Positions 1 through 64,000 of a stretch of DNA of 64,000 nt are shown here, piece after piece. Under the pieces are notes generated by a model that made no database searches, was not told the origin of the DNA, and saw only the letters and a program-made list of their open reading frames with translations. The stretch comes from Neobacillus sp. FSL H8-0543. GTDB lineage: Bacteria > Bacillota > Bacilli > Bacillales > Cytobacillaceae. Positions within the stretch are counted from its first letter, which is position 1; each line of letters begins with the position of its first letter. Location: contig NZ_CP151943.1 in the NCBI RefSeq assembly GCF_038592905.1, forward strand, positions 1,490,501 through 1,554,500, written 5' to 3'. The position numbers were made by a program, and so were the translations under genes.

Positions 1-735
<735 letters not shown>

Positions 736-1758
736 TTAGCCTTTTAATAACTTTCTTGCTGCACCTTCGTCCGTTATTAATATCGTTGATTCCGGTGCTT
801 GTTTCATATAAGCCTTAATTGCTTTTACTTTTGAGCTCCCGCCAGCGACAGCAATCACATTCGGTATTTTAATAAGGTCCTCACGCTGCAAACCAATGGT
901 TGAAACCTTGTGGACAATATCGCCCTTTTCATTAAAATAATAGCCAAACGCCTCACCAACTGCTTCCCCCATTTCAAGCTTGCGCTTAACTTCAGGGCTT
1001 GTTTTTCTTCGCTCAGCCATTATAATAGCATCTCCGATTCCGTGGAGAACCATGCTTGCAGATTTTATTAGACTTAATACCTCATGAATTTCTGGCTCTC
1101 TGATGAGCGATTCATATATTTCCGTGCTAACTTGATCTGGGACATAGAAAACCCGGTGTTTGGAATGGGTATTTTTAGACATAATTGAGCTAATTGTATT
1201 TGCTTGGTTTTGAACATCTTCACCAATCCCGCCACGTGCAGGAACAAACAGTAATTCCTTCGTTCCAAGTTCTGGTGTTAGTACATCAGCCAAGGCGGCC
1301 ATAGTTGACCCGCCAGTTACAGCGATAATATTCTTCCCGGTGAGCAGCTTTTTCATGCAAATAGCACAGGCTTTACCTAAATCGTTTTTGACCATTGGCG
1401 ATTCGTCACTGTCGCCTGGTACAATCACTGCCTGACGAATACCAAGACGGTGTTTTAGTTCTAATTCCAGCACATCTGTACCTTTTAACTCCCTCATAAA
1501 GCCCTCTAGATCTTCCAGCAGATTTTTTCCTTCATAAGTCAAACTCATGCCTACATTGTTTATGCAGATTAGATTTTGCTCTTTTAAAAAATCCACTTCA
1601 CTACGAAGAACTCTTTCTGTATATCCGAGACTGGCTGCTAAACTTCTTCTGCCGACTGGTTGCATAAAACCAATCCGCCGGAGGAGAGAATAACGTTTAT
1701 GTAATAGCTGTAGGAGGTCAGGTAATAATCTTTTTTGGATATCAATAAATGACTGCAT
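736..1758 (-). CDS. cggR: Central glycolytic genes regulator CggR (SorC/DeoR family)
   Basis: Repressor of the gapA operon. In B. subtilis it binds DNA as a tetramer and is released by fructose-1,6-bisphosphate. The N-terminal winged helix includes GRRSLAASLGYTERVLRSEV, and the sugar-binding domain contains VTGGSTMAALAD, FVPARGGIGEDV and VAVAGGSSKVKAI, all close to the B. subtilis protein. The frame opens at an ATG at 1776, but AAGGAG lies 9 bases before the internal ATG at 1758 and the family protein starts there, so 1758 is chosen (340 aa). A matching CggR operator lies just upstream, so autoregulation is likely. It is the first gene of the operon with gapA. Confidence 0.96.
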   Translation of the reverse strand: MQSFIDIQKRLLPDLLQLLHKRYSLLRRIGFMQPVGRRSLAASLGYTERVLRSEVDFLKEQNLICINNVGMSLTYEGKNLLEDLEGFMRELKGTDVLELELKHRLGIRQAVIVPGDSDESPMVKNDLGKACAICMKKLLTGKNIIAVTGGSTMAALADVLTPELGTKELLFVPARGGIGEDVQNQANTISSIMSKNTHSKHRVFYVPDQVSTEIYESLIREPEIHEVLSLIKSASMVLHGIGDAIIMAERRKTSPEVKRKLEMGEAVGEAFGYYFNEKGDIVHKVSTIGLQREDLIKIPNVIAVAGGSSKVKAIKAYMKQAPESTILITDEGAARKLLKG

Positions 1759-1788
1759 GAGAGCATGCTCCTTCATATTATGTAGTTG

Positions 1789-1824
1789 GTCGTAAAATGT
1801 CCACCATAGACAAATTATGTCCCA
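1789..1824 (-). promoter_or_regulatory. CggR operator upstream of cggR-gapA
   Basis: Read on the minus strand, this is two tandem half-operators: TGGGAC-N6-TGTC, a 4-base gap, then GTGGAC-N6-CGAC. The known B. subtilis CggR operator is CGGGAC-N6-TGTC repeated with 4 bases between, so spacing is identical and only a few bases differ. It sits 30 bp before the cggR start codon. A possible -35/-10 pair (TTGTTA, 17 bp, TACATG) overlaps the preceding terminator but is weak. Confidence 0.85.
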
Positions 1825-1831
1825 CTACATG

Positions 1832-1875
1832 TAAAAAAAATCACCCCTGCTAACAATTAACATTCTAACAGGAGT
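1832..1875 (-). terminator. Rho-independent terminator after sigL-glutaredoxin
   Basis: On the minus strand, an 11-bp stem with wobble pairs (ACTCCTGTTAG against TTAGCAGGGGT) is followed by eight T. It separates the sigL unit from cggR. Confidence 0.75.
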
Positions 1876-1897
1876 AAAAAACAATATCAAGCTAAAA

Positions 1898-2146
1898 CTA
1901 TTCAGATTTTTCTTGTAAACGATTTCTTATGTCTATTTTGTTAATGATGCCAAATGCGACTTCTTCCCCATCGATAACCACAACAGGAATCATGATTCCA
2001 TACTTTTCGGTTAGCTCATCACTTTCGTTAATATCGATTTCTTCCAAGGTAAAATCAAAGTCCTCTTTTAACTCTAGAATGGAGTCCTTAGCTTTCTCGC
2101 ATAGCGAACAATTTTTCCTGGTATAGAATGTTATCTTTTTTTGCAT
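1898..2146 (-). CDS. Glutaredoxin-like thiol-disulfide protein (DUF836 type)
   Basis: Small (82 aa) thioredoxin-fold protein. It has a redox motif C-S-L-C at residues 13-16 and a cis-proline in MIPVVVIDGEEV, typical of the glutaredoxin/DUF836 family of thiol oxidoreductases. Its partner is not known. It lies 12 bp downstream of sigL on the same strand with its own Shine-Dalgarno (AAAGGAAC), so the two are probably cotranscribed. A strong terminator follows. The family call is secure; the cellular substrate is not recognisable. Confidence 0.85.
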   Translation of the reverse strand: MQKKITFYTRKNCSLCEKAKDSILELKEDFDFTLEEIDINESDELTEKYGIMIPVVVIDGEEVAFGIINKIDIRNRLQEKSE

Positions 2147-2158
2147 TGTTGTTCCTTT

Positions 2159-3481
2159 CTAATCAAACCTTTTTCGTTTAGAGGATGAGGCGATTCCTAA
2201 TTGCTCGCGATACTTGGCAATCGTTCTTCTAGAAACAACGAAACCCTCGCTATGCTTTAAGTTCTCAACTATGTCTTGGTCTGATAATGGTTTTTGTTTA
2301 TTTTCACTTTGGATTAAATTCGCAATCGCATTTTTCACCTGGCTTGATGAGGTATTTTCCGTTGACACTGTTTGAATCGTGCTCGTAAAGAATGATTTTA
2401 ACGAGTAGGTACCGATTGGTGTTTGCATATATTTTTCCTTGACTGCACGGCTCACGGTTGATTCATGTATATCCAGCTCGCTAGATACTTCTTTCATCGT
2501 CATCGGTACCAGGTATTGCGGACCTTTTTGAAAAAAGGCTGTTTGTTTTTCCACGATTTTGGCAACAACTTTTGTTAGTGTTTCCTTCCGCTGTTCAATA
2601 CTCTTCATAATCCATTGAAAATCCTGAACCTTTTCCTGCAAAAAGCGACTAACCTGACTATCATTCGCAGAAGTTAATTTTTTATAATATTGGTCGTTAA
2701 AATTAACCCTCGGCAGGAGATCATCACAGTAACTAACGATGAATCCTTCCTTCGCCCATTCAACAATCGCATCTGGGATAATATACCTCGTATCATCCTG
2801 AACTAATCCTGTCCCAGGCCGGGGATTGAGCTTCTGAATTCGATCAAAAACCTCTTGGATGGCTTTTAAGGGGACATTCAACTCTTTTGAAATATGTTTC
2901 CACTTCTTTTCTGCAAAAGGCACAAAAAAATCAGTTAGAATGGTCTGAGCTAAATCATTATCTGGGTTTTCCCGTTCCACTTGAATTAATAGGCATTCTT
3001 GTAAGCTACTAGCGCCAATTCCAGCCGGCTCAAGCGTTTGTATAACAATGATACATTCTTCAATTATATCTAAGGGCACTGCCAACTTTAATGATATTTC
3101 GTTGATGTCACCCGTAAAGTAACCGTTTACATCTATATTTTGGATTAGATGCCGGAGAACTCGCAATTGCTCTGCAGTGAAGCTGGTTAGTTTTAGTTGA
3201 GAGAGTAATTGTTCTTCCAGCGAAAAGGTGATCGTAGCTATTTGATCAATCCACTCGTTTTCTATTTTTTGATGTTTCCTAGGTTTTCTGTCAAGTAACG
3301 GATTGAAGGGCTGAATATTCGTGTTTTCAACCTGCATAAGGGGATTTTCAAGTGCCTTTTCCTCTAAAAAGGCTGTCAGCTCTTGTGCAGAATACTGCAA
3401 GAGGGCAATCGCCTGTGTCAGTTCCTGTGTCATTGCTAGTTTTAATGTTTGCTGTTGCCATAACCCTTGTTTAAAGTCCAT
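2159..3481 (-). CDS. sigL: RNA polymerase sigma-54 factor SigL/RpoN
   Basis: Alternative sigma factor that recognises -24/-12 promoters and needs an AAA+ enhancer-binding activator. In Bacillus it drives catabolism of arginine, acetoin, branched-chain keto acids and levan. Region I is glutamine/leucine rich at the N-terminus (LAMTQELTQAIALLQYSAQEL), the core-binding region is central, and the C-terminus has the RpoN box SRRTIAKYREQLGI. The 440-aa length is normal for Bacillaceae. A glutaredoxin-like gene follows in the same transcription unit, and the upstream region is occupied by a 52-bp tandem repeat array. No activator gene lies in this window. Confidence 0.97.
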   Translation of the reverse strand: MDFKQGLWQQQTLKLAMTQELTQAIALLQYSAQELTAFLEEKALENPLMQVENTNIQPFNPLLDRKPRKHQKIENEWIDQIATITFSLEEQLLSQLKLTSFTAEQLRVLRHLIQNIDVNGYFTGDINEISLKLAVPLDIIEECIIVIQTLEPAGIGASSLQECLLIQVERENPDNDLAQTILTDFFVPFAEKKWKHISKELNVPLKAIQEVFDRIQKLNPRPGTGLVQDDTRYIIPDAIVEWAKEGFIVSYCDDLLPRVNFNDQYYKKLTSANDSQVSRFLQEKVQDFQWIMKSIEQRKETLTKVVAKIVEKQTAFFQKGPQYLVPMTMKEVSSELDIHESTVSRAVKEKYMQTPIGTYSLKSFFTSTIQTVSTENTSSSQVKNAIANLIQSENKQKPLSDQDIVENLKHSEGFVVSRRTIAKYREQLGIASSSKRKRFD

Positions 3482-3558
3482 CTTCCCAAATCACCCCTTA
3501 CCCTATTTTACATTAAATATGGTATTTAAGTGTACAAAAAAATAGTTTATTAAACTGG

Positions 3559-3974
3559 ACCCTTCATGAGACCCACTTTTTGAATTTTTCGATTGAAATG
3601 TGCTTCATGAACCCTTCATGAGACCTACTTTTGGGATGTTTCGATTGAAATGTGCTTCATGGACCCTTCATGAGACCTACTTTTGGGATGTTTCGATTGA
3701 AATGTGCTTCATGGACCCTTCATGAGACCTACTTTTGGGATGTTTCGATTGAAATGTGCTTCATGAACCCTTCATGAGACCTACTTTTGGGATGTTTCGA
3801 TTGAAATGTGCTTCATGGACCCTTCATGAGACCCACTTTTGGGATGTTTCGATTGAAATGTGCTTCATGGACCCTTCATGAGACCTACTTTTTGAATTTT
3901 TCGATTGAAATGTGCTTCATGAACCCTTCATGAGACCTACTTTTGGGATTTTCCGATTGAAATGTGCTTCATGG
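3559..3974. repeat. Tandem array, eight 52-bp units
   Basis: Copies begin at 3559, 3611, 3663, 3715, 3767, 3819, 3871 and 3923, exactly 52 bp apart. Each unit contains CCCTTCATGAGACC, then TTTCGATTGAAA (arms TTTC/GAAA) and TGTGCTTCATG. Units fall into two variants: GGGATGTTTCG versus TGAATTTTTCG in the middle, and GACCCAC versus GACCTAC near the start. The unit length is not a multiple of three and every frame is interrupted, so it is non-coding. It fills the gap between the tRNA-Arg terminator and the sigL start. Confidence 0.97.
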
Positions 3975-3996
3975 ACATTTTTTACAGCATCCAAAC

Positions 3997-4040
3997 AAAA
4001 AAATTCCTATGCTTGTATAAAACTCATACAAACACAGGAA
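3997..4040 (-). terminator. Terminator downstream of tRNA-Arg
   Basis: On the minus strand a long stem (TTCCTGTGTTTGTAT pairing with ATACAAGCATAGGAA, one mismatch or wobble in the middle) is followed by a run of seven T. It lies directly 3' of the tRNA gene. Confidence 0.88.
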
Positions 4041-4056
4041 CTCATTGATTTCATGA

Positions 4057-4128
4057 TGCGCTCGGCAGGAATCGAACCTGCATTTCAAGCTTCGGAGGCT
4101 TGCGTGCTATCCGTTGCACTACGAGCGC
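4057..4128 (-). tRNA. tRNA-Arg (anticodon CCG)
   Basis: Complete cloverleaf on the minus strand. The acceptor GCGCTCG pairs with CGAGCGC and the discriminator is A. The anticodon stem CAAGC/GCTTG holds the loop CTCCGAA with anticodon CCG, and the T-arm contains GGTTCGATTCC. The gene reads codon CGG. The bases after the discriminator are TCA, so the terminal CCA is not encoded exactly. Confidence 0.95.
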
Positions 4129-4254
4129 GCGGATAATGCGACTTTCATATTATATGTCATCTTCCTCAACTTTGCAAGTGAAGATAGGTTTAAAATCTCC
4201 TTAACTGGTTATCATGGAATAGGGAAAGTTGTCGAACAAATTTAAAGCGAATTG

Positions 4255-4293
4255 TTTGACCTTAATTGACCATCAGTGTATGATTACTATACA
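4255..4293 (+). promoter_or_regulatory. clpP promoter with CtsR operator
   Basis: TTTGACC-TTA-ATTGACC at 4255-4271 is the reverse complement of the CtsR heptad pair (GGTCAAA, 3-bp gap, GGTCAAA) with one change. The second heptad overlaps a -35 (TTGACC, 4266-4271), followed after 16 bp by TATACA (4288-4293). This placement lets CtsR block RNA polymerase until heat or protein stress, as known for Bacillus clpP. Confidence 0.85.
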
Positions 4294-4332
4294 TATTATT
4301 AAAACTTTCATACTCAAAGGAGGAAGAAAAAA

Positions 4333-4938
4333 ATGAATTTGATTCCTACAGTTATTGAACAAACGAACCGCGGGGAACGTGCATATGATATTTATTCACG
4401 TCTTTTAAAAGACAGAATTATTATGCTTGGAAGCGCGATTGATGACCATGTTTCCAATTCAATTGTAGCACAATTATTATTCCTAGAAGCGGATAACCCT
4501 GAAAAGGATATTTCACTTTATATCAACAGCCCAGGTGGAAGTATTACGGCTGGTATGGCAATTTATGATACGATGCAATTCATTAAGCCAAAGGTACATA
4601 CAATCTGTATCGGTATGGCTGCTTCAATGGGTGCCTTCTTACTCGCAGCAGGCGAAAAAGGCTATCGCTATGCATTGCCAAACTCAGAGGTAATGATCCA
4701 TCAGCCACTAGGCGGAGCACAAGGTCAAGCGACTGAAATCGAAATCGCTGCTAAGCGTATTCTCTTCCTTCGTGATAAATTGAACGGAATTTTAGCTGAG
4801 CGCACTGGACAGTCACTTGAAGTTATCGCAAAAGACACAGACCGCGACAATTTCATGACAGCTGAAAGAGCAAAAGAATATGGCCTAATCGACCATATTA
4901 TTACTCGTAACATCCTTGAAGACAAAAAAGATAAGTAA
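4333..4938 (+). CDS. clpP: ATP-dependent Clp protease proteolytic subunit ClpP
   Basis: Serine protease that forms a double heptameric chamber and degrades proteins fed by ClpX, ClpC or ClpE. The catalytic triad is visible: Ser in [11 protein letters not shown] (about residue 98), His in [12 protein letters not shown] (about 123), and Asp in [11 protein letters not shown] (about 172). The 201-aa length is standard and no truncation is seen. The ATG follows AAAGGAGG at good spacing. A CtsR operator overlaps the promoter, and the gene is monocistronic with a strong terminator shared with the convergent crh gene. Confidence 0.99.
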
Positions 4939-4945
4939 ATAGAGA

Positions 4946-4978
4946 AAAGGTTTGGCCTCATTGGCCAAACCTTTTTTT
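4946..4978. terminator. Bidirectional terminator between clpP and crh
   Basis: Perfect 12-bp stem AAAGGTTTGGCC/GGCCAAACCTTT with a 5-base loop, T-run on the plus side and A-rich flank on the other. It lies between convergent clpP and crh and touches the crh stop codon. Confidence 0.9.
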
Positions 4979-5234
4979 AGCTTTCTTTTTGAACAAAATT
5001 ACTTAATGCTATAATTGCCTTTTCTTCATCATCGCCATCAGCAATAATATTTACTTCTACCCCTGAGCCCACTGCAAGGCTCATTAAACCCATAATACTC
5101 TTCGCATTTACCTTCTTGCCATCTTTTTCTAAAAATATATCAGCTGAAAAACGGTTTGCTTCCTGTACAAATAGTGCTGCAGGCCGTGCCTGAAGACCTG
5201 TTTTCAACTTAACTTCAACTTGTATTTCTTTCAT
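4977..5234 (-). CDS. crh: Catabolite repression HPr-like protein Crh
   Basis: Paralogue of the phosphotransferase carrier HPr. It is phosphorylated only on serine by HprK and then acts as corepressor of CcpA. In KTGLQARPAAL the catalytic His15 of HPr is replaced by Gln, so it cannot accept phosphate from enzyme I; this is the diagnostic feature of Crh. Ser46 is present in NAKSIMGLMSLA. The protein has 85 aa. It is the last gene of the yvcI-rapZ-yvcK-whiA-crh cluster, as in B. subtilis, and its kinase gene hprK is in this window at about 22 kb. Confidence 0.97.
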   Translation of the reverse strand: MKEIQVEVKLKTGLQARPAALFVQEANRFSADIFLEKDGKKVNAKSIMGLMSLAVGSGVEVNIIADGDDEEKAIIALSNFVQKES

Positions 5235-5259
5235 TACTAAATCCTCCTCAATTATTTCT

Positions 5260-6210
5260 CTATTTTCTTGGAGCTAAATCACCCATCCGCAGCTTTTCTG
5301 CAATCTCATCAATTTTTCTAAGTCGATGATTTATACCCGATTTACTGATTGTACCACCTGAAACCATTTCTCCCAATTCTTTAAGGGTTACATCCGTATA
5401 ATGTAAGCGAAGTTCGGCAATTTCCCGTAATTTATCAGGTAATATATTCAACCCGATCGTATCATTGATGTATCGGATATTTTCCACCTGCCGGATGGAT
5501 GCGCCAATCGTTTTATTCAAGTTCGCTGTTTCACAATTTACCAATCGATTAACAGAGTTTCTCATATCCCGGACAATTCGCACATCCTCAAATCTGAGCA
5601 ATGCATTAATTGCACCAATGATATTTAAAAACTCTGAGATTTTCTCGGCTTCTTTTAGGTATGTGATATAACCTTTTTTTCTCTCAAGGGTCTTGCTGTT
5701 TAAATCAAATTTATTCATTAATTCGCATAAAGAATCATTATGTTCTTTATAAAGCGAAGCAATTTCCAAGTGATAGGAGGAAGTTTCAGGATTATTAACC
5801 GATCCTCCTGCTAGAAAAGCACCTCTTAGGTAAGAACGCTTACAGCATTTCTTTTTTATAAGATCACTAGAAATATCATGGATGAAGGTAAAGCCTTCAC
5901 CAAGTATTTTCATATCCTCTAGAATTTCCTTAGCCCGTTGTGTTAAACGGACAATATAGACATTATTTTTTTTCAGGCGCATTTTTTTTCGAACAAGCAA
6001 TTCCACTTGGACATCATAGCTCTTTTTTATTAACGTATAAATTCTTCTAGCAATCGCTGCATTTTCGGTTTGAATATCAACTATTAACTTACGATTCGAG
6101 TAGGACAACGAACCGTTCATCCTGATTAAGGCAGACAGTTCGGCATTTATACAGCACGGCTTTGTCTCCAGGTTGGTTAATTCTTTTTTCGTTTCCGAAG
6201 CGAAAGACAT
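5260..6210 (-). CDS. whiA: WhiA family DNA-binding protein
   Basis: Conserved Gram-positive protein with an N-terminal domain derived from LAGLIDADG homing endonucleases ([14 protein letters not shown], around residue 130) and a C-terminal helix-turn-helix ([10 protein letters not shown]...[13 protein letters not shown]). In Bacillus it binds DNA and influences cell division and chromosome segregation, while in actinobacteria it controls sporulation genes. The 316-aa length is usual. It is flanked by yvcK and crh in the conserved order. There is no sign of nuclease residues being retained, as expected for this family. Confidence 0.96.
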
Positions 6211-6242
6211 TCCTTCACCCCCTTTATATCGGGTACTAGTTA

Positions 6243-7226
6243 CTACGCTTCAAAATGCTTTTTAGTTTCAGTAACAAGTAAATTATATAAAATATTGGCC
6301 ACCTTTTTTGGATCATGCCGAAGTGCGCCGTTTTCCTGAATGGCAATGTCAGCATGAACAACCTCAAGGCCAAGCTCGTAAAGCCGTGGCAGATCGTATT
6401 GAACAGGATCAGCCAGCTCTTGATTGTAGCGGAGCTGAATATCCGCAGGTACTTCTTCATTATTGACCAGAATCGTGTCAATAAAAGAACAAGCCATATG
6501 ATCTAATATCGCCCTTACATGGTCACTTGCCGTATATCCATGTGTCTCACCTGCTTGAGTCATTAAATTACATATATACACCTTTTTAGCATGTGAATGA
6601 CAAACTGCTTCACCCAATTTGGGAACAAGGAGATTTGGCAGAATACTTGTATAGAGACTTCCAGGACCAATAATGATTAAATCCGCCTGCCTAATTGCCT
6701 GTAGCGTTTCCGGCAATGGCCGAATCACTCTTGGTGTTAAAAATACCTTTTTAATCTTTTTGCCTGAATAGGGGATTTTCGATTCACCGGAAACGATTGT
6801 TCCATCCTCCATTTCCGCATGCAGAACAACACTTTGATTAGCGGCAGGCAGTACCTTTCCCCGGACATTTAAAACCTTACTCATCTCTTGGATGGCGTGA
6901 ACAAAATTTCCGGTTATCGATGTCATTGCAGCTAAAATCAAATTGCCAAGCGAATGTCCGGAAAGTTCATTCCCTGCTTTAAACCGATGCTGAAACATTT
7001 CTTCAACAAGCGGCTCAACATCCGATAAGGCTGCTAACACATTACGGATATCGCCGGGCGGTGGGATATGCAAATCGTCTCTAAGCCTTCCAGAACTGCC
7101 ACCGTCATCCGCAACGGTCACAATCGCCGTAATATCCACGGGATACTGCTTTAACCCCCGTAACAAAACAGGCAATCCTGTACCTCCACCTATGATGACG
7201 ATTCTTGGCTGTCCAATCTCTCTCAT
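6243..7226 (-). CDS. yvcK: YvcK/CofD-like gluconeogenesis factor (morphogen)
   Basis: Protein of the CofD-like fold that binds UDP-sugars. In B. subtilis it is needed for cell shape and growth on gluconeogenic carbon sources and has been linked to control of peptidoglycan precursor synthesis. The N-terminal nucleotide-binding segment [15 protein letters not shown] and the [14 protein letters not shown] motif are intact. The 327-aa length matches the family. Its ATG overlaps the rapZ stop by four bases, indicating translational coupling. Confidence 0.95.
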
Positions 7227-8122
7227 GTAGTCTTTTCCTTTCTCCGCTCAATGTCACGATGTGAAACACAGGTCTTGTAATCACTTTCGAAAAATCGTCC
7301 AAGATGCTCTGCTAATGCAACAGAACGGTGTTGACCGCCCGTACATCCTATCGCAATGACAAGCTGGGCTTTTCCTTCCCGTTTATAATGCGGAAGCATA
7401 AAGCTGAGCAAATCCGTAACCTTTTCCAAAAATTTATGTGTTTCATTCCACTTTAGGACATAGCTTGAGACCTCTTCATCCAACCCAGTCTTTGGCCTCA
7501 TATGCTCAATATAATGAGGGTTTGGTAGAAAACGAACATCAAAAACAAGATCAGCGTCGATTGGAATCCCATGCTTAAAACCAAATGACATGACATTAAC
7601 AGTAAAGATTGATTTCTTATTTGAGGAAAACTCAGTTAAAATCTTCTCACGTAATTCACGTGGCTTCAGCTGTGAAGTATTATAAATAAGTTGGGCCCTT
7701 CCTTTTAATTCTTCAAGGAGTTCCCTCTCTAGTTTAATTCCTTCTAGTGGTGAAACCGATTGAGCAAGCGGATGTGACCGTCTGGTTTCTTTATATCTTC
7801 TGACTAAAGTAGCATCATCGGCATCTAAAAAGAGGATTTTGGGGCTTACCCATGAAGTTTCTGCCAGCTCATCTAATGCTTTAAATAAAGAATCAAAAAA
7901 TTCCCTTCCCCTTAGATCCATAACTAAAGCTACTTTATTCATTTTATTCCCAGATTCCTTCATGAGTTCTAGAAATTTTGGCAACAGCGTAGGAGGCAAA
8001 TTATCTACACAGAAAAATCCTAGATCCTCCAGGCTTTGGATAGCAACTGTTTTTCCAGCTCCAGACATCCCTGTAATGATGACCATTTGTGTTTCAATTT
8101 GTGAACCGGTACTCATGTCCAT
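7223..8122 (-). CDS. rapZ: RapZ/YvcJ nucleotide-binding protein
   Basis: P-loop protein. The Walker A motif GMSGAGKT lies near residues 18-25, and a conserved C-terminal domain carries [16 protein letters not shown]. In E. coli RapZ guides RNase E to the GlmZ small RNA in amino-sugar control. In B. subtilis YvcJ hydrolyses GTP and affects competence, with the RNA role unproven. The 299-aa length is near the family norm. The gene sits between yvcI and yvcK, with 4-bp coupling to yvcK. Confidence 0.95.
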
Positions 8123-8133
8123 TCCCCCTATAG

Positions 8134-8601
8134 TTAACTTGGATCTAATCGATAACTGATTAGTTGAAAGTCTTTTGTATACGTAAAAGTACCGTAAATA
8201 ATTCCTTTACCGTGAATCATATAATCAATAATATGATAATCACCCGCAGCCATTGGCAGGTCTTTAACTTGATCGACTTTCTTCCATTCGAGCTTTCCTT
8301 CATCGGAATTCTCAAAGCGCATACCATCTGAATCAGTCGCCAGGAAAGTAAACATCATCCATTCAGAAACTAATTGATTATTTTCTTTTATGATAAACGT
8401 AAAAATTCCCTTCAATTGCGGGTTTTTTAAATAAATTCCTGTTTCTTCACGGAACTCACGAATACAAGAATCCCTTACGGATTCACCTGGCTCCATTTTT
8501 CCTCCAGGTGCCACCCACCAGCCTCGTCGCGGTTTTTTAAGCATTAATATTTGTTCATCCCTGATTAATACACAATTGGTGACTCGCTGCACACCATTCA
8601 C
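8134..8601 (-). CDS. yvcI: Nudix hydrolase YvcI
   Basis: Nudix pyrophosphohydrolase of 155 aa. The complete Nudix box GX5EX7REXXEEXG is present (from GGKMEPGES to REETGI, residues about 33-55). The family hydrolyses nucleoside diphosphates linked to another moiety; a role in cleaning oxidised nucleotides is often assigned but not shown. It is the first gene of the rapZ-yvcK-whiA-crh operon, with a good sigma-A-like promoter upstream. Confidence 0.92.
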
Positions 8602-8652
8602 CCTCTAATAGCAGATGCTAAGTATCGTAAAATAATGAATATATATTCCTCC

Positions 8653-8681
8653 ATTATACTATTATTAACAAGCTCAAACAA
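8653..8681 (-). promoter_or_regulatory. Candidate sigma-A promoter for the yvcI-crh operon
   Basis: On the minus strand TTGTTT (8676-8681), a 17-bp spacer and a perfect TATAAT (8653-8658) lie about 50 bp before the yvcI start. The -35 is only half matching. Confidence 0.6.
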
Positions 8682-8753
8682 TGAAATCCGATTTCATAAT
8701 TATGTAAATTTACAAACGGAGGATTTTTACGGGAATGGCGATTGATGGCTCAA

Positions 8754-8788
8754 CAAAAAAAAATAGCACAGGCTGCTCTAGCCTGTGC
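8754..8788 (-). terminator. Terminator after trxB
   Basis: Stem GCACAGGCT/AGCCTGTGC with a 5-base loop; on the minus strand it is followed by TA and a T-run of nine. The rest of the 8602-8908 gap holds only the yvcI promoter region. Confidence 0.88.
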
Positions 8789-8908
8789 ATCAAATAATAT
8801 ATTTTTAAAGGGGGTCAATTCTTAATTTTATAATACCCTATAATTATTTCATCACTGTTACAGTTGAGTTAAAAGCGGATTACTTTTTGTAAACCCAAAT
8901 TTACAATC

Positions 8909-9868
<960 letters not shown>

Positions 9869-9883
9869 TTAACACTCCTTATA

Positions 9884-9923
9884 TAAAAAAAACGATTAAG
9901 TATAGTATTCCCTACTTAATCGT
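9884..9923 (-). terminator. Terminator between the TPR gene and trxB
   Basis: Stem ACGATTAAGTA/TACTTAATCGT followed on the minus strand by a run of T. It lies between the stop of the TPR gene and the start of trxB. Confidence 0.88.
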
Positions 9924-9978
9924 ATAAAACAATCCATTTTAAGTCCATTTATCTGCTTAAACCAAAGACCTCAAAGCC

Positions 9979-11472
9979 TTATGATAAATGATTATTCACG
10001 AATTTTACATATTTGCCTATGGTTGCGGTCGAGATGCCATAGCGGTTCGCAATTTCTTGCTGCGATACCTTTTCATGACTTGCTTTGTACCAAACGTATT
10101 CCATGGCTCCAGCCCATGCCTGCTTGTTATTTAACCGTACAGCTGACTTGGAAAGTTCAACAAACACAGAAAACCACATTAAAAACAATCCCGATTCAAC
10201 CGGACCAATCGGATGATGGTTTTGATATAAGACCTCCGCAATTTCTTGGGCATCTTGAATTGCTGCTGGCTTACCAAACTTAACTAATGAGACATACTCT
10301 TTTTCCATAGCCGAAAGCTTTTGATTTTGGTTAAAACGCTTAGAAGCAAAAACTTCCCCCATTTTTCCAGAAACGGAAACCAAAAATATCGCAAATAACC
10401 GTTCCTCAATATAGTCGCTTTCCAGCTTTTGATAAATTGAACCTGAGTGGTCTTCAAACCCATTAGCCAGCGATTGTTCTTCATTCCATGGCTCTGTCCC
10501 TTCCTTTTCAGGGTTAATCTCAAGGACAGTTTTCCATATTGTTTTCGCAAAGCTTTCCCGGCCAGTATAGTAGGCAGAATTGGCCAGCCAATAATAAAAT
10601 GGGCCATCCCCGTCAAAGCCATATTTATAAAGCCTTTTCAGCCAAAAATAAGCAAGTTCATATTCACCGACTAATGCGAAGGTGGCACCGAGCTTGAATT
10701 GTTGTTCGGTTAGCATCGGTTGAATTTTTTTCAAGCTTTCCATTAAACTTGTTACAGATTTTGCCCTTCCTTGATAATGAGCAAAAACAAGCCTGTTACA
10801 AAGAGCATGGAGATTTCCAGGATTTCGTTCTAAAACATCATCTAATATAGTTTCAGCCTTTTTCGTTTTACCCAAGTAAAAATAGGCTAGCGCTAGATTA
10901 TTATAGGCAGACCAATATTCAGGATATTGCTCTACAACATCTTTTAATAGCTCAATCGCTTTCGGAAAATAACCCGATTCCAATAAACCTCGGGCTCGTT
11001 CCTGTTTGACGATAAGATCGTCCTGCGGATAAAGCTCTTCTCCTGAATCCTCCGCTTCAAATGAAAGTAGCTCAAGCAGATCCTCTGTATCATCTATAAA
11101 TTCCCCATTAGGGTCCATTTCTAAATATATTTTTGCATGGTGATAGGCATCTTTGAAAAAGCCTAAATGTGCATAGTTATTAGATAAGAAATAATGACAT
11201 TCAGCCATTTCTCCATCAAGATCTTCGAGGATTAAATGCAAGAGTTGGTTGGAATTCTCAAACTCACCAAGTTCAGTTAACACTATGGCCAACTGGCAAG
11301 TAATCATCGGTTCCCCTGGTTCAAGCTGCAATGCCCGCCCAAGATATTTTTTTGCTTTGATAAAGTCACGGCGGTGGTATGCCTTTACACCCTTTGTGAA
11401 ATAATATTCACCTGTAGGAACAAATGACAATAGCTTTCCTTTTTGAATTCTTGCTTTCGAATCATTAATCAT
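9979..11472 (-). CDS. Tetratricopeptide-repeat protein (YvcD type) with C-terminal HTH-like segment
   Basis: Cytoplasmic protein of about 497 aa made of tetratricopeptide repeats (for example AKKYLGRALQLEPGEP, AYNNLALAYFYLGKTKKAE and WLKRLYKYGFD), with no signal peptide. The last 30 residues, QQEIANRYGISTATIGKYV, look like a helix-turn-helix. Position and length match B. subtilis yvcD, a gene of unknown function. The frame opens at 11484, but GGAGG sits five bases before the ATG at 11472, so that start is used. TPR arrays bind partner proteins; the partner is not evident. Confidence 0.85.
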   Translation of the reverse strand: MINDSKARIQKGKLLSFVPTGEYYFTKGVKAYHRRDFIKAKKYLGRALQLEPGEPMITCQLAIVLTELGEFENSNQLLHLILEDLDGEMAECHYFLSNNYAHLGFFKDAYHHAKIYLEMDPNGEFIDDTEDLLELLSFEAEDSGEELYPQDDLIVKQERARGLLESGYFPKAIELLKDVVEQYPEYWSAYNNLALAYFYLGKTKKAETILDDVLERNPGNLHALCNRLVFAHYQGRAKSVTSLMESLKKIQPMLTEQQFKLGATFALVGEYELAYFWLKRLYKYGFDGDGPFYYWLANSAYYTGRESFAKTIWKTVLEINPEKEGTEPWNEEQSLANGFEDHSGSIYQKLESDYIEERLFAIFLVSVSGKMGEVFASKRFNQNQKLSAMEKEYVSLVKFGKPAAIQDAQEIAEVLYQNHHPIGPVESGLFLMWFSVFVELSKSAVRLNNKQAWAGAMEYVWYKASHEKVSQQEIANRYGISTATIGKYVKFVNNHLS

Positions 11473-11562
11473 GAAGTCCTCCATCTTTATGCGTAAACTA
11501 ACCTAGGTATTATATCATATTTGGAGCGTGTACGAGAAGAGATGGTTTTAGATGGCAGCTCC

Positions 11563-11835
11563 AACTGGCGGATAACCTCCCCTACTGGCGGATAACCTCT
11601 CCCAATGGCGGATAACCTCTCCCTACTGGCGGATAACCCCTCCTACTGGCGGATAAACTCTCCCACTGGCGGATAAACTCTCCTACTGGCGGATAAACTC
11701 TCCCACTGGCGGATAAACTCTCCCACTGGCGGATAAACTCTCCCACTGGCGGATAAACTCTCCCACTAGCGGATAAACTCCCCTACTGGCGTATATCCCC
11801 TCCAACTGGCGGATAGCCTCCCCTACTGGCGGATG
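11563..11835. repeat. Tandem array of about fourteen 20-21-bp units
   Basis: Units have the core CTGGCGGATAA followed by a C/T-rich tail such as ACTCTCCCA. The middle six or seven copies are almost identical and 20 bp long; the outer ones are diverged and 21 bp long in places, as expected for an array growing from the centre. There is no spacer variation, so it is not CRISPR. It fills the gap between the TPR gene and the his operon terminator. Confidence 0.96.
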
Positions 11836-11854
11836 GAACATCTTTCATCGACGA

Positions 11855-11896
11855 AATTTTCCTATAAATAAAAGACCAGCATTATTGCCGGTCTTT
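11855..11896 (-). terminator. Terminator of the his operon
   Basis: Hairpin AAAGACCGGCA/TGCTGGTCTTT (minus strand, one wobble, 4-base loop) overlapping the hisIE stop codon. It is followed by an imperfect T-rich tail (TTTATTTATAGG). Confidence 0.75.
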
Positions 11897-12499
11897 GTGT
11901 CTTTCTTCTAGTGTTTTCAGCACTTCTGTGAATGGGAGTCCTTGTTCCACTAGCAACACCTGCAAGTGATACAGTAAATCTGCTGCTTCCCATTTAAGCT
12001 CTTCTTGGTCGCGATTTTTGGCTGCGATAATTACCTCTGAAGCTTCCTCGCCGACCTTTTTTAAAATCTTATCTACTCCTTTTTCAAAAAGGTAGGTAGT
12101 ATAAGCACCCTCTGGACGATCCTGCTCACGCTTCAAAATCACCTGTTCTAGGGATTGTAAAATTTGATAATCAGCTAGACTGCTCTTTCTTTCGGTGACC
12201 CCTTCTGAAAAGCAGCTAACTGCTCCTGTGTGGCATGCTGGTCCTTTTGGTTCAACTAGGACAAGTACTGCGTCCTGATCACAGTCATACTTCATATTGA
12301 CGACTGACTGGGTATTTCCGCTTGTTGCACCCTTATGCCATAATTCCTGGCGGGACCGACTATAAAACCATGTTTCCCCTGTTTCCAGTGTTTTCGTAAG
12401 TGATTCCTGATTCATGTATGCGAGTGTTAACACATCTTTCGTAGCTGCATCCTGTATAATCGCTGGTATAAGTCCTTTTTCATCAAACTTTATATTCAT
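11882..12499 (-). CDS. hisIE: Bifunctional phosphoribosyl-AMP cyclohydrolase / phosphoribosyl-ATP pyrophosphatase
   Basis: Catalyses steps 2 and 3 of histidine synthesis. The N-terminal HisI domain (about residues 1-110) has [24 protein letters not shown] and the zinc ligands in CDQDAVLVL and [12 protein letters not shown]. The C-terminal HisE domain (about 112-205) has [21 protein letters not shown]. The fusion is usual in Bacillus, and the 205-aa length fits. It is the last gene of the operon, overlapping hisF by four bases, with the operon terminator across its stop. Confidence 0.98.
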
Positions 12500-13257
12500 C
12501 TAACTGCCACTCCTTTCTCGCGCAAGTATCCCTTCACTTCATGGACGGAGGTTTCTTTATAATGAAATATCGACGCTGCAAGAGCGGCATCTGCCTTTCC
12601 TTTTGTAAATGCTTCTTCAAAATGACAGGCATTCCCAGCACCGCCAGATGCAATAACTGGAATGGTGACTGCCTCACTAACCGCCTTCGTCAATTTGAGA
12701 TCAAAGCCATTTTTCTCACCGTCACTGTCCATACTTGTCAGTAAAATTTCTCCGGCACCTAACTCCGCAGCAAGCGTTGCCCACTCAACCACTTTTCGCT
12801 CCGTCGGCGTCCGGCCTCCATGCGTATAAACACGCCATGTACCAAGCTCTTCATCATACTTTGCATCAATCGCAACGACGATGCATTGGGAACCAAAGTA
12901 GCTTGCACCTTCAGAAATCAACCCTGGATTCAAGACCGCGGCCGTATTCAGCGACACTTTATCTGCGCCAGCACGAAGGATCCGTTTCATATCCTCGAGT
13001 GCATTGATCCCACCGCCAACTGTAAACGGAATGGCAAGCTCGGAAGCAACAGCCTTGACCACTTCAGTCATCGTCTTTCTTCCTTCAACGGAGGCAGAAA
13101 TATCAAGGAAAACAAGTTCATCCGCTCCTTGCTCATCATAGAAACGGGCCAGTTCAACAGGGTCCCCTGCATCGCGAAGCTGAACAAATTGAATCCCCTT
13201 AACGACTCTTCCTTCTTTTACATCTAGACAGGGAATAATTCGATTGGTCAATGTCAT
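12496..13257 (-). CDS. hisF: Imidazole glycerol phosphate synthase cyclase subunit
   Basis: (Beta/alpha)8-barrel subunit that uses ammonia from HisH to convert PRFAR to imidazole glycerol phosphate and AICAR. Catalytic Asp11 lies in [15 protein letters not shown] and Asp130 in VVAIDAKYD; the phosphate-binding loops VGGGI and ASGGAG are present. It has 253 aa. It overlaps hisA and hisIE by four bases each, so the operon is translationally coupled throughout. Confidence 0.99.
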
Positions 13258-13976
13258 ACCATCACCACTTCCAATGCTTGAGGAAGTGTAAACCGGTTTT
13301 CGTAAAGGGCTTTACCAACAATCGCTCCTTCGACAGCAACAGTATTCAATGCTTGTAAATCTGCCAAACTGCTAACTCCGCCTGAAGCAATCACATTTTT
13401 CCCCGTTACTAAAGCCATTTCAGAAACGGCAGCAAGATTCGGTCCCGAAAGTGTCCCATCCGTAGCAATATCCGTAAAAATAAACGTATCTGCACCAGCC
13501 TCTGCAAAACGTTTACCAAGCTCAGTCGCCCGAGTCTCAGAAGTATCGAGCCAGCCATGTGTTGCAACAAAGCCGTCTTTCGCATCAATCCCTACCGCAA
13601 TATGTTTACCGTATTTTTTTATCATATCAATAGCAAACGCTGGATTCGAAACAGCAATGCTTCCGATAATCACCCGCGCCACATCATTTTCTAAGTAGTG
13701 CAGAATATCCTCTTCGGTACGGATTCCTCCGCCGATTTGAATGTTCACCTTTAACTTCGTGGCAGCTTCAATGACAAAGCGGTCATTCACACGCTTACCA
13801 TCCTTCGCCCCATCGAGGTCAACCATATGAATCCATTTGGCACCCTCAGTTGAAAAACGCTGAGCCATTTCAAAAGGCGAATCTCCATAAATGGTTTCCT
13901 GATTATAATCTCCCTGAAGGAGGCGAACGCAGTTTCCAGCACGCATATCAATGGCCGGATAGATTGTGATTGTCAT
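13254..13976 (-). CDS. hisA: ProFAR isomerase HisA
   Basis: Phosphoribosylformimino-5-aminoimidazole carboxamide ribotide isomerase, a half-barrel duplicate related to HisF. It performs the Amadori rearrangement in step 4. The N-terminal catalytic Asp is in [14 protein letters not shown] and the second in [14 protein letters not shown]. The phosphate loops IGGGIRT and ASGGVSS are visible. The 240-aa length is standard, and the gene overlaps hisH and hisF by 4 bp. Confidence 0.98.
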
Positions 13977-14599
13977 TTTACTGCCTCCGTTTCATCAACC
14001 ATTTGTAAAAAATTACTCAAAAGGGCTATGCCGAGCTTACTGCTTTTTTCCGGATGAAATTGCATCCCAAAAATATTATCACGGCCAACAACTGCAGAAA
14101 CTTCTTCGTGATAAGCTGCTTTTGCTAAAAGCACTTCAGAATTCTCCGCACTCACATAGTAGGAATGGACAAAATACACATAGTCCTCAGTTACATTTTT
14201 CAAAAGGGGAGAGTCTTGGACAAATTCAAGCCGGTTCCAGCCCATATGCGGGACCTTGTAGGATTCACCCTCTTGCGTTTTTCCCGGAAAGCGCCGGACA
14301 CTGCCTGGAAGTAAGCCAAGCCCTTTTGTTAAGCCATTCTCTTCACTGTCCTCAAACAACAGTTGCATCCCAAGACAAATGCCGAGGAGAGGCTTTCCTG
14401 ATGCGGCGAATTCTCTAATGGTTTCTGCTGGCAAGCGCTCCATTGCATCACGGAACGATCCAACACCAGGTAAAATCATTGCATCTGCTTGAAGCAGCTG
14501 TTCATGGTCACCAGAGATAAAATATTCGGCTCCTAAGCGCTCAAGGGCCTTGCTGACGCTAAATAGATTTCCCATTCCATAATCAACAATGCCGATCAT
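13973..14599 (-). CDS. hisH: Imidazole glycerol phosphate synthase glutaminase subunit
   Basis: Class I glutamine amidotransferase that supplies ammonia to HisF. The nucleophilic Cys is in [13 protein letters not shown] (about residue 78), and the His-Glu pair is in MQFHPEKSS near residue 180. The 208-aa length is normal. It is adjacent to hisB with no spacing and overlaps hisA by four bases. Together with hisF it gives the complete heterodimer. Confidence 0.98.
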
Positions 14600-15187
14600 C
14601 TATAACAGCCCTTTCGTTGATGGCACTCCCTTGATGCGCGGATCAATTGTTGTCGCTTCATCGAGCGCCCGGGCTAAGGCTTTAAAAACAGCCTCAATCA
14701 TATGGTGTGTATTTTTTCCATAATGTACAATCACATGAAGGTTCATTCGAGCTTCAAGCGCAAGCTTCCATAGAAATTCATGAACAAGCTCCGTATCAAA
14801 GGTTCCAACCTTTTGATTCGGAAATTCAGCACGTATTTCAAGATGTGGGCGATTACTCAAATCGACGACCACCTGCGCTAAGGCTTCATCCATCGGCACA
14901 AAGGCATTTCCATACCGTTTTATTCCCCTTTTATCACCAAGCGCTTCGCGGAGCGCCTGACCTAAACAGATGCCGATATCCTCTGTTGTATGGTGGTCAT
15001 CTACCTCAATGTCACCCTTGGCATCAACAACAAGGTTAAATTGGCCATGCTTTGTAAACAAGTCAAGCATATGGTCCATGAAAGGCACACCCGTTTCAAG
15101 TTCTGAATGCCCTTCGCCATCAATGGCTAATGATAGATTGATATATGTTTCATTTGTTTTTCGTTCAATACTTGCATTCCTGTCCAT
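14600..15187 (-). CDS. hisB: Imidazoleglycerol-phosphate dehydratase
   Basis: Manganese-dependent dehydratase of step 6. It has the duplicated metal-binding motifs [10 protein letters not shown] (about residue 65) and a second half with [15 protein letters not shown], plus [12 protein letters not shown]. The 195-aa length corresponds to the monofunctional enzyme, without the histidinol phosphatase domain of E. coli HisB. No separate histidinol-phosphatase (HisJ) or HisC gene is in this cluster, as in other Bacillus where they lie elsewhere. Confidence 0.98.
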
Positions 15188-15198
15188 GGTGGGACCCC

Positions 15199-16476
15199 CT
15201 AGCGCTTATTTTTCAGCCTTATTTCCACTGCCCTTGCATGTGCTTCCAAGCCCTCTGTGCGGGCAAATTCAGCTATTTTTTCTGCATTTGTATGTAATGC
15301 CTTTTCACTGTAGATAATCACGCTTGATTTTTTTTGAAAATCATCCACATTGAGCGGACTTGAAAATCGTGCCGTCCCATTTGTCGGGAGCACATGATTC
15401 GTCCCGGCAAAATAATCACCCACCGGTTCCGAACTATAACGCCCGATAAAAATCGCGCCTGCATGACGAATCTTCCCGAGGAGTTCCAGCGCATTTTCAG
15501 TCATGATTTCAAGATGCTCCGGTGCCAATACATTTACTGTTTCAACCGCCTCTTCTAGGGTAGTGGTCACGTAGATCACTCCGAAGTCTGCAATCGATTG
15601 TGCAGCAATTTCTTTTCTCGGCAATAACGCTAGCTGTGTTTCAACCTCTACCGCCACTGCCTCTGCTAGCTTCATCGATGGTGTAACTAGAACACTGCAA
15701 GCCCTTGGATCATGCTCGGCTTGTGATAACAAATCGGCCGCTACTTCATCAGCAAACGCAGTATCGTCGGCAATAATGGCAATCTCACTCGGTCCGGCAA
15801 TCATATCAATCGCGACATCCCCGAAGACTTCGCGCTTTGCCAAGGCCACATAAATATTTCCAGGCCCGGTGATTTTATCGACAGCTATAATCGACTCGGT
15901 CCCGTATGCCAGTGCAGCAATTGCCTGGGCACCTCCAACCTTATAAATCTCTTCAACTCCCGCTTCCTTTGCGGCAACCAGCACGGCTGCAGGCAGGTTA
16001 CCTGTTTTATCAGGAGGTGATACCATCACAATTCTATTAACTCCTGCCACTTTTGCTGGAATGACATTCATCAGAACGGAGGATGGGTAGGCTGCCGTCC
16101 CGCCTGGTACATAAACACCCACTGAATCTAGCGGAGTAATTTTCTGACCAAGAATTGTGCCATTTTCTTCGGTTGTCATCCATGATGGCCGGAGCTGTTT
16201 TTCGTGAAAGGTGCGAATGTTTTCTGCAGACTCACGAACAATTGAGATAAATTTAGGGTCTACCTGTTCATATGCTCTGGTGATTTCATCTTCCGTTACT
16301 AAAAAAGCAGTTAACTGGACACGGTCAAATTTATCCGTGTAGTCTCTTAACGCCTTATCCCCTTGCTTGCGGACCTCAGAAATAATCGTTTTAACGGCGG
16401 CTTCCTGTTCGGAGGTTCCGGATTCAACTGAGCGTTTAATTGATACAAGGTCATTTACTTTTACAATTTTCATCAT
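15199..16476 (-). CDS. hisD: Histidinol dehydrogenase
   Basis: Zinc enzyme for the last two oxidations to histidine. It has [12 protein letters not shown], the family segment [27 protein letters not shown] and the C-terminal [16 protein letters not shown] [16 protein letters not shown]. It is 425 aa from the first ATG. Two consecutive ATGs occur at 16476 and 16473; GGAGGG is better spaced for the second. It overlaps the hisG stop. Confidence 0.98.
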
Positions 16477-17114
16477 TTTCCCTCCAACACAACTACTCTG
16501 CTCAACCGTTTTACCAGTTCATTTATTCTTGTGTCCTTTATCCGATAGCTCACTGGATTAACAATTAACCTTGACGTTACACTTTTGATTCGTTCATATT
16601 CAACCAGTCCATTTTCCACTAACGTTCGTCCTGTTGACACAATATCAACAATCCGGTCAGCTAAGCCGATGATTGGTGCAAGCTCAATTGACCCATTTAA
16701 TTTGATAATCTCCACTTGTTCTCCCTGCTCGCGAAAATAGGCGGCAGCAATGTTCGGATATTTAGTGGCCACTTTGGGTGCGACAAGGTTCATTTTCGTG
16801 TCTGGAAGTCCCGCAACCGCTAAATAGCAGGCGCTGATCCGTAAATCAAGGAGTTCATAAACATCTCTTTCTTCCTCGAGTAAAACATCTTTTCCTGCAA
16901 TCCCAATGTCTGCTACCCCGTGCTCAACATATGTAGCCACATCCATCGGTTTCGCCAAAATAAAGCGAATTCCTTCTGCTTCCACTTCAATAATCAGCTT
17001 TCGGGACTCAACAAATTCCGGTGGCAATTTATAGCCTGCCTGCCGCAATAAATCTACGGCTTCTTCAAAAATCCTCCCCTTTGGCATCGCAATAGTTAAC
17101 AACTCGTTCATCAT
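16473..17114 (-). CDS. hisG: ATP phosphoribosyltransferase, short form
   Basis: First and committed enzyme of histidine synthesis, joining ATP and PRPP. The 213-aa length identifies the short form, which lacks the C-terminal regulatory domain and requires HisZ as partner. It has [24 protein letters not shown] and the PRPP loop [16 protein letters not shown]. The partner hisZ is directly upstream with a 4-bp overlap, consistent with the hetero-octameric enzyme. Confidence 0.98.
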
Positions 17115-18277
17115 TGTGCTCCCCCGATTAAAAAGGTCGTATTGGCGAACCTCTTTGTAAAGAAATCTAAATTTTTCACACCATTAATGTCCTGAAGAAC
17201 GATCCGCTTGCCTTGTTCTTTTAGTTCCTCCGCCAATTGGAAGGCTTCCTTTCGCCTTTCCTGACTGAAAAAAATACACTCCATCGCGGTCGAGTCACCT
17301 AAACCACCAAGCGCCTCCAACAGTTTGTCAAGCCTAATGGCAAACCCGGTAGCCGTTGCTTTTTTTCCGAATTTCTCAATCAATCCATAACGGCCGCCAT
17401 TTCCAATGGGGAAGCCAACATTGCCGGAATAGACCTCAAATAAAATGCCAGAGTAGTAACTCATATGGCTGACAATCGTAAAATCAAACTTCACTTGTTC
17501 CTCGACACGGTAATCTTTAATTACCTCCGATAATTCCTTTAGTTGTAAAATCGCTCGCTTACCTTGTTCATTCTCAATCAAATCGAGGGCCATTCCAATC
17601 ACTTCTTCCCCGCCCCTTAAATCGAGAAGCTGAAGTAGCCGCTGCTTATCAATAGAGGATAAGGCCAAAGAGTTTACATGCTCCCTATAGCCAACATAAT
17701 TTTTTTCATATAAAAAACGGCGTAATGCCTCGGCACGTCCATTCGTTCCTAAAATTTGCATGAACAATTCCTGAGCAAAGCCAATATGTCCGATTGAAAC
17801 TTGAAAATCGCTAAGTCCGGCTTTTTTTAACGATGATACCAACAAGGCAATAACCTCTCCATCACTCGATACGGTTTCATCATTCATAAATTCGACGCCG
17901 ATTTGTTCAAACTCCGCTGGCCTGCCTCCTTCACGCTGCTGCGCTCTGAAAACATTCGCATCATAGGCGAGACGAAGCGGTATATCCTCCTCGAGTAGTC
18001 TTGAGGCAGCCACCCTTGCAATCGGGGCCGTCATTTCTGGCCGTAATACGAGAGTATGTCCATCCTTATCAAGCAATTTGAACAGCTCTTGGTCGAGAAT
18101 GGCTGAAGCAGTCCCAACGGTTTCATAGTATTCTAGTGTAGGGGTTTCTATAAACTGATAACCCCATTGTTTAATCGCATCCTCCATTAAAGAACGAACA
18201 CGATGCTTTTTTTCATATAACTCCGGAAGTGTATCTCTCATGCCCAACGGCTTTTCAAACATAAACAAACGGCTCAT
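17111..18277 (-). CDS. hisZ: ATP phosphoribosyltransferase regulatory subunit HisZ
   Basis: HisRS-like paralogue that activates short-form HisG and confers histidine feedback inhibition; it does not charge tRNA. The class II synthetase-like core is visible ([13 protein letters not shown] near the N-terminus, [33 protein letters not shown]). The open frame begins with a TTG at 18283, but the ATG at 18277 is preceded by AAGGGTG with 7 bases of spacing, so that start is chosen. It is the first gene of the his operon, with a good sigma-A promoter about 65 bp upstream. Confidence 0.97.
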
Positions 18278-18340
18278 CAGCAAACACCCTTTATTTTCAG
18301 ATTCCTTTACCTCACTAATGAATTAAAGTAATTTATTAGT

Positions 18341-18369
18341 ATTCTAACTGTTTAGAAACTTCTCGTCAA
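18341..18369 (-). promoter_or_regulatory. Sigma-A promoter of the his operon
   Basis: On the minus strand TTGACG (18364-18369), exactly 17 bp, then TAGAAT (18341-18346), each one base off consensus. It lies about 65 bp before hisZ. No T-box or leader hairpin is visible in the short leader. Confidence 0.8.
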
Positions 18370-18516
18370 TGGAAAAGTCCAATTTTGCTAATTCTCTCAG
18401 GACTTCCTTTTATTTCTATTAAATAGCCTTGCTTTAGGTTGTATATCTCTTAACTATGTTAATGTGGTCGGACGTCTGATTCCGCGGGAATGTCCTCTAA
18501 GGTAAGTTTCCCCATA

Positions 18517-18545
18517 GAAAAAAGCCTGATTCAAAGAACCAGGCT
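18517..18545 (-). terminator. Terminator after yvoF
   Basis: Stem AGCCTGGTTC/GAATCAGGCT (one mismatch or wobble, 3-base loop) followed on the minus strand by TTTTTT. It closes the hprK-lgt-yvoD-ppaX-yvoF operon. Confidence 0.88.
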
Positions 18546-18551
18546 CCTACA

Positions 18552-19088
18552 TCAACTATTCTTTTTTCCATAGACCGGGTCTTCTGCCCACCGTTTATCC
18601 ATTTCTTCTTTTGTGTAGATAATCCTCATTGGATTACCGCCGACAAAAGCTCCGGCCGGGACGTTCTTATGTACCAAGGTACCGGCTGAAACAATCGCGC
18701 CATCGCCAATTGTAATACCGGGGAGAATGGTCGAGTTTGCGCCGATCATCACTTCACTCCCTATTTCAACGGGACCGAGCCGGTATTCTTTAATTAAATA
18801 CTCGTGTGCTAAAATGGTCGTATTGTAGCCGATCACCGTATTACGGCCCACGCTAATTTTTTCAGGAAACATAACGTCTAGCATCACCATTAAGGCAAAG
18901 GATGTTTGCTCACCCACCTTGAGTCCCAAGAAAAAGCGGTAAAGCCAATTTTTCATCCCAAGAAACGGGGTGTAGCGTGCTAATTGAATGACAATGAAAT
19001 TTCTGACAACCTTCCAAAATGGCACCGTTTTATAAACATGCCATAAGGAGTTTGCCCCTTCAACAGGGAAGCGGGTCGTATTCCTCAT
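18552..19088 (-). CDS. yvoF: Left-handed beta-helix acyltransferase YvoF
   Basis: 178-aa hexapeptide-repeat transferase of the LacA/CysE acetyltransferase superfamily. Repeats begin near residue 75 ([44 protein letters not shown]). The segment [10 protein letters not shown] is the usual end of the helix. The substrate is unknown. Its place as the last gene after ppaX matches B. subtilis yvoF. The N-terminal 60 residues may form a membrane-associated extension ([16 protein letters not shown]). Confidence 0.9.
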
Positions 19089-19092
19089 TTTC

Positions 19093-19737
19093 TCACTCTC
19101 CGAGCAGTGATATTAGGTCTGCCATATTCTCTAAAATATAATCTGGTTCATATTTTGCTATATAGTCTCTACCTTTAATGGACCAAGCGACCCCTGCCGT
19201 TTTTGTCCCAGCATTTTTTCCAGCTAATATATCATGGAAATTATCGCCGACCATCAGCGTTTCTTCAGGTGTTGAACCAAGCTTCTCCAAGGCAAGCATA
19301 ATGGGTTCAGGATCTGGCTTAACCTTTTTCACATGATCATAGGCAACAATCACATCGAAAAAACGATCAAGTTTTGTCAAGCGCAGGCCTTTAAGTGAAA
19401 CATCCTCACGTTTGGTCGTGACAATGGCCAGCTTATATCCCTTCTCCTTCAATGTTTCGACTGTTTCAAACACACCTGCAAATTCCTTAACCATTAAATC
19501 ATGGTTTTCGACGTTATACTTACGATAGTCAGAGACCATCTCCTCCACTCGTTCAGCATCCATCGCACCAAATGTTTCATGAAGTGTTGGACCTAAGAAA
19601 GGCAAAACATCTTCCCGCTGATATTTATTCGGATAAAACTTGCCAAGCGTGTGCAAAAAAGTCGATATGATTAACTCGTTTGTATCAATTAAGGTTCCAT
19701 CTAAATCAAATAGAATCGTAGTAATGTTATTTTTCAA
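19093..19737 (-). CDS. ppaX: Pyrophosphatase PpaX (HAD family)
   Basis: HAD-superfamily phosphatase that hydrolyses the pyrophosphate released when HprK dephosphorylates P-Ser-HPr, pulling that reaction forward. Motif I is [12 protein letters not shown] (residues 9-20), motif II is in AIVTTKRED and motif III in KVKPDPEP, with [10 protein letters not shown] for metal binding. The 214-aa length fits. Its start overlaps the yvoD stop. Co-location with hprK supports the specific assignment over a generic phosphoglycolate phosphatase. Confidence 0.95.
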
Positions 19738-20680
19738 TTGTCACACCTGTTTCCTTTCTTCTTAAGATGCCTGAACGTTTCCAAATAAAACCGACAACCA
19801 GCGTTAATACAATAGCCACCCCCAACCGAATCAAGAAAAGCGGCCAAACGGGTATCCCAAGCGGAATAAAGATAAGTGTGTCTTCAATTACCGCATGACA
19901 GGCCATCAGAAATATAAACGCGAGCGTTACATCTTTTTTACTAACACCATCCTCTTTTACCGCTTGAATCATCACTCCGGCACCATAAGCAAGCCCAAAT
20001 AGCAGACCGGCAGCCATTGTTGTAGAGGTATTTTCATTCATGCCAAGAGATTTTGTAACCGGCGACATACTAGAAGAGAATTTTTTTAGCCATTCCAAGT
20101 CTTTTAAAATTTGGATACCAATCATAAGCGGGATGACAATCATGGCTAGCTGTAAAATCCCCAACATTGCTTTTTCCAATGCCACCATTAAGATTGCAAC
20201 GACTCCAGAAACCTGCTCCGCTTCTGCCTGAATCATGCCATATTGGGCAGGCTCCGCTCCACCCTGCCATACAAGGTTAATAACAATAGCAGACAGAATG
20301 GCAAGACCAAACCTTGTAGTAAAAACAATCCAAAGCTTCACGCCTGCTTTTAGAGCTATACTCGATTCAACGAGTATATTATGAGAAAATGAGAGCATGA
20401 TCGCTAAGATAAAAACTTCTTTTACCGTAAAATCAAGCGTTAATATCGCACCAATCGCTGCATACAGGTTTAGGAAATTTCCTAAGACGAGCGGTATCGC
20501 TGCATCACCTGATAAGCCTAAAAGCTTCATCAGCGGGGAAATGGCCTCGATAAGCCACGGTAATACCGGTGTATATTGCAGCAATGCCACGATGAGCGTA
20601 ACTGGAAAAATGATTTTCCCCAATGTCCATGTTGTTTTAAAGCCTACAAGTAAACCCTTCTTCATCGAGTTAATCAGCAT
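19727..20680 (-). CDS. yvoD: Nucleoside recognition (Gate) domain membrane protein YvoD
   Basis: 317-aa integral membrane protein with about eight hydrophobic segments and two Gate-type (nucleoside recognition, SpmA/SpmB-like) halves, for example FLNLYAAIGAILTLDF and GLLFGLAYGAGVMIQAV. Its function is unknown, but Gate domains are thought to move small molecules. It lies between lgt and ppaX in the conserved hprK operon. The start ATG has AGGAG at 9 bp. Confidence 0.88.
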   Translation of the reverse strand: MLINSMKKGLLVGFKTTWTLGKIIFPVTLIVALLQYTPVLPWLIEAISPLMKLLGLSGDAAIPLVLGNFLNLYAAIGAILTLDFTVKEVFILAIMLSFSHNILVESSIALKAGVKLWIVFTTRFGLAILSAIVINLVWQGGAEPAQYGMIQAEAEQVSGVVAILMVALEKAMLGILQLAMIVIPLMIGIQILKDLEWLKKFSSSMSPVTKSLGMNENTSTTMAAGLLFGLAYGAGVMIQAVKEDGVSKKDVTLAFIFLMACHAVIEDTLIFIPLGIPVWPLFLIRLGVAIVLTLVVGFIWKRSGILRRKETGVTIEK

Positions 20681-20714
20681 TTCTCCAAACTCCTCTTTTT
20701 AAAAACTAAGCATC

Positions 20715-21545
20715 TTAATTTGTTAAAGCCTGGTTATTTTTATCTAAGTAACGATCTTCAGCGAGACGTTTCTTGCGACGATACAGCATGATTAAAACTG
20801 CTCCAACAATCAAACCAATCGAAATCGTTTGCGCCATCCGAAGACTACCTAGCATTAAACTATCTGTTCTCATACCTTCCACGAAATAACGCCCGACGGA
20901 GTACCAGATTACATAGGACAGGAAAAGCTCTCCACGGCGTAAATTCACACGGCGTAGCAGGATTAACAGGATAAATCCCGCAAGGTTCCAGACAGATTCA
21001 TATAAAAAGGTTGGATGATAATACGCACCGTTTATATACATTTGATTAATGATAAACTCTGGCAGCTGCAAACCCTCCAGGAATGATCTCGTTACCTCTC
21101 CACCATGGGCTTCCTGATTCATAAAGTTTCCCCAACGCCCGATGGCTTGACCTAAAATAATACTAGGTGCCGCAATATCAGCTACTTTCCAGAAAGATAT
21201 CCCGCGTTTTTTTGTAAAAACATAGGTAGTAATAACGGAACCAATTAAGGCACCGTGAATGGCGAGACCGCCATTCCAAATTTGTAGGATCTGGCCAGGA
21301 TGATCGGCATAATAGCTCCATTCAAATATTACATAATACAAACGTGCCGAGAGGATGGCAATAGGTATCGCCCATAACATTAAATCCGCAAAAGAATCCT
21401 TCGGCAGTCCTCTTCTATCTCCCTCTCTTATCGCAATAAATAGAGCAAGCGCTAATCCAATACCAATGATTAGCCCGTACCAATGCACTTGAATTGGACC
21501 GAGTGCAAAGGCAATTGGATCTAGTGGCTGTATATTTTCATTCAT
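20715..21545 (-). CDS. lgt: Prolipoprotein diacylglyceryl transferase
   Basis: Membrane enzyme that attaches diacylglycerol from phosphatidylglycerol to the lipobox cysteine of prelipoproteins. The signature [14 protein letters not shown] and the N-terminal [10 protein letters not shown] are intact, with about seven membrane segments. The frame opens at 21551, but AAGGGG is spaced 8 bases before the ATG at 21545, giving 276 aa. It is the second gene of the hprK operon. Lipoprotein substrates in this window include NosL and the cytochrome CccB. Confidence 0.98.
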
Positions 21546-21563
21546 CTCCATAACCCCTTATCA

Positions 21564-22499
21564 TTAATTATCTTCATTGTCGCCATCTTCAATGACATCT
21601 GACAAACGGTCAGTAAATTGCTGTGCAGCATTTACACCCATTCTCTTTAGGCGGTAATTCATAGCTGCTACTTCTATGATTACAGAAAGGTTTCGTCCAG
21701 GACGAACTGGTATAGTAATCTTTGTTACCTCGGTATCAATGATTTTCATTTTTTCCTCATCTAACCCGAGGCGATCATATTGCTTCTTCGAATCCCATAT
21801 TTCTAAATTCATTACCAGGGTAATCCGCTTATTACTGCGGACCGCTCCAGCTCCAAAAAGGGTCATGACATTAATGATTCCCAGGCCGCGGATTTCCAAT
21901 AAGTGCTCAATTAAATCAGGGGAAGTCCCAACCAAGGTGTCTTGATCTTCTTGGCGGATTTCAACACAATCATCCGCAACCAGCCGATGTCCGCGTTTAA
22001 CCAATTCCAAAGCAGTCTCACTTTTACCGACACCACTTTTTCCGGTAATCAACACACCAATTCCGTAAATATCGACTAAAACCCCGTGAACAGCTGTTGT
22101 AGGTGCAAGTTTACTTTCAAGGAAATTCGTTAGTCTGCTTGAAAACCTTGTTGTCTTCATACTGGAACGAAGAATAGGCACAGATTCACGCTCAGATGCT
22201 TCAATGAGCTCAGTGGGAACTTCTAAATCCCTTGTAACGATAATTGCTGGAGTAATGTCGGTGCATAACCGTTCCATTCTCGAGATACGTTCTGCTAAAG
22301 GCAATTCGGAAAAAAAGGATAACTCCGTTTTTCCAAGTAATTGAATTCGCTCTGCGGGATAAAACTCAAAATATCCAGCTAATTCAATTCCAGGGCGGGA
22401 AATATCACTCATTGTTATCGGGCGATTAATTCCTTCCTCACCACTAACTAATTCAAGCTGAAATTTTTCATATATATCCTTCGTCCGTACTTTTGGCAA
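21564..22499 (-). CDS. hprK: HPr kinase/phosphorylase
   Basis: Bifunctional sensor enzyme of carbon catabolite repression. It phosphorylates Ser46 of HPr and Crh with ATP or pyrophosphate and reverses this with inorganic phosphate. The Walker A is GKSGVGKSE (near residues 153-161), the capping-loop catalytic residues are in [11 protein letters not shown], and the HprK signature is [15 protein letters not shown]. The 311-aa length is standard. It is the first gene of the operon that also carries ppaX. Confidence 0.98.
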
Positions 22500-22770
22500 A
22501 AGAATTTCCTCCTTATTATAAAAGCGTAAGCGCCTGGTCAGTGGCAGATAGAGGGAGCTAGTCGACTGGATTAGACAGAGAGAATGTCTCCCTAAATATA
22601 CAAAAAACGAGGCTGCTAGTAATTGACAGTAATCAAATTCTAATATTAAATTTATATTCTTCTTATTTTAGCATTTTTTGAATTTGATAACCAAAATTAG
22701 AGCATAAAAGCCTCACCATTTCTAATACTTTCTTTTAAATAAGGGGAAATTATCGAGAAGAATGATTTTA

Positions 22771-22806
22771 AGTGGTATAGACAACTAATCCACACTAGAT
22801 TATAAT
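22771..22806 (+). promoter_or_regulatory. nagA promoter overlapped by a NagR (YvoA) operator
   Basis: AGTGGTATAGACAACTA at 22771-22787 matches the palindromic dre site of GntR/HutC regulators as known for B. subtilis NagR. The -35 (TAGACA, 22778-22783) lies inside it, followed by a 17-bp spacer and a perfect TATAAT (22801-22806). Repressor binding would therefore block the promoter. The rest of 22500-22770 shows no other recognisable element. Confidence 0.9.
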
Positions 22807-22830
22807 AGGCCTAAAGGATGATTAATAAGA

Positions 22831-24033
22831 ATGGAGCTGAAAGCATTGAGTCTACTATTAATAGTTCATGGACAGGCTGTTTTAGCAACAAGTGTTGAAG
22901 AATCTATCTATATTTTTATTGAGCAAGGAAAAATCCAAGAACTGGGTCCATTAAGCGATCTTCCAATACATCTAAAAAATGTTAAAAAGATAGAAATTCC
23001 GCTTGGACATACCGTTGTTCCAGGCTTCATTGATGTCCACATCCACGGGGCAGCAGGAGCAGATACGATGGATGGATCAACAGAAGCGCTGACCACCATG
23101 GCCACTGCCCTTCCTGCAGAAGGAACAACCAGCTTTCTGCCGACAACCATCACCCAAAAGTATGAAAATATTGATCAGGCACTCAGGAATGCTGCTGATT
23201 ATCAGCAAAACCATAATGATTCCGGTAAAGCAGAAGTGCTCGGTGTTCATTTAGAAGGTCCTTTCATAAATCCGAAACGCAAAGGGGCACAGCCGCTTGA
23301 ACACATTATCGACCCTTCTATAGATTTATTTAAACAGTGGCAGGAGCTTTCAGGCGGATCGATTAAAATAGTTACAGTTGCCCCAGAGATGGCAAACGGA
23401 TTGGAGTTTGTCCGTTATTTACATAAAACGGATGTGATTGCCTCCATCGGTCATTCTGATTCCATTTATGAAGAAATGGAACAGGCTGTTCAAGCCGGTG
23501 CTAAACAAGTAACCCACTTATTTAACGGGATGAGAGGAATTCATCATCGTGAACCAGGTGTCGCTGGGTCTGCGCTTCTTTTTAAAGAATTAATGGCGGA
23601 ACTAATCGCTGACGGTATTCACGTTAGACCGGAAATGATGAAACTTGTCATAAACGCTAAAGGGACAGATGGCATGATCCTTATAACCGATGCGATGAGA
23701 GCGAAAGGTCTTAAAGACGGAATTTATGACCTTGGTGGCCAGGATGTTTCGGTGGCAAATGGACAAGCACTGCTTGCCGATGGAACATTAGCAGGTAGTA
23801 TTTTAAAAATGAACGATTCGATTAAAAACATCATCAATGCAGCACAAATTTCTTTAGCTGAAGCGGTAAAAATGGCCAGCGCTAACCCTGCGAAACAATT
23901 AAATGTCTATGACCGCAAAGGAAGCATTACGATTGGAAAAGACGCGGACATAACGATTTTATCAGAGGATTACCTGGTTACTTTTACGCTTTGCCGTGGA
24001 GAAATTGCATTTAACAGGGGGTTATATGAATGA
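22831..24033 (+). CDS. nagA: N-acetylglucosamine-6-phosphate deacetylase
   Basis: Metal-dependent amidohydrolase that removes the acetyl group from GlcNAc-6-phosphate during amino-sugar recycling or use. It has DVHIHGAAGADTMDG (HxH metal site, about residue 66), HLEGPFINPKRKGA, IGHSDS, THLFNGMRGIHHREPG and the catalytic Asp in LITDAMRAKG. The ATG at 22831 gives 400 aa; a TTG at 22846 with GGAG upstream is an alternative start. It is the first gene of nagA-nagB-nagR and overlaps nagB by four bases. Confidence 0.97.
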   Translation: MELKALSLLLIVHGQAVLATSVEESIYIFIEQGKIQELGPLSDLPIHLKNVKKIEIPLGHTVVPGFIDVHIHGAAGADTMDGSTEALTTMATALPAEGTTSFLPTTITQKYENIDQALRNAADYQQNHNDSGKAEVLGVHLEGPFINPKRKGAQPLEHIIDPSIDLFKQWQELSGGSIKIVTVAPEMANGLEFVRYLHKTDVIASIGHSDSIYEEMEQAVQAGAKQVTHLFNGMRGIHHREPGVAGSALLFKELMAELIADGIHVRPEMMKLVINAKGTDGMILITDAMRAKGLKDGIYDLGGQDVSVANGQALLADGTLAGSILKMNDSIKNIINAAQISLAEAVKMASANPAKQLNVYDRKGSITIGKDADITILSEDYLVTFTLCRGEIAFNRGLYE

Positions 24034-24755
24034 AGATTATTCGCACCGAAAATTATGAAGAAATGAGTTTAAAAGCAGGTTTACTTTTAACCGAAAAGAT
24101 TCGCTCAAATCCCAGCATCACGCTTGGCATGGCAACAGGCAGTACGCCAAAAGGAATTTATCAGTATTTAATTAAAGATCATCAAGACAACCGCACGACA
24201 TATAAACAGGTGAAATCTATTAATTTGGATGAATACATCGGGATAGCGCCCAGCAACCCGAATAGTTATCACTACTTCATGCAAAAAAACTTATTTGAAC
24301 ATTTGGATATTCACGAGGCAAACACCTATCTTCCAAATGGAGCAGCTAGTAACCTGGAGGCAGAATGCGAGCGCTACGAAAAATTGATTGAAGATATTGG
24401 CGGTGTAGACCTGCAAATATTAGGGATTGGACAAAACGGTCATATAGGCTTTAATGAGCCGGGGACAAGTTTTGATAGCCGAACCCATATCATTAACCTT
24501 GAAGAAGATACCAGGAAAGCAAATTCTCGTTTTTTCAACTCTATAGACGAAGTGCCAAAACAAGCGATTACGATGGGAATTGCGACAATTCTTAAGAGCA
24601 AGGAAATCTTCCTTCTTGCCTCAGGTGAAGCGAAGGCAGATGCGCTTGCCAGATTAATTAAGGATGGAATTAGCGAGGACTTCCCGGCATCTGCTTTAAA
24701 GTTACATCAGAATGTCACTATCGTTGCGGATGCAGATGCTTTAAAATATATTTAG
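24030..24755 (+). CDS. nagB: Glucosamine-6-phosphate deaminase
   Basis: Converts glucosamine-6-phosphate to fructose-6-phosphate and ammonia, linking amino sugars to glycolysis. It contains MATGSTPKGIYQYL, the catalytic NLDEYIGI and the signature LGIGQNGHIGFNEPG. The 241-aa length matches the Gram-positive form without the allosteric C-terminus of E. coli NagB. It is translationally coupled to nagA. Confidence 0.98.
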   Translation: MKIIRTENYEEMSLKAGLLLTEKIRSNPSITLGMATGSTPKGIYQYLIKDHQDNRTTYKQVKSINLDEYIGIAPSNPNSYHYFMQKNLFEHLDIHEANTYLPNGAASNLEAECERYEKLIEDIGGVDLQILGIGQNGHIGFNEPGTSFDSRTHIINLEEDTRKANSRFFNSIDEVPKQAITMGIATILKSKEIFLLASGEAKADALARLIKDGISEDFPASALKLHQNVTIVADADALKYI

Positions 24756-24779
24756 TAGATTTTGTAAGGAGTGTTTAGG

Positions 24780-25514
24780 ATGATTAACAAAAGTTCGCCC
24801 ATTCCTATCTATCATCAACTAGAAGAATATCTCAAACAGCAAATTGAAAGTGGTATTTTAATGGAAGAAGCGGCCATTCCCTCCGAACGGGAATTTGCCG
24901 AAACCTTTCAAATTAGCCGCATGACCGTAAGACAAGCAATCAATAATTTAGTCTTAGAAGGATATCTAAAAAGACAAAAAGGACGAGGGACATTTGTTAA
25001 TAAAATAAAGATTGAACAAGAACTCCAGGGGATGACGAGCTTTACCGAGGATATGGTATCACGGGGAATGCAGCCGAGCAGCAAGCTCCTTTCCTTTCAA
25101 ATCCATCCTGCAGATAAAAAGACAGCCCAGGAATTACAAATTACTCCCAATGACCTTGTCTATACTATCAAAAGAATTCGTTTAGCAGATGGTGTGCCAA
25201 TGGCACTTGAAACAGCTTATATTCCTGTCAATCTTGTTCCAGGACTAACAGAGGGGAATAGTAATCAGTCACTATACCAGTATATCGAGGAAAACCTCTC
25301 CCTATCAATCAGTGAGGCATCACAGGAAATAGAGGCCTCAATTGCCACCATTAAGGAAGCCAAATCACTGGCAATTGAACCAGGTGAACCGATCCTGCTA
25401 ATAGTCCGAATTTCCTATTTAGCTAACGGCACCCCGTTTGAACTCGTTAAGTCATCGTTTAGGGCAGACAGATATCGGTTTACACATAAAATGAAACGAA
25501 AAAAAGAGAAATAG
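24780..25514 (+). CDS. nagR: GntR/HutC-family repressor NagR (YvoA)
   Basis: Transcriptional repressor of GlcNAc use. The N-terminal winged helix has PSEREFAETFQISRMTVRQAI and GYLKRQKGRGTFV. The UTRA effector domain follows from about residue 80 (LQGMTSFTEDMVSRGMQPSS) and binds glucosamine-6-phosphate in B. subtilis. The frame opens with GTG at 24771, but AAGGAG lies 8 bases before the ATG at 24780, so that start is used. It controls the operon through the dre site overlapping the nagA promoter. Confidence 0.96.
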   Translation: MINKSSPIPIYHQLEEYLKQQIESGILMEEAAIPSEREFAETFQISRMTVRQAINNLVLEGYLKRQKGRGTFVNKIKIEQELQGMTSFTEDMVSRGMQPSSKLLSFQIHPADKKTAQELQITPNDLVYTIKRIRLADGVPMALETAYIPVNLVPGLTEGNSNQSLYQYIEENLSLSISEASQEIEASIATIKEAKSLAIEPGEPILLIVRISYLANGTPFELVKSSFRADRYRFTHKMKRKKEK

Positions 25515-25534
25515 CGCTATGCTATTTCTTTTTT
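25500..25534. terminator. Bidirectional terminator between nagR and yvlD
   Basis: Stem GAAATAGC/GCTATTTC with loop GCTAT, flanked by A-run on one side and T-run on the other. It serves convergent nagR and yvlD. Confidence 0.9.
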
Positions 25535-25890
25535 GATGCTTTTGAGGGTTCCAAAAGAGTCTTTTGAATAATTAAATTAACAATCGCCATGATCATAGCA
25601 GCAAATAGAGCCATACCAAAACCAGCGATCTCAAACGTTTCTCCCATGAGATAATCTGTCAGCTCGAGCGTAATCGCATTAACTACGAACAGAAACAAAC
25701 CTAATGTTAAAATGGTGGCTGGTAAGGTAAAAATGATAAGTATCGGCCGCACTAAAACATTTAAGATTGATAATAAAAAGCTCGCTACCAGTGCTGAACT
25801 AAAGCCCTCTAAATAAAAGCTTTCAGAAAAATAGCCTGCAATTGCCATAAATAAGAATGCATTAATCAATATGCCTATCAGCCATCTCAT
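25522..25890 (-). CDS. yvlD: Phage-holin-family-4 membrane protein YvlD
   Basis: 122-aa membrane protein with four hydrophobic segments, of the DUF360/phage holin 4 family. LLSILNVLVRPILIIFTLPAT is the family core. Despite the family name it is a chromosomal envelope protein. In B. subtilis yvlD belongs to the yvlABCD operon under SigW. Here it follows yvlB directly, with no yvlC (PspC-like) gene between. A SigW-type promoter starts the cluster. Confidence 0.9.
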   Translation of the reverse strand: MRWLIGILINAFLFMAIAGYFSESFYLEGFSSALVASFLLSILNVLVRPILIIFTLPATILTLGLFLFVVNAITLELTDYLMGETFEIAGFGMALFAAMIMAIVNLIIQKTLLEPSKASKKK

Positions 25891-25904
25891 TTTCTATGCT
25901 TCTC

Positions 25905-27026
25905 CTATTTTGAAAAACTAAGGTCGTCAGATTTATGAATCGTAACCGATCCCGTTTTCGTATCTGCAAAGATCTTTAATGTACGCTCTGGAATATTGAC
26001 TGATTGGAAGCGAAGAACCTTTTGAATCATTTCGCTTTTTTCTTCTAGAATCTGAATCCCATCCAGCTTTATATTGAACCCGCCGAGATTCGTCTTTAAT
26101 TCACCGCTAGCGGCTACTCCATCGGGAATATACAAATCAATCCCGCCAGTTGTAGCTTTTGCCGAAATTAATTCACAACGAGTTCCACTTTGATGATACG
26201 TAGTGTTCCCGTTAAAGGTTTGTGTTTCTATCTTTCTGTAGTCACCATCGATTTTGATTGCACCATTTAGCGTCTCGGCCTCAAGGTCATCGATTACGCT
26301 GCTTTTTAATGTAATATGCCCGTTTGCCGCTTCGATTTCGGCCTTTTTCCCGTTCAATCGTGCAAATTCCATTTTGCCGTTTGCTGTTTTTGCCCGGAAA
26401 TCTCTTATCGTCAATTCCTCACCAGATATCGGTCCATTAAACAACCTGACACGAACTCTTTCATATTCTGCCTGCGGAATATAAACCACTGCATCGACCT
26501 TCATCCACTTTTGCTGGGTCATAAAACGTAATTTCTGGCCCTCGATGGCAAAAAGAATATCCTTTAAAAAGTTTTGCCGCGCCTGATCTGAATTTTCCAC
26601 ACGATATACTTTTGCCTGACACTCGATGCGGACATCCAGTTGATCCCAAGGAACAATCTTTAATGAACCATTGGCAATGTCAATATCAATATCCTTTAGG
26701 TAAACATCAGCTTGATGGAAAATATGTGAGATTTCAACAGACTTTCCAAAGTTTAAATCAATATCTAGATCCTTAACTTTTTTCAAAGCCGAATCAACAA
26801 AATCAAAAATCTTATCCTTTGTCGACTGAACCTTTCCATATGCTGATTCTTCTTTTTTCGCTTCTTCAAACTTGAATGCGGTTGATAACTCCTGGGCAAT
26901 TTTCTCTTGCTTTTGCTCCTGTGTCTGTGTTGCTTTTTCGAGATCTTCAATCAATGACAGTGCTTCATCAACACTTATTTTACCTTCCTCGACCATCTTT
27001 AAAATACGTTTGCGCTCTTCTTTCAT
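25905..27026 (-). CDS. yvlB: YvlB-like DUF4097 adhesin-fold protein
   Basis: Protein of about 373 aa. The N-terminal helical segment (ERKRILKMVEEGKISVDEA, a SHOCT-like bacterial domain) is followed by a charged linker. A long DUF4097 beta-helical domain follows from about residue 100 (repeats such as TANGKMEFARL, AANGHITLKSSVI, TLNGAIKIDG). There is no signal peptide. The role is unknown; the SigW link suggests envelope stress. The frame opens with GTG at 27035, but the ATG at 27026 is better placed behind AGGTGG. It lies 34 bp after the upstream small membrane gene. Confidence 0.87.
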   Translation of the reverse strand: MKEERKRILKMVEEGKISVDEALSLIEDLEKATQTQEQKQEKIAQELSTAFKFEEAKKEESAYGKVQSTKDKIFDFVDSALKKVKDLDIDLNFGKSVEISHIFHQADVYLKDIDIDIANGSLKIVPWDQLDVRIECQAKVYRVENSDQARQNFLKDILFAIEGQKLRFMTQQKWMKVDAVVYIPQAEYERVRVRLFNGPISGEELTIRDFRAKTANGKMEFARLNGKKAEIEAANGHITLKSSVIDDLEAETLNGAIKIDGDYRKIETQTFNGNTTYHQSGTRCELISAKATTGGIDLYIPDGVAASGELKTNLGGFNIKLDGIQILEEKSEMIQKVLRFQSVNIPERTLKIFADTKTGSVTIHKSDDLSFSK

Positions 27027-27060
27027 CATTTCCACCTCAATTATTTTATTCTTTGATAGT

Positions 27061-27378
27061 TTATTCCCTTGTGAGTACTTTTACGCCTTTTATCACATTC
27101 CAGATGACGACAATAATACTGACTAGAATCATGAAAACAACTGTTACAATTGTAAATACGGGTACAACATTATTGTTAATCGCTGAGGCATCATTTATTA
27201 TCGCAAAAATCAGCAGAGGCACAGGGATGATAGGTATCAAATGCGAAAGTAAAGCCTTTTTTGCATGTACTTTTGTTTCATCATCACCTGAGGCAAAGAA
27301 GACAACAAGCGGAAAAAGAAACCCGGCAAAAAAGATACTAAAATAAGATAATGCGGAAAGAACCTTTCTCGTCTCCAT
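27061..27378 (-). CDS. DUF4870/Tic20-like small membrane protein (YvlA position)
   Basis: 105-aa protein with three hydrophobic segments (LSYFSIFFAGFLFPLVVFF, HLIPIIPVPLLIFAII, TIVTVVFMILVSIIVV) separated by DDETKVHAKKALL, the DUF4870 pattern. The frame opens with TTG at 27387, but AAGGAG lies 9 bases before the ATG at 27378. Its position matches yvlA at the head of the B. subtilis yvlABCD operon, though sequence identity cannot be judged by eye. A perfect SigW promoter precedes it. Confidence 0.85.
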   Translation of the reverse strand: METRKVLSALSYFSIFFAGFLFPLVVFFASGDDETKVHAKKALLSHLIPIIPVPLLIFAIINDASAINNNVVPVFTIVTVVFMILVSIIVVIWNVIKGVKVLTRE

Positions 27379-27403
27379 AACGTTCAACTCCTTATTCTAT
27401 TTC

Positions 27404-27429
27404 TACGAACCGCATAAATTAAAGTTTCA
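27404..27429 (-). promoter_or_regulatory. SigW-type promoter of the yvlA-yvlB-yvlD operon
   Basis: On the minus strand TGAAAC (27424-27429), exactly 16 bp, then CGTA (27404-27407), 26 bp before the first start codon. This is the full ECF SigW consensus, and the yvl operon is a known SigW target in B. subtilis. Confidence 0.9.
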
Positions 27430-27576
27430 TTTTTTTGAAAATTTTAAGATTGCTCTCTACTGGTCAGGTATTTTGTGCCTTTGGCTTGTTTTTTTGAGGT
27501 CTGACGTCTGATTCCGCGCGAATTGGTTACAATTCCGCAGGATACGGACAGCATTCTGCAAGTTATGATTTTCATA

Positions 27577-27610
27577 ATAAAAAAGCTAAAACACGAGGTT
27601 TTAGCTTTTT
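27577..27610 (-). terminator. Terminator after uvrA
   Basis: Stem AAGCTAAAAC/GTTTTAGCTT with loop CTCGT (minus strand) and T-run; it overlaps the uvrA stop codon. Confidence 0.88.
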
Positions 27611-30477
27611 ATAATGGCTTCTTTTTCTAGAACTTGTTGTTTCATTCGTAAACGATCGCGTTCTAGAACTGGCTTTAAATACTGACCTGTGTAGGATTCA
27701 GCCACCTCGGCGACTTTTTCAGGTGTACCTGTGGCGATTATCGTCCCGCCCTTATCTCCACCTTCAGGGCCAAGATCGACAAGATAATCCGCTGCTTTAA
27801 TTACATCAAGATTATGTTCAATTACAAGTACGGTTTCACCATTTTCAACTAGCCGCTGCAAAACAACCAATAAACGTGAAATATCATCGGTATGAAGACC
27901 AGTTGTCGGCTCATCTAAGATGTAGAAGGATTTACCTGATGAACGGCGGTGCAGCTCAGAAGCAAGCTTAACTCGCTGGGCTTCCCCACCTGATAATGTG
28001 GTAGCAGGTTGACCAAGTGTAATATAACCAAGCCCGACATCAAAAATTGTTTGCAGCTTGCGGCTGATTTTTGGATGGTTTTCGAAAAACTCCACACCAG
28101 CCTCAACTGTCATATCAAGAATATCGGAAATACTCTTACCTTTATATTTCACTTCTAAGGTCTCACGATTATAACGTTTTCCATGGCAGACTTCACATGG
28201 AACATAGACATCAGGCAAAAAGTGCATCTCAACTTTAATGATTCCATCCCCACGACAAGCCTCACAGCGCCCACCTTTAACATTAAAGCTGAAGCGACCC
28301 TTCTTATATCCGCGTACCTTTGCTTCGTTTGTCGAAGCAAACAAATCACGAACATCATCAAATACGCCTGTATATGTAGCCGGGTTTGAACGGGGGGTTC
28401 TTCCGATTGCTGATTGATCAATATCGATGACTTTTTCTAAATACTCTAACCCTTTAATTTCCTTATGTTTTCCAGGCTTTGTTTTTGCCCTATTAAGCTT
28501 TTGTGCGAGTGACTTATAAAGTATTTCATTAATAAGCGAGCTCTTACCTGAACCAGAAACACCAGTAATGGCGATGAACATTCCAAGCGGTAGCTTAACA
28601 TTCACATTTTTTAGGTTATTTTCAGAAGCACCTTTTATTTCGAGATAACGACCATCTGGCTTTCGGCGCTCTAATGGCAATGGAATAAACCTTCTCCCTG
28701 ATAAATATTCCCCTGTCAATGAATTCGGATCATTCATCACTTCTTGTGGAGTCCCGGCAGAAACAACTTTACCACCATGAACACCTGCTCCTGGACCAAT
28801 ATCAATTAAATAATCGGCTGCAAGCATTGTGTCCTCATCATGTTCAACAACAATGAGTGAATTGCCAATTTCGCTCATCGTCCTTAATGCTTCTATTAAG
28901 CGGTCATTGTCACGCTGATGAAGTCCGATAGAAGGTTCATCTAAAATGTAGAGAACGCCAGTTAATCGGGAACCAATCTGTGTTGCCAATCGAATTCGCT
29001 GGGCTTCGCCGCCAGAAAGTGTTCCAGCTGCACGGCTTAAACTCAGATAATCCAGCCCTACATTTACAAGGAAACCAAGGCGCTCATAAATCTCTCGAAA
29101 AATTAGCTTGCCTATTTGCATTTCTTTTTCTGAAAGCTGTAATTCGGAAAAGAATTGAAGGCTATCTTCAATTGAAAGCTCGGTCAATTGGGAAATGTGA
29201 CGACCGGAAATGAGTACGGCAAGGCTCTCCTTTTTCAAACGGTGTCCTTTACAAGTCTGACACGGTTTCTCGCCCATGTACTTTTCCATTTGCTCACGGA
29301 TATAATCAGAGCTTGTTTCTTTAAAGCGTCGCTCTACATTTCTAATAACACCTTCAAACTCGATATGTCCTTCACGGAACTGACCAAAGTCGTTCTCATA
29401 ACGAAAGTAAATTTTATCCCCTTTGGTGCCATATAGAACTTTTTCTAAAAGATTGTCTGGAATATCCTTAACTGGCATATCCATATCGACACCATAGTGA
29501 TCACAAACCGCTTGAAGCAGCTGCGGGTAATACTGTGAACTTGTCGGCTCCCATGGCGCAATCGCATGCTGTTTAAGGGATAAATCCTTATTTGGTATCA
29601 CAAGGTCAACGTCGACTTCAAGCTTCGCTCCGAGTCCATCGCACTCCGAACATGCCCCAAATGGACTGTTAAACGAAAACATCCGCGGCTCTAATTTTCC
29701 AATAGAAAAACCGCAATGGGGACAGGACAGATTTTCACTGAAGAGTAGTTCATCCTCACCAATCACATCAACGATAACGTTGCCTTCACCCAGTTTAAGA
29801 CCCATTTCAAGTGACTCGGCTAGCCTGGCAGCAATCCCTTCCTTTTGGACGATTCGGTCAATTACTACTTCAATCGAATGCTTTTTATTTTTATCTAATG
29901 TGATTTCATCCCCAAGGTCAAGCATTTCACCATTTACCCGAACACGGACAAATCCCTGTTTCTTAATATCCTCAAAAACTTTAACATGCGCTCCCTTTCG
30001 GCCTGATATAACTGGTGCAAGGATTTGCATTTTTGTTTTTTCTGGATACTCTACTATCCGATCAACCATTTGTTCAATTGTTTGTGCGCTGATTTCGATA
30101 TGGTGGATAGGACAGGTAGGTCGGCCAACCCGTGCAAATAAAAGTCGAAAATAGTCATATATTTCCGTCACCGTCCCCACTGTTGAACGGGGGTTACGGC
30201 TTGTTGTTTTTTGATCAATAGAAATGGCTGGTGATAGTCCATCAATCGAATCGACATCGGGTTTGTCCAATTGTCCTAAAAATTGCCTTGCGTATGCTGA
30301 TAAAGATTCAACATAGCGCCGCTGCCCTTCCGCATAAATCGTATCAAAAGCAAGCGACGACTTCCCAGAACCAGAAAGCCCCGTTATTACAACGAGCTTA
30401 TCACGCGGAATCGTGACATCAATATTTTTTAAATTATGGGCTCTGGCGCCTTTTACGATTATTTTATCCATTACCAA
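27601..30477 (-). CDS. uvrA: Excinuclease ABC subunit A
   Basis: Damage-recognition ATPase of nucleotide excision repair. It has two ABC modules: Walker [10 protein letters not shown] near residue 32 and GVSGSGKSS near 640, and LSGGEAQR twice. Zinc sites are visible as CPHC...CSEC and CEAC...CEVC. It is 958 aa. The start is TTG at 30477, which matches the family N-terminus and a GGAAGGATG ribosome site; the next in-frame ATG is too far from it. It follows uvrB by 7 bp. Confidence 0.98.
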
Positions 30478-30484
30478 GTTTTTG

Positions 30485-32458
30485 TCATCCTTCCGCTTTC
30501 AACTCTAATATTAAATCACGAAGCTCGGCAGCCCGTTCAAAATTAAGCGCTTTTGCCTCTGTCTTCATTTCTTTTTCCATCGTGGCAATCAATTTCTCTT
30601 TTTCCTTCTTTGACATTTTACCAAATGACGGCTTATAATCTTCCTGCTCTTCTGCCGCATGAGTGGCACGAATCACATCACGAATACTCTTTTGTATCGT
30701 CATTGGAGTAATCCCGTGCTTTTTATTATACTCTTCCTGAATGGCACGGCGTTCCCTTGTTACATTTATCGCCAATTCCATTGAGTTCGTTATCCTGTCC
30801 GCATATAAGATGACATGACCATTGGCATTACGGGCTGCACGGCCAATAGTTTGAATTAACGATCGTTCGGAGCGAAGGAATCCTTCTTTATCGGCATCTA
30901 AAATGGTAATCAGCGATACCTCCGGAATATCAAGCCCTTCACGGAGCAGGTTGATACCAACAAGGACATCATACGTGCCCAGTCTTAGTTCCCGTATAAT
31001 CTCAATTCGTTCAAGTGTTTTTACTTCAGAATGTAAATACTGTACTTTAATACCGATTTCCTTCAAATAGTCCGTTAAATCCTCGGACATTTTCTTTGTT
31101 AATGTTGTAATTAACACCCGTTCATTATTCTTTATCCGTTCCTGAATTTCACCTATTATGTCATCGATTTGGCCCTGAATTGGACGCACTTCAATCGTTG
31201 GATCAAGCAAGCCTGTTGGCCGTATGATTTGGTGAACCATTTCTGGTGTATGCTCCAGCTCATAAGGTCCTGGTGTAGCCGAAACAAAGATGGCATTGTG
31301 GATATGCTTCTCAAATTCATCAAAGGTTAATGGTCGATTATCAAGTGCGGAAGGCAGGCGAAAACCATGGTCTACCAATACCTGTTTACGCGCTCTATCA
31401 CCATTGAACATCCCTCTAACCTGAGGCAGGGTAACATGGGATTCGTCGACAATCATTAAAAAGTCCTCTGGAAAGAAATCGATTAACGTATAGGGTGTGG
31501 AACCGGCTGGCCTTAAGGTTAAATGGCGCGAGTAGTTTTCGATTCCAGAGCAAAAGCCCATCTCCCGCATCATTTCAAGATCATACCGCGTACGCTGTTC
31601 AAGCCGCTGGGCTTCAAGTAATTTGTTGTCTTCACGAAGTTCAGCTAGTCGCTCTTCCAATTCTTTTTCAATATTTTCAATGGCTTTAAGTAGTTTCTCC
31701 TCCCCGGTAACAAAGTGGGAGGCCGGGAAGATTGCGACATGCTCACGCTCGGCAATTATTTCTCCTGTAAGTGCATTAACTTCACGAATCCGGTCGATTT
31801 CATCACCGAAAAGTTCAACCCGCAAGCAATGTTCATCACGGGAAACAGGAAAAATTTCAACAACATCGCCCCGGACACGAAAGGTACCGCGTTTAAAATC
31901 AATATCATTTCGTTCATATTGGATATCAACTAACCGATGCAGAAGCTTATTACGCTCAATTTCCATGCCTTTCCTGAGTGAAAGCACCATATCCCGGTAT
32001 TCTTCAGGTGAACCCAATCCGTAAATACAGGAAACACTGGCAATAACGATGACATCTTTGCGCTCAAATAACGACGAGGTCGCCGAGTGGCGTAGCTTAT
32101 CAATCTCATCGTTAACACTGGAATCTTTTTCAATGAATGTATCTGTCGAGGGAACATAGGCTTCAGGCTGAAAGTAATCGTAGTAGCTAACAAAATACTC
32201 AACGGCATTGTTTGGAAAAAATTCCTTGAATTCACTGTAGAGCTGTCCTGCTAAGGTTTTATTGTGGGCAATGACTAACGTCGGCTTAGTTACCTCTTTG
32301 ATTACGTTTGAAACGGTAAACGTCTTCCCCGTACCCGTTGCACCTAGAAGCGTTTGATGACGCTTATTGTTATTAATTCCTTCTACTAATTGGCGAATAG
32401 CTTCTGGCTGGTCACCTTGAGGTGAGTACTTGGAGACTAATTCAAATTGGTCCTTCAC
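30485..32458 (-). CDS. uvrB: Excinuclease ABC subunit B
   Basis: Helicase-like subunit that verifies damage and recruits UvrC. It has Walker A GATGTGKT (about residue 40), the beta-hairpin region around [13 protein letters not shown], helicase motifs such as [10 protein letters not shown] and IGRAARN, and the C-terminal UVR domain [19 protein letters not shown]. The frame extends upstream to 32497, but the GTG at 32458 (protein start VKDQFELVS) has AGGAGG at 10 bp and matches the family start, so 657 aa are assigned. It is probably induced by DNA damage through the upstream LexA box. Confidence 0.98.
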
Positions 32459-32570
32459 AGAGATTTTTCCTCCTGAAAATAGGATTCGGTCCGGCATTCT
32501 TCAGCTTGGAAATTTGGGCTGTTGACCGGAAAGGGTGAAGAGATATGTACCCTTTAGTATTAATACTACC

Positions 32571-32622
32571 ATTTTAACACAATTACTCAAAAACAAACCA
32601 CTAATATGCGAACGAACATTCG
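32571..32622 (-). promoter_or_regulatory. LexA (SOS) box and promoter of uvrBA
   Basis: CGAACGAACATTCG at 32609-32622 matches the Bacillus LexA consensus CGAAC-RNRY-GTTCG at 13 of 14 positions. Downstream on the minus strand lies an extended -10 TGTTAAAAT (TAAAAT at 32571-32576). uvrBA is a known LexA regulon member in B. subtilis. Confidence 0.82.
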
Positions 32623-32706
32623 TTTTTTTGCATTTTAGCTCAAGGCTGCTATGATTTGCGAAATGAAGCAATTTATTTGAGAAATAAATCCTGCAAGATT
32701 ATCAGC

Positions 32707-32736
32707 AAAAAAGCCTGCCGATGATCTGACAGACTT
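32707..32736 (-). terminator. Terminator after csbA
   Basis: Eight-base-pair stem AGTCTGTC/GGCAGGCT with wobble pairs, then TTTTTT on the minus strand. Confidence 0.78.
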
Positions 32737-32741
32737 TAATC

Positions 32742-32981
32742 TTAACTTCTTTTGACGGCTCTTTGCTTCATTTTTGCGGCTAACCAGAAGCCGGCAGTAA
32801 GTGAAAAGGCATCAACTACAATGAGCGGGATTGTATTCGTATACCCTTTAAAAGCAGAGGCAGCAATGAGTCCCACCGTTAACACAAGACCAATAATCCG
32901 ATTATAAGTGACTCGGGTAAAAAGCAAAACGAGTAACCCTGGCAGAATAAGCGCTGACAAGTACCTAATAACTATTTCCAA
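32742..32981 (-). CDS. csbA: CsbA family membrane protein
   Basis: Small membrane protein with three hydrophobic segments; VLLFTRVTYNRIIGLVLTVGL and FKGYTN resemble B. subtilis CsbA, a SigB-controlled protein of unknown function. Two starts are possible: ATG at 32996, or TTG at 32981 with GAGGTG 7 bases upstream. The TTG start gives the family length (79 aa) and is preferred. No SigB promoter was found; a sigma-A-like one lies upstream. Confidence 0.85.
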   Translation of the reverse strand: MEIVIRYLSALILPGLLVLLFTRVTYNRIIGLVLTVGLIAASAFKGYTNTIPLIVVDAFSLTAGFWLAAKMKQRAVKRS

Positions 32982-33017
32982 GCCGGTACACCTCATTCAT
33001 TGATTTGTCGTTTATTC

Positions 33018-33046
33018 ATTTTAGAAATATATACGGCAAATTGCAA
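33018..33046 (-). promoter_or_regulatory. Candidate sigma-A promoter of csbA
   Basis: On the minus strand TTGCAA (33041-33046), a 17-bp spacer and TAAAAT (33018-33023). Confidence 0.55.
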
Positions 33047-33088
33047 TGAAAATGTCTTAATACAGATACCTTATATGCCTTAACGTAA

Positions 33089-34030
33089 CTAATTACAAGT
33101 TCCATGTGGACTCGGACAGCCACTGCCGACTTTTTCTACTTGAATGGTACTGTGCTCAACATGGAAATCATCATGGAGAATTTTCTGTGCTTGATGAAGA
33201 ATCTCATCGTTCACTGCTTCATCAGCAATGCTAATGTGGCAGCTTAACACCGGGTATCCAGAGGTAATCGTCCAAATATGCAAATCATGAACTTCCTCCA
33301 CCGAGGGAATTCCGCGAAGTGCTGCTTTCACCTGCTCACTATTTATCTGCGAAGGAGCACCTTCCATTAAAATATGAAAGGAATCTTTCGTAACTCTAAA
33401 TCCGCTGATGATAATCAACACAGCGACAATGACACTGGCAATTGGGTCGGCTAGAGTCCAGCCAAAGAACATAATCAATAATGCGGCAACGATCGCTCCA
33501 ACTGAACCAAGCATGTCACCAAGTACGTGTAAGAACGCACTTCGAACATTGAGGTTATCGTCCTTATCGCCTCCCATTAAAATCCACGCAGCAATAATAT
33601 TCACCAATAGCCCAATCGATGAAATAATCAGCATACCTGTGCTCTGCACCTCTGGAGGGGCAATGAAGCGTTGGATGGCCTCATAGAAAATGTAAACAGA
33701 AATCGCAATGAGCGTTAAACCATTTAGCGCGGCAGCAATAATTTCAAATCGTTTATATCCATAGGTTTTTCCTTGTGAAGTCTGTTTTTCACCAAGCTTT
33801 ATTGCAAAAAAACTTAATCCCAGTGCGGCTGCATCACTGAGCATATGTCCCGCATCCGATAATAAGGCCAAGCTATTCGTTAAAAGTCCGCCGATAACCT
33901 CGACTACCATAAAGGCAGCGATCAAAATAAAGGCACTTAATAATGCTTTTTTATTTCCTGTTCCTGTATGTGAATGGCCATGTGAGTGTCCATGTGAATG
34001 ACCATGTGAGTGTCCATGATGATGTCCCAT
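33089..34030 (-). CDS. Cation diffusion facilitator, CzcD/ZitB type (zinc and similar metals)
   Basis: Metal-proton antiporter of about 313 aa with six membrane segments. It has a His-rich N-terminus (MGHHHGHSHGHSHGHSH), metal-site motifs SDAGHMLSDAAAL (helix 2) and HVLGDMLGSVGA (helix 5), and a C-terminal cytoplasmic domain with EVHDLHIWTITSG. The frame opens with TTG at 34048, but the ATG at 34030 with GGAGG at 8 bp is used. Likely exports Zn, Co or Cd. Two ArsR-type inverted repeats overlap its promoter, so metal-induced derepression is likely. Confidence 0.93.
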   Translation of the reverse strand: MGHHHGHSHGHSHGHSHGHSHTGTGNKKALLSAFILIAAFMVVEVIGGLLTNSLALLSDAGHMLSDAAALGLSFFAIKLGEKQTSQGKTYGYKRFEIIAAALNGLTLIAISVYIFYEAIQRFIAPPEVQSTGMLIISSIGLLVNIIAAWILMGGDKDDNLNVRSAFLHVLGDMLGSVGAIVAALLIMFFGWTLADPIASVIVAVLIIISGFRVTKDSFHILMEGAPSQINSEQVKAALRGIPSVEEVHDLHIWTITSGYPVLSCHISIADEAVNDEILHQAQKILHDDFHVEHSTIQVEKVGSGCPSPHGTCN

Positions 34031-34162
34031 AAAAATTTCCTCCCCCAAAAAGAGCAGCAGCTCTATCGGTTATCTTTTTAGTTTTTTCCTATCGCTACTA
34101 ACGATACATTTCACTATATACTCTCTAGAAAATTTCGCACTCTTTCATCAACTCACACCCTC

Positions 34163-34214
34163 ATTCAAATCTTCATTTGATTATATGATATTCAAATAGG
34201 CATTTGAATGTCAA
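34163..34214 (-). promoter_or_regulatory. Metal-responsive promoter with two ArsR-type inverted repeats
   Basis: ATTCAAAT-AGGC-ATTTGAAT at 34190-34209 is a perfect 8-4-8 palindrome. ATTCAAAT-CTTC-ATTTGATT at 34163-34182 is a second copy with one mismatch, 27 bp away. On the minus strand TTGACA (34209-34214), an 18-bp spacer and TATCAT (34185-34190) form a promoter whose spacer is the first palindrome. This is the layout used by CzrA/SmtB-type repressors; the regulator gene is not in the window. Confidence 0.8.
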
Positions 34215-34302
34215 TCATTTTTATTTTTTTAGCTCTTTAAACTTGGCTGTTGATTTCTGCTTCAACCAGGAGAGTTAAAAAATATTTTTACGAAGGTATA
34301 AG

Positions 34303-34329
34303 AAAAAGAAGGATTTCAAGTCCTTCTTC
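34303..34329 (-). terminator. Terminator of the nos-like operon
   Basis: Stem AAGAAGGA/TCCTTCTT with loop CTTGAAA, followed on the minus strand by TTTTC. It is directly after the response regulator stop. Confidence 0.78.
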
Positions 34330-34335
34330 ATTTGT

Positions 34336-34977
34336 TTAATTGGATATGTATTTAACTGCGTAGGAAGCAAGCTGTACTCTGTTGTTGAGGTTCAATTTTT
34401 CTAATAGATGCTTCACATGGTTTTTCACGGTATTTTCCGCAATAAACAATGCTTCAGCAATTTGTTTATTTGTCCTTCCTTCTGAGATTAATTGGAGTAT
34501 TTCCCTTTCCCTGGGTGTCAAAGAATTAATTGCAGGGGTATTCTGTATATCACGTTCTCTAAATTGGTAAAGGAGCTTTCCAGCTATATCTCTCGTACCC
34601 TCACTGGTACCATCAACAATCGAATGAAGGTATTGTAGCCAATCATCGGGGTCCATATTCTTTAACAAATACCCCTGGGCACCATATTGAATTGCGGTAA
34701 ATAAATCTCCTACATGATCTGAAACACTTAATATAATCACTTTTATAAAAGGATTTTTTTCTTTGATAATTTTCGTTGCCTCAAGGCCATCCATAATGGG
34801 CATTTGAATATCGATCAATAAGATATCTGGAAGCAGTTCCTCACACCGTTGAATCGCTTCCCTGCCATTTTTCGCTTGGCCAACAACAGTAAAACAGCTA
34901 TCGTCTTCGAGTATTTCCATTATTGCTTGCCGAGCATGTGGGTGATCATCCGCGATTAGAACTCTATAAGGCATCAT
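34336..34977 (-). CDS. NarL/LuxR-family response regulator
   Basis: 213-aa two-component regulator. The receiver domain has acidic pocket DDH (residues 10-12), phosphoacceptor Asp56 in LLIDIQMP, and Lys in GYLLKNMDPDD. The C-terminal LuxR helix-turn-helix has LTPREREILQLISEGRTNKQIAEALFI. Its first codons overlap the end of the kinase gene by 14 bp, so they form a cognate pair. It is the last gene of the nosD-L-Y-F operon and may control that operon or a target elsewhere. The signal is unknown. Confidence 0.93.
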   Translation of the reverse strand: MMPYRVLIADDHPHARQAIMEILEDDSCFTVVGQAKNGREAIQRCEELLPDILLIDIQMPIMDGLEATKIIKEKNPFIKVIILSVSDHVGDLFTAIQYGAQGYLLKNMDPDDWLQYLHSIVDGTSEGTRDIAGKLLYQFRERDIQNTPAINSLTPREREILQLISEGRTNKQIAEALFIAENTVKNHVKHLLEKLNLNNRVQLASYAVKYISN

Positions 34978-35770
34978 GGTTATCGCTTCCTTTTATCGTA
35001 AGTTTCGTCCCTTGGCTCCTTTCCGAGGAGAGGTCAAGGACAGCACCTATCTTATCTACTCGCTCTTTCAACATTGCTAGACCATATTGATTTAAGGTGA
35101 TTGCATCTGTTGAAAAACCCTTGCCATCATCTTTAATTGTCATTTCCCATCCATGAGGTTTCAAGCTTACTAACAAAACAGCGGATTTTGCTCCAGAGTG
35201 TTTCCGAATATTAGTAAAAGCCTCCTGAATGATTCCAAATAACTGAACCTCTTCCGATGGACTAAATAACCCCTCTATATCTTCCATTAAAACCGTTGTA
35301 TCAATCCCAGATACGGTACTCCACTCATTCAACCAAATCTCGGCCCGCTTAGAAAAGGAAATCATCTCAGAAGGATTCATTCGCAAGTTATATATCGCCT
35401 GGCGAACATTAGCGTCAATTGAACTTACAAGACCACTAGCTTCATTAACTTTCCCTTTTTTTAAATTTACCTTTAACAAAAACAATGTTTGGGCAATGTT
35501 ATCATGTAACTCTTTTGCTAACCGTTCTCGTTCTTCATAGACGGCCCGCATTTCTCGCTCCGCTGTAAGCCGTTGGTTATTTTCTTCAATGTTTTTGAAC
35601 ATCCACGTTGTAAATACGTAGGAAATAATTAGTGTTAGTATCGTTATCAAATAATTTCCTACATCCATCGATAAATTGTCGAGTAAGACACTATGCCTGA
35701 TTAATTCAAAGCCCCCAATAAGCAGCGGTGGTAATAATATTGCAATGATTTTTAACGTACGGTAGGACAT
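34964..35770 (-). CDS. Membrane histidine kinase (HisKA_3, NarX/LiaS/DegS type)
   Basis: Sensor kinase of about 268 aa with two N-terminal membrane segments (LKIIAILLPPLLIGGFELI and NYLITILTLIISYVFTTWMF) and almost no extracellular loop. A short coiled coil precedes the dimerisation helix with phospho-His in ERLAKELHDNIAQTL, and a HATPase domain carries GIIQEAFTNIRKHS and DDGKGF. The frame opens with GTG at 35797, but AAGGTGG is spaced 9 bases from the ATG at 35770. Lack of a sensor domain suggests detection within the membrane or through partner proteins such as the adjacent transporter. Confidence 0.9.
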   Translation of the reverse strand: MSYRTLKIIAILLPPLLIGGFELIRHSVLLDNLSMDVGNYLITILTLIISYVFTTWMFKNIEENNQRLTAEREMRAVYEERERLAKELHDNIAQTLFLLKVNLKKGKVNEASGLVSSIDANVRQAIYNLRMNPSEMISFSKRAEIWLNEWSTVSGIDTTVLMEDIEGLFSPSEEVQLFGIIQEAFTNIRKHSGAKSAVLLVSLKPHGWEMTIKDDGKGFSTDAITLNQYGLAMLKERVDKIGAVLDLSSERSQGTKLTIKGSDNHDAL

Positions 35771-35799
35771 CTGTTTTCCCCACCTTTCTTTTACCACTA

Positions 35800-36525
35800 T
35801 TAAACCATAGATGTTTCCACTTTATCCTTTTGTCGATATCGGTTTAACAAAGCTATCATAAACTCTTTCGGACTAACGTGATCATTTTTTATTACTTCTA
35901 GCTGACATCCATTCTCCATAAAAATCACTTGGTCTGCGACCTCTGCAGCAACGTCCATCATATGTGTTGAAAAAAGGATAGTTGTTCCATCACTTTTATT
36001 TTTTTTTAAGAGGTCTATGAACATATTAATCCAATAGGGATCCAGTCCATTTGTCGGTTCATCAAGAATTAGAACAGCAGGATTGGCAGCCCATGCCTGA
36101 CCAAATAGAAGCCGTTGCCTCATCCCTTTTGATAAGTGTTTAATCATCGTATTTCTTTTTCCCCCTAAGCCAAGGACTTGAATGACTTCCTTAATACGCG
36201 TTTGCCCTACCTTACGAAATGTCCCATAAAAGGTTAGAAACTCCGTAACAGTCATTGTTTCTTGAGCGAAAAATTCATCGGGCATATATCCGAGAGAGGA
36301 AACATACTCACTTCGATTGATTTTTAAATCGATCCCATCAATCTTAACGGTCCCTTCGCCTGAATCGGAGATTCCGGCAATTATTTGCAGCAGGGTACTT
36401 TTCCCAGCTCCGTTTCCTCCACACAAGGCAATACACTCCCCAGAGTCTACATTTAAGGAAAAAGGATAGAGTGCCGTCCTATTTTTAAACCGTTTCGATA
36501 CACTACTTATTTCCAGACGAGTCAT
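35800..36525 (-). CDS. nosF: ABC transporter ATPase, NosF-like
   Basis: 241-aa ABC ATPase. Walker A GGNGAGKST (residues 36-44), signature LSKGMRQRL, Walker B AVLILDEPTNGLD and the switch His in FSTHMMD are all intact. With the adjacent permease and NosD/NosL homologues this matches the NosDFY complex, which in denitrifiers supplies sulfur and copper to the CuZ site of nitrous oxide reductase. It overlaps nosY by four bases and lies 29 bp before the kinase gene. No nosZ is in the window, so the client enzyme is uncertain. Confidence 0.85.
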   Translation of the reverse strand: MTRLEISSVSKRFKNRTALYPFSLNVDSGECIALCGGNGAGKSTLLQIIAGISDSGEGTVKIDGIDLKINRSEYVSSLGYMPDEFFAQETMTVTEFLTFYGTFRKVGQTRIKEVIQVLGLGGKRNTMIKHLSKGMRQRLLFGQAWAANPAVLILDEPTNGLDPYWINMFIDLLKKNKSDGTTILFSTHMMDVAAEVADQVIFMENGCQLEVIKNDHVSPKEFMIALLNRYRQKDKVETSMV

Positions 36526-37334
36526 TGCATTCTACTCCTATTCAGACTTAGTAATGATAGTGAAAATAACGTCAGTAAAAAGGCAACCATATACCCTATA
36601 AAGATAAGCCAACCAGTATTAGATTGGAATAGCTGGACAACTGCATCATACGATTGCCCAAAGATTGCCCCACTATCCCACTTAATCATTAAAAACACTC
36701 GCAAAAACTCGGCTGGATTTAGGTACATTGCTATTTTCATTAACGGATCAATCAGGGTATACGGAACCAAGCCTAATAAAGCAATTAAAGCCGTTGGCCA
36801 AATCATAATTAAGAAGAACCAGAAGATCACTGACATCATCAAAGCTTTCCATCTTGTTTTTACGAGTGTGCCGATAAAAATACCAAGTATTAAAAAAACA
36901 TAGATTAACAGAAACGAAAAAAGGTAAATACCCAATAGCCATTGCACGGTTAGCTGAATTCCAGCTATTAAACCAATCGCCATACTTATCCCAAAGCTAA
37001 AGGTGAAAACAACAGCCTGTGCAGTCAGTAATCCAGCAAACTTACCAATTATATACGCTAGAATACTTATCGGATAGGTACATAGGAGTTTCCATTGTCC
37101 ATTTTCCATTTCATTTGCAATCGAAAATGAACCAATAATCATCATAAAAAGAGGTAAAAGATAAAGGAGTATATTTATAATTGTTCCCGTTACATTCGTA
37201 AATCCTGATATCCCTTCTGTATTTCTTGCCAATAAAAACAATAGCGAAAAAACAATGACCCAAAGGAGTAAAATACTATAGTAGGAGCGCTGTCTAGTCA
37301 TCGTCTTCCATTCATTCAACCATAAATTCCCCAT
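36522..37334 (-). CDS. nosY: ABC-2 type permease, NosY-like
   Basis: Membrane subunit of about 270 aa with six hydrophobic segments (for example YYSILLLWVIVFSLLFLL and NILLYLLPLFMMIIGSFSI), and the ABC-2 pattern ISILAYIIGKF. The frame opens at 37367, but GAAAGGAAG precedes the ATG at 37334, giving MGNLWLNEW, the typical NosY-like N-terminus. It is coupled to nosF by a 4-bp overlap. A hairpin lies between nosL and this gene. Confidence 0.85.
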   Translation of the reverse strand: MGNLWLNEWKTMTRQRSYYSILLLWVIVFSLLFLLARNTEGISGFTNVTGTIINILLYLLPLFMMIIGSFSIANEMENGQWKLLCTYPISILAYIIGKFAGLLTAQAVVFTFSFGISMAIGLIAGIQLTVQWLLGIYLFSFLLIYVFLILGIFIGTLVKTRWKALMMSVIFWFFLIMIWPTALIALLGLVPYTLIDPLMKIAMYLNPAEFLRVFLMIKWDSGAIFGQSYDAVVQLFQSNTGWLIFIGYMVAFLLTLFSLSLLSLNRSRMQ

Positions 37335-37353
37335 TACGAACTTCCTTTCAAGC

Positions 37354-37383
37354 AAAAGGACAATCAAGAATGACTGTCCTTTT
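37354..37383 (-). terminator. Intercistronic hairpin between nosL and nosY
   Basis: Stem AAAAGGACA/TGTCCTTTT with a 12-base loop. It lies inside an otherwise tightly coupled operon, so it may be a partial terminator or RNA-processing site setting different levels of NosDL and NosYF. Confidence 0.6.
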
Positions 37384-37396
37384 GTTCTTATCTTCC

Positions 37397-37924
37397 TTAG
37401 TGGCTATCCTTAGAATGGTCCATTCCACTCTTCATCATTTCTTTCATTTCTTTCATCATTTCTTCATTACGTTCCCAAGAATGATTATCAAGTTCATCAG
37501 AAGTTAATAGTTTTCCATCATTTTCAGTAATGAATTTTTGAGCATCCTCTTCTGTAGAAAAAGCGATGACATTGTAAGCCATTGGTGTTTTAGTTGGTTT
37601 GTCGTACACAAAGAAGGCCATATCTGCCTCTAGCCACTCCTTTGACTGATAGTCTTTTACATATGATTTGGCTATCTTCTTTTCCTCATTCTCCTTCATC
37701 CATTTATACATACAACCAAGATCATCAAAAACGATTGCCTTGCCATTTTCAAGAATAATTTGAGTAGCAAACTGGTCATCTTTTATTGCCATATTGCAAA
37801 CTTCACATTTATCTGTATCTTCGTTAATTGCAACAGGTGTATATTCTTCTTTCTTTCCACAGCCTGAAATTATAATTAACAAAATTAATGACATTGTAAA
37901 TAATTTAACTATTTGAGTTTTCAT
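37397..37924 (-). CDS. nosL: NosL family copper-binding lipoprotein
   Basis: 175-aa lipoprotein: a signal peptide with lipobox LIIISGC, then the NosL core with CEVCNMAIKDDQFATQI, DDLGCMYKWM and a C-terminal VIAFSTEEDAQKF. NosL is a copper(I) chaperone for nitrous oxide reductase maturation. The last 25 residues are Met/His rich (MMKEMKEMMKSGMDHS), a likely extra copper site. It overlaps nosD by four bases. Anchored on the outer face of the membrane by Lgt processing. Confidence 0.9.
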   Translation of the reverse strand: MKTQIVKLFTMSLILLIIISGCGKKEEYTPVAINEDTDKCEVCNMAIKDDQFATQIILENGKAIVFDDLGCMYKWMKENEEKKIAKSYVKDYQSKEWLEADMAFFVYDKPTKTPMAYNVIAFSTEEDAQKFITENDGKLLTSDELDNHSWERNEEMMKEMKEMMKSGMDHSKDSH

Positions 37925-39198
37925 CTTCTTCTCCTCCCGAAAAAAATTAATGCTAAACTACTAGAAATCATGAACAGACTCATAAACCAGGCTGGATAAT
38001 TCCCTTGTTTTTGTTGGTCATTATTCTCTATTTGGTGATTCATTAATGGCTCTTCGTCTGTTACTAGCATTTCTGTCGGACTTTTTAGTACCTTTTGCAG
38101 CAATACCATTCCAGGGTGCTGGAAAAAGAGCTGATAGGCTGGTGTTTCCTTGGTAAGATTTAAAAAATATGGATCAGCCTGATAGGGTAGATTACTTTTT
38201 CCATCGCCGTCCATATCAAGCTTCATCGCTGCATCCCAAAAATTACGATAGATATAATTATCGGTTCCCTGTTTTGCTTGAATCTCTGTTACATTACTAA
38301 TATAGGAATTTCCTTCGATAACATTTCCCTTATTCTTCAACAATTGCGTGCCGATAAAATTAGCAATAAATTCGTTGTTTTTAATCTTATTGCCGCTAGA
38401 ACCTTCAATAAACATTCCTACCCGATTGTTGGAAATATGATTTTTACTTACCTCCGAATTGTGGACATCATAGAGGAGAATACCTTGGGCATTCACATTC
38501 TTATTATTCTCGGTGAACTTATTTTCTTCTATGATAGATTGGTTGGAAGCCATTATCATTGCACCTGTAAAATTGTGCTCGGATACATTCTCTTTTACCG
38601 TAATTTTATTTGAAAACATAACATGGATTCCATACCTCGAATCCCTAATGGTATTTCCAAACAGGATATTATTATCGCTATTTTCAAGGTAAAAACCGTC
38701 TTGGACACCGTTGATTTCAATATTCTCAAAGGCATTCCGGTTGGATTGCCAAAGATCAATCCCGTTTTCATTCGAGAGACCAGTAATCCCAACCTTACGG
38801 ATATGTGTGTCTTCAACATCCTCCAACTTTATTGCGATTTTCCCAGTATTAATGGTTAGATCCTCGAGAAGATGGTTGGTACCCATTACAACTATCTCGG
38901 CTAGACTTTCCTGATTACTACAACCCACAATTTTAATGTTTCTTAGGGTTACGTTTTTTCCTGAGATCGTAATTATTGGTTCGGTAGAACAAAATTTAAA
39001 AATGGTTCCCATTTCACCTTCCAACACAATAGGTTTTTTTAATTGAATAGCCTCTTCGTAAACACCGGCCTCTAGCCTTAGAGTACCACCCTCTGGAATA
39101 GCATTAATTCGTAATTGCAGGGAATTTTCAGCGGATACGCCCTCACCGAATATTCCCAGCAGCACAACAAAAAATAACACGTTCACTAACCATTTCAT
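37921..39198 (-). CDS. nosD: NosD family periplasmic-side copper-processing protein
   Basis: About 425 aa. A signal peptide (LVNVLFFVVLLGIFGEGVSA) is followed by a long right-handed parallel beta-helix of NosD/CASH repeats (IRDSRYGIHVMFSNKITVKE and similar). A C-terminal membrane anchor ends in GRRRR (WFMSLFMISSSLALIFFGRRRR region). NosD partners NosFY in copper-sulfur cluster assembly of NosZ. The frame opens at 39240, but AGGAGG stands before the ATG at 39198, which gives a clean signal peptide. It is the first gene of the operon. Confidence 0.9.
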   Translation of the reverse strand: MKWLVNVLFFVVLLGIFGEGVSAENSLQLRINAIPEGGTLRLEAGVYEEAIQLKKPIVLEGEMGTIFKFCSTEPIITISGKNVTLRNIKIVGCSNQESLAEIVVMGTNHLLEDLTINTGKIAIKLEDVEDTHIRKVGITGLSNENGIDLWQSNRNAFENIEINGVQDGFYLENSDNNILFGNTIRDSRYGIHVMFSNKITVKENVSEHNFTGAMIMASNQSIIEENKFTENNKNVNAQGILLYDVHNSEVSKNHISNNRVGMFIEGSSGNKIKNNEFIANFIGTQLLKNKGNVIEGNSYISNVTEIQAKQGTDNYIYRNFWDAAMKLDMDGDGKSNLPYQADPYFLNLTKETPAYQLFFQHPGMVLLQKVLKSPTEMLVTDEEPLMNHQIENNDQQKQGNYPAWFMSLFMISSSLALIFFGRRRR

Positions 39199-39339
39199 TC
39201 GAATTTGAGTCCTCCTATGAACATATTTAAAATGGGACATAGTGATTGCATATTATAGTTATAAAATATACCGTTTCATAAATATTTCATATGACTCATA
39301 GTGGCTATTTTTTCGAATATCTTTGAAATTTTTTCAAAC

Positions 39340-39362
39340 AAAAAAAGAGACACGAGGCCTCT
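39340..39362 (-). terminator. Terminator after the CmpB-like membrane gene
   Basis: Short stem AGAGGC/GTCTCT (minus strand, one wobble) followed by seven T. Confidence 0.65.
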
Positions 39363-39376
39363 TCCTATTCCACTTA

Positions 39377-39955
39377 TTATTGTGTTTGGTTTGAAGGTTC
39401 TGGGGCGAGAGTTTGGTAGGAGTGTCTCCGGATCGCTAACGCCAGCTCGGCGATGAAATATAAACCAACCGCTGGCCACACCCATGCCCACAACGGCTCA
39501 ACAACTCCATAAATAGAACTGATGATAGGATGGAGCCATTTTATACATACGACAGAAAGCAGTATCCAGCATAGGGAGAAAGGCAAACAAATATGGCCGT
39601 GCAACTGCAGCGGCATTTCAGAGTAATCCCACCATTGCTGATGGAATAGCTTCTGTAACAACGCTCCACTGAGATATTCAATGAAGGTAGGGATAAAAAA
39701 GCAAAGAAGGAGGATAACCGCCAGCTTTGTATCAGGCCCAATCAGAAGCACCAAGAGCACAGGTGCAAAGCCATACATTGGCTTAAAAGGTCCCAAGAAA
39801 AAATTCGGCTTAAAAAATTTCCGTTTAGTGAAGTAACTATAGCTGTTTTCGAGCAGCCAGCCGGCAAGCGAGTAGATCATAAAATAAAATAGGATAACCG
39901 CCGCTCCGTCTAAATTAAAACGTACAGGATTGGTAAACTCTAAAAAGCTAATCAC
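39377..39955 (-). CDS. CmpB-type (DUF1113) membrane protein
   Basis: About 192 aa with five or six membrane segments. The sequence FYFMIYSLAGWLLENSY, FFLGPFKPMYGFAPV, FIEYLSGALLQKLFHQQWWDYS and LHGHICLPFS is characteristic of the family annotated as putative ABC transporter permease CmpB, whose function is not established. The frame opens with ATG at 40012, but AGGTGG lies 9 bases before the GTG at 39955, giving the usual short N-terminus. It is monocistronic. Confidence 0.82.
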   Translation of the reverse strand: MISFLEFTNPVRFNLDGAAVILFYFMIYSLAGWLLENSYSYFTKRKFFKPNFFLGPFKPMYGFAPVLLVLLIGPDTKLAVILLLCFFIPTFIEYLSGALLQKLFHQQWWDYSEMPLQLHGHICLPFSLCWILLSVVCIKWLHPIISSIYGVVEPLWAWVWPAVGLYFIAELALAIRRHSYQTLAPEPSNQTQ

Positions 39956-40076
39956 ACAGACCAACCACCTTTCATGGATGAGAAATTCCCTTGTTAGGTT
40001 TTGCAGATGCATTAGTGTCTATACCGAAAATTCCCCATATCTTTTTCATATTTTTATGGTCATGAATAAAATCGAT

Positions 40077-40102
40077 AAAAAAAACTAGCAAATAAGCTAG
40101 CT
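40077..40102 (-). terminator. Terminator after the TVP38 gene
   Basis: Stem AGCTAGC/GCTAGTT with loop TTATTT (minus strand) and a T-run. Confidence 0.7.
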
Positions 40103-40115
40103 CGTTCTTTCCTTC

Positions 40116-40820
40116 TCATTCTTCAAAACGGGAGGTTTCACCTTCTCTTTGATGAGTAACGGTCCATTTTCTTTTATAGAATTTTTTATAGCTATAGTAA
40201 ATGACAAACAACAGGAGAACAAGTCCCCCCAAGACGTATTCATTTACCTCTTTCGAAATGAAACCTGCAGGTATAAGGGATAAGAAAAAAAAGTAAATAA
40301 AATTTCCAAACAATGTCCCAAATAAGAAAGGATAAAAACGAATGGTACTTAAACCAGCTACTAGATTTACAAGACTCGTTGGAAAAAGAGGGAAAATCCT
40401 TGCCTGAAACACATAAAGAAACCCTTCCTGCTCTAATTTTTCGATCAGTATTGGGCTTACTTTCTTTATCAGTCCATCTTGAAAAACATATCTAACAATC
40501 ATAAACAGGAAAATGGAGCCTGCTATACTTGTAACCCAGCTCCATATAAACCCCTTCACAAAACCAAATAGTGCAATATTTATCGTAATAACCAGAATTA
40601 GTGGAATGATGGTAAAGGAGTTTTGGACTAACATAATAATAAACGTAAACAAGTAGGAGTAAGCTGAATTTTCACCTAACAGCAATTTTATTGATTCAAT
40701 ATCACCATCCATTAGGGTGGTGAATAAATCTCTGTTCAGCATATAAAAAGAAATACCTAATAACAAAACCAATGCTGCAAGCAGAATTCTAGAATAAGCT
40801 TTTTTAGCTTTATTACTCAT
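40116..40820 (-). CDS. TVP38/TMEM64 (DedA-like, VTT domain) membrane protein
   Basis: 234-aa membrane protein with about six hydrophobic segments. The VTT/SNARE-associated core is visible in NIALFGFVKGFIWSWVTSIAGSIFLFMIVRY and FQARIFPLFPTSLVNLVAGLSTI (around residues 90-170), with the arginine and prolines typical of the family. Related DedA proteins act in undecaprenyl phosphate recycling or lipid movement; the substrate of TVP38 members is not settled. There is no operon partner. Confidence 0.88.
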   Translation of the reverse strand: MSNKAKKAYSRILLAALVLLLGISFYMLNRDLFTTLMDGDIESIKLLLGENSAYSYLFTFIIMLVQNSFTIIPLILVITINIALFGFVKGFIWSWVTSIAGSIFLFMIVRYVFQDGLIKKVSPILIEKLEQEGFLYVFQARIFPLFPTSLVNLVAGLSTIRFYPFLFGTLFGNFIYFFFLSLIPAGFISKEVNEYVLGGLVLLLFVIYYSYKKFYKRKWTVTHQREGETSRFEE

Positions 40821-40955
40821 GGTTCTCCCCTACTTTCTGCTCAACACGGCTTTACACCAGTGTAAATTTACTCTATAAGTATATTTTAATGGATTTTTGA
40901 AGGAAAGCAATAAACAAAAAAACTCCTAATTGAACAAAAATGACTCTTTGTACGC

Positions 40956-40984
40956 AAAAAAGGGGAGATGATGATCATCCCCCC
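40956..40984 (-). terminator. Terminator after the FMN reductase
   Basis: Nine-base-pair stem GGGGGGATG/CATCTCCCC with one G-T pair, followed on the minus strand by TTTTTT. Confidence 0.85.
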
Positions 40985-40999
40985 TAATTAACTATTCAT

Positions 41000-41533
41000 T
41001 TATCTTACAGTTTTTAATGCACCGCTCCACGCGATAACTTCGTCAAGCATTGCTGTCATATTGTCTTGGTGTAAAGCCTGTGGTTTGAAAACACTTCCGT
41101 TTTCAAAATCTGTAAATAATGACAAAGTTGGATGTGTACGAACATCTGCAATTTTCAATTCTCCACAAATTCCACGTAAATGTTCAGCAGCACGAGCGCC
41201 GCCTGTTGAGCCATAGCTTACGATTCCAGCAGCCTTGTTGTACCAAGTATCACGTGCTGAATCTAATGCATTTTTTAATGCTCCTGTAATACTGTGGTTG
41301 TATTCCTGAACAACGAAAACAAAACCATCTAAGCTAGCAAGCTTTTCATTCCAAGCTTGAACGCCTTGGTCACCAGTACCTAGGAATGGCAAGTTGAAAC
41401 TAGCGATATCGACGATTTCGTAATTTGCATCTCCACGTTTGTCCGCAATTTCTTTTACCCATTCTCCTACTTGTGGACTTACCCGTCCTTCACGTGTGCT
41501 ACCTAAGATAATACCGATGTTTAATTTTGTCAT
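41000..41533 (-). CDS. NADPH-dependent FMN reductase (flavodoxin fold)
   Basis: 177-aa flavoprotein of the FMN_red family. The FMN phosphate loop is GSTREGRVSPQVG (residues 10-22), YNHSITGALKNALD is the second flavin contact, and SYGSTGGARAAEHLR follows. Typical roles are quinone, azo-dye or chromate reduction. The frame opens at 41584, but AGGAGG lies 8 bases before the ATG at 41533, and MTKLNIGIILG is the normal start. The upstream 250 bp are very AT rich, with direct repeats ATCTTGAATT and ATCTTAATTG that might bind a MarR-type regulator. Confidence 0.92.
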   Translation of the reverse strand: MTKLNIGIILGSTREGRVSPQVGEWVKEIADKRGDANYEIVDIASFNLPFLGTGDQGVQAWNEKLASLDGFVFVVQEYNHSITGALKNALDSARDTWYNKAAGIVSYGSTGGARAAEHLRGICGELKIADVRTHPTLSLFTDFENGSVFKPQALHQDNMTAMLDEVIAWSGALKTVR

Positions 41534-41786
41534 TGTTTTTTCCTCCTCATTTGTTTTTCCAAATAATTTATCCAAAAAGCCCAATGCTTACACCACCAAT
41601 AAAATTATTTTTAAATGCTATCCCTGTTACTAAGAAATATATTTCCCCAAATAGGAAATTTCTATAATTAACAAGTATAAAAAATTAAAAACCCTAAATT
41701 CAATTATTATCAATTAAGATATTTTTAATTCAAGATAATAATATAATATTTAATACTCTTTGTCAACACATATACTTGCGAAAATG

Positions 41787-41820
41787 AAAAAAGCCAAAGA
41801 AATACACCTTTGACTTTTTT
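41787..41820 (-). terminator. Terminator after minJ
   Basis: Stem AAGTCAAAG/CTTTGGCTT (one G-T pair) with T-run on the minus strand; it overlaps the end of minJ. Confidence 0.82.
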
Positions 41821-43013
41821 TAACCTATTTTTTTATCATACTTTCGGCCGTCTTGGACAAATAATATACCAAGTTCATAGTGATCGCCTTCATAAAGTGC
41901 CCTCTGAACAAAACGGACCTCTCCGTTTGTGTCGAGAACCTCCAGCTTGCAATGGGCACGATTCTTTTGGATGGCTTCATACAAGACCTCTTCATCGCGA
42001 ACCTGGACCCCATTAATCTTAGAAACTAATTCTCCTACCTGAAGCCCCATCTTATCCGCTGGTGATTCGGGAATAATCCCAAGGATCATTAGACCATTGT
42101 TTCTTTTTGAAAAGTAAAATGGCATGCTATCATCCTTCATCCGTTGCATTAACGATATGACTTCACGACCAATAATTGCGACTGCTGCCACAACAATAGA
42201 AACAAGCGGGTACCAGTAACCCACTATAGAAAGAAGCGTAATCAAAATTCCGAAAGCCAGTACCTGACGTCCAAGTAACTCAATTGATTGTTTCGGAAGC
42301 ATTCCCTGGACTCGTTGAAAAAAACCAACCGCAAACGGAACAAATAAAAGTGAGTAAGTTTCTGCTCCAATATGAAAAACCGGCCACCACTCGAAGGGAA
42401 GTGTTAAGGCATTTCCCGGTACTAGCAGAAACATCGGTACGATCCAGAACCGTCTTACCTCATGGTTACCCACACTTTGACCGCGTCTGCTTTTTCCTAG
42501 CTTCGGAGAGGTGCCTTTACTGCCATTCTTTATAATTAAAAACCCTTCAGCTACCAACAAAAGCCCCAATAGCACAATGATGGACGGGTACACTTTATAA
42601 TCAATCGATTCGAACGCTACAGAAAAAAGCGGAAACGTCCAGTTGTTTTCGGCGAATAGGATAATCGCAAAAAAAGCAGCACCCACTGTGTATACTGGAG
42701 ACACAAGCCGAATATTTGCGGTTAAACTCCAAATAATTGTAAAGACAGCTATGAGGAGGATTGCGGCGAATGGTACAGCAATGCCTACAGCAACAGCAAC
42801 AAGCGAAATCACTAGGCCGGCTATAATACCGAATGGAAATAACTGTCTTAGCTCAAAATATGCATCAAACGCCCGAATATGGAAGTTCTTCCGTTCCCGC
42901 TTTACTCGCATCACGCCTAAAATTCCCGAAAGGAAAACGATATAGTAAAACACAGGATGTAGAAAAAGTTTACCTGTCCCTTTTAACAGCTCAAAAAGCC
43001 ATGTTTGTACCAA
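41820..43013 (-). CDS. minJ: Division-site topological protein MinJ (PDZ domain)
   Basis: 397 aa, the same length as B. subtilis MinJ, which bridges DivIVA and MinD so that MinCD acts at the poles. There are six to eight membrane segments in residues 15-290 and a C-terminal PDZ domain with LMILGIIPESPADKMGLQVGELVSKINGVQV. The TTG start at 43013 follows AGGTGG at 6 bp and gives MVQTWLFELLKGTGKLFLHP, like the family. It lies directly downstream of ctpB in the same order as B. subtilis. Confidence 0.9.
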   Translation of the reverse strand: MVQTWLFELLKGTGKLFLHPVFYYIVFLSGILGVMRVKRERKNFHIRAFDAYFELRQLFPFGIIAGLVISLVAVAVGIAVPFAAILLIAVFTIIWSLTANIRLVSPVYTVGAAFFAIILFAENNWTFPLFSVAFESIDYKVYPSIIVLLGLLLVAEGFLIIKNGSKGTSPKLGKSRRGQSVGNHEVRRFWIVPMFLLVPGNALTLPFEWWPVFHIGAETYSLLFVPFAVGFFQRVQGMLPKQSIELLGRQVLAFGILITLLSIVGYWYPLVSIVVAAVAIIGREVISLMQRMKDDSMPFYFSKRNNGLMILGIIPESPADKMGLQVGELVSKINGVQVRDEEVLYEAIQKNRAHCKLEVLDTNGEVRFVQRALYEGDHYELGILFVQDGRKYDKKIG

Positions 43014-43266
43014 TTCCTGCCACCTGCCTCTATTAAAAAAATTTCAAAAACTATTATCCATAAAGTCTCATATGATTATTTTACCAAATTGGAGCAATAA
43101 AGCCTATTGCTAGTTCTTAAAAACAGAAAAATGTCGAATCATATCCTTTTGGAGAAAGGATTTCTATGAAGTTACTTCTGCAAATGCCTAATTTCTACAG
43201 AATTCTACATTATTTCCGTGGAAATTTCTAAAACTTACACAAACGAGTAGGTTTTTTATTAATTAC

Positions 43267-43298
43267 AAAAAAAATAGAAGCCGAAGCCTCTATTTTTT
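43267..43298 (-). terminator. Terminator after ctpB
   Basis: Stem AATAGAGGC/GCTTCTATT with TTCG tetraloop and T-run, overlapping the ctpB stop codon. The 43014-43296 gap shows nothing else recognisable. Confidence 0.9.
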
Positions 43299-44751
43299 AC
43301 TGTGTAATTAGCCTTAGTGCTGTTTGCAGCTGAAGATCATTTTGTTCTTTTTTCATTTCTTTCATTGCCTCATCTTCCAGCTTAGCGGCTGTTTTAGCAT
43401 CTATCTTTCCAGTTGGCTGCAGGCCGTAATGCTGCTGGAAGCCCTTTACGGCAACAGTGGTTTCTGCACTATAATAGCCATCCGTTCTTCCTGGCTCAAA
43501 TCCTAAACCAACAAGTATCTCTTGTGCATTCTTGATTTGCTCGCTATTCATATCCTCTTCCAATGGCTTCTCAATCTGAATAGGATGTGTTTCAAATATC
43601 GCTGGCTGCTTCATCGCAATATCTGGCTCAATCCCTTTTTTATGAATCCAATTTCCATCTGGAGTCAGCCATTTAAACAAGGTTAATTTAATATTGCTTC
43701 CATCCCCCATTGATAGTGGCTGCTGAACGGTACCTTTCCCATAGGTTGTTTCACCGACTAACTGATAACCAGCTGCTTCCTTTAGAGAGCCTGCTAAAAT
43801 CTCTGATGCTGATGCACTTCCCTTGTTGATTAGGACAACGACAGGGTATTCCTTTTTCTTGGTTAGACTTGAGAAGTGCCGTTCCTTTTCGCCATTACGC
43901 ATTTCTATTTGAACAAACGGTTTATCCTTCGGAACAAATTCCTTTAAAATTTCCTCCACGCTTAATAAATAGCCTCCTGGGTTACCGCGAACATCTATAA
44001 TTAATCCTTCAATTTCTTGCTTCTCTAGTGCGCGAAGTTCCTCTTTAAAATCTGCTGCGGTATCCTCAGAGAAAGAGGTAATTTCGATATAGCCAATTTT
44101 CTCACCATCCTGCTTTTTAACGGAGGCATGAATGGTTTCAAGCGGGATTTCATCACGGGTAACGTCGATTGAAAGAGGTACCTTTAAACCTTTTCTACTA
44201 ATTTCCAGAGTTACCTTCGTCCCTTTTTTACCGCGGATTTTTAAGGTTGCTTTATTGAGATCAAGCCCCTCAACTCTGACCCCATCTACTTTTAGAATCT
44301 CATCATTCGGCTTCAAGCCTGCTTTTTCTGCTGGAGAATTCTTAAATGGTGAGACGATGACAATTTTTCCATTCTCCATTCCGACCTCGGCACCAATTCC
44401 TTCAAAGGATGAATCTAATGACTGACTGAATTGTTTGGCCGTTTCCTTATCCATATAAACTGAATATGGATCATCCAAGACGGTAAGCATACCTTGGATA
44501 GCTCCCTCGATTAACTTTTCACTATCAACCTGTTCAACATAGCGTTTCACTATTAAATCATAAGCAAGATTTACTTTTTCAAGATCCTTGGAATCCGCTA
44601 ATTCCGAATTAGCTTTTTCCTTTTCAAAAATCGTCTGCTCCAGGACCGAGTTTCCATTTGTATTCCCCAGCCACTTCATCCCCGCATAGGTACCGCCGGC
44701 TCCTGTAAGAAGCGATCCCGTTAGCAGCAGGGCAAGCCATTTTCTATTCAT
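43297..44751 (-). CDS. ctpB: Carboxy-terminal processing protease CtpB (S41)
   Basis: Secreted serine protease of about 484 aa. In B. subtilis CtpB cleaves SpoIVFA to trigger sigma-K processing in sporulation. It has an N-terminal membrane anchor (WLALLLTGSLLTGAGGTYAG), a PDZ domain around residues 110-195 (GAEVGMENGKIVIVSP), and an S41 core with catalytic Ser in NKGSASASEILAG and Lys in TTYGKGTVQQ. A C-terminal peptidoglycan-binding domain has LGFEPGRTDGYYS. The frame opens at 44766, but AGGGGG precedes the ATG at 44751 at proper spacing. Confidence 0.94.
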   Translation of the reverse strand: MNRKWLALLLTGSLLTGAGGTYAGMKWLGNTNGNSVLEQTIFEKEKANSELADSKDLEKVNLAYDLIVKRYVEQVDSEKLIEGAIQGMLTVLDDPYSVYMDKETAKQFSQSLDSSFEGIGAEVGMENGKIVIVSPFKNSPAEKAGLKPNDEILKVDGVRVEGLDLNKATLKIRGKKGTKVTLEISRKGLKVPLSIDVTRDEIPLETIHASVKKQDGEKIGYIEITSFSEDTAADFKEELRALEKQEIEGLIIDVRGNPGGYLLSVEEILKEFVPKDKPFVQIEMRNGEKERHFSSLTKKKEYPVVVLINKGSASASEILAGSLKEAAGYQLVGETTYGKGTVQQPLSMGDGSNIKLTLFKWLTPDGNWIHKKGIEPDIAMKQPAIFETHPIQIEKPLEEDMNSEQIKNAQEILVGLGFEPGRTDGYYSAETTVAVKGFQQHYGLQPTGKIDAKTAAKLEDEAMKEMKKEQNDLQLQTALRLITQ

Positions 44752-44971
44752 GCCAGTCCCCCTCATGTTAAGCAGTAATTTGCCAACTTACTATATTATT
44801 AGATAAAAGGCATCCAATTCCTGCCGTATTACTAACATATATGTTGAGAGTGGACGAGTTATGAATTAAATCACCAAGCTTCCATTTGCCCTTAAATATT
44901 GCCCCTACTATTAGTATCTGATGGAAGTCGCCTAATCATATTATGTTCAAATAGTCTCTCTTCTAGCTTAT

Positions 44972-45001
44972 AAAAAAAGGAAGAAGCTCTTCGCTTCTTC
45001 C
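44972..45001 (-). terminator. Hairpin GGAAGAAGC, left end of an 884-bp segment
   Basis: Perfect 9-bp stem GGAAGAAGC/GCTTCTTCC with loop TCTTC, T-run on the minus strand. An adjoining hairpin CTGTCGA/TCGACAG follows at about 45007-45028. It terminates minus-strand transcripts ahead of ctpB. Confidence 0.8.
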
Positions 45002-45060
45002 CAGGCTGTCGAGAAACTTTCGACAGTCTCAGTCTCTTATTGATTTAAGTTTTTTGTACA

Positions 45061-45255
45061 TGTCTGTTGATATGCGTTCCAGGCACTTCGCTTTCCGCGG
45101 GCGGTCGGTGAGCCTCCTCGACGCTGCGCGCCTGTGGGGTCTCACCCTGACCTGCTAGTCCCGCAGGACATTGAATAAGCTTCCTTGAATTTGCACCGCA
45201 CGAAGGAAATGCGGTAGCATTTTCGAGGAGTCCTTCGTGCCTTCCACGCAAATCA
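45061..45255. repeat. Bacillaceae-type GC-rich intergenic repeat, copy 1
   Basis: Bounded by CTGTTGATATGCG on the left and GCAAATCAACAGG on the right, with CAGGCACTTCGCTTTCCGCG near the left end and GAGCCTCCTCG inside. It is much more GC rich than its surroundings. The sequence recurs inverted at 45611-45752, with a longer and more diverged middle here. Confidence 0.85.
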
Positions 45256-45610
45256 ACAGGGTTATAAAATCAATAGTACACCTCTCTTGACACACCCAAA
45301 AAAGAAAAATATTTAGTAGTTAAATCTATATTTAAACTAAGAGTATCGAGAAAAATGAATATGGATTTGTTTCTATTAATAAATGGGTTCCTGAGGATCA
45401 CCTTATCTCTCGAGCCCGATGTACACTACCAAAATTAAGGTAAAAGTGGAGCAAAGCTTTGCGGATCAAAGAACTCCATGGGCTGCGCTATTTTAGGTTC
45501 AGGGGATAAAAGAATCAAGCGAACATTATGGCCGCCTGCCACAATAGGAAAAGGATTGATGCAAACTTAGCTTGGCTAGAATAAGTGTGTGGTAATACTT
45601 AGGTTATTTA

Positions 45611-45752
45611 CCCCCTGTTGATTACCGCGGAAGGTGCGCAGACTCCTGCGGGAGTACGGGGCAGGGGGAGACCCCGCAAGAGCGCAGCTCTGAGGAGGCT
45701 CCCCGGCACGCCCGCGGAAAGCGAAGCACCTGGAGCGGAAATCAACAGGCCT
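45611..45752. repeat. Bacillaceae-type GC-rich intergenic repeat, copy 2 (inverted)
   Basis: Bounded by CCTGTTGATTACCGCGGAAG and GCGGAAATCAACAGG, with CTCCTGCGGGAGT (self-complementary), GAGGAGGCTCCCCGG and CCGCGGAAAGCGAAGCACC inside. It is the reverse complement of the conserved ends of copy 1. Open frames across it are produced by composition only. Confidence 0.88.
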
Positions 45753-45798
45753 GTTAGCAGAAACAATCTTATGAAAATTTGTATTCGATAAAGATAAA

Positions 45799-45838
45799 AC
45801 AAAAAATTGCCGAGAAAGATACCCTTTCTCGACAATCT
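45799..45838 (-). terminator. Terminator after the M23 peptidase
   Basis: On the minus strand stem TTGTCGAGAAAG/CTTTCTCGGCAA with loop GGTAT, followed by TTTTTTG. A strong terminator about 30 bp beyond the stop codon; the outer hairpin at 45840-45862 has its T-run on the plus strand. Confidence 0.88.
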
Positions 45839-45866
45839 GGGAAGAAGCTCTTCGCTTCTTCCTTTT

Positions 45867-47132
45867 TTATGGTAGAGGTACAATCCCTCTTGGATTTATC
45901 GCATTAACACCGTAGCCATTATATCCACCTTTATAAAGTTCGAAGTGCAAATGTACACCTGTGGAGTTACCTGTGGTTCCCATAATTCCAATTTGTTGAC
46001 CTTGTTTCACAACTGCACCATTTCCAACATTTAGTGTTTTCATATGTGCATAAAGAGTGGCATATACAGCCCCATTAATAGAGTGAGCAATAATAATATA
46101 GTTACCCAAGGCTTGTCCAGTATGAGCAGCCGTTACGACGACACCATCAGCAGCTGCCCAAATTGGCACATTTGGAGCACGGTTTGCAATATCGACACCA
46201 TAATGGATACCTGGGGAAAATTCTGGGCGTGATCCAAATCCAGAGGTGAATATTCCGTTAGCAGGTTGAATAAATCCGCCACTTGAAACTGGTGCCGTCA
46301 CCGTACCGCCAGATTCGGATGTATTACCTGTAGCAGCTGCTGCTGCTTTCTCAGCAGCGATACGCTCATTTTCTAGTGTAATTGCCTTTTGGATGGCTGC
46401 ATCTTGAGCAGCAAGTATTTGCTGTTCTTCTTCTAGTGTTAATTTATGAGTATGTTCTTCACTTACCTGCAGATCTAAAGTAGACAATAAACTATCTTTC
46501 TCCGCTCTTTGCGAATTTAATTGTTTATTCATTTTTTCTAACTCATCAAGCATCGTTTGAAGGCTTGCAAGCTCTTCTTCAACCTTAGCTTGGTTATTTT
46601 CCAGGTCTTGTTTATCTATCTCATGCTGCTTTAAAATATCCTGGTCCGCACGCATAATGGTAGCAACCGCATTAGCACGATCAATGAAATCACTAAAGTT
46701 TTCTGAACCCATTAACACATCTATGTAGCTAACTAATCCACCAGTTAGTTGATAATTTCGAGCACGGTCCTTCAAAAGTTCATTTCGTTTATCAATCCGT
46801 TCCTTTGTTACCTTAATTTCTTCCTTAAGTTTAGCAATATCTGTTTTTGTTTCTTCAACCTCGGTTGTTTTTTGATTTAGCTTTTGATGTGTATCGCCAA
46901 TCGCAAGGTCGATACGTTTTATTTCTGTTTGAACATCAGCCTTCTGACCTTCTAAACTATTAATCTTTTGATTTGCATCATTAATATCCGATTTTAATTC
47001 TGACTGTTCTGATTGAATCTTACTCTGTTGGTCTTTCAAGCTAGAAATCGACTCTGCTTCAACGACTCCCCCAAAAATACTGCCTATACCCACCGTTATT
47101 GAAACAGCTAGAATTACAAATGATTTCTTCAA
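45867..47132 (-). CDS. Secreted coiled-coil M23 peptidoglycan hydrolase (FtsEX-associated, EnvC/PcsB-like)
   Basis: About 421 aa. A signal peptide (SFVILAVSITVGIGSIFGGVVEA) and a long coiled coil of about 230 residues (SSLKDQQSKIQSEQSELK onward) are followed by a linker and an M23 LytM domain. Metal ligands are in GIHYGVDIANR and GVHLHFELYKGG. The architecture and the position right after ftsEX match hydrolases activated by FtsEX during cell elongation or division. The frame opens at 47189, but AAGGAG lies 10 bases before the TTG at 47132, which starts the signal peptide. B. subtilis uses CwlO with an NlpC/P60 domain for this role. Confidence 0.92.
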   Translation of the reverse strand: MKKSFVILAVSITVGIGSIFGGVVEAESISSLKDQQSKIQSEQSELKSDINDANQKINSLEGQKADVQTEIKRIDLAIGDTHQKLNQKTTEVEETKTDIAKLKEEIKVTKERIDKRNELLKDRARNYQLTGGLVSYIDVLMGSENFSDFIDRANAVATIMRADQDILKQHEIDKQDLENNQAKVEEELASLQTMLDELEKMNKQLNSQRAEKDSLLSTLDLQVSEEHTHKLTLEEEQQILAAQDAAIQKAITLENERIAAEKAAAAATGNTSESGGTVTAPVSSGGFIQPANGIFTSGFGSRPEFSPGIHYGVDIANRAPNVPIWAAADGVVVTAAHTGQALGNYIIIAHSINGAVYATLYAHMKTLNVGNGAVVKQGQQIGIMGTTGNSTGVHLHFELYKGGYNGYGVNAINPRGIVPLP

Positions 47133-47207
47133 TGTCCGATTTCTCCTTCCAATCCTATGTATCATCAGGAAGGGGCAAACTCGCCCCACTGACTTGATTT
47201 TATCTAT

Positions 47208-48101
47208 CTACGCCCTTAAAAACTTCCTTACTGACATGAGACTACCCCATACACCAATTAAAGCGCCCATTAAAATAAGTAACCCAGAGAGCTGATAAAT
47301 AAATGGCTCATAAGGTAAGATTTGAATAAAGTTTCCTACCAATTTCGGAGCTAAATATTCGTAGGCATTGTAATAGGCAATCGCGATTAAGATAATCGGT
47401 AGAATCGCGCCCAGGACACCTAGCCATAGACCCTCTAAGAAAAACGGCCAACGAATGAATGAGTTTGTTGCCCCGACCAATCGCATGATCCCAATTTCTC
47501 TACTTCGTGCAATAATGGTAATTTTGATTGTATTTGAGATTAAGAAGATTGCAGTAAAGAACAAGCCAATAATCAGGACGATTCCAACGTTTCGACTTGC
47601 ATCAATAAACTTAAATAACTTCTCAACCTTACCCTTACCATAAACAGCCTTTGCGACATACTCCAATTTTTCAATTTTTGCTGCTGCTTTCATTGTGTCT
47701 GTCGGATTTTTCGTTTTTACGATAAATACATCGTTTAGTGGATTGTCTTGTTCAAAAAGCTTAAATGCGGTACCATTCTCCCCCATACTTTCCATAAGGT
47801 CCTTGAGCTCTTCCTCTTTCGCGGAGTACTCTACGCTTTTAACTTCTGAAACTCTTTCAATCTCACTTCTTAGTTTTTGCTGATCTTGTTCATTTGCAGC
47901 AACGTCGATGTGAACGCGAATTTGCACGTCCTCTTCAATGGTCTCGGCCACTTTATTAAGATTCATCATAATAACGAAAAAGACTCCGACTAAGATGAGC
48001 GTTACTGTTACGGCACTAACAGATGCAAAAGTCATCCAGCCATTTCTAGTAATACTTTTTAAGCTTTCACGGGCGTGACGGCCAATCGTTCTAATTTTCA
48101 T
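47208..48101 (-). CDS. ftsX: Cell division ABC transporter permease FtsX
   Basis: About 297 aa with four membrane segments: the first near residues 20-45 (FASVSAVTVTLILVGVFFVIM), then an extracellular domain with EEDVQIRVHIDVAA, then three segments after residue 170 (NVGIVLIIGLFFTAIFLISN). The motif RSREIGIMRLVGATNSFIRW is typical. With FtsE it controls a cell-wall hydrolase across the membrane. The frame opens at 48155, but GAGGTG lies 9 bases before the ATG at 48101. It overlaps the end of ftsE by 11 bp. Confidence 0.96.
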   Translation of the reverse strand: MKIRTIGRHARESLKSITRNGWMTFASVSAVTVTLILVGVFFVIMMNLNKVAETIEEDVQIRVHIDVAANEQDQQKLRSEIERVSEVKSVEYSAKEEELKDLMESMGENGTAFKLFEQDNPLNDVFIVKTKNPTDTMKAAAKIEKLEYVAKAVYGKGKVEKLFKFIDASRNVGIVLIIGLFFTAIFLISNTIKITIIARSREIGIMRLVGATNSFIRWPFFLEGLWLGVLGAILPIILIAIAYYNAYEYLAPKLVGNFIQILPYEPFIYQLSGLLILMGALIGVWGSLMSVRKFLRA

Positions 48102-48777
48102 AACCGTACTCACCTCTTTGTTCATCACGAGCAATTTTTCCGCCTTCAATGGCAATTACTCGGTGCTTGATCGTATTAACGATTTCGCGATTGTGTGTCG
48201 CCATGACAATGGTTGTTCCGCGATTATTTATTTCTTTAAAAATATTCATAATTTCCCATGATGTCTCAGGGTCAAGGTTACCTGTAGGCTCGTCCGCAAT
48301 TACAAGTTTAGGAGTATTAACAATCGATCTTGCAATCGAAACACGTTGTTGTTCTCCCCCGGAAAGCTCTGTCGGCAGCATTCTTGCTTTATGCTTAAGG
48401 TTTACAAGTTCCAGAACTTCCATCACTCGCTTTTTTATAACCTTTGGAGGCACTTCAATTACTTCTAAAGCAAAAGCTACATTCTCATAGACAGTTAGCA
48501 TCGGAAGCAGTTTGAAGTCTTGAAAGACAACGCCAAGATTCCTGCGAAAATGGGGAACCTTCTTGGCCTTTAATTTTGCAACATTCACGCCATTCAAAGT
48601 AATCGTTCCAGAGGTTGGAACTTCCTCACGGTACATCATTTTTATAAATGTCGATTTACCTGCACCGCTCGGACCGACTACATAAACAAACTCACCCTGA
48701 TTAATTCGTACATCTATCCCATTAATAGCCGTAACCCCATTTGGGTACTTCTTAAATACCTCTTGCATTTCTATCAT
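48091..48777 (-). CDS. ftsE: Cell division ATP-binding protein FtsE
   Basis: 228-aa ABC ATPase. Walker A GPSGAGKST (about residue 35), Q-loop VVFQDFKLL, signature ELSGGEQQRVSIARS, Walker B KLVIADEPTGNLDPETS and switch His in MATHNRE are all intact. It pairs with ftsX through overlapping genes. The downstream M23 hydrolase is the likely target of the complex. Confidence 0.98.
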   Translation of the reverse strand: MIEMQEVFKKYPNGVTAINGIDVRINQGEFVYVVGPSGAGKSTFIKMMYREEVPTSGTITLNGVNVAKLKAKKVPHFRRNLGVVFQDFKLLPMLTVYENVAFALEVIEVPPKVIKKRVMEVLELVNLKHKARMLPTELSGGEQQRVSIARSIVNTPKLVIADEPTGNLDPETSWEIMNIFKEINNRGTTIVMATHNREIVNTIKHRVIAIEGGKIARDEQRGEYGYEN

Positions 48778-49002
48778 ATAAAATCACCTATCGTATAGTT
48801 TATTTTCAAATTAAACAATTCGACAAAACTATTTATTTTCTTGCATAAAAACAAAATCCTTAGACAAAATGTGCAGGATTTCGCATAAACTTATTATACC
48901 ATTCTATATCACTATTAAAAGCGATAAAAATATTACAGTTTCTTTTCAAAACCTTACATAAACTGACATATCTATCCTCTGATTCCTTTCGAGGGGTTCG
49001 AC

Positions 49003-49047
49003 AAATAAAAATATGCCAATCGCCCGTTGTTTAGGGGCGACTGGCAT
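49003..49047 (-). terminator. Hairpin ATGCCA, second terminator after cccB
   Basis: Stem ATGCCAGTCGCCC/GGGCGATTGGCAT with loop CTAAACAAC, and T-rich tail on the minus strand. It lies between cccB and ftsE. The rest of the 48778-49128 gap is AT rich without other recognisable elements. Confidence 0.75.
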
Positions 49048-49082
49048 AAGTGAGCACTGTCTTAAAGGAGTTTTAAGAAAAT

Positions 49083-49111
49083 AAAAAACGTTCTGATTAA
49101 TTACAGAACGT
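49083..49111 (-). terminator. Terminator after cccB
   Basis: Stem ACGTTCTG/CAGAACGT with an 8-base loop, followed on the minus strand by TTTTTATTTT. Confidence 0.85.
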
Positions 49112-49128
49112 CTTAATACAAAAAATAT

Positions 49129-49455
49129 TTATTTTTTAGTTGCAAGCCAATCTGCTACTGCATCAAGGTCATCACCTGAAATAAGGTTTGGTGGCATTCC
49201 GCCTTGACCATTTTTAATGATTCCTGCAATCTCATCCTTCGACTTACTTGCTCCAATTGCAGATATGTCTGGACCCATTCCGCCAGTTAAATCTCCACCG
49301 TGACAGCTTGAACACTTTTGAGAGTATATCTTTTCTGCATCCCCAGCTGATGCTGTGTCAGTGCCTTTTCCAGCTTCATCATCGCCGCCTCCGCAGGCTG
49401 CAAGACCCAGTATAAGTGCTGTACCCAATAACATTTTCAGTAGTTTCTTCTTCAT
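49129..49455 (-). CDS. cccB: Cytochrome c551-type lipoprotein CccB
   Basis: 108-aa mono-heme cytochrome c. A lipoprotein signal peptide (LLGTALILGLAAC) is followed by a Gly/Asp-rich linker. The heme motif is CSSCH in IYSQKCSSCHGGDL and the distal methionine is in QGGMPPNLI. It carries electrons on the outer face of the membrane, in Bacillus towards cytochrome c oxidase. The frame opens at 49491, but GGGGGAG precedes the ATG at 49455. It could act as a small electron carrier for the nearby multiheme proteins, but that is only proximity. Confidence 0.95.
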   Translation of the reverse strand: MKKKLLKMLLGTALILGLAACGGGDDEAGKGTDTASAGDAEKIYSQKCSSCHGGDLTGGMGPDISAIGASKSKDEIAGIIKNGQGGMPPNLISGDDLDAVADWLATKK

Positions 49456-49507
49456 AACTACTCCCCCTTCAGAAAATATTTCCATACGCATTTAGTATAC
49501 CAGTTTT

Positions 49508-50371
49508 CTATGCGCGTTTAAAACCCTCTCCTAGCACTTCCGCAGCATCCATAACCACGACAAACGCAGAAGGGTCAAGAGATTTAACCAATTGTTTCAA
49601 TTTTGTGAACTCTCTTTGATCGACCACACACATGAGGACAGGACGTTCATCATCAGTAAACCCACCGTATGCTGATAGTTTTGTCACACCACGGTCAATT
49701 TTATTCAAAATTCCTTCACGAATTTCTTCTTGCTTATTCGTAATGATCATTGCCGTTTTCGATCGACCAAAACCAATCTGAATGAGATCAATCGTTTTAC
49801 TGGTAACATAAAGTGCAATTAACGCATAAAGCCCTCGTTCAATATCAAAAACTATCGCTGCTGCAATGACGATTAGTCCATCAATCAAAACAACACAGGT
49901 TCCAAGTGTTAAGCCAGTAAATTTATTAATAATCTGAGCAGCCAAGTCCGTTCCACCTGTAGAAGCATTTCCTCTAAATACAATTCCCAATCCAAGCCCC
50001 ACACCAATTCCGCCGAATAAAGAGCTCAATAATGCATCATTCGTCCACGGTTCAATATCTTTTGTAATAAAAACAACAAAAGGTAAAAAGATTGTCCCTA
50101 CAAGTGTTTTTACCCCGAATTGTTTTCCCAAGAAAATTATTCCGGCAATAAACAGTGGAATATTAAAAGCCCACTGAACATACGCCGGCTCCCAGCCTAA
50201 CACACTAACTAAGATGGTACTAATACCGCTAACCCCTCCAGAGGCTATTTGGTTGGGAAGTAAAAAAACATTAAATGATAATGCTATAATTGCTGCACCA
50301 ACCAATACATTTACATATTCAAACACATGGTCAAATCTAGGATTTTGACGATGTCCTCTTTTTCTATTCAT
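49508..50371 (-). CDS. yvjA: YitT family (DUF2179) membrane protein YvjA
   Basis: About 287 aa with five or six membrane segments (VLVGAAIIALSFNVFLLPNQIASGGVSG is the family start) and a C-terminal cytoplasmic DUF2179 domain (TKLSAYGGFTDDERPVLMCVV). Function unknown. It has the same position between cccB and prfB as B. subtilis yvjA. The frame opens at 50416, but AGGAG is correctly spaced before the ATG at 50371. Confidence 0.92.
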   Translation of the reverse strand: MNRKRGHRQNPRFDHVFEYVNVLVGAAIIALSFNVFLLPNQIASGGVSGISTILVSVLGWEPAYVQWAFNIPLFIAGIIFLGKQFGVKTLVGTIFLPFVVFITKDIEPWTNDALLSSLFGGIGVGLGLGIVFRGNASTGGTDLAAQIINKFTGLTLGTCVVLIDGLIVIAAAIVFDIERGLYALIALYVTSKTIDLIQIGFGRSKTAMIITNKQEEIREGILNKIDRGVTKLSAYGGFTDDERPVLMCVVDQREFTKLKQLVKSLDPSAFVVVMDAAEVLGEGFKRA

Positions 50372-50595
50372 ACTGTATTTCTCCTCATATTCCCATATTC
50401 TAAAATAACTTTCCATACTAACCGAAGTGAGTATAGCATGGACATTTTGTGCTGTAAATGCCAGTAAAGTGACGCATTAAAGTAAAACTACAATTCGTGG
50501 ATATATTCCTCATTGAAGGATTTTTATTATCATTTGTTAATGTTGTGATTTTCATAAGGGAATCTAAAAAATGATGTTTTTGGTTATTCTAAAGA

Positions 50596-50604
50596 TGGTA
50601 TAAT
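50596..50604 (+). promoter_or_regulatory. Extended -10 promoter of the coiled-coil gene
   Basis: TGGTATAAT is a perfect extended -10, 23 bp before the ATG. No good -35 is seen, as is usual for extended -10 promoters. Confidence 0.65.
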
Positions 50605-50627
50605 GTCGAAAAGAGGAGGTGAAAATG

Positions 50628-50939
50628 ATGGAGCAAATGTTAATGCAAATGATGGATCAAATGAACAAACAATTTGAAAAAATTGATGGCCATTTCGATA
50701 AAATTGAACTTCGATTAGATGGAATTGATCAACGTTTGAATGTGATGGATCAACGCTTTGATGGCATGGATCAACGGTTTGATGGCATAGATCACCGATT
50801 AGACAAGGTAGAAGCCAGCATTGAGTCCCTTAGAGAAACAGTTGAAAATAATGCAACTGAGTTTAGAAGCCATTTCAAACATATTGAAACGAAGCTTGAG
50901 CACCATGATAAAATGTTTGCATTGTTACCTAGGAATTAG
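50628..50939 (+). CDS. Small coiled-coil protein with heptad repeats
   Basis: 103-aa acidic protein without signal peptide. It is built of near-perfect seven-residue repeats (DQRFDGM, DQRFDGI, DHRLDKV) between residues 20 and 65, encoded by 21-bp DNA repeats, then a second coiled coil (SIESLRETVENNATEF). It is likely a trimeric or tetrameric helical bundle. AGGAGG precedes ATGs at 50625 and 50628; the latter has the better 8-base spacing. No function is recognisable. It is one of the few plus-strand genes here. Confidence 0.75.
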   Translation: MEQMLMQMMDQMNKQFEKIDGHFDKIELRLDGIDQRLNVMDQRFDGMDQRFDGIDHRLDKVEASIESLRETVENNATEFRSHFKHIETKLEHHDKMFALLPRN

Positions 50940-51039
50940 TTAGTAAAAAGTCTAAAGTAACCTTTTACTTCCTTTCACCAAAGACATTCCCCGTAAATAC
51001 TTATCATTACCCACACTGCATGATTGGCAAATTAAAATC

Positions 51040-51078
51040 CAAAAATATAAGCCTTTGCCGAATCATATGGCAGAGGCT
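51040..51078 (-). terminator. Terminator after the ten-heme cytochrome
   Basis: Stem AGCCTCTGCC/GGCAAAGGCT (one mismatch, 8-9-base loop), followed on the minus strand by TATATTTTTGG. The other bases of 50940-51157 show nothing recognisable. Confidence 0.72.
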
Positions 51079-51157
51079 ATAAAAATGTTATCAAACATAT
51101 ACATGGCATCTAGACTTTCATCATAAATATCGTACATTTCCGTAATCTCATTCTTTA

Positions 51158-52492
51158 TTAATTCGCTTCGCCCTCAAACTCACCCTGTTGATGACAAAAT
51201 TCACAGTATACATCAGATGGTGCTTTTGATTTTCCCTCAACTGGCTTTTTATTATCATGACAGACAAAACAGCTTTTTCTTTCTTCTGGTGTTCCTGAAT
51301 TAAGACGATGTTTGTCATATAACCATGAGTAACGGTCCATGTGATTATCAGGCATAGTAGCATGACACACGTAACAGAAATAATTGCTGCTTGTTTCTCT
51401 CGTAACTGAATGTCCATCCTTATTATTTACTCCTGGTTGTTTTTTATCTGCCAATAATGTTCTAATATCTTGTCGTTCCAATGTTTTGACCCATAAGGAA
51501 TTTTTATGGCAGTTGAGGCAAGCTTCCAGCTGTTCAATTGCGTTGTTACCATGATTATCTGACCAGTCCTTTTTATCATGATTTTCAGGTACTTTGATTT
51601 GCTGATGGCAGGTAACGCACTCCATCGAAAGCTTTACATCTGTTTGTTGCTGGCCTAGTGCTTCGAGGATTGTTTTTTGGGTATTCTTAGGTAAATTTCT
51701 CTCTAGCACACCTGCATTTGCCTCAGGAGAATCAATATTTTCTGTAGATACTTCCTTGACCGTTCCCTGTTCCTTGAAATGGTTATTTTTGGGTAGAATA
51801 TAGGCTGTATCCTTCCAAGGCTCTTTTCCTTGATTAACCTTATCGTGACAATCAATACAGGTCCCCATATTAGGCTTTTCATATTCTTGACCCATTAATT
51901 TTTTGGTGTTTTCCTTTGTCCAAGCTGCATATGTAGATGAGCCGTTAATACCCCTTTCTACAATCTTAGCGTGTGCCACTCCGCTGTGACAGCTGATACA
52001 AGGAATTCCTTTATCCACATGCTCGTTGTGATTAACGATTAAATCACCAGTTGCAGTGACTAATCGATTTCTCGAGTGGCATTGTTCACAGCTCTCATTT
52101 GTTACAGCTACTGTCTGTACGATTGGGTCTGGCGGCCCCACAATATGAAAGTAAACTTCTTTAAGAGATTCTACTTTATGTACAACTAAGTTTTTTATAC
52201 CTGGTTCAATATGGCACTGTGTGCATTTTATTTCATTGTGGGGACTAGCCTGAAACGTGACATGCTCAGGTGCCATCTCATGACAATTTTCGCAGAAGGA
52301 TGGTGTTGAGGTATAGGTGATGGCTCCATATAATATACCAATCATGGTAATAAAACATCCTATAGTAACACCTAGCAGTCTCCATCTTTTCAATGTTTTC
52401 TTATTTCTTATCTCTTCCCTGTTAGTTTCCTGTGACTTATCCCAGTCAGATTCTTGTTCAGTTTCTTTTTTGTTATTCTTCCATAATTTCAT
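51158..52492 (-). CDS. Membrane-anchored decaheme c-type cytochrome (NapC/NirT-like N-terminus)
   Basis: About 444 aa. A charged cytoplasmic tail of some 38 residues is followed by one membrane segment (LLGVTIGCFITMIGILYGAI), then ten CXXCH motifs in order: CENCH, CTQCH, CEQCH, CISCH, CIDCH, CVTCH, CLNCH, CYVCH, CFVCH, CEFCH. The first part (FCENCHEMAPEH, CTQCHIEPG, CISCHSGVAHAKI) resembles NapC/NirT quinol dehydrogenases and the larger cytochrome at the right edge. Likely role: accept electrons from menaquinol and pass them outward. GTG at 52501 opens the frame; the ATG at 52492 behind GAGGGTG is used. It lies downstream of prfB, separated by a terminator. Confidence 0.93.
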   Translation of the reverse strand: MKLWKNNKKETEQESDWDKSQETNREEIRNKKTLKRWRLLGVTIGCFITMIGILYGAITYTSTPSFCENCHEMAPEHVTFQASPHNEIKCTQCHIEPGIKNLVVHKVESLKEVYFHIVGPPDPIVQTVAVTNESCEQCHSRNRLVTATGDLIVNHNEHVDKGIPCISCHSGVAHAKIVERGINGSSTYAAWTKENTKKLMGQEYEKPNMGTCIDCHDKVNQGKEPWKDTAYILPKNNHFKEQGTVKEVSTENIDSPEANAGVLERNLPKNTQKTILEALGQQQTDVKLSMECVTCHQQIKVPENHDKKDWSDNHGNNAIEQLEACLNCHKNSLWVKTLERQDIRTLLADKKQPGVNNKDGHSVTRETSSNYFCYVCHATMPDNHMDRYSWLYDKHRLNSGTPEERKSCFVCHDNKKPVEGKSKAPSDVYCEFCHQQGEFEGEAN

Positions 52493-52678
52493 ACTAATCA
52501 CCCTCTTACTAAACTATTTTACCAAAATCCCCTTTTGTCAGATAGATATTTCCAAGGATAATTGGTACGAATTTAGGTCTAAAGTCATTCAAGAAATTAG
52601 TAATATTTGCCCGATTTTAACATTGAAAATGTTATTTTAAAATATTTTTACTCCCATTGAGTTATGTATCCATTTAAT

Positions 52679-52722
52679 AAAAAAGGGAACCTTGCCACTC
52701 ATTCAGCAAGTTTCCCTTTTTT
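52679..52722. terminator. Terminator after prfB
   Basis: Stem GGGAAACTTGC/CAAGGTTCCC-type arms (minus strand, an internal mismatch) flanked by A6 and T6, so it could act on both strands. It separates prfB from the decaheme cytochrome gene. Confidence 0.85.
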
Positions 52723-52723
52723 A

Positions 52724-53825
52724 TTATGAAATTCTTGAACGAAGGTAAGCATCAATAAATGGATTGATATCTCCGTCCATTACAGCCTGCACGTTGCCGC
52801 TCTCGGTACTTGTTCTATGGTCTTTTACCATCGAATAAGGGTGAAAGACATAGGAGCGAATCTGACTGCCCCAGCCAATTTCCTTCTGCTCGCCACGGAT
52901 TTCTAACAGTTCTTTTTCCTGCTGTTCAATTTCGCGTTGATACAGCTTTGCTTTAAGCATCTTCATCGCTGCCTCACGGTTCTTAATTTGCGAGCGCTCA
53001 TTCTGACAGGTAACAACCACATTTGTTGGCAAGTGCGTAATCCTTACAGCAGAATCCGTTGTATTAATATGCTGTCCACCCGCGCCACTGGCTCGGTACG
53101 TATCAATTTTCAAATCCTCTGTACGGATATCAATTTCAATCTCATCATTAAACTCAGGCATAACTTCACATGATACAAAGGAAGTATGACGGCGACCAGA
53201 TGAATCAAATGGTGAAATCCTAACCAAGCGGTGGACACCCTTTTCAGCCTTCAAATAGCCGTAAGCATTATGTCCTCTAATTGCCAAGGTAACACTTTTT
53301 ATCCCCGCTTCATCTCCAGGAAGGTAATCAAGAGTTTCGACCTTAAAACCCTTTTTCTCCGCCCATCTTGTGTACATCCGCAATAACATCGAACCCCAGT
53401 CCTGAGACTCTGTTCCACCTGCACCAGGATGCAGCTCTAAAATCGCATTATGCTTATCATATTCTTCACTTAACAGCAGCTGAAGTTCAAAATCGTTTAG
53501 CCTTGTAGTCAGTTGGGTAAGTTCTTCTTCAAGATCTGCCTGTAATTCAGCATCACTTTCTTCCCTCACAAGCTCATAAGTCAAATCAAGATTTTCATAC
53601 GATTCCACTAACTCACGAAACTCATTTACTTGATCCTTAAGTGCATTTGCTTCATTGATAACAATTTGCGCCTTCTCTTGATCATTCCAGAAATCAGGCT
53701 GAAGCATCTCATCATCGAGCCCGGCAATACGTGCTTCCTTATTCTCTAGGTCAAAGAGACCCCCTAAAGTCGGTTAATTTTTTAGCTGTTTTTTCAAGTT
53801 CATTACGGATTTCTGATATTTCCAT
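52724..53825 (-). CDS. prfB: Peptide chain release factor 2 (programmed +1 frameshift)
   Basis: Release factor for UAA and UGA. The gene is in two frames. A 24-codon leader starts at the ATG at 53825 (GAGGTG 6 bp upstream) and ends at an in-frame TGA (53751-53753). Translation must shift +1 to continue from GAC at 53752 for another 342 codons, giving 366 aa. The GGQ motif is in [12 protein letters not shown] and the tripeptide anticodon SPF is in [13 protein letters not shown]. The shift gives autoregulation by RF2 supply. In B. subtilis it is cotranscribed with secA; here cytochrome genes are the upstream neighbours. Confidence 0.97.
53750..53765 (-). promoter_or_regulatory. prfB programmed frameshift signal
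   Basis: On the minus strand AGGGGG-TCT-CTT-TGA-C: an internal Shine-Dalgarno-like AGGGGG three bases before the slippery CTT and the TGA stop. This is the conserved prfB recoding site. Confidence 0.95.
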
Positions 53826-53969
53826 TTCCATCACCTCTATAAAAAATTGCAATCTGTTATTAGTATATAAATATGTCATTTACAGGTTCCTTATCCATTA
53901 TAGCTTGTATAGAGTAGATATTTCAAAAAATGATTTAATTTATTGGTAAAAAGGGCTTGATTTGGATGG

Positions 53970-54080
53970 TACGCGGAATCAATGGAATAAACAGCGGAAT
54001 GTAGGCAGATTTTCGCAGGATAGTAGTGGTAACACGCGGAATCAATCCATAATCTCGCGGAATCAGACCTCCTACTTCTA
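53970..54080. repeat. Degenerate CGCGGAATCA repeats
   Basis: CGCGGAATCA occurs at about 53972, 54034 and 54053, with related AGCGGAAT and TCGCAGGAT between. The reverse complement TGATTCCGCG also occurs in the gaps near 18480 and 27510, so this is a dispersed intergenic repeat family. Upstream 53826-53969 holds only the prfB leader region. Confidence 0.7.
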
Positions 54081-54209
54081 TTAAAGATGGGTAATCTTCT
54101 GAATAAACGTATTCTTTAAAGCCTTTTTAAATAGAAAATCAACTACCCACTAGAAAACAACACTTATCAACAACTGGTAAAATGAATTCGAAAAAAACAC
54201 CTGATGAGT

Positions 54210-54337
54210 TGTGGGTAAGTCAAGATATTCACATGTTTTTAATTATTTTAGTAAATATTTATCCACATATCTACATATACAACAAACTTATCTACAGAAT
54301 TTATTATCTTCCTTACCAAGGTATTTACTTATCCACA
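54210..54337. repeat. Cluster of DnaA-box-like sites
   Basis: Two perfect TTATCCACA (54259-54267 and 54329-54337), TTATCTACA (54288-54296), ATATTCACA (54225-54233) and, on the minus strand, TTACCCACA (54210-54218). Five matches to TTATNCACA with at most one change lie in 128 bp of an AT-rich gap. It could titrate DnaA or link nearby transcription to replication. No dnaA or dnaN gene is near, so this is not the usual oriC. Confidence 0.6.
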
Positions 54338-54339
54338 TG

Positions 54340-54387
54340 TTTCACAATATAAACGAGAGGACGAATCCTCTCGTTTTTATTGTGAAA
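54340..54387. terminator. Long hairpin after the 11-heme cytochrome gene
   Basis: A 22-bp stem with one mismatch: TTTCACAATA pairs with TATTGTGAAA and ACGAGAGGA with TCCTCTCGT, loop CGAA. T-rich tracts lie within the stem on both sides, so it is a likely bidirectional terminator. Confidence 0.8.
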
Positions 54388-54404
54388 TTTGAGTTAACTT
54401 TAGT

Positions 54405-56606
54405 CTAATGTGCCGGAATGTTTATGTTAGGAAGTGGTTCCTTATGACACGTAGAACAATCCATGTGCTGATTTTGATGGATTGGATCAGTATGACATGT
54501 TTGACATGCCTTATCGTTATTGGCAATTGCGTTGACCACAACTTGATTCTGACTATCATGACAATTAGCACAGGTTACATTTACTGCTTTGTGTGCTTTG
54601 GTTAGTGTATTGGTATGGCAGCCTACGCAGTTACTGTCCATCTGTTCATAAACGTGAAGTTCATCGTGTGAAGCTTCACCATGACATGCTGAACAAGAAG
54701 TATCCTTCTCACTGATTGCTTTCACGACTTCAGGAACCGAACTTTGGTGACATGTATTACAGCTGATAGGGTTACCATCCTTTTCGGTCCGATCATCACG
54801 GGCATGTTCGTGGGTGAGAGATTGTGCATGGCACTTTGTGCAGGAATCGTCGGAGGTTTTGTGGAGTTCTGGGATGTCGTGGTTGTTTAATATTCTGGTT
54901 GGCTGCGCTAAGTAACCTTCATAACCCTTTACACTAACCCCTGGCTGATGACAGATTATACAATCATTCATCTCACGATTTCCGGTTACACGAAGCGGGA
55001 TAGCAGGGTCAAAATTTTTAGGTTGATAATGAATCGTTGGTGTTGATCCATGAGGAGCATAGGCATAGGCACCTTCATCTGGGTCATCATGACACTGACT
55101 GCATCCTGCCTCCACAGTAATATAATTGTGACAGTTTGCACAACGGTTTCTGGAATGCGTTCCTCCAAAGCTAAGAGATTTATGAACATCCTCTAATACT
55201 CCATTTGATCCTGTATAACTAGAAGCATCATGGCATGCTATACAAGCTGTATAATTGGAATCACTCATATCTGGATAGGTATTTACATAAAATCTCCACT
55301 CTTTTTCCGTGGAGTACCCTGATTCATTTACAGTTAAATTAACAGTATGGTTACTTTCATTTTTTAAATCTTCTGTTGGTGTAAAACTTACTAATCCAGA
55401 ATCTTGATCGTAATTTGGACTTACTACCTTATCATCTACCTTCAATACAATGGATTCAAGCTTTACTGAACCATTTGGAGATTTTACAACCGCTGATATA
55501 GTTGGTTTTAAATCCGTCACACCATACTTAATCGGATATACATTGGAAATTACCGGCTTTACAGACACAGAAAAATTCCATGTGCGAGTGATATGGTTAC
55601 CGAGTTCATCTTCCTTGTATAATTCTAAAGTGTGGCTGCCATTAGAAACCATTCCCTCGTATGATATATAAGCTTTATTTCTTGAAGTTATAATGTAATT
55701 TCCATAATAGCTATCAACGTAGCCTTCAAACCTAAAATCAAAAGGTAAATCTTCACCATCCAATTTTAATGTTACATTGTCCTTAATATCTACTAAATCC
55801 TTTAACTGCATATTTATCCTTAGGGGGCCATCAGTGATGGCCGTACCATCCTTAAAACCATTAACGAGCTCTGGTGCAACAGAATCTACGATGAAGTTCC
55901 AAGTTTTTATTCCTTTATTTACTGCGCTATCCATTACTTCAAGTACGGCCGTATAGCTGCCTGTTGTAAAGTCATGATTATAGGTAATCACCCCAGTTTC
56001 CGTATTGATTTCCTGCGGGCTTTTAACTACGTTATTTATCTTAAGCTGAACAGTGTCCCAATCGACTGAAGTATTATCACTTACCACCATGGTTAGTTTG
56101 TTTAAAGTAGTTTGTTTACTTTTATTAGCAGGGCTGATGTTGTTAATCTTAGGAGGCTCCTTTACGGTGAAGCTCCAGGTGTCACTAATTATATTCGGTG
56201 TGCTAGACTTATCTTTGATACTGACCTCAAGCTTGTTTACACCATCTGTAAGATTAGAAGCATCAAAACTTATCGTTCCTTCCCTGCGGTCACTAATTCG
56301 CCATACGCGTCCTTCGTAATAATCATTCACCCAACTGCCCTTATAAAAAAAGGATGCATCTACTTGGTTACCATTTATCCACAACATTACACTTGAATCA
56401 TTTAACTCATTGACGCTTTTTACATAAACCGATATTTTTGGATTAGAGACGGTGATTGTTGAGTTTTTGGCAGGATAGTGATTCGTATAGTAAGTATCAA
56501 CCGCTGAAACATTAAAGGTACTTAAAATTAAAATTGTAGAAAAAAATAAGATGAAAATAAATGATAGTTTACTTTCTAATCTAAAACTTCCCACTTGTCG
56601 AGACAT
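54405..56606 (-). CDS. Secreted Ig-like/undecaheme c-type cytochrome fusion
   Basis: 733 aa. The signal peptide ends near NVSA-VDTYY. About four Ig-like/bacterial adhesin-type beta domains fill residues 36-465, each ending in a WNF or WSF strand (DTWSFTVKEPP, KTWNFIVDSVAPE, RTWNFSVSVKP). The last 260 residues hold eleven CXXCH motifs: CIACH, CANCH, CSQCH, CIICH, CTKCH, CNTCH, CSACH, CVGCH, CANCH, CQTCH, CSTCH. There is no LPXTG, S-layer or membrane anchor at the C-terminus. The beta domains may span the wall while the heme module forms a wire; that is inference. Start has GGAG at good distance. Confidence 0.92.
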   Translation of the reverse strand: MSRQVGSFRLESKLSFIFILFFSTILILSTFNVSAVDTYYTNHYPAKNSTITVSNPKISVYVKSVNELNDSSVMLWINGNQVDASFFYKGSWVNDYYEGRVWRISDRREGTISFDASNLTDGVNKLEVSIKDKSSTPNIISDTWSFTVKEPPKINNISPANKSKQTTLNKLTMVVSDNTSVDWDTVQLKINNVVKSPQEINTETGVITYNHDFTTGSYTAVLEVMDSAVNKGIKTWNFIVDSVAPELVNGFKDGTAITDGPLRINMQLKDLVDIKDNVTLKLDGEDLPFDFRFEGYVDSYYGNYIITSRNKAYISYEGMVSNGSHTLELYKEDELGNHITRTWNFSVSVKPVISNVYPIKYGVTDLKPTISAVVKSPNGSVKLESIVLKVDDKVVSPNYDQDSGLVSFTPTEDLKNESNHTVNLTVNESGYSTEKEWRFYVNTYPDMSDSNYTACIACHDASSYTGSNGVLEDVHKSLSFGGTHSRNRCANCHNYITVEAGCSQCHDDPDEGAYAYAPHGSTPTIHYQPKNFDPAIPLRVTGNREMNDCIICHQPGVSVKGYEGYLAQPTRILNNHDIPELHKTSDDSCTKCHAQSLTHEHARDDRTEKDGNPISCNTCHQSSVPEVVKAISEKDTSCSACHGEASHDELHVYEQMDSNCVGCHTNTLTKAHKAVNVTCANCHDSQNQVVVNAIANNDKACQTCHTDPIHQNQHMDCSTCHKEPLPNINIPAH

Positions 56607-56680
56607 TTTTATACTCCTCTCTATAATCTCTAATAAAAATCATCTTTAACTATCATCGTATCCCTCCCTCAAACCATACT

Positions 56681-56716
56681 AAAAAAAAAACAAACAGACC
56701 TAATTAATAGATCTGT
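56681..56716 (-). terminator. Second hairpin upstream of the 11-heme gene
   Basis: Stem ACAGATCTA/TAGGTCTGT (one mismatch) closing on TTAAT, then TTG and ten T on the minus strand. Confidence 0.75.
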
Positions 56717-56822
56717 AATCAGCAAGTTGTATATAAAACTTTTATAAACAAAAAGAACAAACTCGTTCTTATTTAAGAACATTATATCATAAAAATTCAT
56801 TAAATGAATAAGTGTTTGCAAT

Positions 56823-56854
56823 AAAAAAAACCGGGAAGAATAAATCCTCCCGAT
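56823..56854 (-). terminator. Terminator after the 8-heme cytochrome gene
   Basis: Stem ATCGGGAGGA/TCTTCCCGGT-type arms (minus strand, wobble pairs included), loop TTTAT, followed by T8. Confidence 0.82.
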
Positions 56855-56862
56855 TTCAATTA

Positions 56863-59088
56863 TTACTCTGGTACCATTCCTGTTTTAGGTGCATGTGCAG
56901 CACTTAAGGCTCTTTCAACCTTATTTGCCCCTCTTCCATGACAGAATGAGCAGGGCTCGCTTGGATATGCTGTATGTTCTGGACGAGTTGACTCATACTT
57001 CTTACCTTCGACCCCATAAACGGCAGTTTTACCATCACTGTGACATGCCAAGCAGAAATCACGTTCCTTTTTATCAGATAATAATTTAAACTCGATCTCC
57101 TTGCCACCAATATTAACTTTTACAACTTGACTATCTGGTTCTGTTTCATTTTTATCCTCGGCAGTAAAGGACTTTATATTACTATGTCCTAACGATGTAT
57201 TAAGTTGCTTAATATTGTTAGACCCATGTGTATCATGACACTCTGCACAAGGAAGGTGCCCCGCTAGCGGACTGCCATCCTGCGCTTTAATAATATGCTT
57301 GGAAAATTGCATCTCGTCTGATGTAAACTCCCTATCGGAGTAAGATAATTCAGGATTTGTTTCATAATTTTTTTTGGTTTCTTCGGTCAAATTATTGTAA
57401 TAGCTTGCGATATCCGCAATTTTACTATATTTATTTTTGGTATTCAAATTATGACATCGAAGACAGAGATCAAAATCTTCATAGATTCCGATTGCACTAA
57501 TATTCTTTTTATATTGGAAGACTCGATACTCTACGTCTACTTCAGATTGTGCAAACAGTTCACCAAGACCGGATTCATGACAGGACTCACATAATTGTTC
57601 TTTGCTATTTATTTTTCCAACGGGCTTGTCGTCCTTTAGGATACCAGAATCATGCGTATAAGTAATTTGATCGGGTGCTAAATTAGGATTACCTTCTGAA
57701 CTCTCATTATGTGGACTGTGACAACTTGCACAGGAGCTGCCGCTCGGTTTTCCTGCAATATCAATTGCTGCAGAATGCTTGTGTCTAGCTTGGCTATTTT
57801 CAGGCATAGGTGCAACTGTACCATCATGACAGGCCATGCAATAATCATCCACATGTTTATCAGTATTACCATTTTCACTATTCTGTTTCTGTTCTAATAG
57901 GTTTTGATTCCTTGCTTCGTGTGTATTATGGCAATTGACACAGACATTCACATTATCTGCATAAGCTGCATGAGGACTTTCCCGGTGAACTTTTTCACCA
58001 TTTTTTCCGTTATAATCTATTTCATAAAGCTTTTGTCCACTTTCTGCATCTGTAATTGGTGGAGTGCTTTCCGTCGTAAATGACCAAAACTTAGGAAAAG
58101 CACTGTTACCTGCAGAATCAATAACTCCTAACGGACTAATAAAAACATTATATTTCGTACTCCTTGTTAAAGGCTTTACTGAAGGTATAAATGAAATTTC
58201 TTTTGTGTCCGAGTTATATTTGATGTCTCCCGGAACATCCTTACCATTACTTGTAACACTGATACTTTTGTCAATGTCTACTTCCTTTAATGCATTGGCA
58301 TCTGAAACCCTAAATTTTATTTCCGTGTCTATTGAAACTTGCGTCATATCCTCTGTATAAGCTGGAACAATACTACCCAATACAATAGTTGGACGTAACG
58401 TATCTTTAGTATAAGTAATACCTTGCGGTGTTCCGACATTCCCAGCTAAGTCTATCGCTCTTGCATAAACGGTTTGAGGGCCTTCTGCCAGCTGCGGATT
58501 AGTATAAATCCATTTCTCACTACTATTTTTCTCGACAGTTATCCATGTACTAGAAGCCTCTTCAGTACAATCTTTCAAACAAATTTGCACAGTTGCATTC
58601 GGTTCAGTAATTAACTCAATCGAATGAGAATTTGAGAAGCCACCTTCATCCAAGTCTTTAAACTTTATGGCGGGTGGAAAATCAATTGTAAGATTAGTTA
58701 TAGTCGTGGAGGCAACAGTTATCCCGTCAGCATCGACAAGCCTAGCTTCTATATTATGTGTGCCTTCTGGAAAAAAAACATCCGTAATACTCCAGCTATT
58801 CCCGTTTACAATGTATGATGTACCTTTTTTCTCCGCACCAATAAAAATGCTAATAGTCATCCCTGCTATATAATTTTCAACTGTACCGGAAATAATTACG
58901 TTAGCTACGTTTGAAAACTCATCCGATTTTGGAGAAGTGATCGTTATCTTAGGCTCGGTGCCAGTAATTCCTTCACTATTAACGCTTGAAATTGGTAACC
59001 ATTGTTGGGGACCTAACATTTGAATACATAAAACAAGTATGACAAGTACTTGAAATTTGGTCTTATTTAGAAGGCTTCTATACCTCAT
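56863..59088 (-). CDS. Secreted Ig-like/octaheme c-type cytochrome fusion
   Basis: 741 aa. An N-terminal signal peptide (VLVILVLCIQMLG core) is followed by two Ig-like domains (about residues 45-235), a Big_5-type domain with SAGNSAFPKFWSFTTES (about 240-345), and eight CXXCH motifs from about residue 385: CVNCH, CMACH, CASCH, CESCH, CLRCH, CAECH, CLACH, CSFCH. Several carry the doubled CXXCH pattern with following His (CASCHSPHNE, CAECHDTHGS). There is no C-terminal anchor. It is the same architecture as the 11-heme neighbour but a different heme spacing, so the two are not simple duplicates. Two terminators lie downstream. Confidence 0.92.
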   Translation of the reverse strand: MRYRSLLNKTKFQVLVILVLCIQMLGPQQWLPISSVNSEGITGTEPKITITSPKSDEFSNVANVIISGTVENYIAGMTISIFIGAEKKGTSYIVNGNSWSITDVFFPEGTHNIEARLVDADGITVASTTITNLTIDFPPAIKFKDLDEGGFSNSHSIELITEPNATVQICLKDCTEEASSTWITVEKNSSEKWIYTNPQLAEGPQTVYARAIDLAGNVGTPQGITYTKDTLRPTIVLGSIVPAYTEDMTQVSIDTEIKFRVSDANALKEVDIDKSISVTSNGKDVPGDIKYNSDTKEISFIPSVKPLTRSTKYNVFISPLGVIDSAGNSAFPKFWSFTTESTPPITDAESGQKLYEIDYNGKNGEKVHRESPHAAYADNVNVCVNCHNTHEARNQNLLEQKQNSENGNTDKHVDDYCMACHDGTVAPMPENSQARHKHSAAIDIAGKPSGSSCASCHSPHNESSEGNPNLAPDQITYTHDSGILKDDKPVGKINSKEQLCESCHESGLGELFAQSEVDVEYRVFQYKKNISAIGIYEDFDLCLRCHNLNTKNKYSKIADIASYYNNLTEETKKNYETNPELSYSDREFTSDEMQFSKHIIKAQDGSPLAGHLPCAECHDTHGSNNIKQLNTSLGHSNIKSFTAEDKNETEPDSQVVKVNIGGKEIEFKLLSDKKERDFCLACHSDGKTAVYGVEGKKYESTRPEHTAYPSEPCSFCHGRGANKVERALSAAHAPKTGMVPE

Positions 59089-59334
59089 TTAGCACCTCTC
59101 ATTTCTACTATATTTGCAGTGGCAAAATGTTGTTCTCTCAATATATATTCTATTCCTATTTAAGGGAAGGTTCTAGAGAATGGGGAGATAATTCAACAAA
59201 TATTCATATATATAATGTTAAAATATAGATTACTATTCAAAGGAAATAACTACAAAGTCAAGGCACTAATATCATATTTTGTAAATAGATATATTTGACA
59301 ATTTTATGACTGAAATGTTAAAATTACAGCAAAT

Positions 59335-59368
59335 AATAAGGTGCTATGCCGAAGCATAACACCTTATT
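59335..59368 (-). terminator. Hairpin after the six-heme cytochrome gene
   Basis: Stem AATAAGGTGTTATGC/GCATAGCACCTTATT with two wobble or mismatched positions, loop TTCG. The tail is only weakly T rich. The remainder of 59089-59426 is AT rich with nothing else recognised. Confidence 0.7.
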
Positions 59369-59426
59369 CCATGCTATTTACTCTTTGAGCTAATAATTAG
59401 TTGCAGCTAATTGTTAGCTTATTTTA

Positions 59427-60989
59427 TTAATTGCCTGTTGGCATTCCATTTGGGTGATCAGCACGACGCTCAGCGTTCTTAATTGTCTCAGCATGAGAGC
59501 TGTTGTGACATGCCCAACATACTGACATGTTAGTGAACTTCTTAAGAGCTGAAGAAGCGTTGTTGTCTTGCATGTAACCAAGAGCTCCAGTCTCATCACC
59601 TACAAATGCTCCACCTGTTGCAGTTAAGTCAGCAATCGTCTTACCCTGAGCATCCTTCATGATGTAAGCATCAGTACCATGAGAGAAGTGGCAGCGTACG
59701 CAAGTGTAGCTATCGCTGTTTGTGCTGTGACGGTATGCAGCAGTTTCATCGCCGAAGTGAGAACCACCACTAGTACTGTTTGAAACTAAGTAGTCAGTAT
59801 GACAAGCTGCACAGAATTTAGACATTTGAACACCGACGTTTTTAACAGTACCAGCAGATACTGTGTAGCCAAGGTCTTTTAATTCTTGTTCAGATTTACC
59901 GCCAAATTGAGCGATAGGGGCACCACTCCAGAAAGCGCTTTGTACTGTGTGGTTATATGGTCCCTCTTGGGCCATTTGAACCACTACAGGACGAGCGATG
60001 AAACCTTTACCAGCAGTTTTAAGTGCATCAGCACCTGCAGTAGAGGTAGAGTATGCTTCAGCATGTTCGTAATCGAAATAAACACCTGAAGTTGAACCGT
60101 AAGCAGCAATTATATCATCTGTAGTTTCAGGAGTAGCATCTGCTTTAACTAAACGTGACCAGTAAGATAGACCATTTGTACGACTGTCATAACCATATAA
60201 CCATGGTGCAGTAGATTTTGTGTAAGCAGAAGCACCTTTGTTATATTGAGCTACGGTTACTTTACCATCAACATCTTCTGTACGTAGTAATACTACAGCA
60301 GGAGCTGAAGCATCAACAGCTGGTAATGCATCCACAACAGGAACGTTTTCTAATTGGTTACCACCTTTAGAAGCTGGCATTGAAGCAATTCCGTTTGGAT
60401 TGTATTGTAATAAACGGTCAGAGTAAGATCCGTGTGGAGCGTGACAGCTTGCACAGTTGAATTTTTCTCCCCACATTGTGCCTCTAATTTTGTCATCAGA
60501 TGTGTCCGCATCAGTTTGGTCAGCTGGATTTCCACCAGGAGCAGCACTGATATTCACAGAATCGTTAGACATATGCATAGAAGAACCGTGAGAACCTCCG
60601 AAAGTACCCGCTCCAGTCGCAGAAGCCGATTCACCTGGAGTAAAAACGTTTAAGAATCCTAAAGTACCATCATGACAAGCAGTACAAGTATTATAAACAC
60701 CATCAGCAAATAACAATTGATCGCCTTTTGCAGTATGTGTTTGGTGACAGCTTGCACAAGAGTTTGTATTATTTTGATAAGAAGTGTGAGTCTTATGACC
60801 TTGTAAATTTTTAATTACCGTACCAGCAGTGGTACCGTCATTTGTGTCAACACCCTCAGCAGTTTTGTTTGCGTTCTGGTTTACAGGTTCAGCTGTTCCT
60901 GGAACCATTGGACCTTCTGCAGAAGCTGCGATTGCAAATATGCCAAACAGCATAAGTGCAAATAAAAAGCTTAAACTAAACTTTTTCAT
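59427..60989 (-). CDS. Secreted hexaheme c-type cytochrome
   Basis: 520 aa. A clear signal peptide ends at AASA-EGPM. Six CXXCH motifs occur in two groups of three: residues 78 (CASCH), 102 (CTACH) and 169 (CASCH), then 393 (CAACH), 430 (CVRCH) and 481 (CWACH). A heme-free region of about 215 residues rich in small and aromatic residues lies between. Extra His residues suit bis-His ligation (SCASCHQTHTAKG, CVRCHFSHGTD). There is no membrane anchor. Size and heme number recall filament-forming cytochromes such as Geobacter OmcS, but homology cannot be shown by eye. GGGAGG precedes the ATG, after an unusual GA-rich leader. Confidence 0.92.
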   Translation of the reverse strand: MKKFSLSFLFALMLFGIFAIAASAEGPMVPGTAEPVNQNANKTAEGVDTNDGTTAGTVIKNLQGHKTHTSYQNNTNSCASCHQTHTAKGDQLLFADGVYNTCTACHDGTLGFLNVFTPGESASATGAGTFGGSHGSSMHMSNDSVNISAAPGGNPADQTDADTSDDKIRGTMWGEKFNCASCHAPHGSYSDRLLQYNPNGIASMPASKGGNQLENVPVVDALPAVDASAPAVVLLRTEDVDGKVTVAQYNKGASAYTKSTAPWLYGYDSRTNGLSYWSRLVKADATPETTDDIIAAYGSTSGVYFDYEHAEAYSTSTAGADALKTAGKGFIARPVVVQMAQEGPYNHTVQSAFWSGAPIAQFGGKSEQELKDLGYTVSAGTVKNVGVQMSKFCAACHTDYLVSNSTSGGSHFGDETAAYRHSTNSDSYTCVRCHFSHGTDAYIMKDAQGKTIADLTATGGAFVGDETGALGYMQDNNASSALKKFTNMSVCWACHNSSHAETIKNAERRADHPNGMPTGN

Positions 60990-61009
60990 TCTTAAAACCT
61001 CCCAAATTT

Positions 61010-61049
61010 CTCTCTCTTTTTCTCTCTCTTTTTTCTCTCTTTTTCTTTG
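61010..61049 (-). repeat. Purine-rich AGAGAGAAA leader tract
   Basis: Forty bases immediately before the ribosome site of the hexaheme gene consist almost only of A and G on the coding strand, in repeats of AGAGAGAAA or AGAGAGAAAAA. The transcript would have an unstructured purine leader, which could act as translation enhancer or RNA-stability element. Confidence 0.7.
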
Positions 61050-61156
61050 ATTTGTTATGAAAAAACAATCTGTACTTACTTTTCTATACCACCCCCCTTA
61101 AATGTGAAGGAAATTGGTTATTTACTTATTTGATTCTTTTATTATGCTTCTGACTA

Positions 61157-62128
61157 TTAGTTGAAAACTTGAACCCTTAGGTTAACTGTATCGGTGATGA
61201 AAACATTATCGTTCTGGTCGACGAACAATCCATTAGGGAGGTAGAATTGTCCATTTTGTTCACCCATGCCACCCATTTGGAATACTTTTTTACCATCCTT
61301 GTCGAAACCATATACCACATGGGTTAGGTTGCTGACAACGTACATAATACCGCGGCTGTCGAAGCCAATTCCTCTAGGGTTAACAAAAATGGATTCACCT
61401 TTTCCATTATTGGAACCATTAATTATTTTTACAAACTTCCCTTTTTTGTCGAAGATTTGCACTCGTTGGTTTCCTGTATCAACTACGTAAATATCACCTT
61501 CCTCATCAGCGGTAATCCCATTTGGTGCGTTAAACTCACCCTCATTTGTACCAGGCTTACCAATTTCAAGGAGTAACTTACCCTTCATATCAAACACATA
61601 TACTTTATTGTCCTTTATATCTGTTACATAAACCTTCTTATCGAGAATACGCAGCGCCGCTGGAGATGAAAATTTCCCATCCTTGCTTACTTCAGGAGCA
61701 AAGTACTCGATAAATTTACCTTTTTCATCAAAAATTGAGATATTTCCATTATATAAATCTGCTACGAAAACTCTTCCCTTTTCATCTGTCGAAATCCCAT
61801 ATGGGAACTTAAATTGTCCCTCACCAGAACCATCCTCGCCAAAGGAAAAGAGTAAATTTCCGCCGACATCAAATGCTAGAACACGTTTATTATCCGTATC
61901 CGATACATAGGTAAAAGATTCATTTGCTGTTACATCCATGGGCTTTTTGAGTGGTTTGTCAAAGTCACCAGTGAGCGACATACTGTAATTTGGTGCCCCT
62001 TTTGGATCAAGAACCTTTAATAATCCAGTATCAATTGCTTTTGTATTATTTAGAAATAAGAAGGTAAAAACCGCTGCCGTGGCTATAACAATGAGAGCCA
62101 TTCCAATATACACATTACGTCTTTTCAT
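61157..62128 (-). CDS. Membrane-anchored NHL-repeat beta-propeller protein
   Basis: 323 aa. One N-terminal membrane segment (VYIGMALIVIATAAVFTFLFL) is followed by six NHL blades outside the membrane, each with the pattern DNKRVLAFD, FKFPYGISTDEKGRVFVAD, FNAPNGITADEEGDIYVVD and similar. NHL propellers bind proteins, RNA or ligands; there is no catalytic signature. The start lies 2 bp after the TPR gene stop, so the two are coupled. NHL genes beside multiheme cytochromes are known in metal-reducing bacteria, which suggests a role in assembly or docking; that is inference. Confidence 0.9.
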   Translation of the reverse strand: MKRRNVYIGMALIVIATAAVFTFLFLNNTKAIDTGLLKVLDPKGAPNYSMSLTGDFDKPLKKPMDVTANESFTYVSDTDNKRVLAFDVGGNLLFSFGEDGSGEGQFKFPYGISTDEKGRVFVADLYNGNISIFDEKGKFIEYFAPEVSKDGKFSSPAALRILDKKVYVTDIKDNKVYVFDMKGKLLLEIGKPGTNEGEFNAPNGITADEEGDIYVVDTGNQRVQIFDKKGKFVKIINGSNNGKGESIFVNPRGIGFDSRGIMYVVSNLTHVVYGFDKDGKKVFQMGGMGEQNGQFYLPNGLFVDQNDNVFITDTVNLRVQVFN

Positions 62129-62130
62129 CG

Positions 62131-62829
62131 TTATTCACCCTTAGCCTTTGTGTCTTTATCTTTCAGTCTATCTAGGGCATCTACTGCGTCGGTATACAAT
62201 GGATCATATGCAAGAGCATCCTTGTAAATAAGAATCGCGTCCTCATAATCACCTTTTGCTTCAGCAACCATTCCAATTTGGTAAATAATATCAGAGTTTG
62301 TTGGAGCTAACTTGTTAGCTAGTTCCAGTGCCTTTGTCGCATTATCAAACTCTTTTAACCCGCGATAAGCGATTCCCATTTGCACATGTCCCTTAAAGTC
62401 TTTAGGAGCGATTTTTACAGTCTTTTCGAACTCAATCAGCGCCTCATTATAACGCTCTTCATCTAAAAACACTAAGCCCAAATTGTAATGGGCATCATAA
62501 TAATTTTTGTCTTGTTCTAGAACGAAATCAAACTCTTTAATTGCTTTTTCATTATCACCTTTTAAGAAATAGGTATAACCTAACACAATACGGTTTTGCA
62601 GATTTGCTGGATCTTTTCTAACCTCTTCCTTGTAATACGCGAGCTGCTCCTTCACTCTTTTCATATCAAGGTCATTCCAAAAATACAAGTGACCAAGAGC
62701 ATATCCTGTACCTACTGAAATGATTAAAGTGATAAGCAACAGCAGAACACTCGTTCTCTTTTTGAAAGTCCTTGGCTGCTTCTTTGCTGTTTTTCCCTCT
62801 ACTTCCTGAGGTATCTTTTCTGTTTCCAT
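62131..62829 (-). CDS. Membrane-anchored tetratricopeptide-repeat protein
   Basis: About 232 aa. A basic N-terminal tail (KKQPRTFKKR) and one membrane segment (TSVLLLLITLIISVGTGYAL) are followed by about five TPRs (YTYFLKGDNEKAIKEFDF, YNLGLVFLDEERYNEALIEF, VQMGIAYRGLKEFDNATKAL, GMVAEAKGDYEDAILIYKDA). The topology resembles CcmI/NrfG-type proteins that hold apocytochromes for heme attachment, though no sequence signature proves it. The frame opens at 62874, but AGGGG precedes the ATG at 62829. It lies between the 12-heme cytochrome and the NHL gene in a tight operon. Confidence 0.88.
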   Translation of the reverse strand: METEKIPQEVEGKTAKKQPRTFKKRTSVLLLLITLIISVGTGYALGHLYFWNDLDMKRVKEQLAYYKEEVRKDPANLQNRIVLGYTYFLKGDNEKAIKEFDFVLEQDKNYYDAHYNLGLVFLDEERYNEALIEFEKTVKIAPKDFKGHVQMGIAYRGLKEFDNATKALELANKLAPTNSDIIYQIGMVAEAKGDYEDAILIYKDALAYDPLYTDAVDALDRLKDKDTKAKGE

Positions 62830-62870
62830 ACTTAATTCCCCTCTCGGAATCTTTTCTTTTGCTGTTATGG

Positions 62871-64000
62871 TCACTTTTTATTTGTGTGACACTTAGTACA
62901 CGTTTTTTCAACATGACATTTTAAACAGGACTTATTATATTTTTGATTTTCAGCTACTTCGATTGGATGACTACGCCTCCATGTTTCCTTATGCTTGTTT
63001 ACATGACAGGAAGCACATTGAACCTTTGTGACAGGCGAATTACTTGTAATCCGATTTTCATGGCAAGTGAAACACTTTTGTGTATCCTTTGATTGGTGTC
63101 CATGCTCTGTCGCGAAAGAGTCAATTTTATGGCTTTCTGGTTTTTCTCCGTGACAGTCTTTGCAGAAGGTATTAGTCTTTGCGTATACATTAACCGTTAC
63201 ATTAGTTGAGTCAGTTTCTTCATTATTCAAATACTTTTTATATGTCGAATCTTGCTTAAATAAATCATATTCTGCTGACGACATATAGGAATGACATTTC
63301 TCACATGTCTCTAATTCTGAAGGCTTTATTTTCCCATGATCGCCAGCTTTGAATTTTTCTGTTTTATGATCATCTGGAATCATTGTCGATTCGTGACAGG
63401 CTGTACATTCCAGCGGTGCCTTTCTTACTTTATGACATTCCATACATGTATCCATTTGTGGACGTATGTACTTACTGTCACTCATTACCGAGGCCCCTAA
63501 CTTGTGATTCCATTTTCCATAATCACTTTTGTAGGTCATTTTCCGATCTGAAATTTCCCCGTGCGCTGTACCGCTATGACACTGAACACACTCAATTCCT
63601 TCGGTTTTATGCTTATCATGCGGGATAATAATATCCCCAGATGGAGTTACGGCGCGACTTTCGATATTATGACATCTTTCACAGGCTTCATCCGGTATCA
63701 AACTCGGCATTTTAATCGGTGCAAGGTAGGTGTCTGTCTGCTTTTTATAAAATTCAACTACACCGTTTGCTTGGGCCTTTGCATAATTCTCAACACCTGG
63801 ATCAATATGACAACTGACACAGTCGACCTCACTATGACTCGATGCCTTTAATGTATAATACTGCGGTTTCATCTCATGGCAGGAGGAGCAGAACTCTTGA
63901 CTTGAAGTCGTCTCTACTCCTATTAGCCCCAATGCGAAGAACACAACTATAAACATTACTCCTACTGTTAAATATTTAAATAATTTGTAACCTTTCCGGG
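62871..64000 (-). CDS. Membrane-anchored dodecaheme c-type cytochrome (NapC/NirT-like), 5' end off the right edge
   Basis: At least 376 aa are encoded; the frame stays open to base 64000, so the true start is outside. One membrane segment (YLTVGVMFIVVFFALGLIGV) leads to twelve CXXCH motifs: CSSCH, CVSCH, CERCH, CVQCH, CMECH, CTACH, CEKCH, CKDCH, CFTCH, CASCH, CLKCH, CTKCH. The first four align in spacing and context with the decaheme protein at 51-52 kb (FCSSCHEMKPQ, CVSCHIDPGVENY, CVQCHSGTAHGEI), so they are paralogues. Likely quinol-facing entry point of an electron conduit. It is the first visible gene of the cytochrome-TPR-NHL operon. Confidence 0.93.
   Translation of the reverse strand, partial: RKGYKLFKYLTVGVMFIVVFFALGLIGVETTSSQEFCSSCHEMKPQYYTLKASSHSEVDCVSCHIDPGVENYAKAQANGVVEFYKKQTDTYLAPIKMPSLIPDEACERCHNIESRAVTPSGDIIIPHDKHKTEGIECVQCHSGTAHGEISDRKMTYKSDYGKWNHKLGASVMSDSKYIRPQMDTCMECHKVRKAPLECTACHESTMIPDDHKTEKFKAGDHGKIKPSELETCEKCHSYMSSAEYDLFKQDSTYKKYLNNEETDSTNVTVNVYAKTNTFCKDCHGEKPESHKIDSFATEHGHQSKDTQKCFTCHENRITSNSPVTKVQCASCHVNKHKETWRRSHPIEVAENQKYNKSCLKCHVEKTCTKCHTNKK

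Follow-up and report, generated by a model that had tools for sequence, protein, structure and literature searches.

What is known of cytochrome-based electron export in Gram-positive bacteria comes mostly from a handful of thermophilic anaerobes in which genetic work is hardly possible, if at all. The closest described system is that of the heat-loving metal reducer Thermincola, whose imdcA-cwcA operon (Tfer_0070 to Tfer_0075; TherJR_1117 to TherJR_1122) has been proposed as a route across the Gram-positive wall; as presented there, the wall crossing by CwcA is a model resting on 18% identity to OmcS, CwcA could not be produced in soluble form, and the pathway further includes PdcA and the surface cytochrome OcwA, the latter of which also reduces oxyanions (PMC7911101). 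A further point of reference is the filament-forming cytochrome OmcS of Geobacter, whose gene is said to form an operon with omcT (PMC11934962). In addition, hexahemes of diverse Firmicutes, listed with function unassigned, cluster near SmhB of Carboxydothermus in a published tree, and the same paper speaks of "bacillary hexahemes" (PMC7829351).

The window analyzed here, a stretch of 64,000 nucleotides from Neobacillus sp. FSL H8-0543 (NZ_CP151943.1, positions 1,490,501 to 1,554,500), had been described in an initial annotation as encoding five multiheme cytochromes, two with NapC/NirT-type membrane anchors and three secreted. Our recount confirms five ORFs on the minus strand with 10, 11, 8, 6, and 12 CXXCH motifs (47 in sum), and shuffling the residues of these multihemes (1000 times each), which yielded a mean of 0.009 to 0.092 motifs and a maximum of 2, rules out a chance origin. 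All five cytochromes are hence real, but the set is more than five cytochromes: it is an ordered operon that includes non-heme partners and a third NapC/NirT decaheme outside the window; once this gene is counted, there are six multiheme proteins with 57 motifs. It encodes NapCa10 (457 aa; 65444-64071 in the window frame, wholly outside the window), the first gene product of the operon, and is followed on the minus strand by the genes for NapCb12 (62871..64000, continuing past the window end to a start codon at 64034), a NapC/NirT-type membrane-anchored dodecaheme of 387 aa, a TPR protein (62131..62874), and an NHL-repeat propeller protein (61157..62128). The latter two each have one N-terminal hydrophobic segment and no hemes, and occupy the same slots in relatives. 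Further along the same strand lie HEX6 (59427..60989), a secreted, CwcA-like hexaheme, Ig8 (56863..59088), an octaheme with an N-terminal Ig-like (Big_13) region, and Ig11 (54405..56606), an undecaheme with an Ig-like region that is found in only some relatives. NapCc10 (51158..52501, minus strand), a decaheme paralogue 47% identical to NapCa10, lies beyond prfB and is therefore by position not in the operon's transcript.

The assigned topology held up as well. Two of the five window multihemes combine N-terminal NapC/NirT domains above the Pfam cut-off with an N-terminal hydrophobic segment, and the other three, HEX6, Ig8, and Ig11, have a hydrophobic N-terminus, which is weak in Ig8 (best 19-residue mean 1.59). 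A search of these three for the wall-anchor motif LPxTG, a lipobox, and a strong later hydrophobic segment found none. HEX6 also has a NapC/NirT match above the Pfam cut-off (27.1 bits), which is located in its C-terminal heme part and is not an anchor. For heme attachment, the genome encodes ResB.

Two Thermincola MAGs contain an operon that agrees slot for slot, in which the ImdcA N-terminus (GIRD) is present and the place of CwcA is taken by a hexaheme; by gene position and by this N-terminus in the two MAGs, we identify it, putatively, as the published imdcA...cwcA operon. Searched against the two Thermincola stretches, the HEX6 profile picked out, among all multihemes there, the CwcA-position hexahemes alone (E 1.6e-17 and 5.8e-15). 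The profiles of NapCa10 and NapCb12 do not correspond one-to-one to the two Thermincola NapC proteins, as both score the 12-heme one highest. A PF13447 search of our own genome gave 0 matches, with the controls likewise at 0. The CXXCHxM first motif is present in 51 of 52 NapCb12 and 46 of 47 NapCa10 sequences, and NapCb12 has only 10 conserved further histidines for its 12 hemes. In the HEX6 alignment (35 sequences), six CXXCH motifs are accompanied by six further invariant histidines, and all 12 histidines for six bis-His hemes are kept in 46/46 hexaheme sequences, which among relatives come either in a long form with a central insert or as tandem short hexahemes (three in some congeners).

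Structure prediction, which the initial annotation had suggested for heme stacking, produced a model with a mean pLDDT of 55.3 that is confident only in the central insert (about residues 205-390) and falls below 50 in the heme regions; a PDB fold search with this low-confidence model was uninformative (best E 0.68). At the sequence level, the long-hexaheme (HEX6) profile matches OmcS in the PDB at E 1.7e-6, in short blocks around two motifs, while the short-hexaheme profile gave no OmcS match at E 1 and preferred 6r2q and 7tfs, and the single sequence P0005 reached a best E of 0.018 with no OmcS match. In the PDB, the profile of the Ig8 family retrieves Ig-like domains of bacterial adhesins as well as 7tfs (E 1.4e-4). 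With one hexaheme profile reaching OmcS, the other not, and a poor structure model, an OmcS-like wire is no more than possible.

The co-occurrence search across Firmicutes genomes envisaged in the initial annotation revealed a conserved ordered set that is not confined to this genome: the order NapC12-TPR-NHL-hexaheme is present in 35 of 36 loci, which belong to Neobacillus, Mesobacillus, Pseudoneobacillus, Evansella, Desulfosporosinus, Thermincola, and MAGs, and a NapC decaheme stands in front in 31. The set is rare in the phylum, where the hexaheme profile matches 29 of 398 sampled genomes; yet with matches in 80/193 genomes of the family and 53/61 of the genus, the cassette is normal for the genus and nothing peculiar to this strain. 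For the dodecaheme, 56/61 genomes of the genus give a match, which in four is weak or partial. A recent mobile island is not supported, since secA adjoins the cassette in 27/36 loci and cassette-less congeners look like losses: in four of them secA is kept but turned around, apparently a scar left by such a loss (the examination covers the eight congeners without a hexaheme match except G024, G025, and G054). An older transfer from hosts of the Clostridia type may have taken place: apart from our own genome, all 28 genomes matched in the phylum sample are listed under the phylum only and not under the class, and the tree is flagged for long branches. Within the same 14 loci, divergence climbs from NapC and NHL to HEX6 and Ig8, the highest values fitting an outermost location of the latter two.

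Upstream of the operon, the promoter element TATTCACAAATTGTACATTGGA is kept in 26 of 29 regions, namely 28 loci plus our own (L062, L066, L067, L068, L072, L081, L082, and L083 were dropped for an unusable NapCa10 upstream region); it was not found in L060, L059, and L084. As we take its core ATTCACAAA to be the reverse complement of the ResD box, we expect the operon to be induced at low oxygen. Two other candidates were rejected: an Fnr palindrome with at most two mismatches occurs in 25/29 regions compared with 6.9 in Markov-sampled controls, but this is due to a conserved TTCACA half and exact sites number 2/29; a Rex box with at most two mismatches occurs in 10/29 regions compared with 1.3, with none at 0 or 1 mismatch.

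Taken together, we consider it probable (roughly 70%) that the operon encodes an ImdcA/CwcA-like conduit that leads electrons from quinol through the Gram-positive wall to the outside. Transcription would start beside secA at the promoter with the conserved element, and low oxygen would switch the operon on, with ResD possibly acting via the TATTCACAAATTGT element. NapCa10 and NapCb12, each held in the membrane by its N-terminal helix, would oxidize menaquinol at the CXXCHxM-type first heme and conduct the electrons along their heme rows; HEX6, with six bis-His hemes and no catalytic site, would relay them across the peptidoglycan, and Ig8, plus Ig11 where present, would carry them to or past the surface. 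The TPR and NHL proteins, fixed to the membrane, may be partners in assembling or docking the secreted cytochromes. The electron-export chain postulated in the initial annotation is supported by homology and gene order shared with Thermincola imdcA-cwcA as well as by the lack of a catalytic signature, whereas the export itself, with its outward direction, the crossing of the wall, and an acceptor such as Fe(III)/Mn(IV) oxides, humics, or electrodes, is what we infer.

An operon headed by NapC/NirT proteins could also serve the respiration of some soluble compound (nitrite, hydroxylamine, tetrathionate, or another S/N oxide) by a reductase, with NapC feeding a secreted multiheme enzyme, e.g., Ig8: such proteins serve enzymes of this kind elsewhere, the nearest solved relative of NapCb12 is NrfH (E 3.3e-14), and the oxyanion reduction by OcwA points in the same direction. 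However, the operon proteins are devoid of CXXCK, CX3CH, and CX4CH, and with a conserved histidine for each HEX6 heme and nine further conserved histidines for the eight hemes of Ig8 no open site is expected; moreover, an NrfHA-like pair with CYTCK is encoded elsewhere in the genome, which makes this reading unlikely. A nitrite reductase, which the initial annotation had named as an example of an unrelated role, is rejected in its NrfHA form given the missing CXXCK and the separate NrfA/NrfH-like pair, both members of which score below the NCBIfam curated cut-offs; the operon NapC proteins reach 58.5 and 63.2 bits against an NrfH cut-off of 134.2.

Bis-His relays can work in both directions, and sequences do not set the direction, so that the same conduit might be used inward or both ways, drawing electrons from Fe(II), Mn(II), other cells, or surfaces; with quinol-side NapC anchors heading the operon and outward use proposed for the Thermincola pathway, we rate this slightly lower still. 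Secreted cytochromes can reduce metals unspecifically, so that the set might also be a sink at the surface that has no part in respiration and serves to reduce toxic metals or oxidants or to store electrons. Such a sink is highly improbable, as the quinol-side NapC12 heads the hexaheme in nearly all loci (35/36) and a second NapC is present in most (31/36), which argues for respiration.

Because the gene set of the proposed conduit matches the export set proposed for Thermincola, an ordinary soil spore former may be capable of respiring solids. Neobacillus and Mesobacillus, which are likely easier to grow and manipulate, have retained a version marked by a conserved promoter, and with it wall crossing by cytochromes would become testable by gene deletion. 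The operon is also a candidate explanation for the reported metal reduction of Mesobacillus subterraneus: the cassette host L060 belongs to this species, which a title among the references of PMC4392138 describes as iron- and manganese-reducing. This fits the conduit reading. A more far-reaching and distinctly tentative idea, to which we give clearly less credence than to the conduit as such, is that polymeric cytochrome wires span the wall in common soil Bacillaceae, with HEX6 or the three tandem short hexahemes of some congeners stacked end to end by shared histidines, NHL and TPR as a dedicated assembly machine in the membrane, Ig8 as outer cap or dock, and a low-oxygen switch acting through the conserved element beside secA; if true, extracellular respiration would be a normal reserve mode of an entire genus of soil spore formers.

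Compared with known systems, the NapC-type proteins resemble NrfH and other NapC/NirT quinol dehydrogenases in their N-terminal anchor, first hemes, and CXXCHxM first motif, but carry 10 and 12 hemes and have no catalytic partner in the operon. HEX6 shares its six hemes with OmcS, and the tandem hexaheme paralogues recall omcS-omcT, whereas the profile match comprises short blocks and is absent, at E 1, for the short-hexaheme profile. The Firmicutes hexahemes near SmhB in the published tree (PMC7829351) are probably the same proteins as the HEX6 family, and the proposed conduit would offer them a role. With ImdcA-CwcA of Thermincola, the locus shares the order of NapC decaheme, NapC dodecaheme, TPR, NHL, and hexaheme as well as all 12 hexaheme histidines. 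Thermincola differs by a 17-heme gene between dodecaheme and TPR and by 14- and 24/34-heme genes after the hexaheme, Neobacillus by having Ig8 or Ig11 instead and by hexahemes that are either lengthened by a central insert or short and in tandem. Of the features that define the ImdcA-CwcA type, the Neobacillus operon has a quinol-side NapC, the NapC-TPR-NHL-hexaheme order, and a bis-His homologue of the putative CwcA.

The window (1,490,501–1,554,500 of a single 5.30 Mb contig) does hold the five multiheme genes reported in the initial annotation, and a motif count returned the same 10, 11, 8, 6 and 12 CXXCH motifs; when the same residues are shuffled, never more than two arise by chance. Over 1 kb, loci from 12 congeners are identical to named records, including Neobacillus niacini PL-B1 and F8, N. 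rhizosphaerae, N. dielmonensis and Neobacillus sp. DY30 and OS1-33, and the genome is accordingly taken as a Neobacillus. A sixth multiheme gene lies in the flanking DNA directly past the window end: NapCa10, a NapC/NirT-type protein of 457 amino acids with 10 motifs, beyond which secA points away from it. Between the dodecaheme NapCb12 and the hexaheme HEX6, a TPR protein and an NHL propeller protein are encoded, each with one N-terminal hydrophobic segment, and on the far side of prfB lies the decaheme NapCc10, a paralogue of NapCa10 (47% identical). The prfB frame itself (52724–53707, minus strand) matches TIGR00020 only from position 32, the first part of the protein being missing, as expected if the programmed frameshift that prfB is known to use operates here. 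A short ORF whose product has repeated DQRFDG/DKKFDA-like heptads and is probably a coiled coil occurs at 50619–50939 (plus strand) and in a congener (L111:2009–2401), in both cases between a YitT-like gene and the prfB side and on the strand opposite to its neighbours. Antisense frames with repeated RKYHFPP..NQPVF-like units, found opposite secreted proteins in L011 (~1104–1520) and L012 (~7050–7364), point to DNA repeats inside the large secreted proteins nearby.

The locus is a true, conserved operon. A scan with HEX6 (query P0005), at one genome per species, yielded 36 loci from Neobacillus, Mesobacillus, Pseudoneobacillus, Evansella, unnamed Bacillus, Desulfosporosinus, Thermincola and MAGs. 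Of these, 35 keep the order NapC12-TPR-NHL-hexaheme, and a NapC decaheme precedes NapC12 in 31, counting L083, where the locus edge truncates the decaheme and an extra NapC comes next; in L081 the hexaheme stands without the rest of the cassette. All 36 hexaheme matches above 150 bits (from 35 loci) carry six motifs. Three tandem short hexahemes (379–421 aa) replace the single long one in L110, L111 and L112, the three congeners examined for this slot. Within the genus, 56 of 61 genomes have a match to the dodecaheme (only weak or partial in G024, G025, G046 and G054) and 53 have one to the hexaheme profile; this profile also matches 80/193 genomes of the family (11/25 genera) and 29/398 of the phylum sample (23/267 genera). 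The cytochrome set, whose density was initially described as rare in aerobic spore formers, is thus rare in the phylum but normal in its genus.

In 27 of the 36 loci, the first recognised gene ahead of the cassette is secA, reading divergently from it. Behind this secA lies prfB in nine of the 27, the cassette then sitting between secA and hpf where the far side is readable (e.g., L069–L071); in 18, the window included, the secA-cassette block is turned and the cassette faces prfB. Gene order was compared in six genomes without a hexaheme match, five of the eight such congeners and one genome of another genus. In four congeners (G009, G010, G015, G059) secA stands in inverted orientation between hpf and prfB, the arrangement that loss of the cassette from a turned block would leave, and G032, also a congener, and G066, from another genus, show the usual gene order.

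An alignment of 35 hexahemes has exactly six invariant histidines beyond those of the motifs (P0005 positions 68, 85, 139, 186, 421 and 437), and all 12 are kept in 35/35 long, 9/9 short and 2/2 cwcA-position hexahemes. Because of this complete retention, all six hemes of the hexaheme are expected to be bis-His-ligated, leaving no open site, which argues for a relay rather than an enzyme. The further conserved histidines number 10 each in NapCa10 (for 10 hemes) and NapCb12 (for 12 hemes) and nine in the octaheme Ig8 (for eight hemes). The first motif reads CXXCHxM in 46/47 NapCa10 and 51/52 NapCb12 sequences, which we take to be an NrfH-like quinol site; among solved structures, NrfH is the closest to NapCb12 (E 3.3e-14). 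Elsewhere in the genome (L017), an NrfA/NrfH-like pair with CYTCK is encoded (E 3e-94 and 4.1e-36, both matches below the NCBIfam curated cut-offs). ResB, for heme attachment, is present in the genome, and paired-CXXCH matches at E 0.001 within it are confined to HEX6 and Ig8. Across the same 14 loci for all six proteins, median pairwise identity is 0.59 for NapCa10, 0.55 for NHL, 0.53 for NapCb12, 0.48 for TPR, 0.41 for HEX6 and 0.32 for Ig8; the low values of the last two are as expected if these were placed outermost.

Upstream of NapCa10, at −85 to −120 relative to the chosen start, ATTCACAAA is found in 26 of 29 regions (absent from L059, L060 and L084) and ATTCACAAATTGT in 23, counts that are not independent as the hosts are related. 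Conservation is far lower directly upstream of this element, and a second conserved stretch follows downstream, towards NapCa10. In many loci a conserved leader, TTAGATACTACCTTTAGAGAGGTTAA, separates the element from the start codon (past the window end in our genome, window frame ~65440–65570); it could combine the −10 region with an operator or RNA element. The genome has two copies of WATTCACAAATTGT, one of them at the NapCa10 promoter. ATTCACAAA, absent as a string from the papers that a search for it returned, is presumably the reverse complement of the ResD box, and ResD as regulator of the operon is a guess.

Against the PDB, the long-hexaheme profile matches the Geobacter filament cytochrome OmcS (E 1.7e-6) through short blocks, of which one is out of order; the sole other match up to E 10 is 6r2q (0.029). 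With the short-hexaheme profile there is no OmcS match up to E 1; it matches instead 6r2q (4.2e-6), whose chain A is labelled cystathionine beta-synthase and which we take to be an Mtr complex, and 7tfs (0.0018), presumably OmcE. A fold search with the AlphaFold model of HEX6, weak around the hemes, gave no fold match. Polymerisation of the hexaheme is a hypothesis, and the importance of cytochrome filaments in Geobacter is itself disputed (PMC11077965).

The open-licence literature searched yielded no paper tying Neobacillus to multiheme electron export. In a published tree, Firmicutes hexahemes form a cluster to which no function is assigned (PMC7829351), and for Desulfovibrio ferrophilus and Geoalkalibacter NHL proteins have been mentioned in the vicinity of cytochrome genes. 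A title cited in PMC4392138 calls Mesobacillus subterraneus (as Bacillus) "iron- and manganese-reducing", and the same paper says of relatives of a strain, rather than of the sequenced cassette carrier L060 itself, that they reduce Fe(III) and Mn(IV).

Close cassette copies (NapC12-TPR-NHL-hexaheme-Ig8 in L067/L068, NapC12-TPR-NHL-hexaheme in L099/L101) occur in two MAGs labelled Thermincola ferriacetica, together with one more distant set each (L098/L100: decaheme, dodecaheme, 17-heme, TPR, NHL, hexaheme, 14-heme and 34- or 24-heme). The decaheme of the distant sets has MGIRD near its N-terminus; for T. ferriacetica ImdcA (Tfer_0070) the reported N-terminus is GIRD, and CwcA is the hexaheme Tfer_0075, five locus numbers later (PMC7911101). 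Because N-terminus and hexaheme position agree, we infer that L098/L100 represent the published imdcA-cwcA operon. The HEX6 profile finds their hexaheme (E 1.6e-17 and 5.8e-15) and no other of their multiheme proteins up to E 10, the NHL and TPR profiles match the corresponding genes, and the NapCa10 and NapCb12 profiles each match both NapC proteins, the 12-heme one scoring highest for both. The very heme-rich proteins after the imdcA-like operon lie at L098:3516–6581 (34 CXXCH) and L100:3884–6280 (24 CXXCH). CwcA was insoluble when expressed in E. coli, its model was built on OmcS at 18% identity, and wall spanning is its authors' proposal, not a demonstration (PMC7911101). Through this link of gene order and profile matches, the electron export proposed in the initial annotation is the best explanation of the operon, export itself being a prediction. 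The distant Thermincola set differs in an extra 17-heme gene between dodecaheme and TPR and in the 14- and 34/24-heme genes after the hexaheme. The operon is a Bacillaceae version of an already known kind, normal in its genus and of predicted function.
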